From positions 1,410,712-1,474,711 of the forward strand of contig NZ_NIDE01000017.1 of the NCBI RefSeq assembly GCF_002197845.1: a stretch of 64,000 nt of DNA. Reading direction: 5' to 3'. Source of the stretch: Fimbriiglobus ruber (GTDB lineage Bacteria; Planctomycetota; Planctomycetia; Gemmatales; Gemmataceae). The position numbers and the translations under genes were made by a program. The notes under the pieces were generated by a model, which was given only the letters and a program-made list of their open reading frames with translations, ran no database searches and was not told where the DNA came from. This document shows, piece by piece, positions 1 to 64,000 of this stretch (position 1 is the first letter of the stretch; each line of letters starts with the position of its first letter).

Positions 1-921
1 CCACCCCCAGAGGGCCCGGCGAAAGACGTCAAAGCCGCGGAACCCAAGACGGGCGGGCGGTTGCCGACGGTCGCGTACGCCGACGAGGCGCGCGAACTGG
101 CCCGCGCCCAGCGCACCATCCGCGACGCGACCGCCAAGGCCGCCGCCGACCTCGCGCGGCTCCCCCGGCCGGCCGACGCCGATCCCCTCGGGGCGCTCGC
201 GGAAGAAATCAGCGCCCTGGCCAACTCGGCTCCCGCGCCAGCCCGGGGCGCGTTGAACCGGACCGCCGCGTACCTCCGCGCGGGCGACGTCGGGGCCGCG
301 GCGGACGCGCTCACCGGGGCCGTCGAAGGCGGGTCGGCTCAATCGCAGTCCGAAGGGACGGCCCGCGAGCAAGTCGCGAAGTGGGCGACCGCTCTCGAAC
401 GCGTTCGCAAGTGGGACGGAAATCTCCCCGTCGTACTCTCCCGGCAGATCAAGCGACGCGCGGAACTCACCGAGCAGGTGGGGGAGTTGGCCGAGGCAGT
501 CGACCACGCGGTTCGGGACCAACAGAAGGTGAAGTCGGGCGACAAAGCCGACCCGACGCTCGCCAAAGTCACGGCGGAATTGACGCAGATTCATGACAAG
601 ATGGGCGAAGTGATCAAGGCCGATGCCGGTACGAACTGGGGCGGCGTCACGCCCCTGGCCCGGGAAGCCACCACCCGACTGTCCCGCGCCGCGGCGGACC
701 TCCGAGGCGCCCTGGCTCACCCACCCCCGGCCGCCCTCAAAGCCCAGTCCGCCCGTCCCACAGGCGCGACCGTCCGCGAGGCCCAGGCTCACATGCGCAC
801 GTCCGCAACCCGGCTGCGCATACCCTCAGGTCCAGCGGCAGCCATCCCCGAAATGGCTCGCGCCGCGGCCGCACTGGCCCGAGCGGCCGGCGCGCTCGCC
901 TTGCCCGATGGGGCCGAGTAG
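1..921 (+). CDS. Alanine-rich helical protein, C-terminal part (5' end outside window)
   Basis: The reading frame is open from the first base, so this is the C-terminal 306 residues of a longer protein; a TTG at 61 is not a convincing start. The visible part begins with a Pro/Lys/Glu-rich linker, then becomes almost wholly helical and rich in Ala, Arg, Glu and Leu, with heptad-like spacing (for example ELAEAVDHAV). There are no catalytic motifs, membrane segments or cysteines. It resembles the coiled C-terminal regions of large planctomycete envelope or structural proteins, but I do not recognise a family. Its 3' end overlaps, antisense, the degraded tail of the fragment at 737-1237. Confidence 0.6.
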   Translation, partial: PPPEGPAKDVKAAEPKTGGRLPTVAYADEARELARAQRTIRDATAKAAADLARLPRPADADPLGALAEEISALANSAPAPARGALNRTAAYLRAGDVGAAADALTGAVEGGSAQSQSEGTAREQVAKWATALERVRKWDGNLPVVLSRQIKRRAELTEQVGELAEAVDHAVRDQQKVKSGDKADPTLAKVTAELTQIHDKMGEVIKADAGTNWGGVTPLAREATTRLSRAAADLRGALAHPPPAALKAQSARPTGATVREAQAHMRTSATRLRIPSGPAAAIPEMARAAAALARAAGALALPDGAE

Positions 922-1237
922 GCGACGAGTAGAGCCCGGGAACCTGTTCCGATCCGCTCACCGGCCCGGCCGCCAACCAGCCGGGCAACCCGGAAGACAC
1001 GAGCGCGGCCCCGGCCGCGTTTCTCACCTCGTCGAACACGGCTGCTGACAACGAACCGTCGGCGAACTGCTCTGCGGCGGCCACGGCGGCCCGGCTCCGC
1101 TCGTCGCCCATTGCGTCCCACACCCGTCGGCAGGCGGCGCACGCGAGCAACCGCAGCTTCCGGTCGCTCGTGCGGTCAAGAACGACGGCCAGCATCGCCG
1201 CCGGGTCGGCACACGCCAGCCATTGGGATTCGGTCAT
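737..1237 (-). pseudogene. Truncated member of a Gemmataceae paralogous family (N-terminal domain only)
   Basis: An ATG at 1237 is preceded by an AGAAGGGG ribosome-binding site. It opens a protein whose first ~90 residues (MTESQWLACADP..., then RKLRLLACAACRRVWDAM and a SRAAVAAAEQFADG stretch) match my memory of a Cys-rich N-terminal domain repeated in many Gemmata proteins. After about residue 92 (near position 961) the translation turns into Arg/Pro-rich antisense read-through of the neighbouring gene and stops only at 737. The likely reading is a gene that lost its 3' part, with the frame staying open by chance in high-GC DNA. Function unknown; the domain normally sits in front of varied C-terminal modules. 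Confidence 0.5.
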
Positions 1238-1302
1238 CCGCACCCCTTCTACGCCGCCGAAAGAAGGGCTCGACCAATCCACGGCTTTGTAGCCGAGGCG
1301 TC

Positions 1303-3120
1303 TTAATTCTCTTCCTTGGCCGGCACGATCATTTTGCGGCCGATGGCGACCGCTTCCGCCGGGACGAAGACGTTGAACCCGGCGGCACCGGGGTTGAGTA
1401 CGAGAGCCACGCCCGCGTAGACGGGGGCGGCGCCCTTCAGCGGCTTGATGTCCGGGACGTTCGCCCCGGGGAAGCCGGGCATCGCCGCCACGATCCCCTT
1501 GGCGAACGAGCCGAACGTCGCGATCGTTTGGCCCACCTCGGCCAGCACGACCTGCGAGGCGGCCGCCGGGAGCTGCTTGCGGGCCGCCTCGAACGCCGCC
1601 TCGCCCTTCACTTCGGACTTCCCGGCCGTGTATTCGTCGAGCAGTTTCTTCGCCGCTTCCCAGTCCTTCGCGACCACCTGGACGAACCGCTTGCCGTCGG
1701 TCCCGAACCAAAACGTCGTCTTCTCGTTGACGAACCGCTTCATCGACTCGATCGACGCTTTCTTGACGTTTTCATCCGCCACGGTGCCGACCGATGCTTC
1801 AAAATCGAGGATGATTTGCGCGCGGGCGAGGGTAAACCCGGCGTACTCCTCGGCCGCCTCCTTGACCACCGGCTTGTTCTTGATGACCACGTTTTGATAC
1901 CGCCCGCCCTCGGGCAGGGTCCGCAGCACCGACAGTTCCGCGGCCGCCAGTTTCTTGGCGTCCTTGGGGAAGAGGACGTTCAGACTGGCGTCCGTGCCGC
2001 TGCTCGTCCCGATCCACCCGCCGGCCATCGCCTCGGAGTAGAGGGTCGAATACTTAGCGATGGCGGCGATCGCCTTGTCCTCGTCGGCGCCCGCCGCGAA
2101 CTCCTTGCCCAGCCCGCGCATGACGGCGGCGAGGTCGGCCCCGAACCGCCCGGCGGTGTAAACGGCGTGCCCCTTGGGCAGCGTCCCCAGTTCGTCCAGC
2201 GCGGTCGGCTTCTCGTTCGCGAACAGCTTGCCGGTGTCGGTCCCGTTGGTGAACGCCATCTCGCCGCGGACGCGGAGGCCGTCGGCCTGGAAGGTGACGC
2301 CGAGCGCCAGCCCCTTGCCGTCCTCGACCGCCTGGAAGAGCCCGTCGTACACGAGCTTGATGGTGTCGAGCTGGCTCTTGTCGACGCCGGGGAACTGGCC
2401 GCCCCCGCCCATCTGGACGATGTTGTGGAACAGCTGGCGGAACTGGCGGATCTGTTCGCCGTACTTCTCGTTGATGGCGTCCAGGTTCACGTACACGCCC
2501 ACGTCCGACTGGAGGAACGCCTCGGCAACCGCCCCGCCGGCCTTGGCCAGGGTCAGCATGTCGTGGCTCTTCGCGTAGTGTTCGGCCGTATCTTCACTCA
2601 TCGTGGCGGCGACGTACCCGCTCTTGGTCAGGTCCACGAGGAACACGGTCTTGCCGTCGGCGTCGAACTGGTCGACCCCGTTCTTCCCCTTCTCGAACGA
2701 CTTCCGCTCGTCGGCGGAGAGCAGTTTCTCGCGGAACGCCTTGTAGTCGGCGGCCGGCAACAGGACGGCCCACTCGCCGTTCGCGCCGGTGAGGTTTTCG
2801 AACGAGTTCGCGGCCAGGTAAATGGGCGCGTCCGGGGTGAGGGCGGTCAGGTCGCGGCCGTCGGCGGCGTTCTTGAACGCCTCGTCGATCTTGGCCTTGA
2901 TCGGCCCGGCCAGGTCCGGGACGGCCGCCTCGATGAGTTTCGTGAGTCGGTCGCGGGCCGTGCCGACGCCGCTCACGCGGACGACCGCCAGCGCCTTGTT
3001 CGACACCGGAATGCCCGGTTTGGCGGCCGGGGCGGGGGCCGGCGCGGCGGGGGCGGGCGACCCGCCGGAGCACAACACGAGTGCGGCGGCCAACGGGGCC
3101 AACAGTGCGCGGACTGACAT
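1303..3120 (-). CDS. Secreted planctomycete protein of unknown function
   Basis: 605 residues from the ATG at 3120, chosen because a GGAG site lies about 9 bases upstream and because a signal peptide follows directly (MSVRALLAPLAAALVLCSGG, then an Ala/Pro linker to about residue 34). A longer frame reaches 3231 but adds no signal-like sequence. The mature part mixes helices and strands, is rich in Lys and Ala, and has no catalytic motif that I recognise. It resembles large exported planctomycete proteins with DUF3352-like architecture, but this is a guess. Probably monocistronic: it is followed by the truncated fragment on the same strand 65 bases downstream. Confidence 0.75.
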   Translation of the reverse strand: MSVRALLAPLAAALVLCSGGSPAPAAPAPAPAAKPGIPVSNKALAVVRVSGVGTARDRLTKLIEAAVPDLAGPIKAKIDEAFKNAADGRDLTALTPDAPIYLAANSFENLTGANGEWAVLLPAADYKAFREKLLSADERKSFEKGKNGVDQFDADGKTVFLVDLTKSGYVAATMSEDTAEHYAKSHDMLTLAKAGGAVAEAFLQSDVGVYVNLDAINEKYGEQIRQFRQLFHNIVQMGGGGQFPGVDKSQLDTIKLVYDGLFQAVEDGKGLALGVTFQADGLRVRGEMAFTNGTDTGKLFANEKPTALDELGTLPKGHAVYTAGRFGADLAAVMRGLGKEFAAGADEDKAIAAIAKYSTLYSEAMAGGWIGTSSGTDASLNVLFPKDAKKLAAAELSVLRTLPEGGRYQNVVIKNKPVVKEAAEEYAGFTLARAQIILDFEASVGTVADENVKKASIESMKRFVNEKTTFWFGTDGKRFVQVVAKDWEAAKKLLDEYTAGKSEVKGEAAFEAARKQLPAAASQVVLAEVGQTIATFGSFAKGIVAAMPGFPGANVPDIKPLKGAAPVYAGVALVLNPGAAGFNVFVPAEAVAIGRKMIVPAKEEN

Positions 3121-3370
3121 GGATGGCACTCCGACGATGGAAAAGCGACACGAATCTCGGTCCGGAGACATGATAAGCGCGAACGGCGCGAAGCCCAAGA
3201 CGGCGCGGTACACGTCTGCACGGGCGGACACCGGTGCCGCTGGGCGGTAGAATTCGTTCGGGAGCGGTCGGCGTCAAGCCGTGTGGCAACACACTCTCCG
3301 GGGTTACCCCGGGGGATTTCGTTACGTGCCGATTCCGTCGCGTGACAGCCGATCCACTATGTGGATAATT

Positions 3371-3422
3371 TGTCACGCCCTGGCTGAGTCAGGTTGACGC
3401 CGGCCGCTTCTCATTTTCAAGA
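3371..3422 (-). repeat. 52-bp repeat, distal copy: duplicated 3' end of the reverse transcriptase gene
   Basis: Matches 4271-4322 at an exact offset of 900 bases with three differences (3380, 3392 and 3416). Read on the minus strand it encodes LENEKRPAST followed by a stop, the same ten C-terminal residues as the reverse transcriptase, plus the sequence after the stop. Of the three differences, two are synonymous (GAG/GAA and ACG/ACC) and one lies after the stop. The copy has no gene body attached. It marks one border of the toxin-antitoxin cassette. Confidence 0.85.
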
Positions 3423-3442
3423 TGCCTAACTAGAAGGGCCAC

Positions 3443-3730
3443 ATGCCTCACCACCTAACCGTCCCCGACGAGATTTACCAACGCCTCGCTGACCGCGCTC
3501 GAATGGCCAGCCTGTCCGTCCCCGAGCTCCTCGCCCCCGTTCTCGACGCTCTCGCCCGTACTGGCTCCGCCCACCTTCCGCCGCAAGCCATCAACCACGA
3601 GGAGTGGCTCCGACGAGCGAACGAGTGGCAGCAACTCGTTGAGAACCGGGCCGACCGTTACCCCCCTGGATTTCGAGTGGACGACGACCGCGAATCCATC
3701 TACAAGGATCGAGAGGACGCCCAGCGGTGA
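3443..3730 (+). CDS. Antitoxin of a PIN-type toxin-antitoxin pair
   Basis: 95 residues, with an AGAAGGG ribosome-binding site just before the ATG. The N-terminus (MPHHLTVPDEIYQRLADRA) looks like the ribbon-helix-helix-like start of antitoxins that act on a PIN partner. The middle is helical, and the C-terminus is charged and probably disordered (DDDRESIYKDREDAQR), as expected for the toxin-neutralising tail. Its stop overlaps the toxin start by four bases (GTGA), the usual coupling in vapBC operons. Such antitoxins usually repress their own promoter. Assignment rests on context and general shape, not on a strong family motif. Confidence 0.7.
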   Translation: MPHHLTVPDEIYQRLADRARMASLSVPELLAPVLDALARTGSAHLPPQAINHEEWLRRANEWQQLVENRADRYPPGFRVDDDRESIYKDREDAQR

Positions 3731-4191
3731 CCACCCTCGTCGACACGAACATCCTCGTCCGTCTCTCCACCCCGACGGATCCCGATCGGTCCATTGCCTT
3801 GGCTGCCGCCACCATCTTGCAAGCCGGTGGTGATGACCTCCGCACATTCCCGCAGAGCCTGTATGAGTTTTGGGTGACCGCGACACGCCCGACGACCGCC
3901 AACGGCCTCGGCCTCACGTCCACGAGATGTGCCGCCGAACTCTCAAAACTCGAAGCGACGTTCCCGCCGCTTACTGACCCGGCCGATCTGTTCACCCGCT
4001 GGAAGGCGCTCGTCATCGCCTACCAGTGCGCCGGCAAAGTCGCCCACGACGCCCGGCTCGTGGCCGCTATGAACGCGCACGGCATCACCCGCATTCTGAC
4101 CTTTAACGGGCGGGACTTTGCCCGCTATCCCGGAATCACCATCCTCGATCCGAAGGTCGTCGCCGCAACCCCACCAAGTTCCACGCCATGA
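3727..4191 (+). CDS. vapC: PIN-domain ribonuclease toxin (VapC-like)
   Basis: 154 residues from a GTG that overlaps the antitoxin stop. The PIN fold signature is clear: LVDTNILVRL with the first catalytic Asp at residue 6, a conserved Glu in QSLYEFWV near residue 48, HDARLVAAM near residue 115 with a second acidic residue, and ILTFNGRDFARY near residue 130 with the last acidic cluster. PIN toxins cut RNA, often tRNA or rRNA, and are blocked by the adjacent antitoxin. The pair lies between two copies of the 3' end of a reverse transcriptase gene, which suggests it arrived as a small mobile unit. Confidence 0.85.
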   Translation: MTTLVDTNILVRLSTPTDPDRSIALAAATILQAGGDDLRTFPQSLYEFWVTATRPTTANGLGLTSTRCAAELSKLEATFPPLTDPADLFTRWKALVIAYQCAGKVAHDARLVAAMNAHGITRILTFNGRDFARYPGITILDPKVVAATPPSSTP

Positions 4192-4270
4192 CCGGTGAAC
4201 TGGTTGTTGTGAATCAAAACGAGCAGGTCGTCCGGCTCAACCCCCGCCAACTCCTCGACGCGATCGATTA

Positions 4271-4322
4271 TGTCACGCCTTGGCTGAGTCACGTTGACGC
4301 CGGCCGCTTCTCATTCTCAAGA
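4271..4322 (-). repeat. 52-bp repeat, proximal copy, containing the reverse transcriptase stop codon
   Basis: Contains the last ten codons and the stop (4289-4291) of the reverse transcriptase gene and about 18 bases beyond. It matches 3371-3422 with three mismatches. The two copies enclose the 848-bp toxin-antitoxin segment 3423-4270. Confidence 0.85.
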
Positions 4323-5635
4323 ACGGCCTCGAACTTCAATTTCAACTTCGCACCCCGGCGCGGGTTCGCCTGCGAAACGAAGGCGATCCGGCCGCGGAGG
4401 GAGTCGACGAAGTGCGGGTGCCCGGCCCGGTTCTGGGACGCGAGCCCGTGTTTCATCGCGTTGTGCAGGATCGCCTTCAACTCGTCGAAATCCGGCCGCG
4501 GGACGTTGAGCGTTTCGTTCAGAATCAACCCTGTGGCCAACTGCCGGGTACTCCGTGCCATCACCCGGGTTTTGCGGAAGGCCGGCTGAAACCCTTCTTC
4601 GAGGATCACGCGGTAGACGCACGCGATGAAGCTTCGCCGTTTCCGGGCGAAGACGGCGTCGCCAGAAAACAGCAGGTCGTCCGCGTAGCGCGTGTAGCGG
4701 GCGCCAAGCTTGGCGGCGAGTCCGCTCAGGCGGCGGTCCAGCCGAAACGTGCAGAGGTTCGCGACGGCCGGCGACGTCGGCGCACCTTGCGGCAGGTGTC
4801 GGCGGCGGTAGAGCGTCTGGAAGGTCAGCGAGACGTCGTCCGCTCCGGCCGGCGCCGTTGCCTCGACTGCCGCGGGCGTGATCGTGGTGCAGAGGCAGGT
4901 CAACAGCCAGGCCACCTCGTCGGGGTAGCCGAGCCAGCGGAACAAACTACCGACTCGTTTCCCAGCAACGGACGGGAAATAGTCCTTGAGATCGAACTTG
5001 ATGACGACGATCTGCCCGGTGTGTGGGGCCGCGTGGGTGAGGATCGACCGGCCGGCGCGGAAGCCGTGGGCGACGTCGTGCGGGGGGACGAGGTCAAGGA
5101 TGCGGTCGAGGATTTGCCGTTGAAGGCGTTTGAGGATTTCCTTCGGGGCCTCGATGAGTCGGTGGCCCCCGCGCCGGCGGGCGACCCAGTGGTAGCGGTA
5201 GTTTTGCACCGCGGGCGCTTGTCGCGCGTTCAAACACTTGATGTCCGCGAGCCAGCGGAGGACCGGCTCCGGGACGTTCAGCCAGTCGGCGAGTTGCGCG
5301 GGCGTGGCCAGCTTCGGCAGGTCCGGGTAGCGGAGGTGATCGACCTGATATTGCAAGGCTTCCCGCAGCAGGTCGGCCCGCGGCTGGGGCAACTTGTCCT
5401 TGTCGCGAAGGGCCGCCAGTCTGGGGTGGGCGGCCAGCAACCGAGCGAGGCGGGCCGCTGTCGGCGGGCGTGTGGGGAACCAAGCGACGAACTTCTCGAC
5501 CGCGGCCGCCCACCACTTCGGCTTCCGGCCCAGCAGCTTGTGGCCGCATGCCAACACAGCGGCTCGATCCCAAGGGTGGGCGAGCAGCACTCGGGCCATG
5601 TCCAGAAAGACCGGGTCGATCTTCACGACAGCCAC
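4289..5635 (-). CDS. Retron-like reverse transcriptase (RNA-directed DNA polymerase)
   Basis: 448 residues from a GTG. Residues 1-145 are a helical extension without known motifs. The polymerase fold follows: KEILKRLQRQIL, then HDVAHGFRAGRSILTHAAPH (compare the retron NAxxH element), motif A FDLKDYFPSV, motif B LPQGAPTSPAVANL, and motif C RYTRYADDLLFSGD with the YADD active site. After these comes ATGLILNETLNVPR, in the place of the retron VTG element that recognises the template RNA. No maturase or endonuclease domain follows, so a group II intron protein is unlikely. Retron RTs work with a structured RNA encoded just upstream; the 194 bases before this gene contain hairpins. The 3' end is duplicated at 3371-3422. 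Confidence 0.85.
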   Translation of the reverse strand: MAVVKIDPVFLDMARVLLAHPWDRAAVLACGHKLLGRKPKWWAAAVEKFVAWFPTRPPTAARLARLLAAHPRLAALRDKDKLPQPRADLLREALQYQVDHLRYPDLPKLATPAQLADWLNVPEPVLRWLADIKCLNARQAPAVQNYRYHWVARRRGGHRLIEAPKEILKRLQRQILDRILDLVPPHDVAHGFRAGRSILTHAAPHTGQIVVIKFDLKDYFPSVAGKRVGSLFRWLGYPDEVAWLLTCLCTTITPAAVEATAPAGADDVSLTFQTLYRRRHLPQGAPTSPAVANLCTFRLDRRLSGLAAKLGARYTRYADDLLFSGDAVFARKRRSFIACVYRVILEEGFQPAFRKTRVMARSTRQLATGLILNETLNVPRPDFDELKAILHNAMKHGLASQNRAGHPHFVDSLRGRIAFVSQANPRRGAKLKLKFEAVLENEKRPAST

Positions 5636-5829
5636 TCGCGGGCCGGGGAATGAACATACGGGGGAATGATAGCCGATCGGCTACTGGGTCATGAGCGACA
5701 GATCAGGTCATGAGGCGTCGAACCGGGGGTATTTTTTGCGCTTATTGCGCTGAAACCCCGGTTTTAGGGCCGGCCGGTTGCCGTCTGGTAGACTGTGCAA
5801 CAGTGCCGTCGGGATGGGTAACGTATCTG
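5636..5829 (-). other. Gap between kinase and reverse transcriptase genes; possible structured RNA or terminator
   Basis: This 194-base gap precedes the RT gene on its own strand. It holds a hairpin at about 5720-5764, with AACCGGGG facing CCCCGGTT and an inner GCGC/GCGC pair, and a perfect 12-base palindrome AGCCGATCGGCT at 5671-5682. It also has a repeated CTCATGACC about 20 bases apart. A retron msr-msd RNA would be expected here, but I cannot identify its end repeats or branching G. The first hairpin could simply terminate the kinase transcript, although no T-run follows it. Confidence 0.35.
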
Positions 5830-8800
5830 CTACCGAACGCCTTTCGGCGGCTCGGGGGTGATCTGACAGTTTGGCAGGACGGTCTTCAGCGTTCTCAGCC
5901 CGGCCGCGGAAATCTTGGTGTCGTCCAGTTCGAGTTTGGTCAGGTTGATCAGTTTCGAGAGATGGGGGACGGCCGCGTCGGTCAGGCCGGTTCTCATGAG
6001 GTTGAGTATCCGGAGAGCTGGGAGTTTGGCCACTGCCACAAGATGGTCGTTTCCGACAAGGGTGTATTCGAGGGCCAATGCTTCCAGGCGCGGTAGATCG
6101 GCAAGATGGGCCAGCCCCTTTCCCGTGATGGCCGCCCGGCTAATAGCCAACGCGCGGAGGCTTTTCAGCGGCTTTAGGGCGGCCAGGTGATCATCTCCGA
6201 GTTCGGCGTTTCCCAGATTGAGGCTTTTGATCGTCTTGCTCTGCGCGACCGATTCGACTTCGGCAACAGTCCGAAGACCACAATCCCCGAGGTTGAGGTC
6301 TTCGATCGGTAATTGGGCAAGAATGGCGACCACACCGGGCCGGCATTCACGCCCGCACGGCTTGAAGTATCGTAAACGAGGCAGTTTACGGAGTTGAGCA
6401 GCGGCTTCGGGGGTAATAGCCGTGCCCCAAAAGATCTCGATCCCTTCCAGATGGGGGAACGCCGGGAAGGTGGCAAACCCGGCTGCGGTAATTGCGGTGC
6501 CGTTCAGACCGAGGTATCTCAGCCCGGCGAACCCGGGAAAGGTGCCGATCTTCGCCCAGCCGGCGTCTGTCAGAGAGGGACTGTTTAACACCAGATCTTT
6601 GACTCCGGAACAATCCCGGAGTATGTCCAGGTCTTGTGTGGCGAACTTCGCGTCATTAGTCAGGACAATATCAGTGATTATGAACGGTTTGTCTGGAAAC
6701 TCTTCCGGTTTCCGCGCTTCCCCTCTGTTGCCGGTTGCGACCTGATACCGGACCCATCCGTTGTGCGCCAGAACCCATTCGGCCGCCCGCCGCTCGGCCG
6801 CCTGGTCGAATTCAAGTAAGGACAGCGCAGACTTCGGGACGATCTCGCACTTTGGTAGGGTCTGCCGCAACTGCCGCAACCCGGCGGGAGTGACCTTCGT
6901 CTCGTTCAGATCCAGAAACTCAAGTCGGGTCAGTTTGCTTAGCGCCGGTACGGCTTCGTCCGTCACTCCGGAATTCGAAAGGCCCAGCCGTCGGAGGGCC
7001 GCTAATCCGGCCAATTCTTTCAGCGCGGCCGGAGTGACGGTCGGCCCGTGCCATTCGAGAGAGGTAAGGGTTTTGCTGCCGGCCAGCATTCGTATCGCTT
7101 CGGACGTTACCGCACGCCCACGAATGCGCACCGACTCGAGATGGGGCAACCGGGCGATAACGCCGAACCCGTCCGGCGCCAGATCTTCGCAGTCGAGCAA
7201 GTTCAAGGCTCGCAGGCGGGGCAAGGTTTTGAGGGATGCCATCTCGGTCCCGGTAAACCGGGTACCGCGGAGGCTCAAGCTCTCCAGCCGGGTTAGCCCT
7301 CTTAGCTTTGCCAGACCGCGGTCCCCGACTTTAGTCTCTTCTAGTGTCAGGGTCCTGAGGTTCATCAGCCCTGCCAAATGTTCCATCCCCTCGTCGCCGA
7401 CTTGCGTCGCATCGAGTTTCAAAGTCTCGAGTTCGGTCAGCCCGCGAAGTGACTTCAGGCCGGTGTCAGAGACAGAGGAGAATGTGAGGGTTAGGTGCTT
7501 GAGTTTCGTCAACCGGGCCAACGCCGCCAACCCGTCCGGATCACCCCGGTACATTTCGAACGAGAGGGTCTCGAGATCGGCCATGCGCCCGATGGCCCGG
7601 AGCCCGTCCGCCGACACGGACGTGCTCCGCACCGCCAGGGTTCGAATCGACGGGTTGGCGGCCAGGGCGATCATGCCGGCGGCCGTCACCGGCCCGCAGG
7701 ACTGGACGACCACGGATTCCAACCCGGGGTTCGCCGCCACTGTCCGAACGCCCGCGTCCGCAACGTTCAGGCAGTCGGCGAAAATCACGCACCGGAGCTT
7801 ACTCAGACCCGCGAGCCGCGCGACGACGGCCTCGTCCGTGACCTTCGAGCACCCGTGGAACGTGACGGATCGCACCTGAAACTCGGGTGGTAGGTCGCTC
7901 GCTTTACCGATCGACAAATCGGCGTTCGACCCGGGGAGGGAGACGGCGAGCCCCGCCCACTCGCCGGGCCGCGCGACCGAAAGGACCCATTCGGCCGCCC
8001 GCCGCTCGGCCGCCTGATCGAACGGGTGGGGACTGGGAGGTGGCACACGACCGCCCCCGAGTTCTGGTGGGGGCGGTAGGATTTGACAACCCGGCAAAGC
8101 CTTATTTAACGCCAGCAACCCGGCTGGCGTAATCCGTGTGTCCACGACCTTAAGGAACGTGAGCCCGTCGAGAGCGGCAAGCAAGGGAACTGCGGCGTCC
8201 GTAATCTCAGTTTTGCTGAGGTCTAGGGTTTTTAACGTCTTGAGAGTCGCGATTTGCTTGACCCCTTCATCAGTCACACGATTCCGGTCGAGTCGCAACG
8301 ACGTCAAGGCTGGCAGTCTCGCGATGTGCGGACAAATCGCGTCTCCGATGGTGGTCTCAGCGAGTTCTAAGTTCGCTAAACCGGGTGCCGCCGCCAACCC
8401 ACTGAGGGCATGAGTCGGATAAACGGACTCGTAAATGTGAACGGCTTTGATGGTTGGGGATCTGCCGAGGGCGGCTAACCCGTCCCGCGTCCACCGGGCC
8501 GATATCTCGATCGGTATGTGTCCGAGGATCACTTTTTCCAAAAGAGGGGCGGACGCCAAGTGCCCGAACCAAGGGTCCACCACAGCGGCTTTCGTGAGCC
8601 AAAGGCACCTCAACTCAGGCAACCGGCACAGGTCCATGAGCCCTACGACAGTCATGGTCTTTGGTGTCAAGACAAGCGTGGTGAGCCGGTTGAGTCGAGT
8701 TAGATGGCGAACCCCTTCATCACCCATCTCAGTGCACGTTTCCAAGAGCTTGAGGTGAGTCAGTGGTAATCCGACAAGTGAGGGTAAAAATCGCAAGGAC

Positions 8801-10779
8801 AGAGCGTCACAGTGTACAAGCCGGAGTTGGTCCAATGCCGATAGTTTTTCCAGGTGGTGGATCAGTTCGCCGTCATGCAGCGTCGGATTTCGCATCGCTT
8901 CAAGTTCTCTGACACGAAATCCAGATGGCAACTCCGAGACAGTTTTGATCTGGATATTATCAATTCGCCCTGGCGTATTAATCCAGACCGCGATTCCGGA
9001 TCGGAGTGCCCACTCGACCACCTGCCGTTCGGCAATCTGATCGTAAGGCCGGCCTGGGACTGCATCTTTTATCCCCATTGCTGCCGTCACAACCGCTCGC
9101 CCGGCTCGCTCGATCCGGAACGTCTTCGTCTGAGCGACCGCCCCGCTGTCCGAATCCCGGAACTCGACCTCCCCGTCTCCCGCCCGGAGCACGAACGACC
9201 GCTTGGTTGTCCGGTCCTCGACCACCACCCCACCCTGCTTCACCACCACCTCGACGTTCGGATCGTCCACCTCGATCACCAGATCGCCTTTGTTCGTCAC
9301 CACCCGGACGATCGTCCCGCTAAACGCGATCACGCTGCCGAACAAGGCGAGCACTGCCGCGACCGTGATGGCCCACCACCACCAGTTCCGACGCGCGACC
9401 GTGGCTTGGGGGGAGATCGTTGCCGCTTCGGATCCGGTGGACGTCTTGGCCGGGATCGCCCGGACCGGGTCGCGCTCGGTCGCGGCACTCGTCCCGGCCA
9501 TCGTCTCATCCACCACTTCCCGGGACTGGCCGCTGGCGGACCACCGGCTGAGGTCCGCTGAGACTTCGGCAGCCGAACCCGGGCGGGCTGCCGGGTTCTT
9601 GGACAGCAGTCGGTCGATGAGGGCGGACAGGGCTTCCGGCACTGCCGGGTTGAGCGACCGGGCGGGTGGCGGGATCTCGACCGCGATCGCGGTCAGTGTG
9701 GCCATCACGTCCGGTCCGGTGAACGGTCTCCGTCCGGTGGCCATCTGGTACAGCACGCACCCCAAGCCGAACAGGTCCGACCGCGGGCCAGCCTCACCCC
9801 GGGCCTGCTCGGGAGCCATGTACGCCGGCGTCCCAACCGCTACCCCACTCCCGGTCAGGTCGGCGCTTCCGATTCCCCTCCGGGCGAGGCCGAAATCCAG
9901 CAACCGGGCCCTTCGGAACGCGCCTTCCGAGGTCGTTTCCAGCCACACGTTTGATGGCTTGATGTCCCGGTGAATGAGCCCGACCGTGTGGGCGGCGGCC
10001 AGTCCTTCAGCCACGTGACAAGCGATGCGGACGGCGGTCGGCAGCGGTATTGCTTGTCCGGACCGGAGCCTCTGCTCCAAGGCTTCCCCCCTCAGGAGAG
10101 GCATGGCCAGGAAGGGCACCCCGGTGTCATCCCCGATTTGATAGATCGGAACGATGTGGTCGTTTTCGACCGCCGCCTGGGACTCGGCTTCCCGCAGGAA
10201 TCGCGCCCGGGCGGCCGGGTCGGCCGCCCATTCCGGCCGCATCACTTTCAGGGCGACAGCCCGGTTCAGTTGGGGATCGATGGCGCGGTACACCACTCCC
10301 ATTCCGCCGGCTCCGAGTTGGCCCACGACCCGATACCCGCCAAGTCGGCCGATCTCGTCCGGCCCCTCGGGAGGTCGGAGAAAGGGCGAAGGGGAGGTCG
10401 GAGGGCCCGGAGCGGGAAGCGCCCGCGTCCGATCGGCGGGCGAAGATTCGGTTCCGAACGAGACCGGAGTCGACTGCGAATCCCGCTGGCGGCGGTGCCG
10501 TCCCTCGGCATCGGCCAGTTCCTTGACGAAGACGACATCGGCCGCCAGTTCGGGGAACCGGGACAGGTACTCCCCGGCAACGGCGTCATCCCCGGATTTG
10601 AGACGGAATTCGAGGTCGGCGTGGATCAGTTCGCGGATGACCACCCCCCGTTCATCTGGCGGGCAGTCGTCCAGTGTCCCGATCAGGTCGGGACGCCGTC
10701 CTCCGATCCACGCAGCTTCGAACCGGGCGATCAGCGACTCGGCCGCTGCGGTCAACTCGGGCACAGAGCGCGTCGACAT
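5830..10779 (-). CDS. Transmembrane Ser/Thr protein kinase with three leucine-rich-repeat blocks
   Basis: 1649 residues from the ATG at 10779 (an ATG at 10806 is possible). Residues 1-100 form the N-terminal module common in planctomycete kinases (DLEFRL...EYLSRFPEL). The kinase domain is at about 148-415: glycine loop GQLGAGGMG, VALKVM lysine, HRDIKPSN catalytic loop, DFGLA, and a TPAYMAPEQA activation segment, so it looks active. One membrane span (~465-490) follows. Outside are a short beta domain and three repeats of a module, each starting with an AERxxxEWxL segment and followed by leucine-rich repeats (xLTxLxLxxTxITDxG type). It probably senses an extracellular protein or peptide ligand and phosphorylates cytoplasmic targets. 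The sigma factor gene lies 91 bases upstream on the same strand. Confidence 0.93.
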   Translation of the reverse strand: MSTRSVPELTAAAESLIARFEAAWIGGRRPDLIGTLDDCPPDERGVVIRELIHADLEFRLKSGDDAVAGEYLSRFPELAADVVFVKELADAEGRHRRQRDSQSTPVSFGTESSPADRTRALPAPGPPTSPSPFLRPPEGPDEIGRLGGYRVVGQLGAGGMGVVYRAIDPQLNRAVALKVMRPEWAADPAARARFLREAESQAAVENDHIVPIYQIGDDTGVPFLAMPLLRGEALEQRLRSGQAIPLPTAVRIACHVAEGLAAAHTVGLIHRDIKPSNVWLETTSEGAFRRARLLDFGLARRGIGSADLTGSGVAVGTPAYMAPEQARGEAGPRSDLFGLGCVLYQMATGRRPFTGPDVMATLTAIAVEIPPPARSLNPAVPEALSALIDRLLSKNPAARPGSAAEVSADLSRWSASGQSREVVDETMAGTSAATERDPVRAIPAKTSTGSEAATISPQATVARRNWWWWAITVAAVLALFGSVIAFSGTIVRVVTNKGDLVIEVDDPNVEVVVKQGGVVVEDRTTKRSFVLRAGDGEVEFRDSDSGAVAQTKTFRIERAGRAVVTAAMGIKDAVPGRPYDQIAERQVVEWALRSGIAVWINTPGRIDNIQIKTVSELPSGFRVRELEAMRNPTLHDGELIHHLEKLSALDQLRLVHCDALSLRFLPSLVGLPLTHLKLLETCTEMGDEGVRHLTRLNRLTTLVLTPKTMTVVGLMDLCRLPELRCLWLTKAAVVDPWFGHLASAPLLEKVILGHIPIEISARWTRDGLAALGRSPTIKAVHIYESVYPTHALSGLAAAPGLANLELAETTIGDAICPHIARLPALTSLRLDRNRVTDEGVKQIATLKTLKTLDLSKTEITDAAVPLLAALDGLTFLKVVDTRITPAGLLALNKALPGCQILPPPPELGGGRVPPPSPHPFDQAAERRAAEWVLSVARPGEWAGLAVSLPGSNADLSIGKASDLPPEFQVRSVTFHGCSKVTDEAVVARLAGLSKLRCVIFADCLNVADAGVRTVAANPGLESVVVQSCGPVTAAGMIALAANPSIRTLAVRSTSVSADGLRAIGRMADLETLSFEMYRGDPDGLAALARLTKLKHLTLTFSSVSDTGLKSLRGLTELETLKLDATQVGDEGMEHLAGLMNLRTLTLEETKVGDRGLAKLRGLTRLESLSLRGTRFTGTEMASLKTLPRLRALNLLDCEDLAPDGFGVIARLPHLESVRIRGRAVTSEAIRMLAGSKTLTSLEWHGPTVTPAALKELAGLAALRRLGLSNSGVTDEAVPALSKLTRLEFLDLNETKVTPAGLRQLRQTLPKCEIVPKSALSLLEFDQAAERRAAEWVLAHNGWVRYQVATGNRGEARKPEEFPDKPFIITDIVLTNDAKFATQDLDILRDCSGVKDLVLNSPSLTDAGWAKIGTFPGFAGLRYLGLNGTAITAAGFATFPAFPHLEGIEIFWGTAITPEAAAQLRKLPRLRYFKPCGRECRPGVVAILAQLPIEDLNLGDCGLRTVAEVESVAQSKTIKSLNLGNAELGDDHLAALKPLKSLRALAISRAAITGKGLAHLADLPRLEALALEYTLVGNDHLVAVAKLPALRILNLMRTGLTDAAVPHLSKLINLTKLELDDTKISAAGLRTLKTVLPNCQITPEPPKGVR

Positions 10780-10870
10780 GACCCCTTCCCTCGATCCGGA
10801 CATCAACGACTATCTCGCCCGCGGGGTTAACTGCGAAAATCATTGCCCGGACTGTCACCCTTTCTGTTGG

Positions 10871-11473
10871 CTAATTCTCCGTCATCGCCTGAAGCCGCGT
10901 CCGAACCGTCTCCAGAGTCCGATGGACGGTCCGTTCCGAACACCCGCACTGCCCAGCCACGTCCGGGATCGCAAATCCTTGGAGCCGGAGGAGAACGATC
11001 GGCCGCTCGCGTTCCCGCAGGGTCGCCAGAACCTCCGCCAGCGTTTCTTCCAGGATAGCCGCTTCCTCGACCGACGGGGCGGTGTCGGGCGGGGTCCACT
11101 CGGGCCGGCTGTCCTCGCCCTCAGAACCACCCGGTGAAACTTCCCGACGGACGTCCCGCTTGGCAGCAAAGACATGCCCGATCTTGTGGCCACATTTCCG
11201 GACGGCCAAGACAGCTAGCAGACTCCACAAAGCGTCCCAGTGATCCGGACGGAACTCCCCGGCCTGATGTCGGCGAAAGAACGTCCGCAGAACCGACTGA
11301 GCCACGTCTTCCGGGTCCAGTCTCGCGCGAGCTGGCGCCGGTATCCGGGACGCGGCCAAACCGGCGAGACGCCGGGCAAATCGATCGAACACCTGGCGGG
11401 CGGCATCCGCGTTCCCGCTGCGCAGGTTCTCCATCAGGCCGGTGAACGGTAAGGAGTCGGACTCGTCGCTCAT
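10871..11473 (-). CDS. ECF-type RNA polymerase sigma factor
   Basis: 200 residues from the ATG at 11473 (a longer frame to 11527 lacks a better start). Region 2 covers about residues 15-90, with LDPEDVAQSVLRTFFRR as the core-binding and -10-recognition helix. Region 4 is the C-terminal helix-turn-helix LQGFAIPDVAGQCGCSERTVHRTLETVR. Linker residues ~105-130 are Pro/Ser/Glu-rich. No anti-sigma gene is adjacent; instead the next gene on the strand is a membrane Ser/Thr kinase, as in planctomycete ECF groups thought to be controlled by phosphorylation. That control is inferred from arrangement only. Confidence 0.92.
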   Translation of the reverse strand: MSDESDSLPFTGLMENLRSGNADAARQVFDRFARRLAGLAASRIPAPARARLDPEDVAQSVLRTFFRRHQAGEFRPDHWDALWSLLAVLAVRKCGHKIGHVFAAKRDVRREVSPGGSEGEDSRPEWTPPDTAPSVEEAAILEETLAEVLATLRERERPIVLLRLQGFAIPDVAGQCGCSERTVHRTLETVRTRLQAMTEN

Positions 11474-11934
11474 AAAGTTTGCCCGCGCGTGAAATGAAAT
11501 CTTAGAGCGATCGAGGACGTTTCGCAAGAATGTAGCAGTACGGGCGGCCGAAGGACGAACTGACTGTCTGACCTATTGCTAGTTGTGTTCGCCAACAAAA
11601 AAGACTGTTCCAAGTGCCCACACGGACTGGTCAACCCCAGTGTGACAAATCCTTGGAGCCGAGCAAGGACGCTTTCCGGAATGCCCTCTTCTTCAGCCGG
11701 CAGGCGGCTGCGGGCGACTTGTGGTCTGCCCTCCTTGCCATCAGGCCAGAACTATCCGAAAGACTTCCCGACGGATGTGCCACTGGCGGCCTCATTTACG
11801 GACACTGGCGGGGAACGAGTACGAATTCGAGGAAAAATTTGGCAGTCGACGACCGGGATTCCGCAGTTCCCACTTGTCGGCCCGATGGGGCCGGTCGAAC
11901 CCCTGACTCAGGGCACCTTAAGGAGGAACGGCAG
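11474..11934. other. Divergent intergenic region between sigma factor and repeat-protein genes
   Basis: 461 bases that must hold promoters for both directions. An open frame on the plus strand runs from about 11614 into the next gene, but the strong ribosome-binding site at 11920-11926 and the export-type N-terminus point to the downstream start. I see no tRNA or repeat, and no clear -35/-10 pair. Confidence 0.4.
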
Positions 11935-13551
11935 ATGAAGTGGTTACGGTTCCCAAAAACTCACAACAGGCGTGAAAACAAAATCGCGCTCGGGTTAACG
12001 GTACTCGAGGCCCGCGAAAATCCCGACGCCGGCTTCTCTGCAACAACCGCAGCCGCAGCCGTCGCACCCTATCTCTCTCAAGTCCCCGCCGGCATTGCCG
12101 CCCAATTGGACACGCTCATTGCGCAAGACCCCGCTCTTCAACAACAACTGACTCAGAATCCCGCCGCCGTTCTCGATCCCGGCTACCAAACGGGCCTGGG
12201 CACACTGACGCAACAATACGCCGTACCGTTGGCTTCCTCTGCTTCTGTGCAAACACCCGCCACCAGTGCGGCTGGCGGTGGCTCGGCCGCCGCCGTGGAC
12301 GCGGCCGTGGCCCCTTATCTGGCGCAACTCCCGTCGGATCTGGCGGCTGCCGTACCCAACTTGATCGCCACGAACCCGGCTATCGAGGGACAGCTCAGCG
12401 CCAACCCGGCAGCGGTCACCAACCCGGGATACCAGCAGGCTCTCCAACAACTCGCCAAGCTAAACGAGATCTTGTCCTTGTCCTCGACGGCGGCCGGAGC
12501 CACGACAGCGGAGCCGACCGCGAGCGCCTCATCGGTAGGAGCGGCCGTAACCAATGCGACTGTGACCCCTTATCTGTCGCAAATCCCGTCGGATCTGGCG
12601 GCCGTCGTGCCGACCTTAGTGGCCACGAACCCGGCCCTCGTGCAGCAACTCGGCACGAACCCAGCGGCGGTCACCGACCCGGAATACCAGCAGGCGCTCC
12701 GGATACTCGCCGTGGAATCAGGACTCTTGCCCAGCTCCTCGTTGCCTCCCTCCGCGTCCGAACAAGCACCCGCCACCGGTGCGTCGGGCGGCGGTTCGGC
12801 GGCAACCGCGGACGCAGCCGTTGCTTCTTATCTGCCGCAACTCCCATCGGATCTGGCGGCCGTCGTACCTAATTTGATCGCCACGAATCCGGCCCTCGCG
12901 AATCAGCTCGCCACGAACCCGGCGGCCGTTACCGACCCGGGATACCAAGTAGCCCTCCAGCATCTCGCCGAGGCAGCAGGGCTCTTGCCCAGTTCCTCGT
13001 TGCCTCCCTCCGCGTCCGAACAAGCACCTGCCACCGGTGCGTCGGGCGGCGGTTCGGCGGCAACCGCGGACGCAGCCGTTGCTTCTTATCTGCCGCAACT
13101 CCCATCGGATCTGGCGGCCGTTGTACCTAATTTGATCGCCACGAATCCGGCCCTCGCGGATCAGCTCGCCACGAACCCGGCGGCCGTTACCGACCCGGGA
13201 TACCAGGTGGCCCTCCAGCATCTCGCCGAAGCAGCAGGGCTCTTGCCCAGCGGCGGCACGTCAACAACGGGAAGCACCACGGCAACTTCGGGCGGCACGA
13301 CAACAAATACCGGCGATACATCAGCATCAAGCGGGGGAACGTCGGGTAGCGGGAGCACGAGTGGCACGGGCACGGGATCACAGTCGGGTCAGAGCGGATA
13401 CTGGTCGGCTGTTTTTGTGGATTCCAACGGGCAAGAAAACGACTACGGAAGCGAGCCCACACAGGCGGCGGCTATCCAATTCGGACAACAGGAAGCGCCA
13501 TTCCTACCAGGTGAGACGTTTACCAATAATGCGAAATTCTTCACACAGTGA
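11935..13551 (+). CDS. Exported Ala/Pro-rich tandem-repeat surface protein
   Basis: 538 residues; the ATG at 11935 follows an AAGGAGG ribosome-binding site. The N-terminus is basic and then contains GLTVLEARENP, the planctomycete 'L.LE.R..P' motif typical of exported cell-surface proteins. Next come five related helical repeats of about 86-95 residues with the pattern PYLxQxPSDLAAxVPxLxATNPAxxxQLxxNPAAVTxPGYQxAL. Repeats 4 and 5 are nearly identical at DNA level. A Gly/Ser/Thr-rich linker (~residues 440-485) leads to a C-terminal module of ~50 residues (YWSAVFVDSNGQEND...). No catalytic site is visible. A structural or adhesive role is plausible but unproven. Confidence 0.85.
   Translation: MKWLRFPKTHNRRENKIALGLTVLEARENPDAGFSATTAAAAVAPYLSQVPAGIAAQLDTLIAQDPALQQQLTQNPAAVLDPGYQTGLGTLTQQYAVPLASSASVQTPATSAAGGGSAAAVDAAVAPYLAQLPSDLAAAVPNLIATNPAIEGQLSANPAAVTNPGYQQALQQLAKLNEILSLSSTAAGATTAEPTASASSVGAAVTNATVTPYLSQIPSDLAAVVPTLVATNPALVQQLGTNPAAVTDPEYQQALRILAVESGLLPSSSLPPSASEQAPATGASGGGSAATADAAVASYLPQLPSDLAAVVPNLIATNPALANQLATNPAAVTDPGYQVALQHLAEAAGLLPSSSLPPSASEQAPATGASGGGSAATADAAVASYLPQLPSDLAAVVPNLIATNPALADQLATNPAAVTDPGYQVALQHLAEAAGLLPSGGTSTTGSTTATSGGTTTNTGDTSASSGGTSGSGSTSGTGTGSQSGQSGYWSAVFVDSNGQENDYGSEPTQAAAIQFGQQEAPFLPGETFTNNAKFFTQ
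12724..13239 (+). repeat. Two near-identical 258-bp tandem repeats inside the surface-protein gene
   Basis: Copies run 12724-12981 and 12982-13239, each 86 codons, differing at only a few positions. Flanking repeats (before 12724) are much more diverged, so this pair reflects a recent duplication or gene conversion. Repeat number could vary between strains. Confidence 0.9.
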
Positions 13552-13925
13552 TGCCCGGTGACACTGTTCCCGCTGGACACTTTCTCCGGATTTACCCGCG
13601 GGATATTCATCTGGTAGCCGATCTCGCGGATGGACGTTACTCTACTGTGTGGTCGGCCTGCGGTAGGCCATTCATTGGATTTCGTCGAGTCGGGCGAATG
13701 GTAAGCGCGGGCCGACCAATGACTAAGCCCATGCAGCCACACTCTCGCAACGTGACCTACACCTACGGCGGGCCACGATTTCGTGCCGTGGAAACACCAC
13801 GTCCGTGCCTTCGCTAACGACAACCTTGAGCAATATCGGTTTCAGACCACTCAGTTTCATGATCGCCACCGCGTCCGAAGCCTGGCTGTCTCCGGCGCGG
13901 CGCGCCGGAGACAGCCAGCGCCCCA
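13552..13925. other. Intergenic region with a strong hairpin
   Basis: 374 bases without a convincing gene. The only clear structure is the 16-bp stem at 13882-13918. Confidence 0.4.
13882..13918. terminator. Perfect 16-bp stem hairpin with 5-base loop
   Basis: Arms CTGGCTGTCTCCGGCG (13882-13897) and its exact complement (13903-13918) flank CGGCG. It lies just past the stop of the minus-strand remnant at 13926. No T-run follows on either strand, so it may be a factor-independent hairpin only in the loose sense, or an mRNA 3'-end stabiliser. Confidence 0.45.
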
Positions 13926-14135
13926 TCAATCCACCCGCCACTGGCCGACCTCGTTGAACAGTGTAGCCGGGTCGAGGAGGCGGAAGGTCTCGTCGTCGGT
14001 CGGGCCGGTCGGCGACAGCTTCACGGCGGTCGAAATGACCATGTGCCGGTCGACCTGCCAGAGCGGAATGAATGGGGCCACGTCGTTGAACCGGCGGTAG
14101 AACTCGTGGGCGAGCTGGTCGAGTCGCGGGAGCCA
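13926..14135 (-). pseudogene. Remnant of an ABC transporter substrate-binding protein (C-terminal end)
   Basis: In one minus-strand frame the last ~65 codons read RLDQLAHEFYRRF, then APFIPLWQVDRHMVI, and end FNEVGQWRVD. This is the pattern at the C-terminus of peptide-type solute-binding proteins (a Pro-Phe-Ile-Pro-Leu-Trp block). Upstream of about 14135 this frame becomes Cys/Ser/Thr-rich nonsense, while a different frame encodes a phosphatase start. There is no N-terminus, signal peptide or own start. The border position is approximate. Confidence 0.5.
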
Positions 14136-14265
14136 TTTCGACGAGCCACGGGTCGTCGACGACCGGGACGAGCGTGCCGTCGAAGTCGGTAAACAAGAGC
14201 AGGCGGTGGCCGCCGCGGACGCGGGCGAGCAGGTCGGCGAGCGGGTCGAACAGGTGCAGCGGCAC
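14136..14265 (-). pseudogene. Remnant of a trehalose-phosphatase-like gene (N-terminal end)
   Basis: From a GTG at 14265 the frame gives MPLHLFDPLADLLARV and then LLLFTDFDGTLVPVVDDP. This is the HAD motif I (DFDGT) in the context seen at the start of OtsB trehalose-6-phosphate phosphatases. Homology fades after about 45 residues, where the frame runs out of phase with a substrate-binding-protein tail. The remaining HAD motifs are absent, so it cannot be active. Confidence 0.55.
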
Positions 14266-14428
14266 GCAGTCGTCTCCGGCATAAGGGATTAGTCCCAGTC
14301 AATTCATGGGCGCACGCACTGGGAAGCCTGGTTGTTACACCCGCGGAATTCCTCTTGTCCCACTTTCCTCGGCACGGTATTTCGCCGCCGCGACCGTTGG
14401 GGAACGGCCGTACGGGGGAGGACTGGAC

Positions 14429-15433
14429 GTGGCCGACCGGAACGCGGATTTGGTGGTCGAGACCGCCCACCTGACCAAGATTTACCAGAACCGCCAGATC
14501 GCGCTCAATGACGCCACACTGACGATCGAGGCCGGTGCCGTCCTCGGCCTGCTCGGGCCGAACGGGGCGGGCAAGACCACGTTCCTCCGCCTCATCCTCG
14601 GCCTCCACCGGCCGACCGCCGGGTGGGCCAAGGTGTTCGGCCGGGCCATGAACCCGAACGCGGCCGACCTCCGCCGCCGCATCGGGTACATCCCGACGAA
14701 CCCGCAGTTCCCCAAAGGTATGACGCCGATCGTCTACCTGGACTATATCGGCCGGCTGTTCGGCATGCCTCGGGACGCACGGAAGCCGAAACTGGCGTCG
14801 CTCATCCGGGCCGTCGACCTGCTGCCGCACTCGGGCGAACCGATCGCGTACTTCACGCCCGGGATGACGGCCCGCCTGGCCGTCGCTGCCAGCCTCATCA
14901 ACGAACCCGACCTGCTCATCTGGGACGAGCCCACACACGGGCTCGACATCGAAGCCAGGCGGAGCATGCTCGAACTGATCAAGACGCTCGCGGCTCAGAA
15001 GACGCTGATCCTTTCCAGTCACAACCTCACGGACGTGGACGAGGTGTGCAACCACGCGGCCGTGTTGAACAAGGGCCAGCTCATTTTCCACGGGTCGCTA
15101 CAGGATCTGAAAGGCCGCATCCGAAAAAATCACTACGAACTCGACCTGGAAGGCGACCAGAAGTCGATCACCAAGGCGCTCGCGCTGCTGCGGGCGATGA
15201 AGGAAGTCTTGTCCGCACTGCTCCGCCACCGCCGGCTCGACCTCAAGCTGACGGACGACGTGGCCAACACCGCCGTCCTCGCCCAGGTGTTCCAGACGCT
15301 GTTCGACAACAAGGTGACGCTCGTCAGCGTCCGCAGTGTCGGCATGCAGACCGAACAGGCGTACCTCGACCTGGTCGAGCGGGAAGAGTCTCGCGGGTTC
15401 ACGCGGTTGTACACGCCGGCCGAGGCCGCGTAA
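14429..15433 (+). CDS. ABC transporter ATP-binding protein
   Basis: 334 residues from a GTG at 14429, chosen because GGGGGAGG lies just upstream. Walker A GPNGAGKTT (~residue 45), Q-loop region IPTNPQFPKGMT, and Walker B LLIWDEPTHGLD (~residue 170) with the catalytic Glu and SSHNL H-loop are intact. The signature motif is unusual: instead of LSGGQ the sequence reads YFTPGMTARLAVA, retaining only one Gly. The C-terminal ~110 residues form the extension seen in ABC-2 exporter ATPases. It is first in a three-gene operon with a VOC protein and a permease (gaps of 47 bases each). Confidence 0.9.
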   Translation: MADRNADLVVETAHLTKIYQNRQIALNDATLTIEAGAVLGLLGPNGAGKTTFLRLILGLHRPTAGWAKVFGRAMNPNAADLRRRIGYIPTNPQFPKGMTPIVYLDYIGRLFGMPRDARKPKLASLIRAVDLLPHSGEPIAYFTPGMTARLAVAASLINEPDLLIWDEPTHGLDIEARRSMLELIKTLAAQKTLILSSHNLTDVDEVCNHAAVLNKGQLIFHGSLQDLKGRIRKNHYELDLEGDQKSITKALALLRAMKEVLSALLRHRRLDLKLTDDVANTAVLAQVFQTLFDNKVTLVSVRSVGMQTEQAYLDLVEREESRGFTRLYTPAEAA

Positions 15434-15480
15434 GAGTTCAGTCGGACAGCCGAGACCTTTAACCGAACGGAGGGCGAGCC

Positions 15481-15951
15481 ATGTCCGTCAAACCGATCCC
15501 CGACGGGTATCACACCGTTACCCCGTACCTCTACGTCCACGACACGGCCGCCGCGATCGACTTTTACGTGAAGGCGTTCGGGGCGACCGAGGTGATGCGG
15601 ATGCCCGGGCCGGGCGGGTCGGTCGTGCATGCCGAAATTCAGATCGGCACCTCGCGGGTCATGATGGCCGATGAAAACCCGGAGTGGGGGAACAAGAGCC
15701 CGCGGACCCTGGGCGGAACGTCGGCCGGTTACTGCCTGTACGTCGAAGACGCGGACGCCGTGTTCGCCCGCGCGGTGGCAGCCGGGGCGACTGTCAAGCG
15801 ACCGATGGCCGACCAGTTCTACGGCGACCGGAGCGGGACCGTGACCGACCCGTTCGGCCAGATGTGGACGATCGCCACGCACACGGAAGACCTGTCGCCC
15901 GAAGAAATGCAAGCCCGCATGGACGCGATGATGAAGGGCCAGCCAGGGTAA
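15481..15951 (+). CDS. VOC-family (PhnB/glyoxalase-like) protein
   Basis: 156 residues with a GGAGGGCGAGCC leader directly before the ATG. Two beta-alpha-beta-beta-beta units are visible: TVTPYLYVHDTAAAIDFYVKAFGA at residues 12-35 and GYCLYVEDADAVFARAVAAG near residue 80, ending in RSGTVTDPFGQMWTIATH. The PhnB-like subfamily often has no known enzyme activity; others bind metal or antibiotics. Its position between an ABC ATPase and its permease suggests a role linked to the transported compound, but this is inference. Confidence 0.88.
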   Translation: MSVKPIPDGYHTVTPYLYVHDTAAAIDFYVKAFGATEVMRMPGPGGSVVHAEIQIGTSRVMMADENPEWGNKSPRTLGGTSAGYCLYVEDADAVFARAVAAGATVKRPMADQFYGDRSGTVTDPFGQMWTIATHTEDLSPEEMQARMDAMMKGQPG

Positions 15952-15998
15952 CGCGCCCGTCCGTACCCGTACCTCATTTTCCGCACGAAGGCTCTCGC

Positions 15999-16769
15999 AT
16001 GGACGCCCCGGCCGCCCCGACCATCCGCTTTAACCGCTTGCTGCCGTATTGGGCGGTGCTGCAAACCGACCTGCGCCAGACCGCCCGCAGCTGGGTCTAC
16101 CGGCTCTGGGTTCTCATGACGGTGGTGGTGGCCGGCGGATACGTGCTGTACAAGGTGGGCGTTCACCGCGAGGCCGGGATCGTGCAGGCGGCGTCCGTAC
16201 AGACGGGCGACCTGCTCCGCGGGTTGATCATCGGCAGCCTCGGGCTGGTCGCGCTGTTGGCCGTGAGCAGCATCAGCTCGGAGCGCGGGTCCGTCGCGGA
16301 CGCGGTCCTCAGCCGGGGGATCAGCCGGTACCAGTATTTCCTGGCGAAGTGGCACGCCCGCCTGGTCGTCGTGCTGACCACGTTCGGCGTGCTTTCCAGC
16401 GTCGTCCTGATCGCCCACCACTTCCTGTTCGATCCCGACCTGACGTTCATCGGCGGGTTGGTCGCCCTGGCGATGGTGGCCGCGGTGCTGGCCGCGGTGA
16501 TCTCGTGGGGCGTGACCATCGGCGCACTCTCGAACGGCACGGTGATCGGGATCACGATCTTTTGGCTGGTGATTTACGGCGGCATCGTCGTCCTGTCACT
16601 TCTCCCCGAGCCTTACCCCAACCCGGACCGGGTACTCAGCCGGCTCAAGTTCGTACTCCGCGGCCAGTACGACCCGACGCTGGTCGTGCAGGTCGTGGCC
16701 GTGTCGGCGGTCTTGAGCGTGCTGGCAGGGGTCGTCGGGCTGTCGGGCTTTAGCCGCAAAGACGTGTGA
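15999..16769 (+). CDS. ABC-2 type membrane permease
   Basis: 256 residues from the ATG at 15999. About six hydrophobic segments are visible: residues ~30-50 (VLMTVVVAGGYVLYKV), ~75-95 (LIIGSLGLVALLAV), ~125-150, ~155-180 (GLVALAMVAAVLAAVISWGV), ~185-205 (VIGITIFWLVIYGGIVVL), and a last one before the C-terminus (VVAVSAVLSVLAGVVGL). SERGSVADAVLSRGISRYQYFLAKW between spans 2 and 3 is the coupling region common in ABC-2 permeases (NatB/GldF-like). It pairs with the ATPase two genes upstream. Confidence 0.85.
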   Translation: MDAPAAPTIRFNRLLPYWAVLQTDLRQTARSWVYRLWVLMTVVVAGGYVLYKVGVHREAGIVQAASVQTGDLLRGLIIGSLGLVALLAVSSISSERGSVADAVLSRGISRYQYFLAKWHARLVVVLTTFGVLSSVVLIAHHFLFDPDLTFIGGLVALAMVAAVLAAVISWGVTIGALSNGTVIGITIFWLVIYGGIVVLSLLPEPYPNPDRVLSRLKFVLRGQYDPTLVVQVVAVSAVLSVLAGVVGLSGFSRKDV

Positions 16770-16781
16770 CGTGATCCGCCA

Positions 16782-17084
16782 TCATTTCCTTTCGCTGGCG
16801 GCGAGTGTTTGCTTCCGCTCTGCCGTGTAGTGCCACCACGGTTTCGCCGGCTCGCCTTCCACGAACCGAACGGCCGAGATGAACGTGTCGAGTACGCACG
16901 GGTCGTGTCGCACGCCGGTGACGCGGCACAGGTCATCGTAAAGCACGTACGGGTCGCGCCCGCGCAGGTCGTCGGGAGCCGCGATGCCCAGGAGGCGGAA
17001 GTCCTGAGCGATCGACGGCCCGATATTCGGGAGTTGTTCGAGCCGCGTGATCTGGTCGCGTGTGAGGGCTTTCTTGGGTGGCAT
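16782..17084 (-). CDS. Helix-hairpin-helix protein of the Cdd1/'pathogenicity locus' type
   Basis: 100 residues from the ATG at 17084 (MPPKKALTR). A helix-hairpin-helix sits at the start, LEQLPNIGPSIAQDFRLLGI, followed by DPYVLYDDLCRVTGVRHDPCVLDTFISAV and KPWWHYTAERK. This order matches the small family annotated as Cdd1 or mitomycin-resistance-like, whose job is not established; the hairpin suggests non-specific DNA contact. It converges on the ABC permease gene, with 12 bases between stops. Confidence 0.8.
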   Translation of the reverse strand: MPPKKALTRDQITRLEQLPNIGPSIAQDFRLLGIAAPDDLRGRDPYVLYDDLCRVTGVRHDPCVLDTFISAVRFVEGEPAKPWWHYTAERKQTLAASERK

Positions 17085-17232
17085 GAGCGATACTCGGGGC
17101 AGCATGATTTTCGGTCTGCGACGTGAACAGTTTAAGCTCGACAAGTCATACGGGCGATAGAATTAGAGATGGATTCATCCGGGGTACATAGCCAACTGTC
17201 GTTCGGACAAGGGCACATCCAGAGGGCATTTC

Positions 17233-17745
17233 ATGAGTGCGGCTGTCCTTGCGAAGTTTATTGAGGATCTCCACCCGGCGTTCGAGGCGGGCGACCCGGC
17301 CGCGGCGCAAAAGTCGGCGGAAGCGGCCTGCGTCGGGTTGGTACAGGACCAGTACCGGGCGGTCGTCCGCGGCGATTTTGCGGCTTTCCTCGTCTCGATG
17401 GCGGAAGATATCGAACTGGAGAATATCGGGCCGCCGGCCATTCCCTTTGTGGGCTGCTGGCGGGGGCGGGCCGAAGTCGCGGAAGCCATCCGGCGGAACT
17501 TTTCCTGGCTCGAAGATCAACAGCCCGAAGTTCTGACGGTCGTCGCCCAAGGCGACACCGTAATCGTCATTGCCCGGGAACGGGGCCGGTTCAAGCCGAC
17601 CGGACGAGCCTACGACATGCACTGGGTCCAGCAGTTCACGTTCAAAGACGGTCGGGTCGCCCGTTTTCGGCAGGTGTTCGACAGCGCGAGCTTGTTGGAT
17701 GCGATCACGGGACCGAACACATCACAACCCGCGGCACAGTCGTGA
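17233..17745 (+). CDS. NTF2-like / SnoaL-type protein
   Basis: 170 residues. After a ~35-residue helical lead the fold signature appears: YRAVVRGDFAAFLVSMAEDIELENIGP, then WRGRAEVAEAIRRNF, VVAQGDTVIVIARERG, and WVQQFTFKDGRVARFRQVFDSA. This is the usual pattern of polyketide-cyclase-like NTF2 proteins, which may be enzymes or ligand-binding proteins. The catalytic residues cannot be assigned. Stands alone between a convergent HhH gene and a gene-poor stretch. Confidence 0.82.
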   Translation: MSAAVLAKFIEDLHPAFEAGDPAAAQKSAEAACVGLVQDQYRAVVRGDFAAFLVSMAEDIELENIGPPAIPFVGCWRGRAEVAEAIRRNFSWLEDQQPEVLTVVAQGDTVIVIARERGRFKPTGRAYDMHWVQQFTFKDGRVARFRQVFDSASLLDAITGPNTSQPAAQS

Positions 17746-18560
17746 TCGGCGGAGTTCGCGAATTTGCTGACGGAAGAAAGAAAATGGAAATGAATGCCGA
17801 CGAGCGAAAGCGGTTCGACTGGCTTTCGCCCGCGCGTGACCACTGAGTCGGACCACGCGCGGGGAGGTTTTTGAGACGGCATCAAACAGACTCAAGGGGA
17901 TTGCGCAACCGTTTGCCTGCGGTGAGCAATCGCGTGCCGAACGAGGGCAATCTTCGCCTCGACCAAAGTGAGTCGGGTGTCCATTCGTGCCAGTATCGCT
18001 TCGGCCTGCCGGATCACGGTGAACGCTTGCGTGGCGGTTTCGGCAATCGGGGGGCGGGCCGGGTCCGTTTTCAGAATCAGGTTCATGGGGTCGCTCTCGC
18101 GCGGGTAGCGGAACGGGCGATAAAACCGTTCGCAACCGATGTGCCGGTTTTTTCACGACCGGTTTGTGACGAGTGGTCCGGCCGTTGACCTGTCGGAAAT
18201 TTCGCCAGTGGGGAAGTCGGACACGTCTGACACCCGGGTCTGACCGGGTAAACCCTTGTCGTCCTCCCGACTCTGATTCAGAAGACGTGCGCTTGAATTG
18301 ACCCGCTCCGGCGTAACTTTTCCCATCGCGTTTTAATGGGTCGGAATTTGCGGATGTGCAGTGGATTCTAGCTATTACTCCTCCCCTAAAATCGGTTGCG
18401 TTAACAGATTCAGCAGGGATACCGATCGCGCCGGATGACGCGCCAGAGTACGCTCATTTGTGCGTCTGAAGCAATTTATGTTCCGGAGCACGGGTTGCGA
18501 GAGAGTTCCGGCAACGGGTATGCTGGCAGAGTGGGGAAGAGAACACGAAGGAGAGTCCCG
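17746..18560. other. Gene-poor 815-base stretch
   Basis: Apart from the doubtful small frame at 17892-18086 I see no gene, tRNA or long repeat. A short inverted pair ACCCGG/CCGGGT sits near 18230-18250. The last 100 bases must hold the promoter of the HEAT-repeat gene. Confidence 0.35.
17892..18086 (-). CDS. Possible small helical protein
   Basis: 64 residues: MNLILKTDPARPPIAETATQAFTVIRQAEAILARMDTR..., a plausible continuous amphipathic helix. The leader before the ATG is only weakly purine-rich and no family is recognised. Reported because it is the only sensible frame in an 815-base gap; it may be spurious. Confidence 0.3.
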   Translation of the reverse strand: MNLILKTDPARPPIAETATQAFTVIRQAEAILARMDTRLTLVEAKIALVRHAIAHRRQTVAQSP

Positions 18561-19895
18561 ATGACCTGGGTTCGATCCACCGCGTGGACCGTCTCGGCTA
18601 CCTTCTTGGTCGCCGCCGCGTCCGCCGCACAACAGCCCGTCCCGCCCGCAACTCAACAGCCAGGGGTGACAGTCCCCCCGGCAGCTTCCACGGTTCCCGG
18701 TGCGGCTCCGCCCGCCGCGGGTGCCGGGCAACCCCCCATGCCGGCGTCCGGTCTGCCGAGCATGAAAGAGCCCGAGTGGCCGAGCACCTTCCAGGGCCGC
18801 GGCATGTCCGAGTGGCTCGCCGATTTGTCCAGCCCGGACCCGTCCACCCGGGAAAAAGCCGTCAGGATCATTCCGGTTTTCTCCCCGGAATCCCGCAAGA
18901 TCGCGATCAAGCCGCTGATCGCGCGGATCAAAGGCGACACTGATCCCAGTGTCCGGGCGAACGCCATCCTCGCCCTCGGGTACATCCAGCTCGAGCAGAA
19001 AGAAGATATTCACGCGGCCGCCGTGGCACTCCAGGATATTCTCGTGAGAACCGTGCCGGGCAGCGTCCACCGGCTGTACGCGGCCAAGACGCTGTCACGG
19101 TTCGGATCGGAGGGGCACGCGGCTCTCCAATCGCTCTACGGCATCATCGACGACCCGGCGTGGGAGACCCGCCAGGCGGCGGCCGCCGCGATCGGCCGGG
19201 TCGGGGCCCCGTTGATCGACGAGAAGGCTCCCCCCGGCGCGCCGCCCAAGCGGCCGGCGAGTCAGCTGGCGATGGCCAAACTCGTCCACATGCTCAAAGA
19301 CACCAGCAACATCGTCCGGATGGAAGCCGCCACGTCCTTGTTGCTCATCGGGCCGCCGTTCGTGGTCGAGAAGGGAGACAACCCTAACGCCCTGACCGAA
19401 TACGAGAAGGCGGTCCAGCCGCTGCTCGACGGTCCGGGCGGTCTCATCGCACGCTTGAAGGTGGAGAAAGACCCGACGGTCAAGGTCTGGATCATGATGG
19501 TCAGCATCTCGTATGACGACCGGCTGATCGACGAGACGATCACCAAGATCGCGGCCTACGCCGGCGCCCCGGAAGCGGCGACCCGGATTCAGGCCCTGAT
19601 GGCGCTGGGCCTGCTCGGGCCGCGGGCCAAGGCCGCTCTCCCGCAAATCCGCGACTCCCTCCAACAGAAGGAACCGGTCGTGGTGGCGAACGCCATCTCG
19701 TGTCTGACGTTGCTGGGCGACGAGGCGAAGCCCGCCATTCCGGACCTGGAGAAACTCAAGGCCGAAACGAAGATCGATCCCCTCAAGGAACTCGCGTCGA
19801 AAGCCATCGATTCGATCCGGACGGCGAAGAAGGTGGTCGACCCGGCCCCGGCGGCTCCCCCGGCTCCGAAAAACGGCCCCGCGAAGAGGCCATAG
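18561..19895 (+). CDS. Exported HEAT-repeat protein
   Basis: 444 residues; the ATG at 18561 follows AAGGAGAG. A signal peptide (MTWVRSTAWTVSATFLVAAASAAQQ) is followed by a ~60-residue Pro/Ala-rich linker. Then come helical pairs of the HEAT type, for example RIKGDTDPSVRANAILALGYI, DPAWETRQAAAAAIGRVG, LLKDTSNIVRMEAATSLLLIG-like, and PVVVANAISCLTLLGDEAKPAI. Such proteins are protein-binding scaffolds and are common in planctomycete periplasm or surface. No enzymatic motif. Ends in an Ala/Pro/Lys tail. Confidence 0.88.
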   Translation: MTWVRSTAWTVSATFLVAAASAAQQPVPPATQQPGVTVPPAASTVPGAAPPAAGAGQPPMPASGLPSMKEPEWPSTFQGRGMSEWLADLSSPDPSTREKAVRIIPVFSPESRKIAIKPLIARIKGDTDPSVRANAILALGYIQLEQKEDIHAAAVALQDILVRTVPGSVHRLYAAKTLSRFGSEGHAALQSLYGIIDDPAWETRQAAAAAIGRVGAPLIDEKAPPGAPPKRPASQLAMAKLVHMLKDTSNIVRMEAATSLLLIGPPFVVEKGDNPNALTEYEKAVQPLLDGPGGLIARLKVEKDPTVKVWIMMVSISYDDRLIDETITKIAAYAGAPEAATRIQALMALGLLGPRAKAALPQIRDSLQQKEPVVVANAISCLTLLGDEAKPAIPDLEKLKAETKIDPLKELASKAIDSIRTAKKVVDPAPAAPPAPKNGPAKRP

Positions 19896-19982
19896 TCCTT
19901 TTGAATCGACAAATCCGATCAGCCGGGAACGGCCCATTCCCGGCGTCTCTCCGCGAAGCGCCTCTCCTCAGTCGAGGCAACA

Positions 19983-20453
19983 ATGGCGAGCCTTCCGCCC
20001 GACTTGCTCGCGGCCCTACCGGACGGCGCCGGCCCCGTTGTCGGGCGGTGGTGGGCATCCCTGTCCGAGGCCGATCGCGCCCAACTCGCCGACCGGTGGG
20101 ACGAACGGTTGGAGGTCCGCTTTTTCACTCCCCAACCCGACGACGCCGGCTCGGTCGACGAATGGGATCAAGTGCCAAACGTAGCCGGCGGCCGATTCGT
20201 CCCCCACGACGACGCCCGAGGTCTCGGCGAGTGGGGACCGGGGTATTTTGAATACCTGCTCCAACACCCGGAACTCGTCCTCGCTTACGAACCGGCCCGT
20301 CGCATCTTTCACATCGGCTGCACCCGCCACGCAGCCGCGCGTGCGTGTCTTGCGGGTGGCGCAGTACCCGCGGGGTTCGATTGCCCGGTGGGCTCCGCGG
20401 CGTGCCCGCTTCAGCGGTTGCGCGGGGCGCGTTTTGTTTCCCGCCGCGTTTGA
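19983..20453 (+). CDS. Planctomycete protein of unknown function
   Basis: 156 residues, starting MASLPPDLLAALPDGAGP. Trp, Asp and Glu are frequent in the middle (GRWWASLSEADRAQLADRW and DEWDQVPNVAGG), followed by GPGYFEYLLQHPELVLAYEPARRIFHIGCTRH. Three cysteines lie in the last 45 residues. No signal peptide or membrane segment; no family recognised. Good coding quality and position between two same-strand genes support it as real. Confidence 0.65.
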   Translation: MASLPPDLLAALPDGAGPVVGRWWASLSEADRAQLADRWDERLEVRFFTPQPDDAGSVDEWDQVPNVAGGRFVPHDDARGLGEWGPGYFEYLLQHPELVLAYEPARRIFHIGCTRHAAARACLAGGAVPAGFDCPVGSAACPLQRLRGARFVSRRV

Positions 20454-20548
20454 TTTGGCTCGCGTTCTGGGTCTCGGAGTATCGACTTCCGCTCGCGCGG
20501 AGCTGGTACGCACGTCTTGTAATCAACCGTACGCTTGAGGAGTTCGGC

Positions 20549-21334
20549 ATGCTTGGCGCAATTGTGGGCGACGTAATCGGGTCGGTCCACGAACGAGCCG
20601 GAACAAAGACCAAGACCTTCCCACTCTTCACGCCCGAGAGCCGATTCACCGACGACACCGTTCTCACCCTTGCTGTCGCCGACACTTTGCTGCACGGGCG
20701 CGATTACGTGGACTCGTTTCACGAATACTTCGCGGCGTATCCGGACGCCGGCTACGGCGGCACTTTCTACATGTGGGCTCTCTCCCGCCGTCGGGAATCG
20801 TACCAGAGCTACGGCAACGGGTCCGCCATGCGGGTCAGTCCCGTCGCCTACGTCGGGACGACGCTGGAAGAGGTGTTGGCCGGGGCCGAGAAGAGTGCGG
20901 CGGTGACCCACGACCATGTCGAGGGAATCCGTGGGGCCCAGGCGACGGCCGCCGCGATTTTCCTCGCCCGCACCGGCGGCACGAAGGAGCAGATCCGCCG
21001 GTACATCGAGACCCAATTCGACTACTTTCTGGACGAAACGCTGGACGAACTCCGCCCGACGTACCCGTTCGACGCTTCCTGCCAGCGATCGGTGCCGCAG
21101 TCGATCATCGCCTTCCTGGAATCGACCGACTACGAAGACGCCGTGCGCAACGCGATCTCACTGGGCGGCGATGCCGACACGATGGCCTGCATCGCCGGCG
21201 CGATCGCGGAACCGTTCTACGGTGGCGTGCCGGACGCCATCGCGGGACCGGCCCTCGCCACATTGGACGACCGCCTGCGGGGCGTCGTCGCTACATTCCG
21301 CGAGCGGTTTGGTTCGGGTAACCGCAGATCGTGA
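20549..21334 (+). CDS. ADP-ribosylglycohydrolase family protein (DraG-like)
   Basis: 261 residues; the ATG at 20549 has GAGGAG at a good distance, and upstream in-frame sequence is not conserved-looking. Metal-ligand motifs of the family are visible: GAIVGDVIGSVHE at the start, FTDDTVLTLAVAD (~residue 33), GNGSAMRVSP (~90), and SLGGDADTMACIAGAIAE near the end. These enzymes remove ADP-ribose from proteins or small molecules using two magnesium ions. No ADP-ribosyltransferase is nearby, so the substrate is unknown. Confidence 0.92.
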   Translation: MLGAIVGDVIGSVHERAGTKTKTFPLFTPESRFTDDTVLTLAVADTLLHGRDYVDSFHEYFAAYPDAGYGGTFYMWALSRRRESYQSYGNGSAMRVSPVAYVGTTLEEVLAGAEKSAAVTHDHVEGIRGAQATAAAIFLARTGGTKEQIRRYIETQFDYFLDETLDELRPTYPFDASCQRSVPQSIIAFLESTDYEDAVRNAISLGGDADTMACIAGAIAEPFYGGVPDAIAGPALATLDDRLRGVVATFRERFGSGNRRS

Positions 21335-21599
21335 CACGTTCGTTAGCTCAGGGCTGCCGGTGCGACTGGTTTCGCACCACCTGCGGTTGCTCGGCGTCCT
21401 TGCCCGCCGCGAAGACGCCGACTGGCTGGTGTTGGTCGACTGCGATCGGTCGGAGTAATCAAGTCGCTGCGTTATCCGCTGCCACGGGTGCGGCGAGCCG
21501 TAGAGTAACATTGAAACGCCCGGCCGGTTGCCGGGTTCGTTACGCCATCGTATAGCCGGTCCGCGCAGCGGGCCTTTTCCATCAGACCGGAGGCCGTCC

Positions 21600-22784
21600 G
21601 TGTTCGACCTCGCAAGTGTGCAAGCCGCGATCCGCGACCAGGGCCTCGACGGCTGGCTGCTGTACGATTTCCGCGGGCTGAACGTCCTCGCCGCGCGGGT
21701 CGCCGGGACGACCGACGGACACCGGTCGCGGCGGTGGGCGTACTTCATCCCCAAGACCGGCGCGCCCAAGAAACTCGTCCACCGCATCGAGTCGGCCGGG
21801 CTCGACCACCTGCCGGGCGGCGACAAGACCGTTTACCTCAAGTGGCAGGAATTCGAAGCCGGCATCGGCCACCTGCTGGCCGGCGCGAAGCGGGTGGCGA
21901 TGGAGTACAGCCCGCGGAACGGCAACCCGTACATCTCGCGGGTGGACGCCGGGACGGTCGAACTCGTCCGCGACCTCGGCGCCGAAGTGGTGTCGTCCGG
22001 CGACCTGATCCAGCTCTTCGAGGCGACCTGGGACGACGCGCAGTGGGCGTCCCACCAGGAAGCCGCGAAGCACACCGACGCGGCTTACGGCGTCGCGTGG
22101 GCGTTCATCGGGGACGAGATCCGGAAGCACGGGTTCGTGACCGAAACGGCCGTCCAGGCCCGGATCATGAAACACTTCGCCGACCACGGTCTGACCACCG
22201 ACCACCCGCCGATCGTGGGCGAGGGCCCGCACTCAGGCGACCCGCACTACGCTCCGTCCGCCGCCACGGATTCGCGGATCGTGCCGGGCAGTTTCGTCCT
22301 CATCGACCTGTGGGCGAAAATGGACAAGCCCCGTGCCGTTTATTCGGACCTGACGCGGGTCGGGTTTGTCGGGGATCAAGTCCCAGCCAAGATTAACGAA
22401 GTGTTCCACGTCGTCATCGCCGCCCGGGACGCGGCCATCGATCGGGTGAAGCGGGCGTTCGCCGCGGGCGAACCGCTCCAGGGGTGGCAGGTGGACGCGG
22501 CGTGCCGGGAGGTGATCGAGAAGGCCGGGTACGGCGCGTACTTCGTCCACCGGACCGGCCACAACATCGGCCAGGAGACGCACGGCAACGGCTGCCACAT
22601 GGACGGCCTCGAAACCCGCGAAGAGCGCCGCGTGATGCGCCGGACGTGTTTCAGCATCGAGCCGGGGATTTACCTGCCCGAGTTCGGCGTCCGTAGCGAG
22701 ATCAACATTTACGTGGACAAGGACGGCGGCGTCCACGTCACCGGCGGCGCGCTCCAGACGGAGATCCGGCGGGTGTTGGTGTGA
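21600..22784 (+). CDS. M24 family metallopeptidase (Xaa-Pro aminopeptidase-like)
   Basis: 394 residues from a GTG at 21600 preceded by CCGGAGG. Residues 1-150 are a creatinase-type N-terminal domain (FDLASVQAAIRDQGLDGWLLYDFRGLN). The pita-bread domain follows with all five metal ligands in order: Asp in FVLIDLWAK, Asp in YSDLTRVGFVG, His in TGHNIGQETHG, Glu in CFSIEPGIYL and Glu in FGVRSEINIYV. It should cleave residues preceding proline in peptides. Cytoplasmic; no signal peptide. Confidence 0.92.
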   Translation: MFDLASVQAAIRDQGLDGWLLYDFRGLNVLAARVAGTTDGHRSRRWAYFIPKTGAPKKLVHRIESAGLDHLPGGDKTVYLKWQEFEAGIGHLLAGAKRVAMEYSPRNGNPYISRVDAGTVELVRDLGAEVVSSGDLIQLFEATWDDAQWASHQEAAKHTDAAYGVAWAFIGDEIRKHGFVTETAVQARIMKHFADHGLTTDHPPIVGEGPHSGDPHYAPSAATDSRIVPGSFVLIDLWAKMDKPRAVYSDLTRVGFVGDQVPAKINEVFHVVIAARDAAIDRVKRAFAAGEPLQGWQVDAACREVIEKAGYGAYFVHRTGHNIGQETHGNGCHMDGLETREERRVMRRTCFSIEPGIYLPEFGVRSEINIYVDKDGGVHVTGGALQTEIRRVLV

Positions 22785-22858
22785 GATCGTTTGCCAGCGG
22801 TTGGGGCGCAACTGCTCGGGCGGATGTCGTCGCAAGTAGCTGATGACGTGATGGCTAA

Positions 22859-23359
22859 CTATTGCGCGTTTTCCGATAGCCCGGAAGATGGGTCGGTGGT
22901 CCGAAGGATTCGCAACAAGTCGGGCGGGGTCAGGATGGTCAGGTCTGGGGCTTGCGCCTTGAGAGCTTCGCCGGCCGCGTTCTCGTCCTGCGACAAGTCG
23001 AGTAGGTCTTTGTCCCATGTCACCAGATACCTCGCCTCACTGGCAAGTGCGAGGTTCACGAGCGGTTCGTCTTTCGGATCCCGGTCGTACCGGAACCGGA
23101 CCGGCACGTCGGTCACGAGCGTCGATTGGGCTCGAACCGACTCCAGGAAGGTACGGGCGATTTCGGGGGCGATGCGGAGTTTCTTCACCAGTTTCGGTCG
23201 CGACACCACATCGGCCAATTCCGCGAGCGTGTCTCCGCTGGTATAGTGTACCAGTTCGCCGGCCCGGACCCGCTCCCAACAAGCGGCGGCGGGGCCAGCC
23301 GGGTTGGCAAGTGCCTGAACGAAAGTGACGGCATCGAACACGGCGCCCGGCGGTGTCAT
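22859..23359 (-). CDS. PIN-domain toxin, 'putative toxin component' type
   Basis: 166 residues. PIN signature: AVFDAVTFVQALANP near the start (Asp 9 in the active site), TLAELADVVSRPKLVKKL around residues 45-60, and DRDPKDEPLVNLALASEARYLVTWDKDLLDL with the distal acidic residues. The ATG overlaps the antitoxin stop by four bases (ATGA), so the two are translationally coupled. Predicted RNase, held inactive by its partner. A second PIN toxin of a different subfamily is at 3727-4191. Confidence 0.87.
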   Translation of the reverse strand: MTPPGAVFDAVTFVQALANPAGPAAACWERVRAGELVHYTSGDTLAELADVVSRPKLVKKLRIAPEIARTFLESVRAQSTLVTDVPVRFRYDRDPKDEPLVNLALASEARYLVTWDKDLLDLSQDENAAGEALKAQAPDLTILTPPDLLRILRTTDPSSGLSENAQ

Positions 23360-23634
23360 GCCGGCTTACGCGATTGTTTCTCTTGCCACACTTCCTCGCG
23401 GGCTTCTTGCACGAGGTCGGTGATGTCGTCGTCGGTCATCTCGGAGTCCTGGAAAGCCGCCCGGACCGGCGCGACGACCTCCTCGAAGGTCGCTTTGGGG
23501 GGCAGAGGCTCGTTCGCGGCGTCCAATTCAGCCAGGCGTACTAGGTAGATCTCCAGAGGGAGTCCGGCGGATCCGGCCTTCGCGCGGAGCTTCTTTTCCG
23601 TGTCGGGAGGGAGGGTGAGGATGACGTTCGACAT
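23356..23634 (-). CDS. Antitoxin partner of the PIN toxin
   Basis: 92 residues, starting MSNVILTLPPDTEKKLRAKAG, which looks like a short beta strand plus helices of the ribbon-helix-helix kind, then an acidic/helical tail (DSEMTDDDITDLVQEAREEV) suited to wrapping the toxin. Its first five codons and ~45 bases of upstream DNA are duplicated 248 bases upstream, on the far side of a long inverted repeat, so its promoter region has been rearranged. Confidence 0.8.
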   Translation of the reverse strand: MSNVILTLPPDTEKKLRAKAGSAGLPLEIYLVRLAELDAANEPLPPKATFEEVVAPVRAAFQDSEMTDDDITDLVQEAREEVWQEKQSRKPA

Positions 23635-23678
23635 CGGTATTCTCGGTCTGGGAGGCTATAGATCAAAAGATCTCATGC
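23619..23678. repeat. 60-bp direct repeat, copy next to the antitoxin
   Basis: Identical to 23867-23926 apart from one base (GGG/GGA). It covers the antitoxin start codon, its first codons and the 5' untranslated region, and contains a short palindrome AGATC...GATCT-like (TCAAAAGATCTCAT). Confidence 0.9.
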
Positions 23679-23708
23679 CAAGAATGCTGCGGAATCAGTT
23701 CCGCACCG

Positions 23709-23866
23709 GCGCTCGGCGCGGGTCTCCGACCCCGCCGTTCGGCCCGACCGCAGGTCTCCTGTCCCACGGCGCGTGCCCATCCGGTCGGTGTCTTGTGCGG
23801 CGAGCGGCGGAAGAGGGAGACCTGCGGTCGGGCCGAACGGCGGGGTCGGAGACCCGCGCCGAGCGC
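23709..23866. mobile_element. MITE-like hairpin element with 51-bp perfect inverted repeats
   Basis: Arms 23709-23759 and 23816-23866 are perfect complements over 51 bases and enclose a 56-base centre. The whole is bracketed by the 60-bp direct repeats. It has no coding capacity of its own. The symmetry suggests a non-autonomous mobile element or a very strong cruciform/terminator. It separates the antitoxin gene from its ancestral upstream region. Confidence 0.75.
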
Positions 23867-23926
23867 GGATGACGTTCGACATCGGTATTCTCGGTCTGGA
23901 AGGCTATAGATCAAAAGATCTCATGC
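23867..23926. repeat. 60-bp direct repeat, distal copy
   Basis: Second copy of 23619-23678. On the minus strand it carries a vestigial antitoxin start (MSNVI), whose frame then runs into the inverted repeat and encodes nothing recognisable. Similarity continues weakly for ~15 bases beyond the repeat. Confidence 0.9.
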
Positions 23927-23990
23927 GAGGACTGCTCCAAAAACACTCCGCAGCATTCTATTCTGTGGATGAGCCTGCACACCCATTTTG

Positions 23991-25790
23991 TCACTTCCCC
24001 GGCTTCAGCACCACCTGCCGCACGTCCATGACGGCCGCGCCGGGCTTCTTGACCGGCGTGACGGTCAGCGTGTGCCGGCCCGGCTTGTCGAACGCGAGTG
24101 TGCCGACCTCGCGGGCCTCGAACGTCTGGAACCCGCCGGTTTCCTTCACGACGAAGGTGAACTTCGCGTCGCCCGACGAGACCTCGACCTCGCTCCCGCC
24201 GCTGCCCTTGCCGCAGCCTTGTAACACCTCGACCGTGAACGTGCCGGGCTTCGACAACTCGAATTCCCACGTCGCAAAGTCCTTCGGGTTGACCCAGAAG
24301 CCGAGCGTGTCCTTGTGCGGGAGCGGTTCGTACCGGAGCATCACGCCGTGGACCTCGGCCGACCGCGCGTGCAGCGTCACGGTCCCGTCCGCCGCTTGGG
24401 GGTTGGGGTGGTAGTCGGGGTTCGGCGTCGGCATCTTCGCGCCGACCTCGGTCCGCCACGCGGCCAACTTCGCGGCCAGATCCTTCACCACATCCGGCTT
24501 GTCCGCGCTCAGGTTCCGGGACTCACTCAAGTCTTGCTTCACGTTGAACAGCTCGCGACGGCCGTTCTCGTAATACTCGACCAGCTTGTAGTCGCCGGCC
24601 CGGACCGCGCCGCCCGGCTTGCTGCCTTGATTCGCGTAGTGCGGGTAGTGCCAGTAGATCGCGTCCCGCGCGAGCGTGCGGGCGTCGCCCTTGAGTACGG
24701 TCGTCAGGCTGAGCCCGTCCGGCTTGGCGTCGGACTTCACCCCGCATACGTCGAGAACGGTCGGGAAGACGTCGATGCTGGAGGTGACCGTGTCCGTCGC
24801 GGAACCCGCTTTCCCGACTCCCGGCCCTCGGACGATCAGCGGGACGCGGACGCCGCCCTCGTACAAGTACCCCTTGCCCTCGCGGAGCGGCCCGTTGAAG
24901 GTCGACGCGGCCGGCATCCCTTCGAGCGTGGCCAGACCGCCGTTGTCGGAGGTGAAAATCACGCATGTGTTGTCCGCGAGTTTCAAATCGTCCAGCGCCT
25001 TGAGGACGCGGCCGACACTCTCGTCCATGCTCTCGACCATCGCGGCGTACACCGGGTTGCCCTGTGAGCCGTGGCCCCGGGCCTTGTACTTCTCGACGAG
25101 TTCCTTCTTCCCGCGGAGGGGAGTGTGGACGGCGTAGTGCGGAAGGTACAGGAAGAACGGGCGGTCCTTGTTGGCTTCGATGAACTTGATTGCCTCGGCT
25201 GTTAGCCGGTCGGTCAGGTATTCGCCGTCGGGGGCGACTTCCAACCCCGGCATGAACCGCTGCTTGTTGCGGAACGGGGCGAAGTAGCTGATCGGGGTGC
25301 CGGTGTGGTCGCCGGCAATGTTGAGGTCGAAGCCCTGTTCCTTGGGGCCGAATCCCTCGCCGCCGAGGTGCCATTTGCCGACGTGCGCGGTGGCGTACCC
25401 GGCCGCCTTCAGCGCCTCGGCCAGCGTCACTTCCGTCAGCGGGAGTTCGGCCGGCAGTTTGGGCCGCGACAGCTTGTGGATCGGCCGGTCGGCTTGCCCG
25501 GGGAGCCAGTCGGTGATGCCGACCCGCTGCGGGTATTTTCCGGTGAGCAGAGAAACGCGGGTGGGCGAGCAGACCGGGCAGGATGCGTAAGCGTCGGTGA
25601 ACCGCACGCCCTGCTTCGCCAGCGCGTCCAGGTTCGGCGTGCGATAGTACGTGCTGCCGTAACAACCGAGGTCGCGTTGGCCGAGGTCGTCGATCACCAC
25701 GAGGACGACGTTCGGCTTGCCCGCGGCCGGCGCGGGGGCGGCGGTCGCCACAAACAAGGCAACGATGAGAGCGAATGCGGCGCGTGACAT
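23991..25790 (-). CDS. Exported arylsulfatase-type sulfatase
   Basis: 599 residues from the ATG at 25790, giving a signal peptide (MSRAAFALIVALFVATAAPAPA). Catalytic landmarks: PNVVLVVIDDLGQRDLGCYG (metal-binding Asp pair), CSPTR at about residue 75 (Cys converted to formylglycine), GKWHLGGEG, and FTSDNGG with the second metal site. A C-terminal ~150-residue extension looks like a beta-sandwich (TFTVEVLQGCGKGSGG). It should release sulfate from sulfated sugars or glycans outside the cytoplasm; planctomycetes have many. No SD-like sequence is evident before the start. Confidence 0.94.
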   Translation of the reverse strand: MSRAAFALIVALFVATAAPAPAAGKPNVVLVVIDDLGQRDLGCYGSTYYRTPNLDALAKQGVRFTDAYASCPVCSPTRVSLLTGKYPQRVGITDWLPGQADRPIHKLSRPKLPAELPLTEVTLAEALKAAGYATAHVGKWHLGGEGFGPKEQGFDLNIAGDHTGTPISYFAPFRNKQRFMPGLEVAPDGEYLTDRLTAEAIKFIEANKDRPFFLYLPHYAVHTPLRGKKELVEKYKARGHGSQGNPVYAAMVESMDESVGRVLKALDDLKLADNTCVIFTSDNGGLATLEGMPAASTFNGPLREGKGYLYEGGVRVPLIVRGPGVGKAGSATDTVTSSIDVFPTVLDVCGVKSDAKPDGLSLTTVLKGDARTLARDAIYWHYPHYANQGSKPGGAVRAGDYKLVEYYENGRRELFNVKQDLSESRNLSADKPDVVKDLAAKLAAWRTEVGAKMPTPNPDYHPNPQAADGTVTLHARSAEVHGVMLRYEPLPHKDTLGFWVNPKDFATWEFELSKPGTFTVEVLQGCGKGSGGSEVEVSSGDAKFTFVVKETGGFQTFEAREVGTLAFDKPGRHTLTVTPVKKPGAAVMDVRQVVLKPGK

Positions 25791-25895
25791 GGGAGGGGTT
25801 CCGGGAAGTGGGGAAGGCTGGGGTAGGGGGTAAACGAACAGCGCCACCCCGTTTGAGTGGGGTGGCGCCGCGTCAGTCGAGCGTGCCGTTAGCGA

Positions 25896-26231
25896 CTACT
25901 CTTTGATTTCGACCTTGGCGTCGCTGATCGTCTTCTTGCCGTCTTTTTCGCCGATCTTGCCCGTGACCTTGGCGTCCTTGGGCTCTTGGCAGACCTTGCC
26001 GTGGTACTTCTCGGCGCCGCCCTTGTCGCTGATGTAGTACTTCACTTCCTTGTCGCCGTCCTTGACGAGCAGGCAGTGACCGCACTTCGGCGTTTCCTTC
26101 AGCTCGCACTTGGTGCAAACGAGCTTGCCTTCGAGGGTCTTCGTTTCGGGCTTCTTGTCCTCGGCGAAAGCGCCGGCGGCGAAGGCGAGGGCGGTGACGC
26201 CCACGACGAGGGCCAGGATCTTCTTCATCAT
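25896..26231 (-). CDS. Small exported Cys-containing protein (DUF6370-like)
   Basis: 111 residues with a clear signal peptide (MMKKILALVVGVTALAFAAGAFA). The mature part has CTKCELKETPKCGHC, four cysteines in two close pairs that could bind a metal, and a conserved-looking YYISDKGGAEKYHGKVC segment. It then forms a small beta barrel-like tail (VTGKIGEKDGKKTI). This matches my memory of the planctomycete DUF6370 family, of unknown function. It shares strand and export with the sulfatase and the cytochrome-like protein beside it. Confidence 0.8.
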   Translation of the reverse strand: MMKKILALVVGVTALAFAAGAFAEDKKPETKTLEGKLVCTKCELKETPKCGHCLLVKDGDKEVKYYISDKGGAEKYHGKVCQEPKDAKVTGKIGEKDGKKTISDAKVEIKE

Positions 26232-26291
26232 GAGTCGACTCCGTGAAAGTTGGAAACTAGAGAGAAACCGGGCGAACGATTCGCCGGTCGG

Positions 26292-26696
26292 TTACTTGCC
26301 TTTGTGAGCCATGTGGCACTCGCCGCACGACTTCCCGATGACACCGAGGGCGTCCGCCGTCGCCTTGGCGTCCTTCTTCTCGACGGCGTCGGCCACGGCC
26401 GCCGTGTTGGTTTTGTACTTCTCGGACAGCTTTTTCCAGCTGTCTTCGTCACCCTTGGCCGGTTTGTTCTGGCCGAGGGCTTCGCCGAAATCCTTGAGGA
26501 GTTTGGCGTTGGTGCTTGCTTCGTCCCACTTCTCGCCTTTGACTTCGGCCTTGATACCGCTCAACAACGACTTCGTTCCTTGGTGGCCCTTTTTCATAAT
26601 TTCTTTGATCGACGGAACCTTCTTGTCGTCGGCCGCAAAGGCCGTCAACGACAGGCACGCCACACCCACGACCAGAGCGAATAGTTTCCGCTGCAT
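26292..26696 (-). CDS. Exported cytochrome c-like protein with one CxxCH haem site
   Basis: 134 residues from the ATG at 26696. Signal peptide MQRKLFALVVGVACLSLTAFA. The mature part is a four-helix arrangement ending in GKSCGECHMAHK, where CGECH is a c-type haem attachment site near the C-terminus, as in cytochrome c-prime-like (class II) proteins. Lys/Ala-rich helices fill the rest. Possibly an electron carrier or gas-binding periplasmic protein. A longer upstream frame to 26777 lacks signal-like sequence. Confidence 0.83.
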   Translation of the reverse strand: MQRKLFALVVGVACLSLTAFAADDKKVPSIKEIMKKGHQGTKSLLSGIKAEVKGEKWDEASTNAKLLKDFGEALGQNKPAKGDEDSWKKLSEKYKTNTAAVADAVEKKDAKATADALGVIGKSCGECHMAHKGK

Positions 26697-26987
26697 GTAC
26701 GGCGACTCCGAAGTGTTTAAAAAGGCGGGAACCCGGTGCCCCACACTGGGCCGGGCTGGTTCGGCGGACTCTGGCAACTATAAGTATCGGCCGCGCCGGT
26801 AGCAACAACGAATCCGATAACGGCGAAAGATCGCGCCGGGCGACGCTTTCGGGCGGCCGACGTCGATCGGTCCGGGTGTGAAAAAACGATGTTTTACCCC
26901 CGCCCAGCCGGCCAATCCCGTTGACGCCTCCCACCACGGGTCATACTATTCGTTTTTCGGTTCTCGCGCCTTGGAAACTTTGCCCGG

Positions 26988-27866
26988 ATGAATACCCATC
27001 CGTCACCGCCGGAAACCCTCGTCCGGGCCGCCACCCGGGCGCGGGCGCTGCGCGGGCGGACCGTGGTGGTGAAACTCGGCGGCAGCGCGATGGAAGAGCC
27101 GGCCGCGCTCCGCGGCACGCTCGAGTCCGTCGTCGCGCTGCAAACCCTCGGTGTCCGGCTCGTGTTGGTCCACGGCGGCGGCAAGCCGATCGACCGGGCG
27201 ATGGCCGCGGCCGGCCTGTCGCCGCGCAAGGTCCAGGGCCGCCGGTACACGGACGACGCCACCCTCGAGGTCGTCGTCCGCGTCCTGCGGGACGAGATCA
27301 ACGCCGAGGTCGTGAAGGCGCTCCGCGACCTCGGCGGCCGCGCCGCCGGCCTCCACACCGGGCCGGCCCAACCCCTGTTCGGCCGCAAGCTCCTCCTCCC
27401 GGGCACCGACGGCGGGCCGATCGACCTCGGCCGCGTCGGCACCGTGACCCGGACCGACACCTCTCTCCTGACCGAATACCTGGACGCGGGATTCATCCCG
27501 GTCGTCCCGTCGCTGGCGATCAGCGACGAGGACGGCGGCTGGCTGAACGTCAACGCGGACACGGCGGCCGGCGCGGCCGGCGGGTCCCTGCGGGCCGACT
27601 CGGTCGCGTTCCTGACCGACACGCCCGGCGTCCTCCGGGACGTGAGCGACCCGGACTCGCTGTTCGCCCGGCTGACCCGGACCGACTGCCGGCGGCTGAT
27701 CGCCGAGGGCGTGATCGCGGGCGGGATGCTGCCGAAGATCGAAGCCTGCTTCGACGCCCTGGACGCCGGGGCCGGCCGCACCCAGATCCTCGACGGCCGG
27801 CAACCGCACGCCCTTTTGGGCGAGTTCGTCTCCGACCACCCGACCGGCACCGAAATCGTGAACTAA
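26988..27866 (+). CDS. argB: Acetylglutamate kinase
   Basis: 292 residues. VVVKLGGSAMEEPA near residue 28 binds ATP phosphates; LVHGGGKPIDRAM near residue 63 contacts substrate; DEDGGWLNVNADTAAGAAG near residue 180 is the family's conserved NVNAD block. Length is normal. It makes N-acetylglutamyl phosphate in arginine synthesis. It begins a run with argD and argF, 71 bases before argD. Confidence 0.95.
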   Translation: MNTHPSPPETLVRAATRARALRGRTVVVKLGGSAMEEPAALRGTLESVVALQTLGVRLVLVHGGGKPIDRAMAAAGLSPRKVQGRRYTDDATLEVVVRVLRDEINAEVVKALRDLGGRAAGLHTGPAQPLFGRKLLLPGTDGGPIDLGRVGTVTRTDTSLLTEYLDAGFIPVVPSLAISDEDGGWLNVNADTAAGAAGGSLRADSVAFLTDTPGVLRDVSDPDSLFARLTRTDCRRLIAEGVIAGGMLPKIEACFDALDAGAGRTQILDGRQPHALLGEFVSDHPTGTEIVN

Positions 27867-27937
27867 CCGGGGCACTCGCGGGCCGTCGGGCCCGCGGCGT
27901 TTTGCTTCCCTATTTACCGGAGCCTTCCGCACCTCCC

Positions 27938-29140
27938 ATGACCACCGCCACCCACACGTCCGAACAGGTCATCGCGCTCGCGAAGCAGTACGTCATCGGG
28001 AACTACACCCGGTACCCGGTCTGCCTGGTGCGGGGCGAGGGGTCGTGGGTGTGGGACGCCGAGGGGAACCGGTACCTCGACTTCTTCCCGGGCTGGGGGT
28101 GCGGCATCCTCGGCCACTGCCCGCCGCGCGTCGTGGCCGCGGTCCAGGAGCAGGTCGCGCAGCTGATTCACGTCCCGAACACCTGGTACACGGAACCCCA
28201 GGTGCTGCTCGCCAAGGCGCTGTCCGAGCGGACCGGGTGGGGCGGCCAGTGCTTCTTCTGCAACAGCGGGACCGAGGCGAACGAGGCGGCGATCAAGCTC
28301 GCCCGCCTCAACGGCAAGCCGAAGGGGAAGTACAAGATCGTCACGATGACGAACAGCTTCCACGGCCGCACGATGGGCGCGCTCTCGGCGACCGCCCAGC
28401 CGAAGTACCACGCGGGCGTCGAGCCGATGCTCCCGGGCTTCCTCTACGCCCCCTACGGCGACCTCGACGCCGTGACCAAGATCGTCGACGCCGAGACGTG
28501 CGCGGTCATGCTGGAGCCGATCCAGGGGGAGGGCGGGGTCAACCTCCCGCCGGCCGGGTTCCTCGAAGGGCTCCGCGCCCTGTGCGACAAGAACGGTATG
28601 CTCCTCATTTTGGACGAAGTCCAGACGGGCATGGGCCGGACCGGGCGGTGGTATGCCCACCAGCACTGGAACATCGTCCCGGACATCGTGACGCTGGCCA
28701 AGGCAATCGCGGGCGGGATCGCCCTGGGTGGGTTGATCGCCAAGCCCGAGGTGGCCGAGAAGCTCAAGCCGGGGACGCACGCGGCGACGTTCGGCGGAAA
28801 CCCCGTCGCTGCGATCGCGGCCCTCGCGACCATCGAGACGTTCGAGACCGACGGTTTGCTCGACCGGGCCACGCACGTCGGCGAACGCTTCAGGGCGCGG
28901 TTCACCGCCCTCAAGGAACAATGCCCACTCGTGACCGAGGTCCGCGTGAAGGGCACGATGATCGGCCTCCAGCTCGCCATCGACGGCGGCCCGATCGTGC
29001 AGAAGTGTCTGGACCGCGGGCTTCTGATCAATTGCACCCACCAGACCGTGATCCGCCTCCTCCCGGCGGTCAACATCCCGGACGAGCTGATCGACGCCGG
29101 GTGTGACATCATTCAAGAAGTCCTCTTAAATCACCAGTAA
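27938..29140 (+). CDS. argD: Acetylornithine aminotransferase
   Basis: 400 residues from the ATG at 27938; the frame is open further upstream but that part is antisense-like Arg/Pro sequence overlapping argB. PLP enzyme of class III: NSGTEANEAAIKLAR (phosphate-binding), GRTMGALSATAQ, LILDEVQTGMGRTG with the Asp contacting the pyridine ring, and LAKAIAGGIALGG with the PLP lysine. Converts N-acetylglutamate semialdehyde to acetylornithine in the same pathway as its neighbours. Confidence 0.95.
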   Translation: MTTATHTSEQVIALAKQYVIGNYTRYPVCLVRGEGSWVWDAEGNRYLDFFPGWGCGILGHCPPRVVAAVQEQVAQLIHVPNTWYTEPQVLLAKALSERTGWGGQCFFCNSGTEANEAAIKLARLNGKPKGKYKIVTMTNSFHGRTMGALSATAQPKYHAGVEPMLPGFLYAPYGDLDAVTKIVDAETCAVMLEPIQGEGGVNLPPAGFLEGLRALCDKNGMLLILDEVQTGMGRTGRWYAHQHWNIVPDIVTLAKAIAGGIALGGLIAKPEVAEKLKPGTHAATFGGNPVAAIAALATIETFETDGLLDRATHVGERFRARFTALKEQCPLVTEVRVKGTMIGLQLAIDGGPIVQKCLDRGLLINCTHQTVIRLLPAVNIPDELIDAGCDIIQEVLLNHQ

Positions 29141-29189
29141 TCAATGGTGGTGGTGTCGGCGGGGTGCGGCTCGAAGTCCGGCGGTTTGC

Positions 29190-29224
29190 GACTTGAAGAC
29201 TTGAAGACCTGACGACTTGATGAC
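29190..29224 (+). repeat. Short intergenic repeat (GACTTGAAGAC type) upstream of argF
   Basis: A run built from GACTTGAAGAC and GACTTGATGAC variants ends 29 bases before the preferred argF start. A close relative in the opposite orientation lies at 56354-56380, also directly before a gene start. Confidence 0.75.
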
Positions 29225-29253
29225 GGTTTTGCGAGATGACCAGGGACCAAGCC

Positions 29254-30183
29254 ATGCGTCACTTTTTGGACCTGCTCGGTGTGTCGGCCGACGACCTGCG
29301 GCACCTGCTGGCCGAATCGGTCCGGCTCAAGGCCGCCCACGCCCGCGGCATCCCCGAGCGGTCGCTGGCTGGCAAGGTGGTCGCCCTGGTGTTCGAGAAG
29401 CCGTCGCTGCGGACGCGGGTGAGTTTCGAGGCCGGGGTCGCCCACCTGGGGGGGACGAGTCTGTTCTTCCCGGGGAACGAGATCGGCCTCGGGTGGCGGG
29501 AGACGCACGCCGATTTCGTTCGAACGATGAGCCGGTTCGTCGACTGCCTCGTCCTCCGCGTGTTCAAGCACGAAACGGTCGAGAAGATGGTCGAGTTCGG
29601 GTCCGTCCCGGTCATCAACGCCCTGTCCGACCGGTCGCACCCGTGCCAGGCGCTGGCCGACCTGCTCACGATCCAGGAGCTATTCGGGTCGGTCGAGGGG
29701 CGGACCGTGGCGTTCATCGGCGACGGGAACAACGTCGCCCGGTCGCTCGCGATCGGGTGCGCGAAACTCGGGGCCCGGTTCGTTCTGGGGTGCCCGGTCG
29801 GGTACGAATTCGACGACCTGTTCGCCCATGAATACAAGACGGCGACCGGCAAACTCCCGCCGGAGACCGTCCACGACCCGGTCGCCGCGGTCCGCGCCGC
29901 GGACGTGATCTACACAGACGTCTGGACGAGCATGGGCCAGGAGGCCGAGCGGGAGGAACGGCTCCAGCGGTTCGCCCCGTTCCAGGTCAACGCCGCCTTG
30001 ATGGAAGAGGCCCCGGCCCACTGCAAGGTGCTGCACTGCCTCCCCGCCCACCGCGGCGAGGAAATCACGGACGACGTGATCGACGGCCCCCAGAGCGCGG
30101 TCTTCGACCAGGCCGAAAACCGCATGCACGCACAGAAGGCGATCCTGGAGTGGCTGTTCGAGCCGCAGGCCGCGCGGCGATAA
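29254..30183 (+). CDS. argF: Ornithine carbamoyltransferase
   Basis: 309 residues from the second ATG (29254), because MRHFLDLLGVSADDL is the usual family start and AGGGA precedes it; the ATG at 29236 adds six residues. FEKPSLRTRVSFE binds carbamoyl phosphate, DRSHPCQALADLLT and HCLPAHRGEEI bind both substrates. Makes citrulline. Last of argB-argD-argF; argC and argJ are not in the window. Confidence 0.95.
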   Translation: MRHFLDLLGVSADDLRHLLAESVRLKAAHARGIPERSLAGKVVALVFEKPSLRTRVSFEAGVAHLGGTSLFFPGNEIGLGWRETHADFVRTMSRFVDCLVLRVFKHETVEKMVEFGSVPVINALSDRSHPCQALADLLTIQELFGSVEGRTVAFIGDGNNVARSLAIGCAKLGARFVLGCPVGYEFDDLFAHEYKTATGKLPPETVHDPVAAVRAADVIYTDVWTSMGQEAEREERLQRFAPFQVNAALMEEAPAHCKVLHCLPAHRGEEITDDVIDGPQSAVFDQAENRMHAQKAILEWLFEPQAARR

Positions 30184-30335
30184 CTTGGCTTTCGATGTCG
30201 GGAGGCCGGTCACGTTTCTATGACGAGTGAGGTCGTCTGACAGGGTCGTCGCGGGTCCCGAGTTTACGCCGGTTCATGGCCGGGGCTCCAGCCGTTCCCG
30301 CGACCCCCGCGCTTTCGCCCAGCTACGGCTCTTTT

Positions 30336-31358
30336 TCAGCCCCGCACCGGCACCAGGTTCTCCAAGAATTGCCGCGTGCAGTTCTCCCAGGTGTACGACC
30401 GCCCTTCGGCAATGCACGCGGCCCGGTTGCCGGTCCGTAGCGCTCGCTCGACGGCCGCGCCGAGGTCGTGGTCGAGGGCGCCCAGGGCGTCGTGGGTGAT
30501 GATGTCCTTCGGACCCGTCACCGGGTAGGCGGCGACGGGGACGCCGCACGCCAGCGCCTCGATCGTCACCAGTCCGAACGTGTCCGTCTTGCTCGGGAAG
30601 ACGAACAGATCGGCCATCGCGTAACACGCGGCGAGCGCTTCTCCCTTGCGATACCCGAGAAACTTCGCGGCGGGGTAGCGACGCTCCAGGTCCGCCCGGG
30701 CCGGGCCGTCGCCGACGACCACTTTCGTGCCCGGCGTGGACAGCCGCAGGAAGTCCTCGATGCCCTTCTCGGCCGACACCCGGCCGACGTACAGCAGGAC
30801 CGGCCGCGGATAAGGCGAATCCCCGTGCGGGTGGGGGTGCGGGCGGAATAGAGTCAGATCGACCCCGCGGGACCACCGGCACATCGGGGCGGTGAAGCCG
30901 CGGGCCTTGAGTTCGAGTTGCAGGCTGGGCGTCGCGACCATGAGCGCCCCGGCCCGATTGTGGAACTGGCGGAGGACGTGATAACTCCACCGCTCGGGCA
31001 CCCGCGCCAGCTCGGCGAGGTATTCGGGGAATCGGGTGTGGTACGACGTGCTGAATCGCCACCCGCGATTGAGACAATATCTGCGAACCAGTCGGCCGAG
31101 CGGCCCCTCCGTGGAGATGTGAACGTCGTCCGGGCGGAACCGGCGGATGCGATCGTATACCCGCCCCGGCCGCGGGAGACAGACGCGGATTTCGGGGTAA
31201 AATGGGACCGGAATTGTCCAAAACGAACTGGGTTCCAGAACGTCCACGACGTGCCCCCAACCGCGGAGCGTGCGGACGGTCGTGTCGAGTGTGCGGACGA
31301 CACCGTTGACCTGCGGGTGCCAAGCCTCGGTCGCGATGAGTATGCGTTGGTGTGTCAT
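30336..31358 (-). CDS. Glycosyltransferase family 4 (mannosyltransferase-like)
   Basis: 340 residues. The N-terminal Rossmann part opens with ILIATEAWHPQVNGVVRTLDTTVR, the start typical of GDP-mannose-dependent alpha-mannosyltransferases. The C-terminal nucleotide-sugar domain shows LLYVGRVSAEKGIEDFLRL, VVVGDGPARADLERRYP and FVFPSKTDTFGLVTIEALACGVPV with the EX7E-like pair. A retaining transferase acting at the cytoplasmic membrane, probably in glycolipid or envelope glycan synthesis. Its start lies only 14 bases from the divergent small gene. Confidence 0.9.
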   Translation of the reverse strand: MTHQRILIATEAWHPQVNGVVRTLDTTVRTLRGWGHVVDVLEPSSFWTIPVPFYPEIRVCLPRPGRVYDRIRRFRPDDVHISTEGPLGRLVRRYCLNRGWRFSTSYHTRFPEYLAELARVPERWSYHVLRQFHNRAGALMVATPSLQLELKARGFTAPMCRWSRGVDLTLFRPHPHPHGDSPYPRPVLLYVGRVSAEKGIEDFLRLSTPGTKVVVGDGPARADLERRYPAAKFLGYRKGEALAACYAMADLFVFPSKTDTFGLVTIEALACGVPVAAYPVTGPKDIITHDALGALDHDLGAAVERALRTGNRAACIAEGRSYTWENCTRQFLENLVPVRG

Positions 31359-31372
31359 TTGGAGAGTGTTAT

Positions 31373-31588
31373 ATGCCGCCCGATCCCGATAAACGACGAA
31401 TGCGCGAACTGAAGCGTGTCGTCAAAAAGTTGGGCAACAAACACCGGCGCCGCCAGCTCAAGCACGACCTGGCGGACAACCCGGAGGAGGCTGCGTACGC
31501 CGAAGAAGACCTCGGTCGCTTCCGGTCCGACGGCTACAACGGCCTCGATCGCGACGCCACGCGGAAGAAGAAGGACGAGGGCGAGTGA
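31373..31588 (+). CDS. Small highly charged protein
   Basis: 71 residues, ATG at 31373 with GGAGAG seven bases upstream. The sequence is rich in Lys, Arg, Asp and Glu: RRMRELKRVVKKLGNKHRRRQLKHDL, then an acidic middle and KKKDEGE at the end. A nucleic-acid- or ribosome-binding role is possible. I recall similar short planctomycete hypothetical proteins but no named family. Divergent from the glycosyltransferase. Confidence 0.7.
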   Translation: MPPDPDKRRMRELKRVVKKLGNKHRRRQLKHDLADNPEEAAYAEEDLGRFRSDGYNGLDRDATRKKKDEGE

Positions 31589-32014
31589 CCGTCGTGTTGG
31601 AAGCCTACCTTCTGTACTTTCGTAGCCAACGGCATCTTCGGCGATGACGCGAATCCGCTGTCCACTCAACCCTGCGGCACACTTCGCGGCCTCGTGCCAC
31701 CAGAATGATCCCTCCCCCCCGAAACAAATCCACCACCCGGCAGCCGGTCTCGTTCGGCCCGGCATCGCGACTGTGAGCCAGCATACAAGCGCCCGCGCGC
31801 CCCGCCTCTGCCCAAGTGCCGGTGCGGATCGGCAGCTGACCGCAAGCCCGGGCGGACGGGGTGCGCCATACAATAACCCCGTCCGAACACCCCTGCGTTC
31901 CGTCCGGGGGGGATTTCCTACCCGGCCATCGTGACTCGCTCGCGCCGGGCAATTCCCAACCAACCGATCACGCCGGTCAGCCCGACGGCTCCGGCCTTAT
32001 TAGAGGAGACGATC
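31589..32014. other. 426-base intergenic stretch
   Basis: No recognisable gene on either strand; open frames are antisense-like and Arg-rich. It contains an AGAGGAG ribosome-binding site at its right end serving the next gene. No repeat or RNA gene seen. Confidence 0.35.
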
Positions 32015-32443
32015 ATGTCGACGCCCGACAAGGAAGGGACCGGCCCGCACCTGCTGGTGGTCCTCGACCACCAGGAAGCGAAGGTCTACCGCACCGAGAT
32101 CACCGGAACCGTACCGGAGCGGATCACCCCGTACGATCCGCACGGGTACGGCCGCCACCTGCACTCCGCCCACGAGTGGACGGACGGCAAGAGCCAGCCC
32201 GAGCGGAAGAGCTTTTACGAGGCCATCGCCAAGACGCTCCAGGGGGCCGAACAGGTCTTGTTGTTCGGCAGCGGCACCGGCAAAAGCAGCGCGATGGACT
32301 ACCTGATCGCCGACCTGAAGAAACACCACCCGGACGTGGCCGCGAAGATCATCGGGTCGGTGGTCGTGGACGCCCACCACACCACCGAGGGCGGGTTGCT
32401 CGCCCGGGCCCGGACGTTCTACGCCGAGTACAACCAAAAGTGA
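32015..32443 (+). CDS. eRF1/host-attachment-like domain protein
   Basis: 142 residues from the ATG at 32015, which has GAGGAG upstream. One alpha/beta domain: LLVVLDHQEAKVYRTEITG, then a loop rich in His (YGRHLHSAHEWTDGK), SFYEAIAKTLQGAEQVLLFGSGTGKSSAMDYLI and KIIGSVVVDAHHTTEGGLLARARTFY. This layout resembles bacterial relatives of release-factor domain 2 (VLRF1/BaeRF type), which act on stalled or hibernating ribosomes, but the Gly-rich loop is also phosphate-binding-like. Family assignment is moderate. Confidence 0.65.
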   Translation: MSTPDKEGTGPHLLVVLDHQEAKVYRTEITGTVPERITPYDPHGYGRHLHSAHEWTDGKSQPERKSFYEAIAKTLQGAEQVLLFGSGTGKSSAMDYLIADLKKHHPDVAAKIIGSVVVDAHHTTEGGLLARARTFYAEYNQK

Positions 32444-33097
32444 GCCGGCGGGCGGGGCGACCGGAACCTCCCGGTCGCCCGCTCCGGACGACAACGGTCA
32501 TTAGTGAAATCGCTCGCGGAACGCGACATGGGTCCGACGACAGAGGCGGGCGAGGCGGCAAGCGGTTGTCTGCCAGCATCTCGAAAGAAGCTCACTTCTC
32601 GCTCGGACGATTGATCCCTCGGCACCGGTTTTTGGTGGCGTAGCGGAGGGGCAGCAACCTGCCGCCTCCGCCCTCTTCAAACCGGACTGGCGGATTTCCC
32701 GCATCCGGCTTCCCTGAATTCACTCGCCTCAAGACACGCACAGTCTGTCAGCGACACATCGCTCTCGCCGTCAACGGTTGGAAACCCAAACCGCGAAGGC
32801 GTACTCCTAACGTTCCCCGAATCGCCACGGCCATCGGCGTCCGAGCGAGGAACCGGTCGATCACACGATTCGGAAGCATCGCCGCCACCTCCTCAAAGCC
32901 CACAAATCCTTCCCCGATAGACTATTCGGTAGAAATCGCATGTGCTGAAAGACCTGGAGCAGTGTAAGCAATGGATTATGGGTCGTTGTAGCGGGTGGGA
33001 CCGCCGTCCCGGCGGTCTCTTGGGCGTCTCAGCTTCCCCCCTCCGCGCTTTTCTGTTGGCCTAGCGGTCACGGGCCGTTTCCCGCACAATGCCGGGT
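32444..33097. other. 654-base intergenic stretch
   Basis: No convincing gene. A GC hairpin GACCGCC/GGCGGTC with a short loop sits near 32999-33020 and may end a transcript. Otherwise I see nothing. Confidence 0.35.
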
Positions 33098-34147
33098 ATG
33101 AGTGAACCGTCCTCTAAACGCTCGTGGCTGCGTCGCTCCCGCGTCCTGCGGTGGGCCACAGTCGTCATCGCGCTGGGGATGCTCGCGGTCGGATACCGAG
33201 CCGTGCAGGTGTTCGCCGGAACCAACCGGCACGAGGTCGTTGAGGGCCGCGTGTACCGTAGTGCCCAGCCGACCGGCCCGCAACTGAACGAATACCTGGC
33301 GGCCCACCACATCCGCACGGTCGTCAACCTGCGGGGGGCCGCGACCCACATCGACGAACCGCGGAACGCGTGGTACCGGGCCGAAGTCGTCGCCTCGCAC
33401 GACCACAACGTCTCTCAGGAAGACATCACTCTGTCCGCCCGGCTGCTGCCGCCGCCGGTCGAGATGAAGCGGCTCGTGGACGTCCTCGACCACACCGAAT
33501 ACCCGGTGCTGTTTCACTGCAAACAGGGGGCGGACCGGACCGGGCTGGCGTCCACCCTCTACCTTCTGCTATACACCGACGCGACCCCGGCCGCGGCCCG
33601 CCGCCAGCTCTGGCCGGTCTACGGGCACATCGCCCTCGGGGCGACTGCCCCGATGGACGAATTCTTCGACAGGTACGAGGACTGGCTCGCCGATCAGAAA
33701 ACAACCCACTCGCCCGACCGGTTGCGGCACTGGCTCCTCGACGTCTACTCGCCCGGCCCGGCCCGGTCCGAACTGATCTGGCTGGAGAAGCCGCCCGACC
33801 CGGTGCCGGTCGGCCGCCCGTTCGCGGCCCGCATCCGGGCGGTCAACCGGTCGACCGAGACGTGGGAGTTCAAGCCGGGCAACCAGGCCGGCATCCACCT
33901 GCAGTACGGCGTCGGTAACGAGCAGTTTCAGATGATCTACCGCGGCGAGGCCGGCCTGTTCCGCGCGACGGTCGCCCCGGGCGAGTCGATCGACCTGGTC
34001 CTCGCCGTCCCGTCGTTGAAAACGCCGGGACGGTACGCCCTGGCGGCCGAGATGATCGACGGCACGGGCGCGTCCGTGCCCGTGCGACAAAACTCGTTCG
34101 TGAAGTTCGGCGACGAGTCGGTGATGACGCAAGTGAACGTGAAGTAA
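33098..34147 (+). CDS. Membrane-anchored tyrosine/dual-specificity phosphatase
   Basis: 349 residues from the ATG at 33098 (one at 33089 also possible). A membrane span at ~residues 18-38 (VVIALGMLAVGYRAVQVF) is followed by a DSP/PTP domain: GRVYRSAQPTGPQLNEYL, IRTVVNLRGA, and the active-site loop LFHCKQGADRTGLAS (HCx5R) at about residue 145. A ~120-residue C-terminal beta domain (VGRPFAARIRAVNRSTETW) resembles an NPCBM- or carbohydrate-binding-like sandwich. Substrate unknown. Confidence 0.88.
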   Translation: MSEPSSKRSWLRRSRVLRWATVVIALGMLAVGYRAVQVFAGTNRHEVVEGRVYRSAQPTGPQLNEYLAAHHIRTVVNLRGAATHIDEPRNAWYRAEVVASHDHNVSQEDITLSARLLPPPVEMKRLVDVLDHTEYPVLFHCKQGADRTGLASTLYLLLYTDATPAAARRQLWPVYGHIALGATAPMDEFFDRYEDWLADQKTTHSPDRLRHWLLDVYSPGPARSELIWLEKPPDPVPVGRPFAARIRAVNRSTETWEFKPGNQAGIHLQYGVGNEQFQMIYRGEAGLFRATVAPGESIDLVLAVPSLKTPGRYALAAEMIDGTGASVPVRQNSFVKFGDESVMTQVNVK

Positions 34148-34221
34148 GGACGAGTTCGCGAGAATCGGCCTCCGGGGGGAGCCTGACAAGGATGTTTTTC
34201 TCCCGCAGAATGGAGTCTGCG

Positions 34222-35220
34222 ATGGCCCTCGTTTCCGTTGTGGTCCCGGTCAAAGACGAGCGGGCGAACGTCCGCCCGCTCGTCGCCCGGCTGTCCGCCG
34301 CCCTGGCGGACGGGCCGCCGTGGGAAGTCGTGTTCGTGGACGACGGGAGTACGGACGGCACCGCCCGGGAACTCGCCGACCTCGCGGCCGACGACGACCA
34401 CGTGAAATTCGTCCGCCTCCGCCGCAACTTCGGCCAGTCGGCCGCCATGCAGGCCGGGTTCGACCACGCCAGCGGTGACGTCATCGTGACGATGGACGGC
34501 GACCTCCAGAACGACCCGGCCGACGTCCCCGGGATGCTCGCCAAGCTGGACGAAGGCTACGACGTGATCCTCGGCGAACGGGCCTGCCGTCAGGACAAGC
34601 TGTTCCTCCGCAAGCTGCCGAGTTGGGCCGCGAACTGGCTCATTCGCAAGGTCACGCGCGTCCCTTTCCGCGATTTCGGCTGCACCCTCCGGGCGATGCG
34701 GCGGGAAGTAGTCGACGGGCTGACGCTGTACGGCGAGATGCACCGGTTCATCACGGCGTTCGCGGTCCAGCAGGGCGCCCGGGTCGCGCAAGTCCCGGTC
34801 AACCACCACCCGCGGACCGCCGGTACGTCCAAATACAACCTGACGCGGACCGTTCGAGTGATGCTCGACCTGATGACGGTCAAGTTTTTGGACAGCTACC
34901 AGACGCGGCCGATGCACCTGTTCGGCGGCCTCGGGCTGATGCTGCTCGCGGTCGGGACTATGGCCCTGGCGGCCGCCCTGGTGATGAAGTTCACGACCGG
35001 CCCCGGGATGACCGCGAACCCACTGTTCCTGGTCGGCGCGATGCTCGAACTGATGGGCGTGCAGTTCCTCTCGCTCGGGCTGATGGGCGAGGTGATGACG
35101 CGGATTTACTTCGAGAGCCAGGGCAAGCCGGCGTACCTGGTGCGCGAGACGCGGGGTTTCGCCGGCCGCGGCCGGCGCGTCTACCAGTACCGCATCCCGG
35201 CCGGCCGGCAGACGGGGTGA
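34222..35220 (+). CDS. Family 2 glycosyltransferase, polyprenyl-phosphate type
   Basis: 332 residues from the ATG at 34222 (GGAGTC upstream). GT-A domain: SVVVPVKDERANVRPL, VVFVDDGSTDGT, MDGDLQNDP (metal-binding Asp cluster) and FGCTLRAMRREVV. Two C-terminal membrane spans (LFGGLGLMLLAVGTMALAAALV and NPLFLVGAMLELMGVQFLSLGLMG) place it with DPM/ArnC/GtrB-like enzymes that load a sugar onto polyprenyl phosphate. It follows the phosphatase by 74 bases, so they may be co-transcribed. Confidence 0.92.
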   Translation: MALVSVVVPVKDERANVRPLVARLSAALADGPPWEVVFVDDGSTDGTARELADLAADDDHVKFVRLRRNFGQSAAMQAGFDHASGDVIVTMDGDLQNDPADVPGMLAKLDEGYDVILGERACRQDKLFLRKLPSWAANWLIRKVTRVPFRDFGCTLRAMRREVVDGLTLYGEMHRFITAFAVQQGARVAQVPVNHHPRTAGTSKYNLTRTVRVMLDLMTVKFLDSYQTRPMHLFGGLGLMLLAVGTMALAAALVMKFTTGPGMTANPLFLVGAMLELMGVQFLSLGLMGEVMTRIYFESQGKPAYLVRETRGFAGRGRRVYQYRIPAGRQTG

Positions 35221-35286
35221 GGTGCGGCCGACGAAGAGTCCCGCGTGTCATCGCCCAGCCCACGCCACCCCCGAATCACTCCAGCC

Positions 35287-35676
35287 ATGGCCCAGGTCAA
35301 GATTTACGGCCTCGCCGCCGAACTCAATCCGGTCAAAGCGAGGCTGTCCGACGCCATCCACGCGTGCGTGGTCGAGGCGTTCCGGTTTCCACCGGACAAG
35401 CGCGCGCACCGATTCTTCCCGCTGGCGGCAGACGATTTCTATTACCCGCCCGACCGGACGACCCGGTACACGATTATCGAGATCGGCGTGATGGAGGGGC
35501 GGACCGTCGAGACGAAAAAGCACCTCATCCGCCTGCTCTTTGAACGCCTCACCCGCGACCTCGGGTTCGCTGTTAACGACATCGAGGTCACGATCACCGA
35601 ATCGCCGAAGTGCAACTGGGGATTTCGGGGGCAACCCGGCGACGAGATCGCGCTCAATTACAGGGTCGAGGTCTGA
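35287..35676 (+). CDS. Tautomerase-like (4-oxalocrotonate tautomerase superfamily) protein
   Basis: 129 residues, starting MAQVKIYG. Two beta-alpha-beta units are evident: KIYGLAAELNPVKARLSDAIHACVVEAF and YTIIEIGVMEGRTVETKKHLIRLLFERL, then DIEVTITESPKCNWGFRGQPGDEIAL, all typical of the fold. The catalytic N-terminal Pro of this superfamily is missing; after Met removal the first residue would be Ala. It may therefore lack tautomerase activity. Just downstream of the glycosyltransferase, but separated by 66 bases. Confidence 0.75.
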   Translation: MAQVKIYGLAAELNPVKARLSDAIHACVVEAFRFPPDKRAHRFFPLAADDFYYPPDRTTRYTIIEIGVMEGRTVETKKHLIRLLFERLTRDLGFAVNDIEVTITESPKCNWGFRGQPGDEIALNYRVEV

Positions 35677-36281
35677 CAAACCTACCGGCTATCACGTCCC
35701 GCCGATCGCCCACAAACCGCGGGCCACTTGCGCTGTGGATTTTTTCGGCAGTTCCCGGTCGCCGTGGGGCTGCAGAGGCCGCATTTTTTTTCGATGCCAA
35801 GAGGTGTCGCGGGCAGACGTTGCGCCGAGCCTGCGAGAACACCACGGAAGTGCCATTCGACCCACTACCAATGTGCCATAAACGAAGGAACCCCCGGCGG
35901 TTCGACTCGCCGAGGTCCACGTAACGGTGACGCAGACGCGTTACTTGAGGCCGACACAACCATCTCGTCTCGCTCCAATCAACACCCGCTATCAGCCATT
36001 TCAGCGTTGCAGCCTTCTCAGGCCAAGGACGCGGTTGCCAGTTCCCGAATGGTAAAACCGGCGAAGGCTCGTGGCGGTCTTTACCAGAAATGGGTTTCCG
36101 CCGTTCCCGCATGGGCACGCACCCCGAGGGGATATCCAGCCAATGACGAACGGTGAAGAAAACCAGGTGTAGGGTACGCGCCCCGCCGATCACGTAATTG
36201 ACGGGTCGGGTCGCCTCGGGAATGGTTCCTATCCCCGAGGCGACCCGATGTCCGACCCACGTCCCGCACGTCCCGCGGCCT
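35677..36281. other. 605-base intergenic stretch with a terminator-like hairpin
   Basis: No gene recognised; several open frames exist on both strands but have no family features. A perfect 14-bp stem CGGGTCGCCTCGGG (36207-36220) pairs with 36234-36247 across 13 bases. It lies after the VOC gene stop at 36282 (minus strand) and may serve it as a 3' hairpin. Confidence 0.4.
36207..36247 (-). terminator. 14-bp stem hairpin downstream of the VOC gene
   Basis: Perfect arms CGGGTCGCCTCGGG and complement, 13-base loop. No T-run, so it may be a transcript-end stabiliser rather than a classical terminator. Confidence 0.45.
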
Positions 36282-36683
36282 TCACGCCGAAAACCGGCCG
36301 TCTGTCGCCGGTGCGTACGGCCGGTCCCACTGGAGGACTTCGATGCGGTTGCCGTCCGGGTCGCGGACGAAGAAGCGGTCGGCGGCCGCGATCTTGACCG
36401 TCTCGTCGATCGGGACGCCGAGGGCGCGGTAGTGCTCGCGGGCGGCCCGGGCGTCGGTCACGTGCAGGCAGAAATGGCGGGGGCTGATCGTGTCCGGGTG
36501 GGGCTTGAGCAGCAGGTGCAGGTACGTGCCGCCGAGGTCGTACCAGACGGCCACGAAATCGAACTCCCTCGGCGGGGCGATCTCGGTCAGGCCGAGGGTA
36601 CCGCCGTAGAATTGCCGGGCTTTTTCCACGTCAGTGATCAAAACGGAGCAATGGTCGATGTGGGTGAAGCGAAATGCTTTCAT
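36282..36683 (-). CDS. VOC-family (glyoxalase/bleomycin-resistance-like) protein
   Basis: 133 residues from the ATG at 36683 (an AGGA site lies upstream). HIDHCSVLITDVEKARQFYGGTLGL opens the first VOC unit; HFCLHVTDARAAREHYRALGV and DRFFVRDPDGNRIEVLQWDRP form the second. His and Glu positions expected for metal ligands (HIDH, HFCLHV, EVLQW) are present, so a metalloenzyme is likely. Substrate unknown. Confidence 0.87.
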   Translation of the reverse strand: MKAFRFTHIDHCSVLITDVEKARQFYGGTLGLTEIAPPREFDFVAVWYDLGGTYLHLLLKPHPDTISPRHFCLHVTDARAAREHYRALGVPIDETVKIAAADRFFVRDPDGNRIEVLQWDRPYAPATDGRFSA

Positions 36684-36842
36684 GGGATTGTCCTGTAACC
36701 CTATTCTCCGAGAGTCGGATTCGCGGCCGTTAACGGGGCCGACAGTCCCCGGTCCCACGCTCGCGGACGAAGTCATAGTACGGTAGGGTAGTCCTCTGTC
36801 GCACGTGCGCGGCCCGATTTCGCGCCCTGGAACCCGAACAAC

Positions 36843-38219
36843 ATGAGCCTGTTCCGCGTCAAAACGACCGAGTGCCGGGTCGGCGTCGTCGGCTTGTACA
36901 ACGCCGGCAAGACCGTCCTCCTCACGTCCCTCGTCAACCACCTCGACAACCACGACGGGGACCGCTTCCGGCTCGGTCACGGCAAAGAAATCCAGACGAT
37001 CCGCAAGTTCGAAATCCTTCCCCCGGACGACGGGTGGGCGGCGTTCAACTACGCCGGCTTCCGGGACGCCCTCGTTCACAACGGGAAGTGGCCCGAGAAG
37101 ACACGAGACAGATCCCAGCTGGTCTGCAAATTCGAGCGGTCCGATTGGACGTTCAGTGACGCCCTGCTCAAGCTTTACGATCTGCCCGGCGAGCGGTTGG
37201 CGGACGCGGCCATGCTCGGCCGGGAGTTCGGTCCGTGGTCCGACCACATCCTCACGCTGATCGACAACGACACCCCGTATCGCGCGTGCTGCGCCCCGTT
37301 CCTGGAAGCGGCCGGGGCCGGGGCAGTGGCGGAAGCGGACCTCATCCGGGCGTACAAACTGGCCCAGGCGAACCTGATTCTCGCGTACAAGCCGCTCGTC
37401 ACGCCGTCGACGTTCCTGCTCGATACGAAGGGCTCGCCGGCCCGCGGGCAGACGGCGACGGAGGTGGTCGTCGGCCGCGTGTCCGGGCTGAACGCGGACG
37501 CCGAGTTTACCCCGCTCCCGGCCCGCCTGCGGGAAGCGCAGCCGGAGCTGGCCGCCCTGTTCGCCCGGCGGTTCGAGGCGTACCGCGACCAGATCGTGGT
37601 CCCGTTCCTGCACGCCCTGCGGTCGTGTCACGCGCTGATCGTGTTAGTGGACGTGACGACGCTACTCGCGGCCGGGGTAGGCATGTACGACGACAACCGG
37701 CAGATCCTCCGCGACCTGTTCCACGTCCTGGACCCGGGCGAGAATTTCGCGGAGACGGTCGGGCGGCACCTGGCGAAAGTGTTCCTGCCACACACGCTGC
37801 GGCCCGGGTGGATCAACCGCGTGGCGTTCGTCGCCCCAAAACTCGACCTCGTTCACCCTATTGACCGGGATCGCGTATTCGGGCTGTTGAAGAGGATGGT
37901 GGGAAAGCTGGCGGAGAACCGGGACGGGTTGAAGGCGGAGTTCTTTAACTGCGCGGCCGTGGTCTCCACGAAGCCGTTGCCGGGGGGCGACGCCGACCGC
38001 GCCCTCGTCGGCATCCCGTACCGCAGCGCCGAGGGCCGCAAGATCCCGCCCGGGGCCGAGCAACGGTTCACGTCCTCGCCCATCCCGGACGACTGGCCAC
38101 TAAACTGGCGAGCCGGGCAGTACGTCTTCCCCGAGGTCTACCCGTTCGTACCCGCCCGCAAGGATTGCCCGCCGGACCAGATCAACCTCGATCGGGTACT
38201 GGACTTCGTGATGGATTAA
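36843..38219 (+). CDS. ycjX: YcjX-like P-loop GTPase/ATPase
   Basis: 458 residues. The start CRVGVVGLYNAGKTVLLTSLVNHL carries a P-loop (GLYNAGKT) near residue 18. A region DALLKLYDLPGERLADAAML corresponds to the YcjX DxPGE motif. Later, FLHALRSCHALIVLVDVTTLLAAG and RVAFVAPKLDLVHP give the G4-like and strand elements. Length matches the YcjX/DUF463 family, which in enterobacteria is linked to stress response. It stands alone here, without a YcjF partner. Confidence 0.85.
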   Translation: MSLFRVKTTECRVGVVGLYNAGKTVLLTSLVNHLDNHDGDRFRLGHGKEIQTIRKFEILPPDDGWAAFNYAGFRDALVHNGKWPEKTRDRSQLVCKFERSDWTFSDALLKLYDLPGERLADAAMLGREFGPWSDHILTLIDNDTPYRACCAPFLEAAGAGAVAEADLIRAYKLAQANLILAYKPLVTPSTFLLDTKGSPARGQTATEVVVGRVSGLNADAEFTPLPARLREAQPELAALFARRFEAYRDQIVVPFLHALRSCHALIVLVDVTTLLAAGVGMYDDNRQILRDLFHVLDPGENFAETVGRHLAKVFLPHTLRPGWINRVAFVAPKLDLVHPIDRDRVFGLLKRMVGKLAENRDGLKAEFFNCAAVVSTKPLPGGDADRALVGIPYRSAEGRKIPPGAEQRFTSSPIPDDWPLNWRAGQYVFPEVYPFVPARKDCPPDQINLDRVLDFVMD

Positions 38220-38230
38220 AACCCAAGATT

Positions 38231-38500
38231 ATTAGCCACAGAGGTCACAGAGGACACAGAGGACACAGAGAGAAGAGAGAAAGCCGAGAGAGATAAGAAT
38301 TACGCAGTTCGCGCTAGAATCTCAATACTAAAAATCCAACTTCTATTCCGAGAGCAATATCAGTGCATAAAACTAAACGGCTGCGTAACTCCTATCTCTC
38401 TTCTCTCTGTCTCTCTGTCTCTCTGTCTCTCTGTCTCTCTGTCTCTCTTCTCTCTGTGTCCTCTGTGACCTCTGTGACCTCTGTGACCTCTGTGGCTAAT
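38231..38500. mobile_element. 270-bp inverted-repeat intergenic element with TCTCTCTG tandem repeats
   Basis: Ends with ATTAGCCACAGAGGTC and its complement GACCTCTGTGGCTAAT. Inner arms continue as GAGAGAGATAAGAATTACGCAG (left) versus CTGCGTAACTCCTATCTCTC (right), around a ~74-base AT-richer core (38307-38380). The right arm also has an 8-base period (TCTCTCTG, about six copies) and then a 9-base period (CTCTGTGAC). No coding capacity. Similar CACAGAGG elements are frequent in planctomycete genomes as I recall. Confidence 0.75.
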
Positions 38501-38533
38501 ATCTTTTAGCTTTCCTTCCCGGCCCGAGCGCCG

Positions 38534-39883
38534 CTACTTCAACTCGCGCACGAAGATGTTCGCGAACTCGACGGCGTCGCCGTGGCTTTGCAGTGCGATC
38601 GGACCCTTCGGGGCCACGCCGGGGAGCCGGGCTTTGTCGATGACTTGCTTGCCGTTCAGGACGACGCTGAGTTCATCCTTCTGCATTTTGATGCGGAACC
38701 GGTTCCACTGGCCGAGCGGCTTGTCCGCCTTCATCTTCGGCGTGACGCCCGCGCGGACGGCCGGCGGTTGACTCTTGTCGGTCCGGTAGCCGTACACCTC
38801 ACCCGAGCCGATCGGCCAGCACCACATGTTGACCTGGGCCTTGCTGCTGCTGCCGCGCAGGTAGATGCCGCTGTCGCCGGCGTCGTCGACTTCGACCATC
38901 TTCGGCTTCCCGTCTTCCATCACGTCGTCGCCCGTCTTGGGATCGATGACTTGCCGCGGGGTCTTCTTCGGTTTGCCCGGGAACCGCCAGTCAACGATCA
39001 ACTCGATGTCGCCGTACTCCTTTTCGGTCCAGAGGCACGGGTCGCTGGCCGTGCTCTTGCCGTCGTAAGCCAGCATCCAGTCGCTCGGCCGCCAGTGCCC
39101 GGTGTGGCCGGGGTCGGCCTTCCAGCCCGAAAGGTCGAGCCCGGTGTAGAGGCTCTTGAACCCCTCGTCCACGTTGGCCACCTGTTCCGGCTTCGGGTCG
39201 CTGCCCGGCAGTTCCTTGATTTTGATGTTCTTGAAGTGGCACTCGGCGCCCTCCGATTCGAGCGCGAGGTAACCCTTCCGCGGGCTACACTCGCTCACGC
39301 CGGACACCTCCTTGCCGTTGACGTGCAGCTTGATGACGCCGCCGATCGCGATGACCTTGTAGTGGTTCCACTCGCCGCCCCCCTTGCAGCGGTTTTCCGA
39401 CGGCAGGCACCGCTGGCTTCCGCCGGGGTGTGGGCGGTCGGGTTTGCAGGTCGCCCCCCAGATGCTGAATAGGTCGCCGTGGCTGGTGGCGGTGATTTCG
39501 CCCTTCTTGTTCTTGTATTCCAGGTTCACCAGCACCTGGACCTCGATCCCGCGGGTGTACCCGGTCCCGACGGCCGGGATCGGGTCGCCCCAGACGAACA
39601 GGCCGGAGTTGCCCACCTCCGTCTTGTTGACGTGCATCCAGTCCATTTCGAGGACGAAGTTTTCGTACTGCCGGTCGGTCCGTAGGAAGCCGGTCGGCTT
39701 GCCGTTGGTGATGATCTCGTTGTCTTGTACGTAGAACGTGCCCGGCGCACAGTTCACGTTGACCCAGCCGGACAGATCCTTGCCGTTGAACATCGGCACG
39801 AACCCGTCGGGGTCGGCGGCCGGGGCGTAAGCCGCGACCGCGAGGGCGATCAGGCCGGCGAGGGGAAGACGGGCCGAATGCAT
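38534..39883 (-). CDS. Exported protein with two DUF1080 (3-keto-disaccharide hydrolase) domains
   Basis: 449 residues; signal peptide MHSARLPLAGLIALAVAAYAPA. Domain 1 (~residues 22-230): DGFVPMFNGKDLSGWVNV, then LEMDWMHVNKTEVGNSGLFVWG and EWNHYKVIAIGGVIKLHVNGKEV. Domain 2 (~250-449): EGFKSLYTGLDLSGWKADPG, DSGIYLRGSSSKAQVNMW and GQWNRFRIKMQKDELSVVLNGKQV. Both are concanavalin-like sandwiches of the DUF1080 family, associated with sugar 3-keto derivatives or carbohydrate binding. Secreted; likely polysaccharide breakdown. Confidence 0.9.
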   Translation of the reverse strand: MHSARLPLAGLIALAVAAYAPAADPDGFVPMFNGKDLSGWVNVNCAPGTFYVQDNEIITNGKPTGFLRTDRQYENFVLEMDWMHVNKTEVGNSGLFVWGDPIPAVGTGYTRGIEVQVLVNLEYKNKKGEITATSHGDLFSIWGATCKPDRPHPGGSQRCLPSENRCKGGGEWNHYKVIAIGGVIKLHVNGKEVSGVSECSPRKGYLALESEGAECHFKNIKIKELPGSDPKPEQVANVDEGFKSLYTGLDLSGWKADPGHTGHWRPSDWMLAYDGKSTASDPCLWTEKEYGDIELIVDWRFPGKPKKTPRQVIDPKTGDDVMEDGKPKMVEVDDAGDSGIYLRGSSSKAQVNMWCWPIGSGEVYGYRTDKSQPPAVRAGVTPKMKADKPLGQWNRFRIKMQKDELSVVLNGKQVIDKARLPGVAPKGPIALQSHGDAVEFANIFVRELK

Positions 39884-40249
39884 GGAGGTGTCTCCGGTTG
39901 GGGCAGGGTAAGCGGCGGGGCGCCGGGTGTCGGGCCGGACTGGTTCAAAAAGGATAACAAGTTCGGCGACGGGAACGAGAGAAATGACCGGGAACAGCCG
40001 GGGTGGGGTGAGTCCAGAAACGAAAGAACTCTGCTCTGCGTGGCCGACTCCCCGAAGTGAATACGACGTTGAAGCCTCGACCGAATCAGCCCTCTCCTCT
40101 GATATCAGATTAACCCCGACGCCGGTGCGGAGGGGGTCGAGTGCCGAGTGTTAGAAGGGTTTTTTTGCGCTTTTTGCGCTCGTTTATCGTGTTTCGTGAG
40201 AGAGCATGCAACAGGATACGAATTCGGACGGCTGGAACCCCGGTACCGG

Positions 40250-40271
40250 TTTTTACAAAACGAACCCAATT
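40250..40271 (+). repeat. Dispersed repeat (TTACAAAACGAACCC), copy 1
   Basis: Matches 40324-40345 over 22 bases. In other frames it spells KTNP-type or KRTQF-type peptides seen in spurious planctomycete proteins, which is why nearby open frames are not called as genes. Confidence 0.75.
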
Positions 40272-40323
40272 CCCGGTCGTCTAATCGTGGTTTGATGCTG
40301 GTCGCCCGTGGGCCCGGCATGTG

Positions 40324-40345
40324 TTTTTACAAAACGAACCCAATT
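40324..40345 (+). repeat. Dispersed repeat (TTACAAAACGAACCC), copy 2
   Basis: Second copy, 74 bases after the first. Confidence 0.75.
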
Positions 40346-40965
40346 TCGATGGGGGGCAGGCGATGGAGAGACCTCGGTGAGGCCGGAACACACGAACAGG
40401 ATAACCGCCTCGTGCTGGCAAACCGGGCGATTCCGAAACGATATCCGACTGGTCACGATTCGTACCGGTTCATCCGGGGACGGATCAGTGCCGAGGAACT
40501 GCCGCCGCCACTGAATCGTCGACCCGAACAGCCGCTCGGCTTACGTCTGAACGACCTTTGGGAACCATTCTCAATGGCCTCAAGAGCCACACCAGTTTTT
40601 GATGACGAAATATCGCCACTGTCATGTCGAGGCGTCGATTTATTGACACGCATATGTGCATCTCACGGCCGCAATCGATCAAATAATCTGGCCGCTAATG
40701 GCAGATTTATCCCAACGCTTCCACTCGATTAGGCCAAATCGAGGGCCGAATCGACACACGAATTTCCTGCCCTGCTCATTTGGCATGACAACTGCAAGCT
40801 AAGCAAAAGCAGTCTAATTGCTATCTTTTATTAAAAAACTAGAATTGACTCGTGTAGACGAATTGGTAGGCTTTTGTCGGGTAACTTGCCGGATGACAAG
40901 TTGCGCTGGCAACCGCACCAAGGGACTCATGGGTCTATCGTATTTTTACGGTAGGAGGGCGATCC

Positions 40966-41922
40966 ATGCGGCGCCACGCGTTCTCGCTCCTCGAATTACT
41001 CGTCGTGATCGCGATTATTGCGGTCTTGCTGGGTTTACTTTTGCCGGCGGTCCAAAAAGTCCGAGCGGCGTCCGCCCGGACGGCCTGCCAGAACAACCTG
41101 AAGCAGATCGCGCTGGCGGCTAACAACTATCACTCGCAGCACGCCGCGTTCCCCGCCGGCTCGTACGCCCCGGCCCAGGTGAGCGCGATTGTCCACCTAC
41201 TCCCGCAACTAGAACAAAATAATATCTATGAAATGTTTGATCTTAAGCATTTGGTTATGACATCCAGTCAGAACCAACAAGCCAGAGTGCAGGAGGTCGT
41301 GACCTTCCTCTGCCCGGCCGATCCGTCCCCCGCCCGGCAACCGCATCCCGACGACGGACGCCCCGAGTTCCTCGGGCGATGCAACTACTTCGCGAACCTG
41401 GGAAGCAACGCGTGGTGGCAGAATAAAAATCCCGCGACGGCCGGCATGTTCCGTTTCGCCAAGAAGCCGGCCCCGGTGAAGGTCAGCGACGTGACCGACG
41501 GCACGAGTCACACCGCCCTTTTCTCCGAAGTTCGACGGAGCAAGTTGATACCCAACGATGAGGAGAACGTGTGGGCCGTGTCGTACTCCATCTGGGACGA
41601 GCAGAAGGAAGCGCACGACCTGGCTCCGTTCCCGGAGTGCGATGCGTCAGCCGATTCCTACCAATACCGTGGCTTACAGTATTTCCGGGGGGTCGTCTGG
41701 ACGTCGATGTACACGCACACCGTACCGGTTAACTATGCCGGTCGTGACTGCATGCGATCCAAGGGGGTGGACCGGGCCCACATCGGCGCCCGGAGCTATC
41801 ACCCCGGCGGGGTGAACGTGGCGTACGTGGACGGGTCCGTTCGCTTTGCCACGAACGCGACGGCCATGGACGTCTGGCGGGCCATCGGGACGCGAGCCGG
41901 ACAGGATCTTGCATCCGAGTAA
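40966..41922 (+). CDS. DUF1559 prepilin-like exported protein
   Basis: 318 residues with TAGGAGGG directly upstream of the ATG. Type IV prepilin leader MRRHAFSLLELLVVIAIIAVLLGLLLPAVQKVR (cut after the Ala/Phe region), then the DUF1559 body with CQNNLKQIALAANNYHSQH, SDVTDGTSHTALFSEVRRS and the C-terminal HPGGVNVAYVDGSVRF (H-X9-DG motif). Planctomycetes carry dozens of these; they are thought to be pseudopilins or surface proteins. The esterase fusion begins 50 bases downstream. Confidence 0.92.
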   Translation: MRRHAFSLLELLVVIAIIAVLLGLLLPAVQKVRAASARTACQNNLKQIALAANNYHSQHAAFPAGSYAPAQVSAIVHLLPQLEQNNIYEMFDLKHLVMTSSQNQQARVQEVVTFLCPADPSPARQPHPDDGRPEFLGRCNYFANLGSNAWWQNKNPATAGMFRFAKKPAPVKVSDVTDGTSHTALFSEVRRSKLIPNDEENVWAVSYSIWDEQKEAHDLAPFPECDASADSYQYRGLQYFRGVVWTSMYTHTVPVNYAGRDCMRSKGVDRAHIGARSYHPGGVNVAYVDGSVRFATNATAMDVWRAIGTRAGQDLASE

Positions 41923-41972
41923 GGCGGTGCGGCGGCATAAATGGGCTGGCAAGACCGGACAGGGCGGCACTC

Positions 41973-43643
41973 ATGGCGACAGGTGCGAACACAATCGACC
42001 CGCAGGAGGACTCGGCCGCCGAAGCAGTGGCGGAACGACTGGGCGAATTCGTGCCTCCCCGGAATCTGCCGTATGAACCGAGCCTGGGGGCCGTGGTTGA
42101 GTGGATCACAAAGGGGATCGAGGCCGGATTCACGCGGGCGTTCGTGGTGAACGTCGAGACCTGTGTGGGGGCGCAATGCGCTTCCGCCGTTCTCGCCGAA
42201 CTGGAACAACGAGGGGCAACCGCAGGCGACCGCGCGTTCGTAGCGGCCGCTCTTGTCGACACGGGGGCGCAAAGCCCGCTTCAGCGCGGACCTCTGTCTC
42301 CGGTGTTGGCAGACGTTTTGCACGCGACGGTGGACGCGGTTCTCCAGCAGATTGTGGCGGCTTCGCGAGAGGGGAGCGAAACCCACGCCCGGTGCGCCCG
42401 TTTGGAACATGCGGTGGTGGTCCTGTTCGACCATCACGAGAAACTGAACTGGCTCTTTGCGGGGGCCAAGCACAAGGTCCGGGACGCGCTGGCCAAGGCC
42501 GGGTGCGACCCACGGGTGGCGCTCACGCAGGATCTGGACCTGGCTCAGGGCGGGAAACTCTTCCTACCCGGGTACGAGGTGATTGTTACCCGTCGGCGGA
42601 AACGACTTCATGCCCAAACCCGGCGCCTGGGAGGAGACGCACCACGGGAACCGCATGCGGCCGTTGCGCTGGATGCGAAGATGCCCGATCCGAAAACAGA
42701 ATCGGCACGACGCCCGCGGCGGTGGCCCGCGTGGGCATTCCTGGGTCGGCTGACGCGAGCGGTCGGGGTGCCGATCCGATGGCTCCGAAGTGTGGAGCTA
42801 AGTCCCCACACTCTCGGCCTGCTGCCGGTCGCGATCTTTCGATACATTCGTGCCCACCGAACGGTGGCGGCTATCGGCGTATGTATGGCGGCAGCACTGG
42901 CTTGCCTGACACTTGTAGCGACCGACGTCTACGGAAACCTCTCCGGGGAGACTGTGGCCCCCAAGCGGCCGCCGGGGTTCTACGTCGGGCAGTACAACAA
43001 AGCTGGTCCCTGGGGGACGGATTTGCGGCCGTACGGCCTGTACATCCCGCCGCATTTTCGCGGGCAGCGGGGGCCGTTTCCGCTGATCGTGTACCTACAC
43101 GGGTGGGGAGAACGAAACCCCAACTCGCTATTCTCGGCCGGCCTGCCGCTCTCGATCGCTACCCGGTTCGGGGAAGGGACCAAGAACGGTCGCTTCGAGT
43201 TCGTTGCGTTGTTCCTGAATGACCCGAGCGGGTATTGGGATCCTGATACCCAGGAGGGAAAGGACGCGATTGAAGTTTTGGATTACGTAATAACTCGACA
43301 CCGTATTGATCCCCAGAGAGTCTACCTCACGGGGGCTTCTTCGGGCGGGGCCGGGGTGTGGCGGTACGCTGAAGCGTACCCGGACCGGTGGGCGGCCCTA
43401 GCGCCACTAGGGGCGGTCTACACGCCATCGCCCGGACGGGTCAAACAGACGCCGGCATGGATATTTCATGGCGAAAAAGACACGACGGCGCCGATCAAAA
43501 TCCAGCGCGGCTTGATCAAAAAATTGAGGGAGGTCGGGTGCGACGTGCGGTTCACGGAGTTCGCTGGTAAGGACCACACAGTGTCGTCGGAAACTTATGA
43601 CAACCGAGAGTTGTTTACTTGGTTTGCCGAAAAAAAACGATAA
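41973..43643 (+). CDS. Membrane-linked fusion: unknown N-terminal domain plus alpha/beta esterase
   Basis: 556 residues. Residues 1-225 are a cytoplasmic-looking helical domain (AEAVAERLGEFVPP..., HAVVVLFDHHEKLNWLFAG) with no family recognised. A basic stretch then leads to a hydrophobic segment at ~300-325 (VAAIGVCMAAALACLTLVA). The C-terminal ~220 residues are an esterase/lipase: PFPLIVYLHGWGE oxyanion region, YLTGASSGGAG nucleophile Ser, GEKDTTAP acidic residue and AGKDHTV His. The catalytic half should therefore lie outside the membrane, joined to an inside domain. No RBS is obvious. Confidence 0.82.
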   Translation: MATGANTIDPQEDSAAEAVAERLGEFVPPRNLPYEPSLGAVVEWITKGIEAGFTRAFVVNVETCVGAQCASAVLAELEQRGATAGDRAFVAAALVDTGAQSPLQRGPLSPVLADVLHATVDAVLQQIVAASREGSETHARCARLEHAVVVLFDHHEKLNWLFAGAKHKVRDALAKAGCDPRVALTQDLDLAQGGKLFLPGYEVIVTRRRKRLHAQTRRLGGDAPREPHAAVALDAKMPDPKTESARRPRRWPAWAFLGRLTRAVGVPIRWLRSVELSPHTLGLLPVAIFRYIRAHRTVAAIGVCMAAALACLTLVATDVYGNLSGETVAPKRPPGFYVGQYNKAGPWGTDLRPYGLYIPPHFRGQRGPFPLIVYLHGWGERNPNSLFSAGLPLSIATRFGEGTKNGRFEFVALFLNDPSGYWDPDTQEGKDAIEVLDYVITRHRIDPQRVYLTGASSGGAGVWRYAEAYPDRWAALAPLGAVYTPSPGRVKQTPAWIFHGEKDTTAPIKIQRGLIKKLREVGCDVRFTEFAGKDHTVSSETYDNRELFTWFAEKKR

Positions 43644-43667
43644 CGCATGTCAACATAAAAAATAATA

Positions 43668-43695
43668 CTAAGTATTTGCCTTTGCAAATGCTTAG
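43668..43695. promoter_or_regulatory. 12-bp inverted repeat overlapping a promoter
   Basis: CTAAGTATTTGC and GCAAATGCTTAG (one mismatch) flank CTTT. It overlaps the -35 box and most of the spacer of the promoter at 43676-43705, so it could be an operator, or a terminator for the esterase gene ending 24 bases upstream. Confidence 0.45.
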
Positions 43696-43705
43696 TTGCT
43701 ATAAT
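43676..43705 (+). promoter_or_regulatory. Candidate sigma-70-type promoter for the DUF1573 gene
   Basis: TTGCCT (43676-43681) and TATAAT (43700-43705) separated by 18 bases, in AT-rich DNA 46 bases before the gene start. Confidence 0.5.
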
Positions 43706-43750
43706 GCCGGTGAACATTGATAAACGGTTGCACATTATGGAGATTAAGCT

Positions 43751-44452
43751 ATGCCTCGCTGGGTCTTGCTACTAGCCGTTGCGGGGTTTAGCGTGGCGGG
43801 GATGGTCTGTGCCTTCTTGGCTCAACGCGTGGAACCGGTCCGAGGATTGATTGCCGTCGAACCGGTTCATGATTTCGGGGAGGTATCTCAAGGGGATAAG
43901 GTGACTTGCGAGTTCGAGCTTATCAACAGCTTTGAACATCCGCTTGCGATCCGAGATGTGATTAAACAATGTGGCTGCACAAAGGCCGACTGCTCGCGAC
44001 AAACGCTTGCTCCATCCGAGCGGATGAGTGTTCAGGCGGAATGGGCAGTAGGTGATCGCCGTGGCCATTCGAGTCAAGAAATAACGGTGCTAGCCGTTCT
44101 CCCGGATGGGCAATTGGAGACAGTGAACTTACTGATGTCGGCTACCATTGTGCCCGACATTGCGTATGAGCCCGGTGAACTGAGGTTTACCTCGGACTCG
44201 ACTCCTCGAATAGTAACTTTTTCGCCGAAGAGGTTGAAAGACTGCGCCATAAAACAGGTATATTGCACGCATCGGGCATTCGAAGCCCGACTCCTTGCGG
44301 ATGGATCCCATGTTGAAGTGGCGTATCGTCCTGAAGCGTTGCTAGAGGACGTATCGGCAATATATCTGATGGTAGTAACGACCAGTCAACATGCCCCGCT
44401 TTGTAGTATTCCTCTGATAGCCGAGCGGCGCAGCGCGGCCAATGGAAAATGA
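43751..44452 (+). CDS. DUF1573 domain exported/membrane protein
   Basis: 233 residues; TATGGAG precedes the ATG. An N-terminal hydrophobic segment (WVLLLAVAGFSVAGMVCAFLA) is followed by two Ig-like beta domains. The first has HDFGEVSQGDKVTCEFELIN and CGCTKADC, the hallmark Cys cluster of DUF1573; the second has EPGELRFTSDSTPRIVTF. Such proteins are abundant on planctomycete envelopes, role unknown. First gene of an AT-richer block with different base use from the surroundings; the next genes are also exported and Cys-rich. Confidence 0.88.
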   Translation: MPRWVLLLAVAGFSVAGMVCAFLAQRVEPVRGLIAVEPVHDFGEVSQGDKVTCEFELINSFEHPLAIRDVIKQCGCTKADCSRQTLAPSERMSVQAEWAVGDRRGHSSQEITVLAVLPDGQLETVNLLMSATIVPDIAYEPGELRFTSDSTPRIVTFSPKRLKDCAIKQVYCTHRAFEARLLADGSHVEVAYRPEALLEDVSAIYLMVVTTSQHAPLCSIPLIAERRSAANGK

Positions 44453-44512
44453 GCGGGGCTTATGTTTGTGCGTGTGTGTTGTGTTTTTCTGAAACTCTGG
44501 AGGAATCTGATC

Positions 44513-44935
44513 GTGAGTAAGTACATTCGGTTTACCATTGCGTCGATAATGTTATGTATGTTGCCTCTTCTTTCTCTGTCGCCGCTGATTCTTGCCCAGA
44601 ATAACTGCAGCTTCACACCCTTCAACGGCGCCTGCGGATACGGCAATTGCACGAACGTAAAAATGTTTACATGCGGTAGTGTCTCTACAGCTGCCACTTG
44701 CCCTGGCGTTCAAGAGTCGCAACTCGCTGTCAATCTTTTCACGTGCGTTCCAGGAACGCCAACCCAAGCTTGCAACCCGGTGTTGAACGCACAAGGGAAT
44801 GCAGCCACGACGAACTGTCGCATTGATTACAGTTGTTCGTGGGATATGACGTCAAGTACATGTGTGGTCGGACCACAAGCGGGATCCTGTCAGGCGCCTT
44901 ACTATAAGTCAGCTACATGTCCGCCTCCGGGTTGA
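44513..44935 (+). CDS. Secreted 12-cysteine peptide
   Basis: 140 residues from a GTG at 44513 with GGAGG about eight bases upstream (an ATG at 44462 is less likely). A signal peptide (~residues 1-29, IASIMLCMLPLLSLSPLILA) precedes a mature part of about 110 residues with 12 cysteines, spaced as in a disulfide-bonded, repeat-like structure (CGYGNC, VKMFTC, VNLFTC). Rich in Thr, Ser, Asn and Gln. No family recognised. Lies 60 bases after the DUF1573 gene, probably in one transcript. Confidence 0.75.
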   Translation: MSKYIRFTIASIMLCMLPLLSLSPLILAQNNCSFTPFNGACGYGNCTNVKMFTCGSVSTAATCPGVQESQLAVNLFTCVPGTPTQACNPVLNAQGNAATTNCRIDYSCSWDMTSSTCVVGPQAGSCQAPYYKSATCPPPG

Positions 44936-45314
44936 TCCGTATATTCCTGAGATATACAATTTCCTTGGCACGAAATGAGTTCAACGATTTAAACTCAAGA
45001 AGAGCAAAAATTCGTCCACAGCCGCAATTAAATTGCTGAGCTTATTTCGCGTCAAGGTAATAGCCGGTTTAGTTCAATTTGCCAGACGGCATAGCTACAC
45101 GTGGGTCGTCATCCTGTGGTCCTGATTTGCGCTGTAACCACTTGCGCAAAAGAACGCTATGTCAAAATTCTCAAGATCATGCATGTATCAAAAAGGGCAA
45201 CTCTGTAGCGGCAGATTTATTCTCGGCACTATATTACTGGGCCACAACGGTTGCTTTCATGCCTGACTAATATTCCGTGACAGAAATAATTCGCATCTTC
45301 AGTGGAGTAGTGAT
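44936..45314. other. 379-base AT-rich intergenic stretch
   Basis: No clear gene. A 35-residue frame (45159-45266) with three Cys and a weak leader is possible but unsupported. AGTGGAGTAG at its right end is the ribosome-binding site of the next gene. Confidence 0.35.
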
Positions 45315-46397
45315 ATGCCTCATACGGCCTTCCTATTATTTTCGCTATTTTATATTGTAGCGCATGCTGAGGACTCTACCGTTACTGAAATTGAGAATGC
45401 GATACTCAAGCAATGCCGCTCCATTCGGCAGGGAAAGTTAACTCTTGAAGCAAAGATCTCGGGAATCAACAACGCGCCTGTTAACGATCGCGTTACGACT
45501 ATCTGGTTTGATTACGATAAAAACAAGGTCCGCAGCGACGTGGTCAACCACTGGAAGAACCGGGACGAGCCGGCGTACCGAATCATCCAGTGTTCTAACT
45601 GTGAGCGGCCCAATTATTGGGTGGAGTATCAGGAAAAGCCATTAACGAACGCAGTCACGTCGATAACGCTGGAACCGCTAACCGATGAAATTCGCAAACA
45701 GCGGCTCAGCGAGATCTTCGATCCACGCATGCTGGGCATTGTGGCCGCCGAGTCTACCGTGTTAAAGAACTATCATTTTGAAACTGAAGTGAACAGTTCG
45801 AATCGTGAAAAGCCCAATCTCCGACGTGACCGTTGGAAAGGGGAGGACTGCTGGGTCACCTCCTTCCACTTAAACACCGTGTCCAGAGTCTTCTGTGAGT
45901 TATGGGTAGTCCCGAGCCGCGGTTACACCGTGGCTCGTAACATCATGGAATCCCACCCCGGTGGAAAAACTTATCGTGTGGCCGTTGAGACCGAGGCAAC
46001 CCCAGTTGGCAACTCCGGGCTGTGGTTCCCCCACACATGCGTCTGCGAAACCACAAATGATGGAAAGTTAATCCGGAAAGAAGAATTGCGTGTGACGAGT
46101 ATTTCTCTGAACGAGCCGATCGAAGATAAGGTGTTCACACTGGCGGGTATGGACATCGCCTCGGACACGCCCATCGCCAGCAAACTCCCCAGCGGCGAGT
46201 CCCATGTCTTGACGTGGACTGGTGCTTCCGCAATCGAGCATGTCAACCCAGTCTTTATTCCGAAGCCTACATCCCAGGCATCGTCTCCGAGTAACCGCAA
46301 CCGGTTGCTCTTGGCAGCCGCGGCCTGTGCCTTCTTGGCGACGGTGGCCTTGGCAATTTTTTTCTGGCGCCGCCGGTCCAAGCCGCCGACCGGATGA
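45315..46397 (+). CDS. Exported, C-terminally anchored protein (paralogue A of a pair)
   Basis: 360 residues. N-terminal signal peptide (MPHTAFLLFSLFYIVAHA), then a large beta-rich domain reminiscent of LolA/LppX-type half-barrels (KLTLEAKISG..., TIWFDYDKNKVRSDV). A CxxCxxxNY motif (CSNCERPNY) lies near residue 93. More cysteines occur further on (EDCW, VFCELW, HTCVC). A C-terminal span (LLLAAAACAFLATVALAIFFW) and basic tail RRRSKPPTG anchor it in the membrane, with the body outside. Paralogous to the next gene. Confidence 0.78.
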   Translation: MPHTAFLLFSLFYIVAHAEDSTVTEIENAILKQCRSIRQGKLTLEAKISGINNAPVNDRVTTIWFDYDKNKVRSDVVNHWKNRDEPAYRIIQCSNCERPNYWVEYQEKPLTNAVTSITLEPLTDEIRKQRLSEIFDPRMLGIVAAESTVLKNYHFETEVNSSNREKPNLRRDRWKGEDCWVTSFHLNTVSRVFCELWVVPSRGYTVARNIMESHPGGKTYRVAVETEATPVGNSGLWFPHTCVCETTNDGKLIRKEELRVTSISLNEPIEDKVFTLAGMDIASDTPIASKLPSGESHVLTWTGASAIEHVNPVFIPKPTSQASSPSNRNRLLLAAAACAFLATVALAIFFWRRRSKPPTG

Positions 46398-46480
46398 GAT
46401 CGCATAGCGTTTAGGACCACTCGGGCGACCACTTCTCGACCGCCATCAGACTTGTAGCATTCGTTGCTGGATCATTACGC

Positions 46481-47617
46481 ATGAGTATATTGCGGATGGC
46501 AAACATGAACAAGCAAAGCGACCTCGCCGTACACGCAACGAATTACACCCTGGCTATCCTGGCTGGCCTGGTGCTAGCGGGAAACACATACGGGCAGCCC
46601 AAGGAATCAAAACAGATAAAATCGGCCAAGGAGATATTAAAATCTATCGAGAGCCGCAGGGAGGAAGTCAAGAATATTTTTATGGAGGCCACGATAGCGA
46701 TCGAGTCAAAGGACGCCGGCGGAAAGTTGCTACAGAGGCATTCGGAAGTGACGTATATACAGTCGGGAGACATGCGGAGAATTGACTACCGCCAATGGGA
46801 CGATGCCAATAATACAGTCATCAAGAACTACAGCTTGTGCCGCGGGTGTACGGCCGATAATTATATTTATTATGTGGACAAACTGTCCGGAGCGAAGCAA
46901 GCCGCAGCCGAATCAAACAGAAACGGTGTTGCAGATTTATTGCTTATAGATTTACGCGGGTTGGGACTGAGAGCTACGACGGTAGACAATTTCAAACCCG
47001 GCGTCATATTTGATCTTGTGAATGAAAAATACTTCAAGCCTACTGCGGACGCGGTAGTGATGGCAGACGGAAATGTAAAAATCGAACAAAAGCACACGGT
47101 ACTGGACAGCAAACTGATTATCATTGCCGACCCGGGTAACGAGTATCGTGTGTTAAGCATTGAATGTGGCCCTGTCAGTGACAACGCGAAGCGCAGCAAA
47201 GTCACATGTGAGTATAACGAGCGATCGAACATCTTTCCGTCTCGTGTGGAATACACCGTTACCTCGGAAGGATCTGCTTATACAAAGGAAGTGGTCAAAA
47301 TAAACAAAATAGAGACCGGGGCACAAGTGGGAGTAAATGCGTTTTCACCAAATTTGGTGGGCTTAGAATATAACGCGCCGGTACAGGTGCTTGGAAAAAA
47401 AACAAAAGTAAGTTATTTTGACGGGCAAACTCTCAGCGGTACGCCTCCCAATCCGGCGGCGTACAATAAAATTGTGCCGGACGCAGAAAAGAAAGTGCCG
47501 ACGCGGCAGCCGGAGAATACGAATTATCGGCCAGTTCTACTAGTTGCAACTATCGCACTAGTTATCGCCGGAATTGTCCTGATAATAGCAAGCAAAAGAA
47601 GAAGTCGCGACAAATGA
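46481..47617 (+). CDS. Exported, C-terminally anchored protein (paralogue B of a pair)
   Basis: 378 residues from the ATG at 46481 (46505 is an alternative, MNKQSDLAV). A signal-like segment (YTLAILAGLVLAGNTYG) is followed by a half-barrel-like domain with IFMEATIAIESKDAGGKL and the same CxxCxxxNY motif (CRGCTADNY, ~residue 122). C-terminal span VLLVATIALVIAGIVLIIA and tail SKRRSRDK repeat the layout of the previous gene. Overall similarity is moderate, so the duplication is old. Lower GC than neighbouring regions. Function unknown. Confidence 0.78.
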   Translation: MSILRMANMNKQSDLAVHATNYTLAILAGLVLAGNTYGQPKESKQIKSAKEILKSIESRREEVKNIFMEATIAIESKDAGGKLLQRHSEVTYIQSGDMRRIDYRQWDDANNTVIKNYSLCRGCTADNYIYYVDKLSGAKQAAAESNRNGVADLLLIDLRGLGLRATTVDNFKPGVIFDLVNEKYFKPTADAVVMADGNVKIEQKHTVLDSKLIIIADPGNEYRVLSIECGPVSDNAKRSKVTCEYNERSNIFPSRVEYTVTSEGSAYTKEVVKINKIETGAQVGVNAFSPNLVGLEYNAPVQVLGKKTKVSYFDGQTLSGTPPNPAAYNKIVPDAEKKVPTRQPENTNYRPVLLVATIALVIAGIVLIIASKRRSRDK

Positions 47618-48020
47618 ATGGTAGTAATTTTTGCACCTGGCTTGGGGTTTATTTTCCCCCCGCAAATACGGCAGATGCGATATCAAGACCGGCCGTGCTG
47701 CGCAACCTAAAAATGACGTGGGCTCACGAGAAGCAGGTGATGCCATGATCGGTTTTAGTTGTGCGAACGAATGAAATATAAGGGTTCGCAGCTTTGATTA
47801 TTCTATTTCTTTGAGACTGCACCTTGTGACACATCTGCATGATCGATGTTGGCTCATGTGACCGGAGAGGTGCGGGGCGCGGTTGCGGCGGCACGTTGGA
47901 AACGTGCCGCCGCAACCGCGTGCGCCGGCACCCGCAGACCAATCCGAACGCCATTGCTGCGGGTACGTTCCGCCTTCCACGTTTCCAGCCACATGAGCCT
48001 CGATGTTAATCGGTATGTGG
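47618..48020. other. 403-base intergenic stretch
   Basis: Contains the strong hairpin at 47878-47920 and is otherwise featureless. GC rises here back to the background level. Confidence 0.4.
47878..47920. terminator. Perfect 20-bp stem hairpin, 3-base loop
   Basis: CGCGGTTGCGGCGGCACGTT and its exact complement flank GGA. It lies between convergent genes (ends at 47617 and 48021), consistent with a bidirectional transcription end; no T-run on either side. Confidence 0.55.
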
Positions 48021-49769
48021 TCAATGTTGATCGGCTAGAATCAACTCAATATCTGCCGCAGAAAGGTGATAGATGCGCATCGTGAACCCCACTCGGCCCA
48101 CTGGTGCGACTTGTAAAAAGTACGCCCTATTGTCGGCGTGAAGGGAGTGAACGTCGAGAACATAGTACCCCGGGGTCAGGTGTACGGGGTCGCCAGGTGT
48201 GGCTTTCAACTGCGGTAAACCGGCCGCGCGGTAGTCCACGAAATTGTTGTAGGCCAGGAACACAGGTCGCGCATCTGGATGACTGTCGTACCAATCCTTG
48301 AAGCGATAAAGATCTTGCCCCCAATCGAGGTTGCTGTCGACAAGGTGGGCGGCGCCGTTCGATGGGCCGCCGGCGGCCTCGTTGAAGTACGCCAGTGAGT
48401 GCGGGAACACGCACAGACTGCTGACGACCGAACAACTCGCCAGTACCCACACCAGGACTCGGCCCCACCTCGGCCGCACTTCGGCGGCCTTCGACAGACC
48501 CACCAGGGCAAACGGCAGCGCCGGCAGGACGTAGCGAAAGTGCATGGTGTAACCGGTCTTTGCGGAGGCGACGGCCCACAGTACAGCCACCGGCAGCCAC
48601 ACAATCAGTTCGTCGAACCGCCGGAAGCGGGGAGTGAAAGATAAGACGAACCCGATCGCCGCGAGAGCCAGGGTTCCGAGCGGGATCTTGACGAGCGCAG
48701 CGTACAGGTAGAAGTACCACCACCCGTGGTCCCGCCACTCGCCCCGGAGGTACGACCGGCGAGTTCCCTCGAAATCGGCCTGCTGGAGGTCCAGTCCGCG
48801 GACGTAGTTCGCCGGAAGGGGCACCGGTACTCCCTCCGCCCATGTCCCTGCGAACACGTTTCGGCGCGTTCCCGTGTCGCCCGGAATCGATAGCGGGCGG
48901 CTGACGAAGTCGAACTCGCCGAGCCGGATCAACGTCCCCTCGCACCCGTAGCCCAGGTTGATGATGAGTATGCTCACGACTCCGGTGAGGACCACGTGGC
49001 CGAGCCGTCGTGCCGGCGGGAGCGACCGGTAGGCGGCCATGCTCGGGGCCACACACGCCGCGGCCGCCAGAACCGCCCAGGCGACGTAATCGGTGAGGGC
49101 CGTGAACTTGGTCAGCTGGGCGACCCCGAGCAAGGCCCCGGAGAGGTAGGCGGCCGGCGTCGTGGGACAGCGAAGGTATCGGTGGAACGAGTAGGACGCG
49201 GCCAGAGACGCGACGGCGCAGGGCAGGTCGGGGGTGGCCAGCGAAGCGTGCGCCAGCACGTTCGGGCCCAAGCACCAGAGCAGGCTCGCGAGCAGGGCGG
49301 CCCGGCGACCGTACAACTCGGCGGCCCACTTGCCCACGAGCCACATTCCGAGGAGCGACCAGACAATCCCCGGAACGCGAGCCAGCGCCATCAGGGTGCC
49401 GTATCGGGCGACATTGTCATTTGCGAAGACATGGGCGACGTCCCATTCCGGACGGCCGCCCGGTTCGTCGGGGATGGCTTCCAGCCGGTGAGTATCCGCG
49501 CCCGCCAGCCACACCGGCACCGCCTGGATGAGGCGGGACAACGGGGGGTTGACGCGGTAAACGTGGAAGGAACCGGTCGCAAGGTATGACAACCCCGTGG
49601 GGACGTGAGCGACTTCATTTCGGGTCGGGAACTGGGTGACAATCAGCCAGCCGAGGAGCGCGGTGTGAACGATCGCGAAAACGGCTCGCCCCCCGCAGTA
49701 GGACCGTTCCGACGCGATTCGTCTTAATCTCCCCAAGACAGCAGAATACATTTGGATACGTAGTCTCAT
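48021..49769 (-). CDS. GT39-type integral membrane glycosyltransferase
   Basis: 582 residues from the ATG at 49769 (ATGs at 49793 and 49751 also possible; none has a clear SD). About ten hydrophobic spans. FAIVHTALLGWLIVTQFPTRNEVAHVPTG holds the conserved acidic residue of the first external loop typical of dolichyl-phosphate-mannose or ArnT-like enzymes. HVYRVNPPLSRLIQ and the late DSNLDWGQDLYRFKDWYDSHP loop also fit. These enzymes move sugars from a polyprenyl carrier onto acceptors outside the membrane. Related to the GtrB-like gene at 34222 by chemistry, not by operon. Confidence 0.85.
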   Translation of the reverse strand: MRLRIQMYSAVLGRLRRIASERSYCGGRAVFAIVHTALLGWLIVTQFPTRNEVAHVPTGLSYLATGSFHVYRVNPPLSRLIQAVPVWLAGADTHRLEAIPDEPGGRPEWDVAHVFANDNVARYGTLMALARVPGIVWSLLGMWLVGKWAAELYGRRAALLASLLWCLGPNVLAHASLATPDLPCAVASLAASYSFHRYLRCPTTPAAYLSGALLGVAQLTKFTALTDYVAWAVLAAAACVAPSMAAYRSLPPARRLGHVVLTGVVSILIINLGYGCEGTLIRLGEFDFVSRPLSIPGDTGTRRNVFAGTWAEGVPVPLPANYVRGLDLQQADFEGTRRSYLRGEWRDHGWWYFYLYAALVKIPLGTLALAAIGFVLSFTPRFRRFDELIVWLPVAVLWAVASAKTGYTMHFRYVLPALPFALVGLSKAAEVRPRWGRVLVWVLASCSVVSSLCVFPHSLAYFNEAAGGPSNGAAHLVDSNLDWGQDLYRFKDWYDSHPDARPVFLAYNNFVDYRAAGLPQLKATPGDPVHLTPGYYVLDVHSLHADNRAYFLQVAPVGRVGFTMRIYHLSAADIELILADQH

Positions 49770-50018
49770 TTGGGGAGCACAGGGGGCGGGCACGAACCGA
49801 TATCGACGTGCCCGCCCATTGTACGTCGCACCAAATCAGGCGTGTGAGGGGCGGTACGAGGTCGCCCCGGGCAGGGTTGTAAACCCGGGGACCGTGACGG
49901 CACTTCGGCCCCGAACCTGGGCCGATGGAGACATGATGGTGAGAGCCCGGTCCGGCGGTTGACGTCGCCGGTTCGCCTTCGATGGCGCCGCGGGCTCCCG
50001 AAGCCGTGCCGAACTCAT

Positions 50019-53000
50019 TTACCCGACGAACACGCCGCCGTTGAAGAACGGGAAGACGTCGTAAGTTAGCGCGGAGGCCGGGTTGGTGGTGTTCGCCACG
50101 ATGGCGGCCCCCGTGTACGTCGTCACGCTCCCCCCCGAGCCTTCGCCGTCGCCCGTCACCAGATCCGCTTGCGCGTTTCCTTCCAGGTCCTTGGCCGTCA
50201 CCCGCACGCCGCCACGACTGTCCGGGTCCCCGGCGAAGAAGCTCGCGATCCCGGCACTACCCGCCGCCGGGTCGTCCAGACTGGAAAACTGGCCGATTAC
50301 CGTCATCAGGACCGCGGGGTCGGCGATCCGCACCCGCGGGGCCCCGCCCGGTCCGGCCCCGAAGATCAGGTCCGCGTGGCCGTCCCCGGTCACGTCCCCG
50401 GCCGTCACGTACACCCCGTTCCGCAGCGACGGCTCGAACGCGAAGAAGTCCGGCATCAACTCGGTCGGGTTGCCCGAGGCGATCGTTGTCCCGTTGTAAA
50501 TGGCGACCCGCGGGCCGCCGCCGAACCCGGCCGACACGATCAGGTCGCCGACGCCGTTCCCGGTCAGGTCGCCGACGGCCGCCCGGTCCCCGCCGCGGAA
50601 GTTCGGGTCGTTGATGCCGAAGAACCGTGCCACCTGGACGACCTGTCCCTGGGCTAAGGCCGCCCCGTCGTACACGGCCACGACCGGCCCGCCGGACTGG
50701 TCGGGGGTGACGATCACGTCCGGCACCCCGTCGCCGTTCACGTCACCGACGGCCACGTAGACGCCGCCGGTGAACGACGTCTCGAACGGGTTGAAGGAGG
50801 CGATCGTCTTGCCGGTCGTCCCGTTCAGCACGAAGACTTCGTTCGAGATCCCCGGGCCGGACCCGGCGATCACGTCCGGCGGGCCGCCCGCGGCGAAGTC
50901 GGCGGAGGCCACCCGGATCCCGCCGGTGAACGACGCGGGGAACGGGTCGACCTCGGACAGGGTGGATCCGTTCGCCGCGAACAACTCGACGGCGGCCCCC
51001 CCGGCGTCGGTGCCGACCGCGTACTGCGGGGACCCGACCAGCAACGCCGCCGGTGCCAGCGGGGGCGGCGGGGCCACCGGGACCACCGGGACCACCGGGG
51101 GCGGCGGGGGCACGACCGGCGGGGGCGCGACCACCGTCACCGTCCCGGGCACGTCGGTCACGACGTAGTTCGTCGCGAGGCCGCCGACCGGCGTGACCGG
51201 GTACGTGCCCGCCGGACTGGTGGCGGTCGCCGGGGTCGAGAAGGTCACCCCGCCGATCACGACGGCCGGCGTGTCCCCGTTGACGAGTCCGGTCAGGCTG
51301 TACGTGAAGACCGGGACGCCCGAGCCGGCGGTCACCTGGACGCTGTTGGCGGTTAGCGTGAGCGGGGCTTTGACGACAGACAGGATGCCCCGGGCGAACG
51401 AAAAATTGTAGTCGGCGGCGGCGAGCGTTCCCTGCGTGATCGGGTACGCCCCGGTCGGGCTCGCGGGCGTCGCCGTCGTCGCGAGCGCGCCGGTGAACGC
51501 GGTCGCCAGCGTGTCCCCGTTCACCAACCCGGTGACGGAGAACGGCAGGGCCGAAACGGCCACCCCGTAATCCACGGACGTGTTCAGCGCGGTGACGATC
51601 GCGAACGCTTTTTGCACGGTCACGGTCACGGTCACGGTACTCGTCCCGTAGTTCGTGTCCCCGAGATACGTGGCGGTGATCACGTCGGTCCCGACCGGCA
51701 GGGCGGTCGCGGGGAGCGTGGCCACGTCGTTGACCAGGGCCACCGTGCCGAGGTCGGTCGACCCGTCCTTGAAGTCCACGGCGCCCGTCGGGGGGTGGCC
51801 GGTGAGGCCCGCGACGGCGGCCGAAAACGTATCCGACCCGCCGTACACCAGGGCCGTCGACGCGGCCGTCAGGGTCGTGGTACTGGGCTCCGCTTTGACC
51901 ACCACCTTCAAGGTCGCGGTGCTCGCCTTGTCGTTCACGTCCCCGGCATAGCTGGCGGTGACGGTGTACATGCCGGCCGGCATGGGGGCCAAGTGAAGGG
52001 TGGCCACGCCGTTGACCAGGGTTACCGTGCCGAGGTCGGTCGACCCGACCGTGAAGTCCACGCCGCCCGTCGGCACCAGCGACGTGCCGGTCACCGTCGC
52101 GGTGACCGCGACGGCGTCGAACACGCCCGGGGCGGCCGGGGTGGCCGTCAACGACATCGTACTTTCGCGGGGCACGGGCGCGGCCGCCACCAGATCCGGT
52201 ACCAGCAGGGGGGCGATCGGGGAGCCCAGCCCGGTCAACAAGTCGTACCCCGGGCCGGCCGAGTTGCCGGACGCGTTGCTGCCGACCGTGATGTCGTGGA
52301 AGTCGGAGGTCGGGAGGGAGTACAAATCCGGGAGTGTTTGCGTCTGGCCGTCGAGGGGCCCGAGCCCGGCGATCGCCCGGCCCTGGTTCACGATCGCCAG
52401 CAGCCCGGCCCACTGCGGGGCGCTGGCACTCGTCCCGTATTCGGCGTCCCAGGGCGTCGACGAACCGTCCGCGGTCGAGTCGTAAATCGAGAGCGCGCTG
52501 TCCGGACCCCCGTTCATGGCGACGTCGGGCGTCCCGCGGGCAGTGCCGACCACGCCGGCGACGTCCGCGTTCCCCGTCTGGAAACTGGGGGCGGTTTCGA
52601 ACTCGCTGAGGCCGCCCCCGCCCCCGCTGTTCGACGGCAGGTCGTACGTCCAACCGGTCTCGGACTTCCACGAGTTGTCCGACCCGACGGTCAGGTTCGT
52701 AGCCCCCACGGCGAGCACGTCCGGGGACGCCGCCGGGTACTCAACGATCCCGTTGTCGCCGGATGAAAACACCATGGTCACGCCGGCGTGGGAAGCCGGC
52801 GTGATCAGGCCCGAGTCATCCGAGGACTCGCTGGGGTATTCGTCACCACCCCAGCTGTCCGAGACCACGGACACGCCCGGGTGCGCCTGGGCCCAGGCCG
52901 CCCCGTCGTTCAAGCCGCCCTCCGAGTCGCACTCGACCAGGATGATGTTGGCCATGGGGGCAATCACGTGAGCCCACTCGACGTCGAGCGAGATCTCGCC

Positions 53001-53420
53001 GGTCCAATCGTCACCCGGCGGCGGGGGGGGGGGCAGCTGCGTCCCGCCCCTTTGGTTCACTTCGGTAAAAAAGGACGACACCGGTTGCGCGTTGATTTCG
53101 TTCGTCGCGGTCCCGTAAAAACTGTCGAAGGCGGCCAGGTCGCTGGCGATGGTCGGGTCGTCGAACGCGTCGACGATCGCGATCGTTTGCCCCGCCCCGT
53201 CCGCGGTCGTCGTGCCGCCGAACGCGGGGATGGCGCCGATATCGTAGCCGCCCCGCTCCTGGTCTGGAGCCATCCCGTCCGGCGTGGCGCTACCGTTCGG
53301 GGACAGCAGGTGGTCGTCCGTGGTCATGACACCCGTGCTCGGCGTCAGCCGGTCTTCGAGGGCGACGAGCTGCGGGCGGCTCGCCCGCCGTGTCGATTGT
53401 CCGCGGTTCGATAACGTCAC
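50019..53420 (-). CDS. Large secreted sedolisin (S53) protease with Ig-like, MBG and FG-GAP domains
   Basis: 1133 residues from a GTG with AGGAGTAG upstream. The N-terminal motif QLVALEDRLTPS is the planctomycete export-type signature. The peptidase (~residues 55-410) shows the sedolisin Glu/Asp pair in GEISLDVEWAH (E, D four apart) and the nucleophile in YGTSASAPQWAGL. Two Ig-like repeats (~420-600), an MBG-like region (~605-770), a Pro-rich linker, then FG-GAP/VCBS repeats to the end (VAVGDVNGDGVPDVIVTPD). Probably an acid-active surface or secreted protease. No pro-domain of usual size is visible. Confidence 0.9.
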   Translation of the reverse strand: MTLSNRGQSTRRASRPQLVALEDRLTPSTGVMTTDDHLLSPNGSATPDGMAPDQERGGYDIGAIPAFGGTTTADGAGQTIAIVDAFDDPTIASDLAAFDSFYGTATNEINAQPVSSFFTEVNQRGGTQLPPPPPPGDDWTGEISLDVEWAHVIAPMANIILVECDSEGGLNDGAAWAQAHPGVSVVSDSWGGDEYPSESSDDSGLITPASHAGVTMVFSSGDNGIVEYPAASPDVLAVGATNLTVGSDNSWKSETGWTYDLPSNSGGGGGLSEFETAPSFQTGNADVAGVVGTARGTPDVAMNGGPDSALSIYDSTADGSSTPWDAEYGTSASAPQWAGLLAIVNQGRAIAGLGPLDGQTQTLPDLYSLPTSDFHDITVGSNASGNSAGPGYDLLTGLGSPIAPLLVPDLVAAAPVPRESTMSLTATPAAPGVFDAVAVTATVTGTSLVPTGGVDFTVGSTDLGTVTLVNGVATLHLAPMPAGMYTVTASYAGDVNDKASTATLKVVVKAEPSTTTLTAASTALVYGGSDTFSAAVAGLTGHPPTGAVDFKDGSTDLGTVALVNDVATLPATALPVGTDVITATYLGDTNYGTSTVTVTVTVQKAFAIVTALNTSVDYGVAVSALPFSVTGLVNGDTLATAFTGALATTATPASPTGAYPITQGTLAAADYNFSFARGILSVVKAPLTLTANSVQVTAGSGVPVFTYSLTGLVNGDTPAVVIGGVTFSTPATATSPAGTYPVTPVGGLATNYVVTDVPGTVTVVAPPPVVPPPPPVVPVVPVAPPPPLAPAALLVGSPQYAVGTDAGGAAVELFAANGSTLSEVDPFPASFTGGIRVASADFAAGGPPDVIAGSGPGISNEVFVLNGTTGKTIASFNPFETSFTGGVYVAVGDVNGDGVPDVIVTPDQSGGPVVAVYDGAALAQGQVVQVARFFGINDPNFRGGDRAAVGDLTGNGVGDLIVSAGFGGGPRVAIYNGTTIASGNPTELMPDFFAFEPSLRNGVYVTAGDVTGDGHADLIFGAGPGGAPRVRIADPAVLMTVIGQFSSLDDPAAGSAGIASFFAGDPDSRGGVRVTAKDLEGNAQADLVTGDGEGSGGSVTTYTGAAIVANTTNPASALTYDVFPFFNGGVFVG

Positions 53421-54192
53421 CGGTGCTACTCCTAAGAAGCATAAATCCGAATGGCCGACCGCGAACGTGTGACCACCTGTGCAGAAAACTTCGAGTCCTC
53501 GCCCGCAAGTTGCCGCACGAGTGGGGCGTTAAAAACGATTCTTACGGAGAGGGTGCGAGTGGGGGTTGTTCCGTTTTTAAAACGGCATCAACAAGTGAAG
53601 AGTACGGATTTTTGGCCAATTCGGATTGGGGCTGGAGCCTTCGAGGATGTTTCTGCCGCCGGCCCGAGTCGCAAGCGTCACCACGTTTCACCCCGGCCAG
53701 TTGTCGTATTCGACAGTCACCTTTTCTCTCGATTTTAGAAAGTAGCACGCTCGAAATGAATGTATTTCATGAGGAAAACTGGACACTTTGGGCAGGATTT
53801 AATCCCGGAGGCGCGATTGAATGGCCTGATCCGGTTAAAAGGCGCTAGATTTGAGGCGTCTCGCGGGACGACGACGGCGATGGGTGGCCGGTTTGGTCGG
53901 TTCCCGAGATTCGCCCCAAGTACGCTTCGCGAACCTCGGGCTGAGCTGTGTAACGCTTTCAGCGTATCAAACACGGCGGAGCCGAACGCGCGCGTATGCG
54001 TCGTAACAATTGGTTTTTACGCTGGAAGCGTTGCAGAACAGAGCCCTGGGTTCGCGAAGCGTACCCAGGGCACCGACCGCCACCCGACTCAACAGACCCA
54101 CTCCTTGACTGCCGTTCTCTTGTCACGTTCAACGAAAGGTCTCGAAGAGCCCCGAAATCTCCCGCCTACCGTTCGGATGTTGACGTGAGCCC
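53421..54192. other. 772-base intergenic region with an imperfect inverted repeat
   Basis: Open frames on both strands lack features. The main structure is the inverted repeat at 53921-54063. GC is lower than in the flanking genes. Confidence 0.4.
53921..54063. repeat. Imperfect inverted repeat (TACGCTTCGCGAACC type)
   Basis: Left arm about 53921-53968 (TACGCTTCGCGAACC... TAACGCTTTCAGCGTA); right arm about 54013-54063 is its imperfect complement (TACGCTGGAAGCGTTGCAG... GGTTCGCGAAGCGTA). Centre ~45 bases. It resembles a dispersed planctomycete intergenic repeat family I recall; no coding content. Confidence 0.6.
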
Positions 54193-54408
54193 TCATGGGC
54201 TGGATGGCATGGTCCGCGTCTGGCCGGTGATCGGCAGAGCCGGCTCGTGGTCCGTGTCGCCGTGGCACCCGTGGCCGACGATGACAAGCGTGACGACGCC
54301 GAATATCGCCCATACCAGTAGCCGGACCCAGGCGGCGTCACCGCCGGTACGGGGAAGGTTCGACGCGGCCCGCCGGCGCGGGGCGGTCGTGAGGCCGGGA
54401 CCGCCCAT
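54193..54408 (-). CDS. Small membrane protein coupled to the hydrolase
   Basis: 71 residues. Its ATG overlaps the hydrolase stop in TAATG, a typical translational coupling. It has one membrane span, VRLLVWAIFGVVTLVIVGH, after a short basic N-terminus with a Thr/Arg-rich segment, and a His/Cys-containing end (GHGCHGDTDHEP). No family recognised. The overlap is the main reason for calling it. Confidence 0.6.
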   Translation of the reverse strand: MGGPGLTTAPRRRAASNLPRTGGDAAWVRLLVWAIFGVVTLVIVGHGCHGDTDHEPALPITGQTRTMPSSP

Positions 54409-55328
54409 TATTTCCCCTTGAGGTACTCGTCCAGAAACTTGAACATCGCGTCGCTCGATTGCACGGCGTCCACCCCACCCCAGCCGTGCCCCTTGCCCTT
54501 GAGCAGGATCAATTCGGACTTCACCCCGGCCGCCGTTAACTTGTCGTGCAACCGCTCGGAGTGGACCGCCGGCACGACGATATCGGCCGTGCCTTGCAGG
54601 ATCAGGAACGGGACCGAATTCTTGCTCACGCGGTCGAGCGGGGACGCTTTTTTGTACAGGTCGCTTTTGCTCGCCGCCGTCCCGCCCATGAGTGGGACGA
54701 GAAACATGGCCTCGATCCCTGGTGTGTCACCGAACAGGCTCAGGTCGGCCGGGCCGAAGAAGTCGACCACGCAGCTCACGCGGCTCGACTGGTCCGGGTA
54801 CAGGGGGCCGTCGAAGCCGGCGGATTTATCCGTCGTTCCCAGAAGTGCCGCGAGGTGCCCGCCGGACGAGAAGCCGAGGGCGCCGATCCGGTCCGGGTCG
54901 ATGTGAAACTCTTTCGCGTTCGCCCGGAGGAAACGGACGGCCGTTTTCGCGTCTTCGATCTGGGCCGGGAATTTCGACTTCGGGGCGAACCGGTAACTGA
55001 CGCTGGCCGCCGCGTACCCGTGGCCGGCTAGCGTCTCGATCAGGCTCTTGTTGCCCGGCCCGAACTCGGCCCACGGGATCGGCCGGGACAAGTCCTTCCG
55101 GCTCCCCATCTTCCACGCCCCGCCGTGCAAACAGACCACGCACGGGAACGGGCCGGGGCCGGGTGGGGCGGCGAAATCGAGTTTCAATTTCTCGTCGCCG
55201 GCGGTGGCGTAAGTGACGTCGAACCGCGTCACGGGGCCGGGGGGCGGTGGATCGGCTGCCCGGGCGACCGGGGGGATGAGAGCGAACAGCGTGGAAAGCC
55301 AGGCAGCGGTCGTCGTGAGCCGGAACAT
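54408..55328 (-). CDS. Exported alpha/beta hydrolase (BD-FAE/esterase type)
   Basis: 306 residues from the ATG at 55328, giving a signal peptide (MFRLTTTAAWLSTLFALIPPVARA). Oxyanion-hole HGG in VCLHGGAWKMG, nucleophile in ALGFSSGGHLAAL, acidic residue region GTADIVVP and His in GKGHGWGG. A longer frame to 56033 belongs to antisense of the next gene. Predicted to cleave esters, perhaps on plant or algal polymers, outside the cytoplasm. Confidence 0.88.
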   Translation of the reverse strand: MFRLTTTAAWLSTLFALIPPVARAADPPPPGPVTRFDVTYATAGDEKLKLDFAAPPGPGPFPCVVCLHGGAWKMGSRKDLSRPIPWAEFGPGNKSLIETLAGHGYAAASVSYRFAPKSKFPAQIEDAKTAVRFLRANAKEFHIDPDRIGALGFSSGGHLAALLGTTDKSAGFDGPLYPDQSSRVSCVVDFFGPADLSLFGDTPGIEAMFLVPLMGGTAASKSDLYKKASPLDRVSKNSVPFLILQGTADIVVPAVHSERLHDKLTAAGVKSELILLKGKGHGWGGVDAVQSSDAMFKFLDEYLKGK

Positions 55329-55465
55329 CCGGGCGGCCCTCGGGGCGTGGACAAAGTCGTTTACCAATTCTATCGGTCCGTCGGGGGATTTGGCAAAAAC
55401 GAAGGCGCCGCGGACTGATGAAAACCGGGTGAGTCTCTGGCGTCGGGCAAAAAGAAAGAACCGCT

Positions 55466-56347
55466 TCAGTTCTTCACGACCCCGCTGCGGATGTGGCGGA
55501 CCGCCTGGGCGAGCATCGAAAAGTGCCGCCCGGCGGTCTGATTGTTGACCTCGTGCTGGTTGAGCGTCACCCCGAACAGGAAGAGGGCGATGGGTGTCGG
55601 CCCGCCGGCCAGGTCTGCCCCCGCCTCGACCATCTCGGCGAACACCGCGCCGTACCGCAGGTCGAAGCAGACGGCCACCGTCCCGCCCTGGCGGACCGGC
55701 ACGAGCGTCCGGCTGAACTCGGGCCACTTCAAGAACAGCTCGCGGGCGAGCGCGGCCCAGAGCTTCTGCTGCTCCTCCACAAGTGCCCGACCGGTACCCG
55801 CGTCCGGGGCCGCGTGGACGCCGGGGAGGCGGTTCAACCCCCGGAGGATGTCGCGGGCGGCCGCCCCGGTGGCGAGTACGTCGACGCGCTCGCCCGAGAC
55901 TTCGCAGAGGACGGCGTAATCGAGCCCGCCGCTCCAGCGGACGTAATGCTTGAGCGCGCGGGTGTATTCCTCGATCAGGTTCTTCGGGTTGGGGGAGAAC
56001 GTCCGCGGGTCGCGGGGGAGGAACAGCCAACACCAGACGAACACCGGCAGAACGCTAAGAGCGAACAGGGTGATCGCCACCGCTCCGAGGACTTCGGGCT
56101 TGGCCTGGTCCTTGGAAATCATGACCCGAAGGAGGTCGAGGTGGTCTTGTTGGTATCGGAGTGAAGCCTTGTGGAGCAGACCACCGGCCAGGATCAGGAG
56201 GGCGACGGTCAACGGCGGGAGGAATCGTCGCCCCGGGTTGATCCACTCGACCAGCGGCCGCCCGCTGCCGAACGAGATGAGCACGTTGAAAACCAAGTAC
56301 GCGACGGCCGCGTACCCGGCTGCCTGAAAGAGATCGTTGAAGTCCAT
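55466..56347 (-). CDS. Membrane protein of unknown function
   Basis: 293 residues with three N-terminal hydrophobic segments (~residues 10-27, ~42-60 and ~86-110: VAITLFALSVLPVFVWCWLFL). These are followed by a cytoplasmic or periplasmic domain of ~170 residues with YAVLCEVSGERVDVL and a VCFDLRYGAVFAEMVEAGADLAGG segment. No family recognised. A GACTTGAAGAC repeat directly precedes its start. Confidence 0.68.
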   Translation of the reverse strand: MDFNDLFQAAGYAAVAYLVFNVLISFGSGRPLVEWINPGRRFLPPLTVALLILAGGLLHKASLRYQQDHLDLLRVMISKDQAKPEVLGAVAITLFALSVLPVFVWCWLFLPRDPRTFSPNPKNLIEEYTRALKHYVRWSGGLDYAVLCEVSGERVDVLATGAAARDILRGLNRLPGVHAAPDAGTGRALVEEQQKLWAALARELFLKWPEFSRTLVPVRQGGTVAVCFDLRYGAVFAEMVEAGADLAGGPTPIALFLFGVTLNQHEVNNQTAGRHFSMLAQAVRHIRSGVVKN

Positions 56348-56353
56348 AATGAA

Positions 56354-56380
56354 GTCATCAAGTCTTCAGGTCTTCAAGTC
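56354..56380 (-). repeat. Short intergenic repeat (GACTTGAAGAC type)
   Basis: Reverse-oriented relative of 29190-29224: GACTTGAAGAC, CTGAAGAC, TTGATGAC in order. It ends seven bases before the ATG at 56347. Confidence 0.75.
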
Positions 56381-56507
56381 TGCTGACGCCTCGTGTACGG
56401 TCGCGAACACGTGTTTTGAGTGCCTCGGGGCGACCAGACGTGGACCCTGGCATCGCCCGGGGACGCCGTCGGCACACTTTTCGCCCCCGGCGGCCACGCC
56501 TCGGGCA

Positions 56508-57512
56508 TTACTTCTTCGCCCGCGCCCGCCACTTCGTCTCAACTTCCTGGTTCACCACCCAGCCCGTCGGCCATTCGCCGGCCAGCATCTTCGCGATCGC
56601 CTCGGCCGCCGCGCGGGCCATGTCGTCGCGGGATTGCACGTCCACGCCTGCCGTGTGGGCGGTCATCACGACGTTGTCGAGTTGCAGGAGCGGGTTGTCC
56701 GGTTGCGGGGGTTCTTCGTCGAACACATCGAGGCCGGCGCCGGCGAGCCGGTTGTTTTTGAGGGCGTCGTACAACGCCGGTTCGTTCACCACGCCGCCGC
56801 GGGCCGTGTTGATGAGATACGCGGTCTTCTTCATCAGGCCGAGGGATTCGGCGTTGATGATGTGCTTGGTCCCTGGCAGCATCGGCATGTGCAGCGTGAC
56901 CACATCCGACTGTTTCAGCAAGTCATTCAGTTCGACGAGTGGGATGTGGTGCTTGGCCGCGAAGTCCTTGTCCGCGAACGGGTCGAAGGCGATCACGGGC
57001 ATGCCGAACGCCTGCCCGCGGAGGGCGACGGCCTTCCCGGTCCGGCCGAACCCGACCACGCCGAGCGTCCGCCCGCGGAGCGGTTGGTTCGCCCGCCGGA
57101 CCCACTGGCCCTTTTGGATCGCGGTGTGCTGCGTGATCAGGTTCTTGGCCAGCGCCAGCAGGAGCATGAACGTGTGTTCGGCCACCGCGTCGTGGTTGGT
57201 CCCCGGAGTGATCGTGACGGCGACGCCGTGGTCGGTCGCGGCGGCCACGTCCACCCCGTCGTACCCGACCCCGGCCCGGGCGATGACCGACAGACCGGCC
57301 GCGGCCGCCTTCTCGATGACCGCCCGGGTGTACGGCTCGGACCCGGCCAGGCTGGCGGCCGCCCCCGGCAGCTGGGCGAGCAGTTCGTCCTCGGTCATCT
57401 GGACGTTCCGCGTCGGGAACACCATTTCGACGCCCGCGCCGCGGAGCACGGGGCCGTACACGTGTTCGATTTCCTTGAGCGGGGCGGGGGCGACGAGCAC
57501 CTTCGGTTGCAT
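56508..57512 (-). CDS. D-2-hydroxyacid dehydrogenase (phosphoglycerate dehydrogenase-like)
   Basis: 334 residues from the ATG at 57512. NAD-binding GVVGFGRTGKAVAL (GxGxxG) at ~residue 145, and catalytic Arg in NTARGGVVNEP, Glu in DEEPPQPDNPLL and His in VMTAHTAGVDV are all present. No C-terminal ACT domain, so serine-pathway control is unlikely; it may act on another 2-hydroxy acid. Length is normal for the short form (SerA-like without ACT). Confidence 0.9.
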   Translation of the reverse strand: MQPKVLVAPAPLKEIEHVYGPVLRGAGVEMVFPTRNVQMTEDELLAQLPGAAASLAGSEPYTRAVIEKAAAAGLSVIARAGVGYDGVDVAAATDHGVAVTITPGTNHDAVAEHTFMLLLALAKNLITQHTAIQKGQWVRRANQPLRGRTLGVVGFGRTGKAVALRGQAFGMPVIAFDPFADKDFAAKHHIPLVELNDLLKQSDVVTLHMPMLPGTKHIINAESLGLMKKTAYLINTARGGVVNEPALYDALKNNRLAGAGLDVFDEEPPQPDNPLLQLDNVVMTAHTAGVDVQSRDDMARAAAEAIAKMLAGEWPTGWVVNQEVETKWRARAKK

Positions 57513-57895
57513 GGCGACGGTTCCGGGTACCGGGCAGGAGGAGGGCCGACCGCGGGGGGTAGGCAAGAATTTCTTTTATAGGGGAACTGAACCCGTCCGC
57601 CCGTCGCGTGTCCCTCATTCGCCTGCGGCGGCAGTCTTTCGGGCCGGTCGGGTTGATCGGGTTGGCCGCGCGGCGGGCAGCCGGCAAGTGGGCGAATTTC
57701 CAGGAGGTGCTTGAAAAATGCCCGGACAAGTCCGATGATGCATCTGGTGCGGTTTACCGTACCGAAGCGTGGTTCCCGATTTTTACCCGGTACCCGTTTA
57801 CGCTCCCGGAGGCTTACCAACGAAGGCACTGGCTCCAGCCACTGTTCACGTTTGGCACAGACGACCTCCGGAGGTAGCACCCTGAGGGAGGTCTC
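57513..57895. other. 383-base intergenic region
   Basis: Divergent promoters for the dehydrogenase and rsfS must lie here. No gene, repeat or RNA seen. GGGAGG at 57884-57892 is the rsfS ribosome-binding site. Confidence 0.35.
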
Positions 57896-58429
57896 TTGAA
57901 CAGTCTCGCCATCCCGTCTTCGGTGCCCACCACTTTTGGGGAGCATCTTGCCCCCGCGGCCTCGCACCCCTTGTTGCCAACCGCCCTGCACCGGGCGAGC
58001 GTCGCCGCGAAAACCGCGGCGGACAACAAAGGGCAGGACGTTCTCGTCCTGGATCTGCGCGGCCTTACCCCGGTCTTCGACTTCTTCGTGATCTCCACCG
58101 GCGCGAGTCGCCGGCAGGTTCACGCCATCGTCGAGGACACCGACGCCGCCCTGCGGGCGACTGGTGACGCCCGGATGGGCGTCGAGGGGTACGACGCGAG
58201 TAAGTGGGTGGTGCAAGACTACGGGGATGTCGTCATACACGTGTTCGACGCGGACACCCGCGATTACTATAAGCTCGAAGAACTCTGGGCCGACGCCAAG
58301 AAGATCGACTGGCAGGCCGAACTCGACGACGCCCGCGACGACGCGGAGGACGACGCCGCGGACGCGGTGGATGCCGCGAACGCCGCAGACGCGGTGGACG
58401 CCACGGACGCCACGGACGCCGCGGAGTAA
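57896..58429 (+). CDS. rsfS: Ribosome silencing factor
   Basis: 177 residues from a TTG, chosen for the GGGAGGT site just upstream; no better ATG precedes the conserved core. The RsfS/Iojap domain is at ~residues 30-140: ALHRASVAAKTAADNKGQDVLVLDLRGLTPV, FDFFVISTGASRRQVHAI, and VQDYGDVVIHVFDADTRDYYKLEELW. It binds L14 of the large subunit and blocks subunit joining in slow growth. The C-terminal ~35 residues are an Asp/Ala repeat (DAVDAANAADAVDATDATDA), an unusual acidic tail. argS follows 148 bases downstream. Confidence 0.93.
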   Translation: MNSLAIPSSVPTTFGEHLAPAASHPLLPTALHRASVAAKTAADNKGQDVLVLDLRGLTPVFDFFVISTGASRRQVHAIVEDTDAALRATGDARMGVEGYDASKWVVQDYGDVVIHVFDADTRDYYKLEELWADAKKIDWQAELDDARDDAEDDAADAVDAANAADAVDATDATDAAE

Positions 58430-58577
58430 CGGTCCGCCACTGTCGGCCGGTCTCGCAGGACCACCCCGAGCGGTCCGCGGGGTGACGTTCCCCATAAAAT
58501 CGAACCTACCGCAGCCCACCCGGGTCTACCGGGTGGGTTTGCTCGTTGATGCCGCCGAACTCCGCGGGTGTGTGGAC

Positions 58578-60401
58578 ATGAACCTGTTGGCCGAAGTTCG
58601 CAAGCTGTTCGCGCCGGTGCTGGCCGGGTTCGTCCCGGACCCCGCGCAGGTGCCCGACTACCTCGACATGATCAAGCCGGCCGCGAACGCCGACCACGGC
58701 GACTACCAGGCGAATTTCGCGATGCGGCTGGCGAAGGTGCAAGGCAAGAAGCCGCCCGAGTTGGCGAAGGCGGTCGTGGCCGCGCTCCCGCCGAACGACG
58801 TGTTCGAGTCCGTGACGGTCGCCGGCCCGGGGTTCATCAACCTCAAGCTCAAGGCCGACTGGCTGGCCGCGCAGGTACGCGCGATGGCGGCCGACGCCCG
58901 CCTGGGCGTCGCGCCGGCGGAGTCGCCGCGGAAGTACGTGATCGACTACAGCGGCCCGAACGTGGCGAAGCCGCTGCACGTCGGCCACCTGCGCAGCACG
59001 ATCATCGGCGACGCGCTGGTCCGCCTGCTGCGTTTCCTGGGGCACGAGGTGATTGGGGACAACCACCTCGGCGACTGGGGGACGCAATTCGGGATTCTTC
59101 TTTACGGGTACAAGAACCACCGCGACGAAGCGGCGTTTCACGCGGACCCCGTCCGCGAACTGGCGCGCCTGTACATCCTCGTGCGCGGCCTATTCAAGAA
59201 AGAAGACGACGAGGACGACGAGGCGACGGCCGACGATCCGGTGAAGGAAGCCTGCCGCCTTGAAACCGCGAAACTGCACGCGGGCGACCCGGAGAATGTC
59301 GCCCTGTGGAAGCAGTTCATGCCCGCGTGCCTGGAAATGCTCCGCCCGATCTACGACCGCATCGGCGTGAAGATCGATCACGCGCTTGGAGAAAGCTTTT
59401 ACAACCCGATGCTCCCGGGAGTCGTGGAGGACATGCTTGCCAAGGGGATCGCGGTCGAGAGCCACGGCGCGGTCGTGATCCCGAACGCGAAGGGCGTGAT
59501 TCCGAAGACCGAAGAAGAGCAACAGAAGGAAGAGCCGCCCGCCCTCATCCGCAAGCGCGACGGCGCTTACACGTATACGACGACCGACCTCGCGACGATC
59601 AAATATCGCACCGAGACGTGGTGCCCGAACACGATGCTGTATGTGGTGGACACGCGCCAGGCGCTGCACTTCAAGACGATATTCGCGCAGGCCCGCCGCT
59701 GGGGATACGAAGCGACCGAATTCCAGCACGTTATGTTCGGCTCAATTCTGGGCGAGGATCGCAAGCCGTTTCAAACGCGCAAGGGCGGCGTGGCCGAACT
59801 CGGTGACCTGATTGATATGGCCGTGCAGTTGGCTCTGAAGAAATACGAGGAGAGTTACGCGGACCGCAAAGCCCACGGGCACGACGTTCCCGAGCTGACG
59901 GACGACGTCAAGCGCGACATCGCTGAGGCGGTGGGGATTGGCGCGGTCAAGTACGCCGACCTCAGTGGGAATCGCACCAGCGATTACATTTTCAGCTACG
60001 ACAAGATGCTCGCCACCGAGGGCAACACCGGCACGTACATGCAGTACGCCTACGCCCGTTGCCGGGCGATTTTTCGCAAAGGTCAGATCGACGAAACCCG
60101 TTTCCGCACGACACCGCCCGCGATTGTCGTTACGCACCCGGCCGAGCGAGCCCTCTGTCTGCAACTGCTCAAGTTCGAGGAGACGTTGCAGAGTGCGGCG
60201 ACCGAGTACTTGCCACACTACGTCACCGGCTACTTGTGGGATCTGGCAAAAACCTTTAGTGGACTGTTCGAGAATTGCCCTGTACTAACCGCCGAGACGC
60301 CCGAACTGCGCGACAGCCGGTTGCTCCTGGTCGACCTCACCGGGCGGGTGATTCACAAGGCGCTCGACCTACTCGGCATCCGCACCGTCGAGCGGATGTG
60401 A
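58578..60401 (+). CDS. argS: Arginyl-tRNA synthetase
   Basis: 607 residues from the ATG at 58578; an upstream in-frame extension lacks conserved features. The N-terminal tRNA-binding domain (FAPVLAGFVPDPAQVPDY) is followed by the class I HIGH motif NVAKPLHVGHLRSTIIGD. FGSILGEDRKPFQTRKGG corresponds to the KMSK region; canonical KMSK is absent, as in many ArgRS. The anticodon-binding DALR-type helices end the protein (YLPHYVTGYLWDLAKTFSGLFE). Acidic insertion KKEDDEDDEATADD sits in the middle. Confidence 0.95.
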   Translation: MNLLAEVRKLFAPVLAGFVPDPAQVPDYLDMIKPAANADHGDYQANFAMRLAKVQGKKPPELAKAVVAALPPNDVFESVTVAGPGFINLKLKADWLAAQVRAMAADARLGVAPAESPRKYVIDYSGPNVAKPLHVGHLRSTIIGDALVRLLRFLGHEVIGDNHLGDWGTQFGILLYGYKNHRDEAAFHADPVRELARLYILVRGLFKKEDDEDDEATADDPVKEACRLETAKLHAGDPENVALWKQFMPACLEMLRPIYDRIGVKIDHALGESFYNPMLPGVVEDMLAKGIAVESHGAVVIPNAKGVIPKTEEEQQKEEPPALIRKRDGAYTYTTTDLATIKYRTETWCPNTMLYVVDTRQALHFKTIFAQARRWGYEATEFQHVMFGSILGEDRKPFQTRKGGVAELGDLIDMAVQLALKKYEESYADRKAHGHDVPELTDDVKRDIAEAVGIGAVKYADLSGNRTSDYIFSYDKMLATEGNTGTYMQYAYARCRAIFRKGQIDETRFRTTPPAIVVTHPAERALCLQLLKFEETLQSAATEYLPHYVTGYLWDLAKTFSGLFENCPVLTAETPELRDSRLLLVDLTGRVIHKALDLLGIRTVERM

Positions 60402-60455
60402 TATTATGCAGGCCGGGGTCAGGGGCGTGCGGCCCGCGAATGATTCGGGGGACCG

Positions 60456-61388
60456 ATGCGTCAGGACAAGGACCGTAGCGGCAAGTGGCTGCTCACCCAC
60501 CACGGGGACGCCATCCTGAAGCTAGCCGGTATCGAGGGCTTCACCGCGTGGCGGGCGCTCCAGACCGAGACCGTCGCCCCGCGGCGGTTGCCGGACGGGC
60601 TGCTCGAAGTCCGCTTCCCGGACGAGGACGAGCCGACCCTGGTGCTGGTGGAGATCGAGACGTACCCGTCGGCCGACGCCGACCGGCAGGTGTATGAGGA
60701 CTTGCTCCTGGCGACCCTCGACCGCGGGGTCGTGCCCGACGTGGTGATGTTGGTGCTGCGGCCGAAGGGGCACCAGGAAGTGAAGGGAGTCGCCGAGCGG
60801 ATCAGTCGGCGGAAGACGGCCCGGCTGGCTGGTGCGTGGAACGTGACCCGCCTGTGGGAGTTGAACGCGGACGATCTTCTGGCCGTGGGCGACGCGGGGC
60901 TCATCCCGTGGGTTCCGCTCGCCCGCACGAGTGACCCGCCCGAGGACGTGCTCCGGAGGTGCCGGGACGCCCTCGACCGGGTGACGGAAAAACGGGACTA
61001 TAAGGGCCTGAGCGCGGTGACCAGGATCTTGGCCGGCTTGGCCTACCCGGGTCACAAAATGCTGGACCTGTTCGGAGAGGAGCGAGCCATGATCGAATCC
61101 CCAGTCTTGGACGAAGCCTACGCGCTGATGCGCAAGCTGGCCAAGGAAGAAGCTAAGCAAGAAGCGGACGCGGTAGTCCGTGAAGGTCGTGAAAGAACAT
61201 TGGATACCCTGCGCGATGTCATTATTGATACTTTGACCACGCGCTTTGGCACGGAGTCCGCGGGCCTCATCGTTCTGGCGGAAATCGTCGACGAGAAACG
61301 ATTAAAAAGCCTGATTCGCCTTGCGATCAAGTGCCCCGATATCGATGCGTTTATGGCCGAATTGTCGAAACCCGCACCAACACCGTGA
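60456..61388 (+). CDS. Rpn-like PD-(D/E)XK nuclease/transposase-family protein, copy 1
   Basis: 310 residues. The nuclease-like core is TLVLVEIETYPSADADRQVYEDLL (E-x-E, as in Rpn/DUF4351-type proteins), after RLPDGLLEVRFPDEDE. The middle has LAYPGHKMLDLFG and a helical MIESPVLDEAYALMRKL segment, and the end is a charged helix plus a DTLRDVIIDTLTTRFG domain. Rpn proteins are described as recombination-promoting nucleases. The gene shares its ~25-base leader and start with copy 2 (62680), so the two arose by duplication including the control region. It is inserted between argS and obg. Confidence 0.8.
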   Translation: MRQDKDRSGKWLLTHHGDAILKLAGIEGFTAWRALQTETVAPRRLPDGLLEVRFPDEDEPTLVLVEIETYPSADADRQVYEDLLLATLDRGVVPDVVMLVLRPKGHQEVKGVAERISRRKTARLAGAWNVTRLWELNADDLLAVGDAGLIPWVPLARTSDPPEDVLRRCRDALDRVTEKRDYKGLSAVTRILAGLAYPGHKMLDLFGEERAMIESPVLDEAYALMRKLAKEEAKQEADAVVREGRERTLDTLRDVIIDTLTTRFGTESAGLIVLAEIVDEKRLKSLIRLAIKCPDIDAFMAELSKPAPTP

Positions 61389-61470
61389 CGCCGGCTGCCA
61401 GCCCCGACCACCGAAACCCGTTTCAAGTAACTACTGCCCCTAACGCCCGGTTCGCTCAAAGAGAAGCATC

Positions 61471-62568
61471 ATGTTCGTCGATCGCGTCGAGTTGTTTGTC
61501 AAGGGCGGGGACGGCGGCCGCGGGATGGTCTCGTTCCGGCGGGAAAAGTACGTCCCCCGCGGCGGCCCGGACGGCGGGGACGGGGGCGACGGCGGGTCGG
61601 TCATCGTCATCGCGGACGCCAACGCGGACAACCTCGCACCACTCCTCCACAAGAAACACTGGCGGGCCAAGAGCGGCGACCCCGGCGGCACCAGCCTCTG
61701 CGCCGGGTCGGACGCCGGCGACCTGATCATCCTCGTTCCCCCCGGCACCACCGTCCGCGACCGGGACCGCGGGAACCTGCTCAAAGACCTCGTCGAAAAC
61801 GGCGACACGGTCGTCGTCGGCAAGGGCGGCAAGGGCGGTAAGGGGAACAAGTATTACGCCTCCGCGACGAACCGCACGCCGCGGGAGTTCGGGCCGGGCG
61901 AAGAAGGCGAGGAACGGTGGATCACCCTGGAATTGAAGGTGATCGCCGACGCCGGGCTGGTCGGGTTCCCGAACGCGGGCAAGTCCACGCTGCTCAGCCG
62001 GCTCAGCCGGGCGACGCCCGAGATCGCCGACTACCCGTTCACCACCAAGACCCCGAACCTCGGCATCGTCAGCCTCGGCGGCGACGCCGTGTTCGTCCTG
62101 GCGGACCTGCCCGGGCTGATCGAGGGGGCGAGCCAGGGCGTCGGACTGGGGCACGAGTTCCTCCGGCACGTCGAGCGGACCCGCGTCATCATTCACCTCG
62201 TCGAGCCGTTCCCGATGGACGAATCGGACCCCATCGCCAACTACCACGCGATCCGCAAGGAACTCTCGCTTTACAACATCCCGATGACCGAAAAGCCCGA
62301 AGTCGTCTGCGTGAGCAAGGCAGAGCTGACCGGGTCGGACGAGGTACGGGCCCGGCTCGAAACCGATCTTTGCCACGAGGTTTTCCTGGTCTCGTCGGTC
62401 ACGGGTCAGGGACTCGCCCAGGTGGTCGGGAAGGCCGCACAGTTGATCGCGGAAATGAAGGAGCAAGAGCGGAAGGCGAAAGAGAAAACCAAGCGGGTCG
62501 AGTTCCCGACCGAGTCGGCCGTGCGGACGGGACCGATGCCCGAGACCGAGTCGGAGACGCTTCCGTGA
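61471..62568 (+). CDS. obg: Obg-family GTPase
   Basis: 365 residues. The N-terminal Gly-rich Obg fold (FVKGGDGGRGMVSFRREKYV, GGSVIVIAD) spans ~160 residues. The GTPase shows GFPNAGKSTLLSRLS (P-loop), DYPFTTKTPN (switch I), and DLPGLIEGASQGVGLG (switch II). G4-like VSKAELTG and a Lys/Glu-rich C-tail follow. Essential in most bacteria for large-subunit maturation. Lies between the two full Rpn-like copies. Confidence 0.95.
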   Translation: MFVDRVELFVKGGDGGRGMVSFRREKYVPRGGPDGGDGGDGGSVIVIADANADNLAPLLHKKHWRAKSGDPGGTSLCAGSDAGDLIILVPPGTTVRDRDRGNLLKDLVENGDTVVVGKGGKGGKGNKYYASATNRTPREFGPGEEGEERWITLELKVIADAGLVGFPNAGKSTLLSRLSRATPEIADYPFTTKTPNLGIVSLGGDAVFVLADLPGLIEGASQGVGLGHEFLRHVERTRVIIHLVEPFPMDESDPIANYHAIRKELSLYNIPMTEKPEVVCVSKAELTGSDEVRARLETDLCHEVFLVSSVTGQGLAQVVGKAAQLIAEMKEQERKAKEKTKRVEFPTESAVRTGPMPETESETLP

Positions 62569-62679
62569 CGCCCGACGTGGTCGAGAGCAGCCGGATCAAG
62601 TGAGGCTGATGCGCGTGGTCGGGTGGCAGCGGTGGTTAGGAACGGGTGGAGAGCGGCCCGCGAATGATTCGGGGGTACA

Positions 62680-63561
62680 ATGCGTCAGGATAAGGATCGC
62701 AGCGGCAAGTGGCTGCTCACCCACCACGGGGACGCCGTCCTGAAGTTGGCCGGCATCGACGGCTTCACTGCGTGGCGGGCCCTCCAGGCCGAGACCGTCG
62801 CCCCGCGGCGGTTGCCGGACGGGCTTCTCGAAGTCCGGTTCCCGGGCGAGGACGAGCCGACCCTGGTCCTGGTGGAGATCGAGACGTACCCGTCGGCCGA
62901 TGCCGACCGCCAGGTACTGGAAGACTTGCTGCTGGTCACTCTGGACCATGGAATCACTCCCGACGTGGTGATGTTGGTGCTGCGGCCGAAGGGGAATCAG
63001 GAGGCGACGGGGTTCGCCGAGCGGGTGAGTCGGCGGAAGACGGCCCGGCTGGCAGCCTCGTGGAACGTGACCCGCCTGTGGGAGTTACAAGCCGACGACT
63101 TGCTGGCGGCCGGCGATGTCGGGCTGATCCCCTGGGTGCCGCTAGCGCGGACGAACGATCCGCCGGAGGATGTCCTCCGGCGGTGCAAGGAGGCCCTCGA
63201 CCGCGTGACCGAATCGCGGGATCGCAACGGCCTGATCGTGGTCACCAAGATCCTGGCCAGCCTCGCGTACCCGGGCCACGATTTCCTGAATCTGTATGGA
63301 GGATTTCAAGCCATGATCGAATCCCCACTCCTGGACAAAGTCTACAAACTGATGGAAGAGAAGGCGGAGCAGAAGACATTGACCATCCTCCGTGAAGTCA
63401 TCGCCGATACGTTGGTCGCCCGCTTCGGCGCAGACCCCGCGGGCCTGCCGGAGTTGACTACGGTGACCGACGAGGGGCAACTGAAGGCGCTCCACCGCGT
63501 CGCTCTCACGTGCCCCGACGTCGGAGCCTTCGTTGCGGAGATGGCTAGACTCACGTCATAA
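62680..63561 (+). CDS. Rpn-like PD-(D/E)XK nuclease/transposase-family protein, copy 2
   Basis: 293 residues, closely similar to copy 1 in the first ~200 residues (VEIETYPSADADRQVLEDLL core) and with the same MRQDKDRSGKWLLTHHG start. The C-terminal helical part is shorter and ends with a TILREVIADTLVARFGADP domain. The upstream sequence GCGGCCCGCGAATGATTCGG is shared with copy 1. Divergence is concentrated after the core, suggesting different partners or decay. Confidence 0.8.
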   Translation: MRQDKDRSGKWLLTHHGDAVLKLAGIDGFTAWRALQAETVAPRRLPDGLLEVRFPGEDEPTLVLVEIETYPSADADRQVLEDLLLVTLDHGITPDVVMLVLRPKGNQEATGFAERVSRRKTARLAASWNVTRLWELQADDLLAAGDVGLIPWVPLARTNDPPEDVLRRCKEALDRVTESRDRNGLIVVTKILASLAYPGHDFLNLYGGFQAMIESPLLDKVYKLMEEKAEQKTLTILREVIADTLVARFGADPAGLPELTTVTDEGQLKALHRVALTCPDVGAFVAEMARLTS

Positions 63562-63606
63562 TCCCACCGCCAGTTACCAGCCGAGAGCGCCGTTGCCACC
63601 GATTGG

Positions 63607-64000
63607 ATGTTGCGGGAGGGAACACATGGACTTGCCGGAGTGCAACAAGTCATGCTCGAAATCGAATCCCCGCTCTTGGACAAAATCTACGTGCTGATGG
63701 AAAAGATGGCTGCGGCATATGGGCGTCAGGTGTATCAAGAGAAAATGGAGGAATTTGCCAGAGATCTGGCCAAACAGATTGAGAACTTGAACAAAGAACA
63801 CGCCGAGAACTTGGCTAGACTGGACAAGGAACATGCTGCGAAGCTGGCTGAATTGACCGCACTGTCAACGTGGGCGGCACAGGCCGGCTTGGAGGCCCGC
63901 GAGGAAAGATTGCACGCGCTGCGCGAAATCGTCATCGCCACCTTGGCCGCTCGCTTTGACCCGGTGCCGGTGCATGTCGCGGATCTGGCGGAGATCGCAG
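63607..64000 (+). CDS. Third Rpn-like copy, N-terminally truncated, 3' end outside window
   Basis: In the same frame as copy 2, 45 bases beyond its stop, the sequence gives LEIESPLLDKIYVLMEKM, matching the MIESPLLDKVYKLMEEK segment of copies 1 and 2, without any nuclease core before it. A long coiled-coil stretch follows (EEFARDLAKQIENLNKEH..., repeated HAENLARLDKEHAAKLAEL), then EIVIATLAARFDPVP, the family's C-terminal domain. The frame is open to the window edge. Start is uncertain (ATG at 63607 or 63652). Probably a decayed or specialised copy. Confidence 0.5.
   Translation, partial: MLREGTHGLAGVQQVMLEIESPLLDKIYVLMEKMAAAYGRQVYQEKMEEFARDLAKQIENLNKEHAENLARLDKEHAAKLAELTALSTWAAQAGLEAREERLHALREIVIATLAARFDPVPVHVADLAEIA

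What the first reader, a model, noticed from the sequence alone, without database searches (positions are those of the whole stretch)
3371..4322. Toxin-antitoxin cassette inserted at, and duplicating, the 3' end of a reverse transcriptase gene
A PIN toxin/antitoxin pair lies between two 52-bp copies (exact offset 900, three mismatches) of the last ten codons, stop and trailing bases of the RT gene. Both differences inside the coding part are synonymous. This is what happens when a mobile unit integrates into a gene's 3' end and restores it, as integrative elements do with tRNA genes. Either the TA pair is a minimal integrating unit, or a second RT gene once stood here and all but its tail was lost.
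Basis: partly seen in the sequence, partly recalled or inferred. Interest (0 to 1): 0.7.

Follow-up and report, generated by a model that had tools for sequence, protein, structure and literature searches.

The report
Toxin-antitoxin insertion duplicating a gene end
A small toxin-antitoxin gene pair sits in the tail end of a reverse transcriptase gene with that tail copied on both sides, and the same layout recurs around unrelated toxin-antitoxin pairs in related bacteria, which suggests that such pairs can enter chromosomes without a transposase or integrase of their own.

Summary
The repeat is real: 52 bp at 3371-3422 and 4271-4322, offset 900, three mismatches, the only two places in the 12.36-Mb genome. 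Copy B holds the last ten codons, stop and 18 further bases of a retron-like RT gene.
The layout is not peculiar to RT. Of PIN-toxin loci in the family, 8 of 62 have direct repeats tightly round the pair, against 7 of 1200 random positions; of RelE/ParE loci, 9 of 90 against 8 of 1000. I trust 14 of these 17. In 11 of the 14 the repeat is a gene's end, 3' (7) or 5' (4), one copy joined to the gene body. Inserts are 497-1087 bp, without terminal inverted repeats.
This resembles 'insertion with long target duplication', described for restriction-modification systems. Site-specific integration at RT genes and a lost second RT gene are not supported. How the duplication forms is open; Ku end joining is unlikely.

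The parts
3340..3378 (.). 39-nt nested palindrome (8-bp and 6-bp arms) whose right arm is the start of copy A; perhaps native sequence downstream of the RT gene (inference)
   Evidence: perfect arms; pattern not found in 100 shuffles of the window
3371..3422 (.). copy A of the 52-bp repeat (orphan copy of the RT gene end)
3423..4270 (+). 848-bp insert between the copies
3443..3730 (+). antitoxin gene, 95 aa
   Evidence: homologues precede the PIN gene in related loci, e.g. 52% over 84 aa in L024
3727..4191 (+). PIN-domain toxin gene (VapC-like), 154 aa
4188..4265 (+). first 26 codons of a tyrosine recombinase gene, start overlapping the toxin stop (ATGA); truncated
   Evidence: 17 of 26 residues identical to the intact recombinase at G000:C12:27224; 56.5% over 23 aa to L082/L026
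4271..4322 (.). copy B of the 52-bp repeat; last ten codons, stop and 18 following bases of the RT gene
4289..5635 (-). retron-like reverse transcriptase gene, 448 aa, with copy B as its tail

Best explanation
A DNA piece of about 850 bp with a complete toxin-antitoxin pair entered the 3' end of the RT gene so that the last 52 bp of that gene region now stand on both sides of it. The copy joined to the RT body (B) keeps the reading frame; the other (A) is an orphan. Shown: the anatomy, the recombinase fragment, and recurrence of the layout round other TA pairs far above controls. Inferred: that it was an insertion, that the pair is kept because it is addictive, and that insertions survive at gene ends because the duplication leaves one usable gene end. 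The molecular step is inferred too: most likely a host recombination or replication error that joins an incoming TA fragment next to a gene end, either duplicating the target or bringing a donor's copy of that gene end along. A transposase, this integrase, and Ku-dependent end joining are all unlikely. The piece was probably cut out of a TA-recombinase operon, because its right end lies inside the recombinase gene.
For: PIN loci with tight flanking repeats at E<=1e-6: 8 of 62 against 7 of 1200 random positions, one of the 7 being this repeat; RelE/ParE loci 9 of 90 against 8 of 1000; single-gene control 1 of 159, and that one is a palindromic REP-like repeat. Of the 17 I keep 14. In 11 the repeat is a gene end with one copy joined to the gene body: RT, L162, L163, L171, L202, L211, L218 (3'); L145, L148, L166, L233 (5'). 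Inserts are little more than the pair: 802-878 bp for six PIN cases, 1087 for L162, 497-773 for RelE/ParE. A 411-bp DNA alignment (69%) to L082 runs from the toxin gene into the recombinase start. Review PMC3874152 says that some restriction-modification systems insert with long, variable target duplications of the order of 100 bp (passages).
Against: No relative with the empty site was found, so insertion is inferred from structure. Most TA loci (54 of 62 PIN; 81 of 90 RelE/ParE) have no such repeat. All 17 other members of the RT's clade carry a W one codon inside the repeat where this RT has E, so the tail may not be native. In L148 the body copy has a 2-bp gap that breaks the gene's frame, so a usable gene end was not kept there, in this assembly; several other target genes run off the stretch read (L171, L211, L218). 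Three of the 14 repeats (L165, L181, L196) could not be assigned to a gene end. The 70-bp repeat at 23.6-23.9 kb flanks a palindromic insert, not a TA pair, so the process need not be specific to TA pairs.
Confidence: 0.7

Rival explanations
1. Site-specific integration: the 52-bp copies are attL and attR of an element with a tyrosine recombinase that targets the RT 3' end, later reduced to the TA pair and 26 codons of the recombinase.
For: Recombinase N-terminus beside copy B; direct repeats that restore the gene end look like att sites.
Against: The recombinase family has a dif-like site upstream in 11 of 13 loci examined, the two misses (L091, L092) matching only the C-terminal half of the protein; the window has no such site. 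Round 10 recombinase loci tested the longest listed direct repeat is 16 bp. Ten other repeat-flanked TA pairs lie at ends of other genes, both ends used, and three more at unassigned places. Reduction to just a TA pair would have to recur.
Confidence: 0.12
2. Templated filler: the TA-recombinase operon and the RT gene were neighbours; a deletion fused recombinase codon 28 to RT codon 438, and the gap was filled with 52 bp copied from in front of the TA pair. The RT tail is then foreign.
For: RT homology ends at the repeat border; a W present in 17 of 17 other clade members is lost there; both genes are cut at copy B.
Against: Needs a special history for one locus while the same layout recurs at other TA pairs. 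All three differences fall on third positions of the RT frame, as expected if both copies once were RT tails, though three sites are few. Rests on one alignment column in a long-branch RT.
Confidence: 0.12
3. A second RT gene once lay here and all but its tail was replaced by the TA pair.
For: Synonymous differences between the copies.
Against: The RT protein has no match in the insert (best E 0.81). In the list of RT matches of 95 genomes (E<=1e-40) I see no two on one contig closer than about 20 kb. Synonymous excess is seen at other targets too.
Confidence: 0.03
4. The repeat is a dispersed repetitive element or chance.
For: Other repeats exist nearby and in related loci.
Against: Only two copies in 12.36 Mb with up to 3 mismatches; E 4e-17 between the flanks.
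Confidence: 0.02

Closest known systems
Insertion with long target duplication of restriction-modification systems (Nobusato et al. 2000; Furuta et al. 2010; neither read here, known through passages of PMC3874152 and PMC3031569)
   Same: Addictive gene unit bounded by long direct repeats of variable length, of the order of 100 bp, without a transposase
   Different: Here the unit is a type II toxin-antitoxin pair of 0.5-1.1 kb in Gemmataceae; the repeats are mostly gene ends; differences between copies are enriched in synonymous changes. Whether the restriction-modification cases share the last two features was not checked
Integrative elements that enter the 3' end of a gene and restore it (tRNA genes; e14 in icd is recalled, not looked up)
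   Same: Gene end duplicated, coding sequence restored
   Different: No whole integrase in the unit, different targets, 5' ends also used
VapBC-type chromosomal toxin-antitoxin loci
   Same: Two-gene order, overlapping start and stop, PIN toxin
   Different: Antitoxin matched no Pfam family here

Membership tests
Insertion with long target duplication | Long direct repeats of variable length directly flank the unit | tested here: met
   52 bp here; 50-216 bp in 13 other TA loci
Insertion with long target duplication | Related genome with one copy and no insert at the same place | tested here: inconclusive
   58 relatives searched by DNA and two same-genus genomes for the flanking gene: no orthologous site was found
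Insertion with long target duplication | Unit is an addictive gene complex | not testable with these tools
   PIN domain and paired small gene are present; addiction was not assayed
Tyrosine-recombinase integrative element | Complete integrase gene within the repeats | tested here: not met
   26 codons only; no further convincing match in the 64-kb window
Tyrosine-recombinase integrative element | Recombination site of that integrase family at the border | tested here: not met
   dif-like site absent from the window
DNA transposon / IS | Terminal inverted repeats and transposase | tested here: not met
   No significant inverted match between the outer 40 nt of any of 14 inserts (lowest P 0.146); the insert's ORFs are the TA pair and the recombinase fragment
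VapBC toxin-antitoxin | PIN toxin preceded by a small antitoxin gene, co-oriented | tested here: met
VapBC toxin-antitoxin | RNase activity neutralised by the partner | not testable with these tools
   no assay
Retron | RT of a retron clade | tested here: inconclusive
   Best PADLOC models are RT_other and RT_outgroup; NCBIfam retron_St85_RT below its cut-off
Retron | msr-msd non-coding RNA | tested here: inconclusive
   Rfam scan of 2500-6500 gave no match near a gathering score; no model for this clade was built

The most novel reading that the evidence does not exclude
TA pairs are minimal mobile units that travel with a short copy of a donor's gene end as homology arm: the circle or fragment recombines with the same gene end in a new cell, leaving the pair between a donor and a recipient copy, and can leave again by recombination between the copies. 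This would explain why differences between copies are enriched in synonymous changes (39 of 74 differing sites in 10 coding pairs; 26% expected if neutral; P 0.03 against one free and one fully constrained copy) and why L233 has separate start codons on both sides. Three of the ten pairs (L145, L163, L171) have more nonsynonymous than synonymous sites.
Probability: 0.3. Interest if true: 0.85.

Novelty: new variant of a known kind. Interest (0 to 1): 0.6.

Why it matters
Chromosomal toxin-antitoxin pairs are scattered and are thought to move between bacteria, yet many lie in no recognised mobile element. If about a tenth of the pairs in this bacterial family (14 of 152 tested) still show duplicated flanking sequence, mostly gene ends, there is a direct signature of how they enter chromosomes, and a test of whether addictive gene pairs are mobile elements in their own right, as was proposed for restriction-modification systems. 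It also suggests why such insertions lie at gene ends: the duplication can leave one intact gene.

Tried and rejected
Looked for the 52-bp sequence or its + frame peptide elsewhere: no peptide match (E<=0.05) in the other 94 family genomes, no exact match of a 30-base core in viral contigs, two short unrelated plasmid matches. Tested whether 4188-4322 is one recombinase N-terminus: homology stops at codon 26. Looked for direct repeats round 10 recombinase loci: longest listed 16 bp. Looked for an empty site through the gene left of copy A: the homologue in G001 has no RT beside it. Searched for Ku: 4 of 95 genomes, not G000 and none of the genomes that carry the 14 trusted cases; some of these genomes are incomplete (e.g. 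69% and 74%), so absence is not firm. Looked for RT sequence in the insert: none.

Rows set aside: L164 (71%, REP-like by eye), L243 (looks like a tandem duplication of a TA pair) and L249 (insert 1343, distant) out of the 17 hits; L045 and L046 (inserts 1367 and 2181, outside the tight geometry). Other hits of the wide test (L095, L129, L131, L132, L138, L142, L153, L154) are distant and of low identity and were not followed. The 66 matches are 64 loci; L155 was too short, L041 and L155. The 90 RelE/ParE loci are the 30 returned plus 60 taken down its list, which was itself cut. The tree left out duplicate loci and two partial RTs (L006, L065). The ten pairs of the synonymous test were put in frame by hand; L162 has no difference within its 27 identical coding bases and was not among them. 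This test is only suggestive.

Full report
1. The observation. The 52-bp repeat is at 3371-3422 and 4271-4322, offset 900, 49 of 52 identical. The whole genome (12,363,577 bases, 20 contigs) has no third place with up to three mismatches. Copy B covers the last ten codons, the stop and 18 following bases of a 448-aa reverse transcriptase gene on the minus strand. In that frame copy A encodes the same peptide, and the two differences inside codons are synonymous.

2. What lies between. An antitoxin gene (3443-3730) and a PIN toxin gene (3727-4191) are followed, with an ATGA overlap at 4188, by an ORF whose first 26 residues match a tyrosine recombinase: 17 of 26 identical to an intact copy elsewhere in this genome (C12) and 56.5% over 23 residues to the recombinase that follows a PIN pair in L026/L082. 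In DNA the match to L082 runs from the toxin gene into the recombinase start. The match ends just before copy B. The insert therefore probably came from a TA-recombinase operon, its right end being a break inside the recombinase gene. The RT protein has no match in the insert.

3. The recombinase as mover? Eleven of 13 loci of this recombinase family carry one conserved dif-like site upstream, with variable cargo between site and gene; the two misses match only the C-terminal half of the protein. This genome has that site once, at the intact copy, and the window has none. Ten recombinase loci tested show no direct flanking repeat over 16 bp in the listing. So the fragment is more likely cargo than evidence that this recombinase placed the pair.

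4. The general pattern. I tested PIN-toxin loci from 95 family genomes (more sequence) for direct repeats that tightly bracket the pair. Eight of 62 have one at E<=1e-6, against 7 of 1200 random positions with the same geometry; an earlier run with other settings gave 8 of 63 against 6 of 1500. RelE/ParE loci, another toxin family, gave 9 of 90 against 8 of 1000. Each of these three controls contains this very repeat once. Of 159 single genes tested in a similar way, one had a repeat, and it is a palindromic REP-like sequence. I distrust L164, L243 and L249, which leaves 14 cases (7 PIN, 7 RelE/ParE). Fisher tests for several such subsets are (P from 1e-7 to 3e-4).

5. What the repeats are. 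In 11 of the 14 the repeat is the end of a gene, and one copy is joined to the gene body. 3' ends: RT (window), L162, L163, L171 (altronate dehydratase type), L202 (Fe-S protein), L211 (FGGY kinase), L218 (phosphoglucomutase type). 5' ends: L145, L148, L166 (DUF1501), L233 (radical SAM). L165, L181 and L196 stay unassigned. In L148 the body copy has a 2-bp gap that breaks the frame; L171, L211 and L218 run off the stretch read. Repeat lengths are 50-216 bp, identities about 80-97%. The inserts are 802-878 bp for six PIN pairs, 1087 for L162 and 497-773 for RelE/ParE pairs: little more than the gene pair. None of the 14 has significant terminal inverted repeats.

6. How it may work. Shown: structure and recurrence. 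Inferred: a piece of DNA with a TA pair joined into a gene end so that the end is present twice; survivors lie at gene ends because one copy can keep the gene intact; the pair persists because it is addictive. Ku, needed for classical bacterial end joining, is found in 4 of 95 genomes and in none that carries the cases (some genomes are incomplete). Differences between copies are enriched in synonymous changes: 39 of 74 sites over ten coding pairs, where 26% is expected without constraint (P 9e-7) and 41% if one copy is free and the other fully constrained (P 0.03); L145, L163 and L171 on their own go the other way. This hints that both copies evolved as functional gene ends, that is, that the gene end may have come along with the TA pair from another genome. 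L233 points the same way, with different start codons on the two sides, but a start codon gained after insertion cannot be excluded.

7. Against. All 17 other members of the RT's clade (support 100/96) have a W at column 440, where this RT has E, one codon inside the repeat, while conserved positions just outside the repeat are kept, as judged by eye. It rests on one column in a long branch. No empty site was found. Most TA loci lack such repeats. A 70-bp repeat elsewhere in this window brackets a palindromic stretch instead of a TA pair.

8. Known context. Passages of PMC3874152 state that some restriction-modification systems insert with long and variable target duplications of the order of 100 bp; passages of PMC3031569 say the same of genome comparisons; of the primary papers one was not held and the other was not sought. 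PMC2654758 (passages) only says that restriction-modification systems share addiction and apparent mobility with TA systems. My searches listed no paper whose title or abstract start reports this for toxin-antitoxin pairs; several lists were cut (15 of 46, 12 of 66, 15 of 86) and only three papers were opened, for passages, so this is weak evidence of absence.

Noticed in passing
window 22859-23936: Second TA pair (PIN_3 toxin 22859-23359, small gene 23356-23634, minus strand). Its start region is repeated (70 bp, 94%, 23619-23688 and 23867-23936) around a strongly palindromic stretch of about 178 bp: a long duplication round a non-TA insert.
   Followed up: partly
L082-L094: Xer-like tyrosine recombinase family with one dif-like site upstream and exchangeable cargo (TA pairs, small ORFs) between site and gene; single site per locus, no paired att site found. 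L083 and L086 lie near genes that look like arsenic genes to the eye.
   Followed up: partly
window 5722-5846: Stretch upstream of the RT gene with similar copies at several places in this genome (C14, C9, C3; up to 90% identity).
   Followed up: no
window 3340-3378: 39-nt nested palindrome with 4x4 internal loop at the left edge of copy A; function unknown.
   Followed up: partly
L046 and L045: Longer repeat-bounded inserts round PIN pairs: 69 bp 94% with insert 2181, 32 bp 91% with insert 1367.
   Followed up: no
L243: RelE/ParE locus with a 315-bp repeat that looks like a tandem duplication within the TA locus.
   Followed up: no
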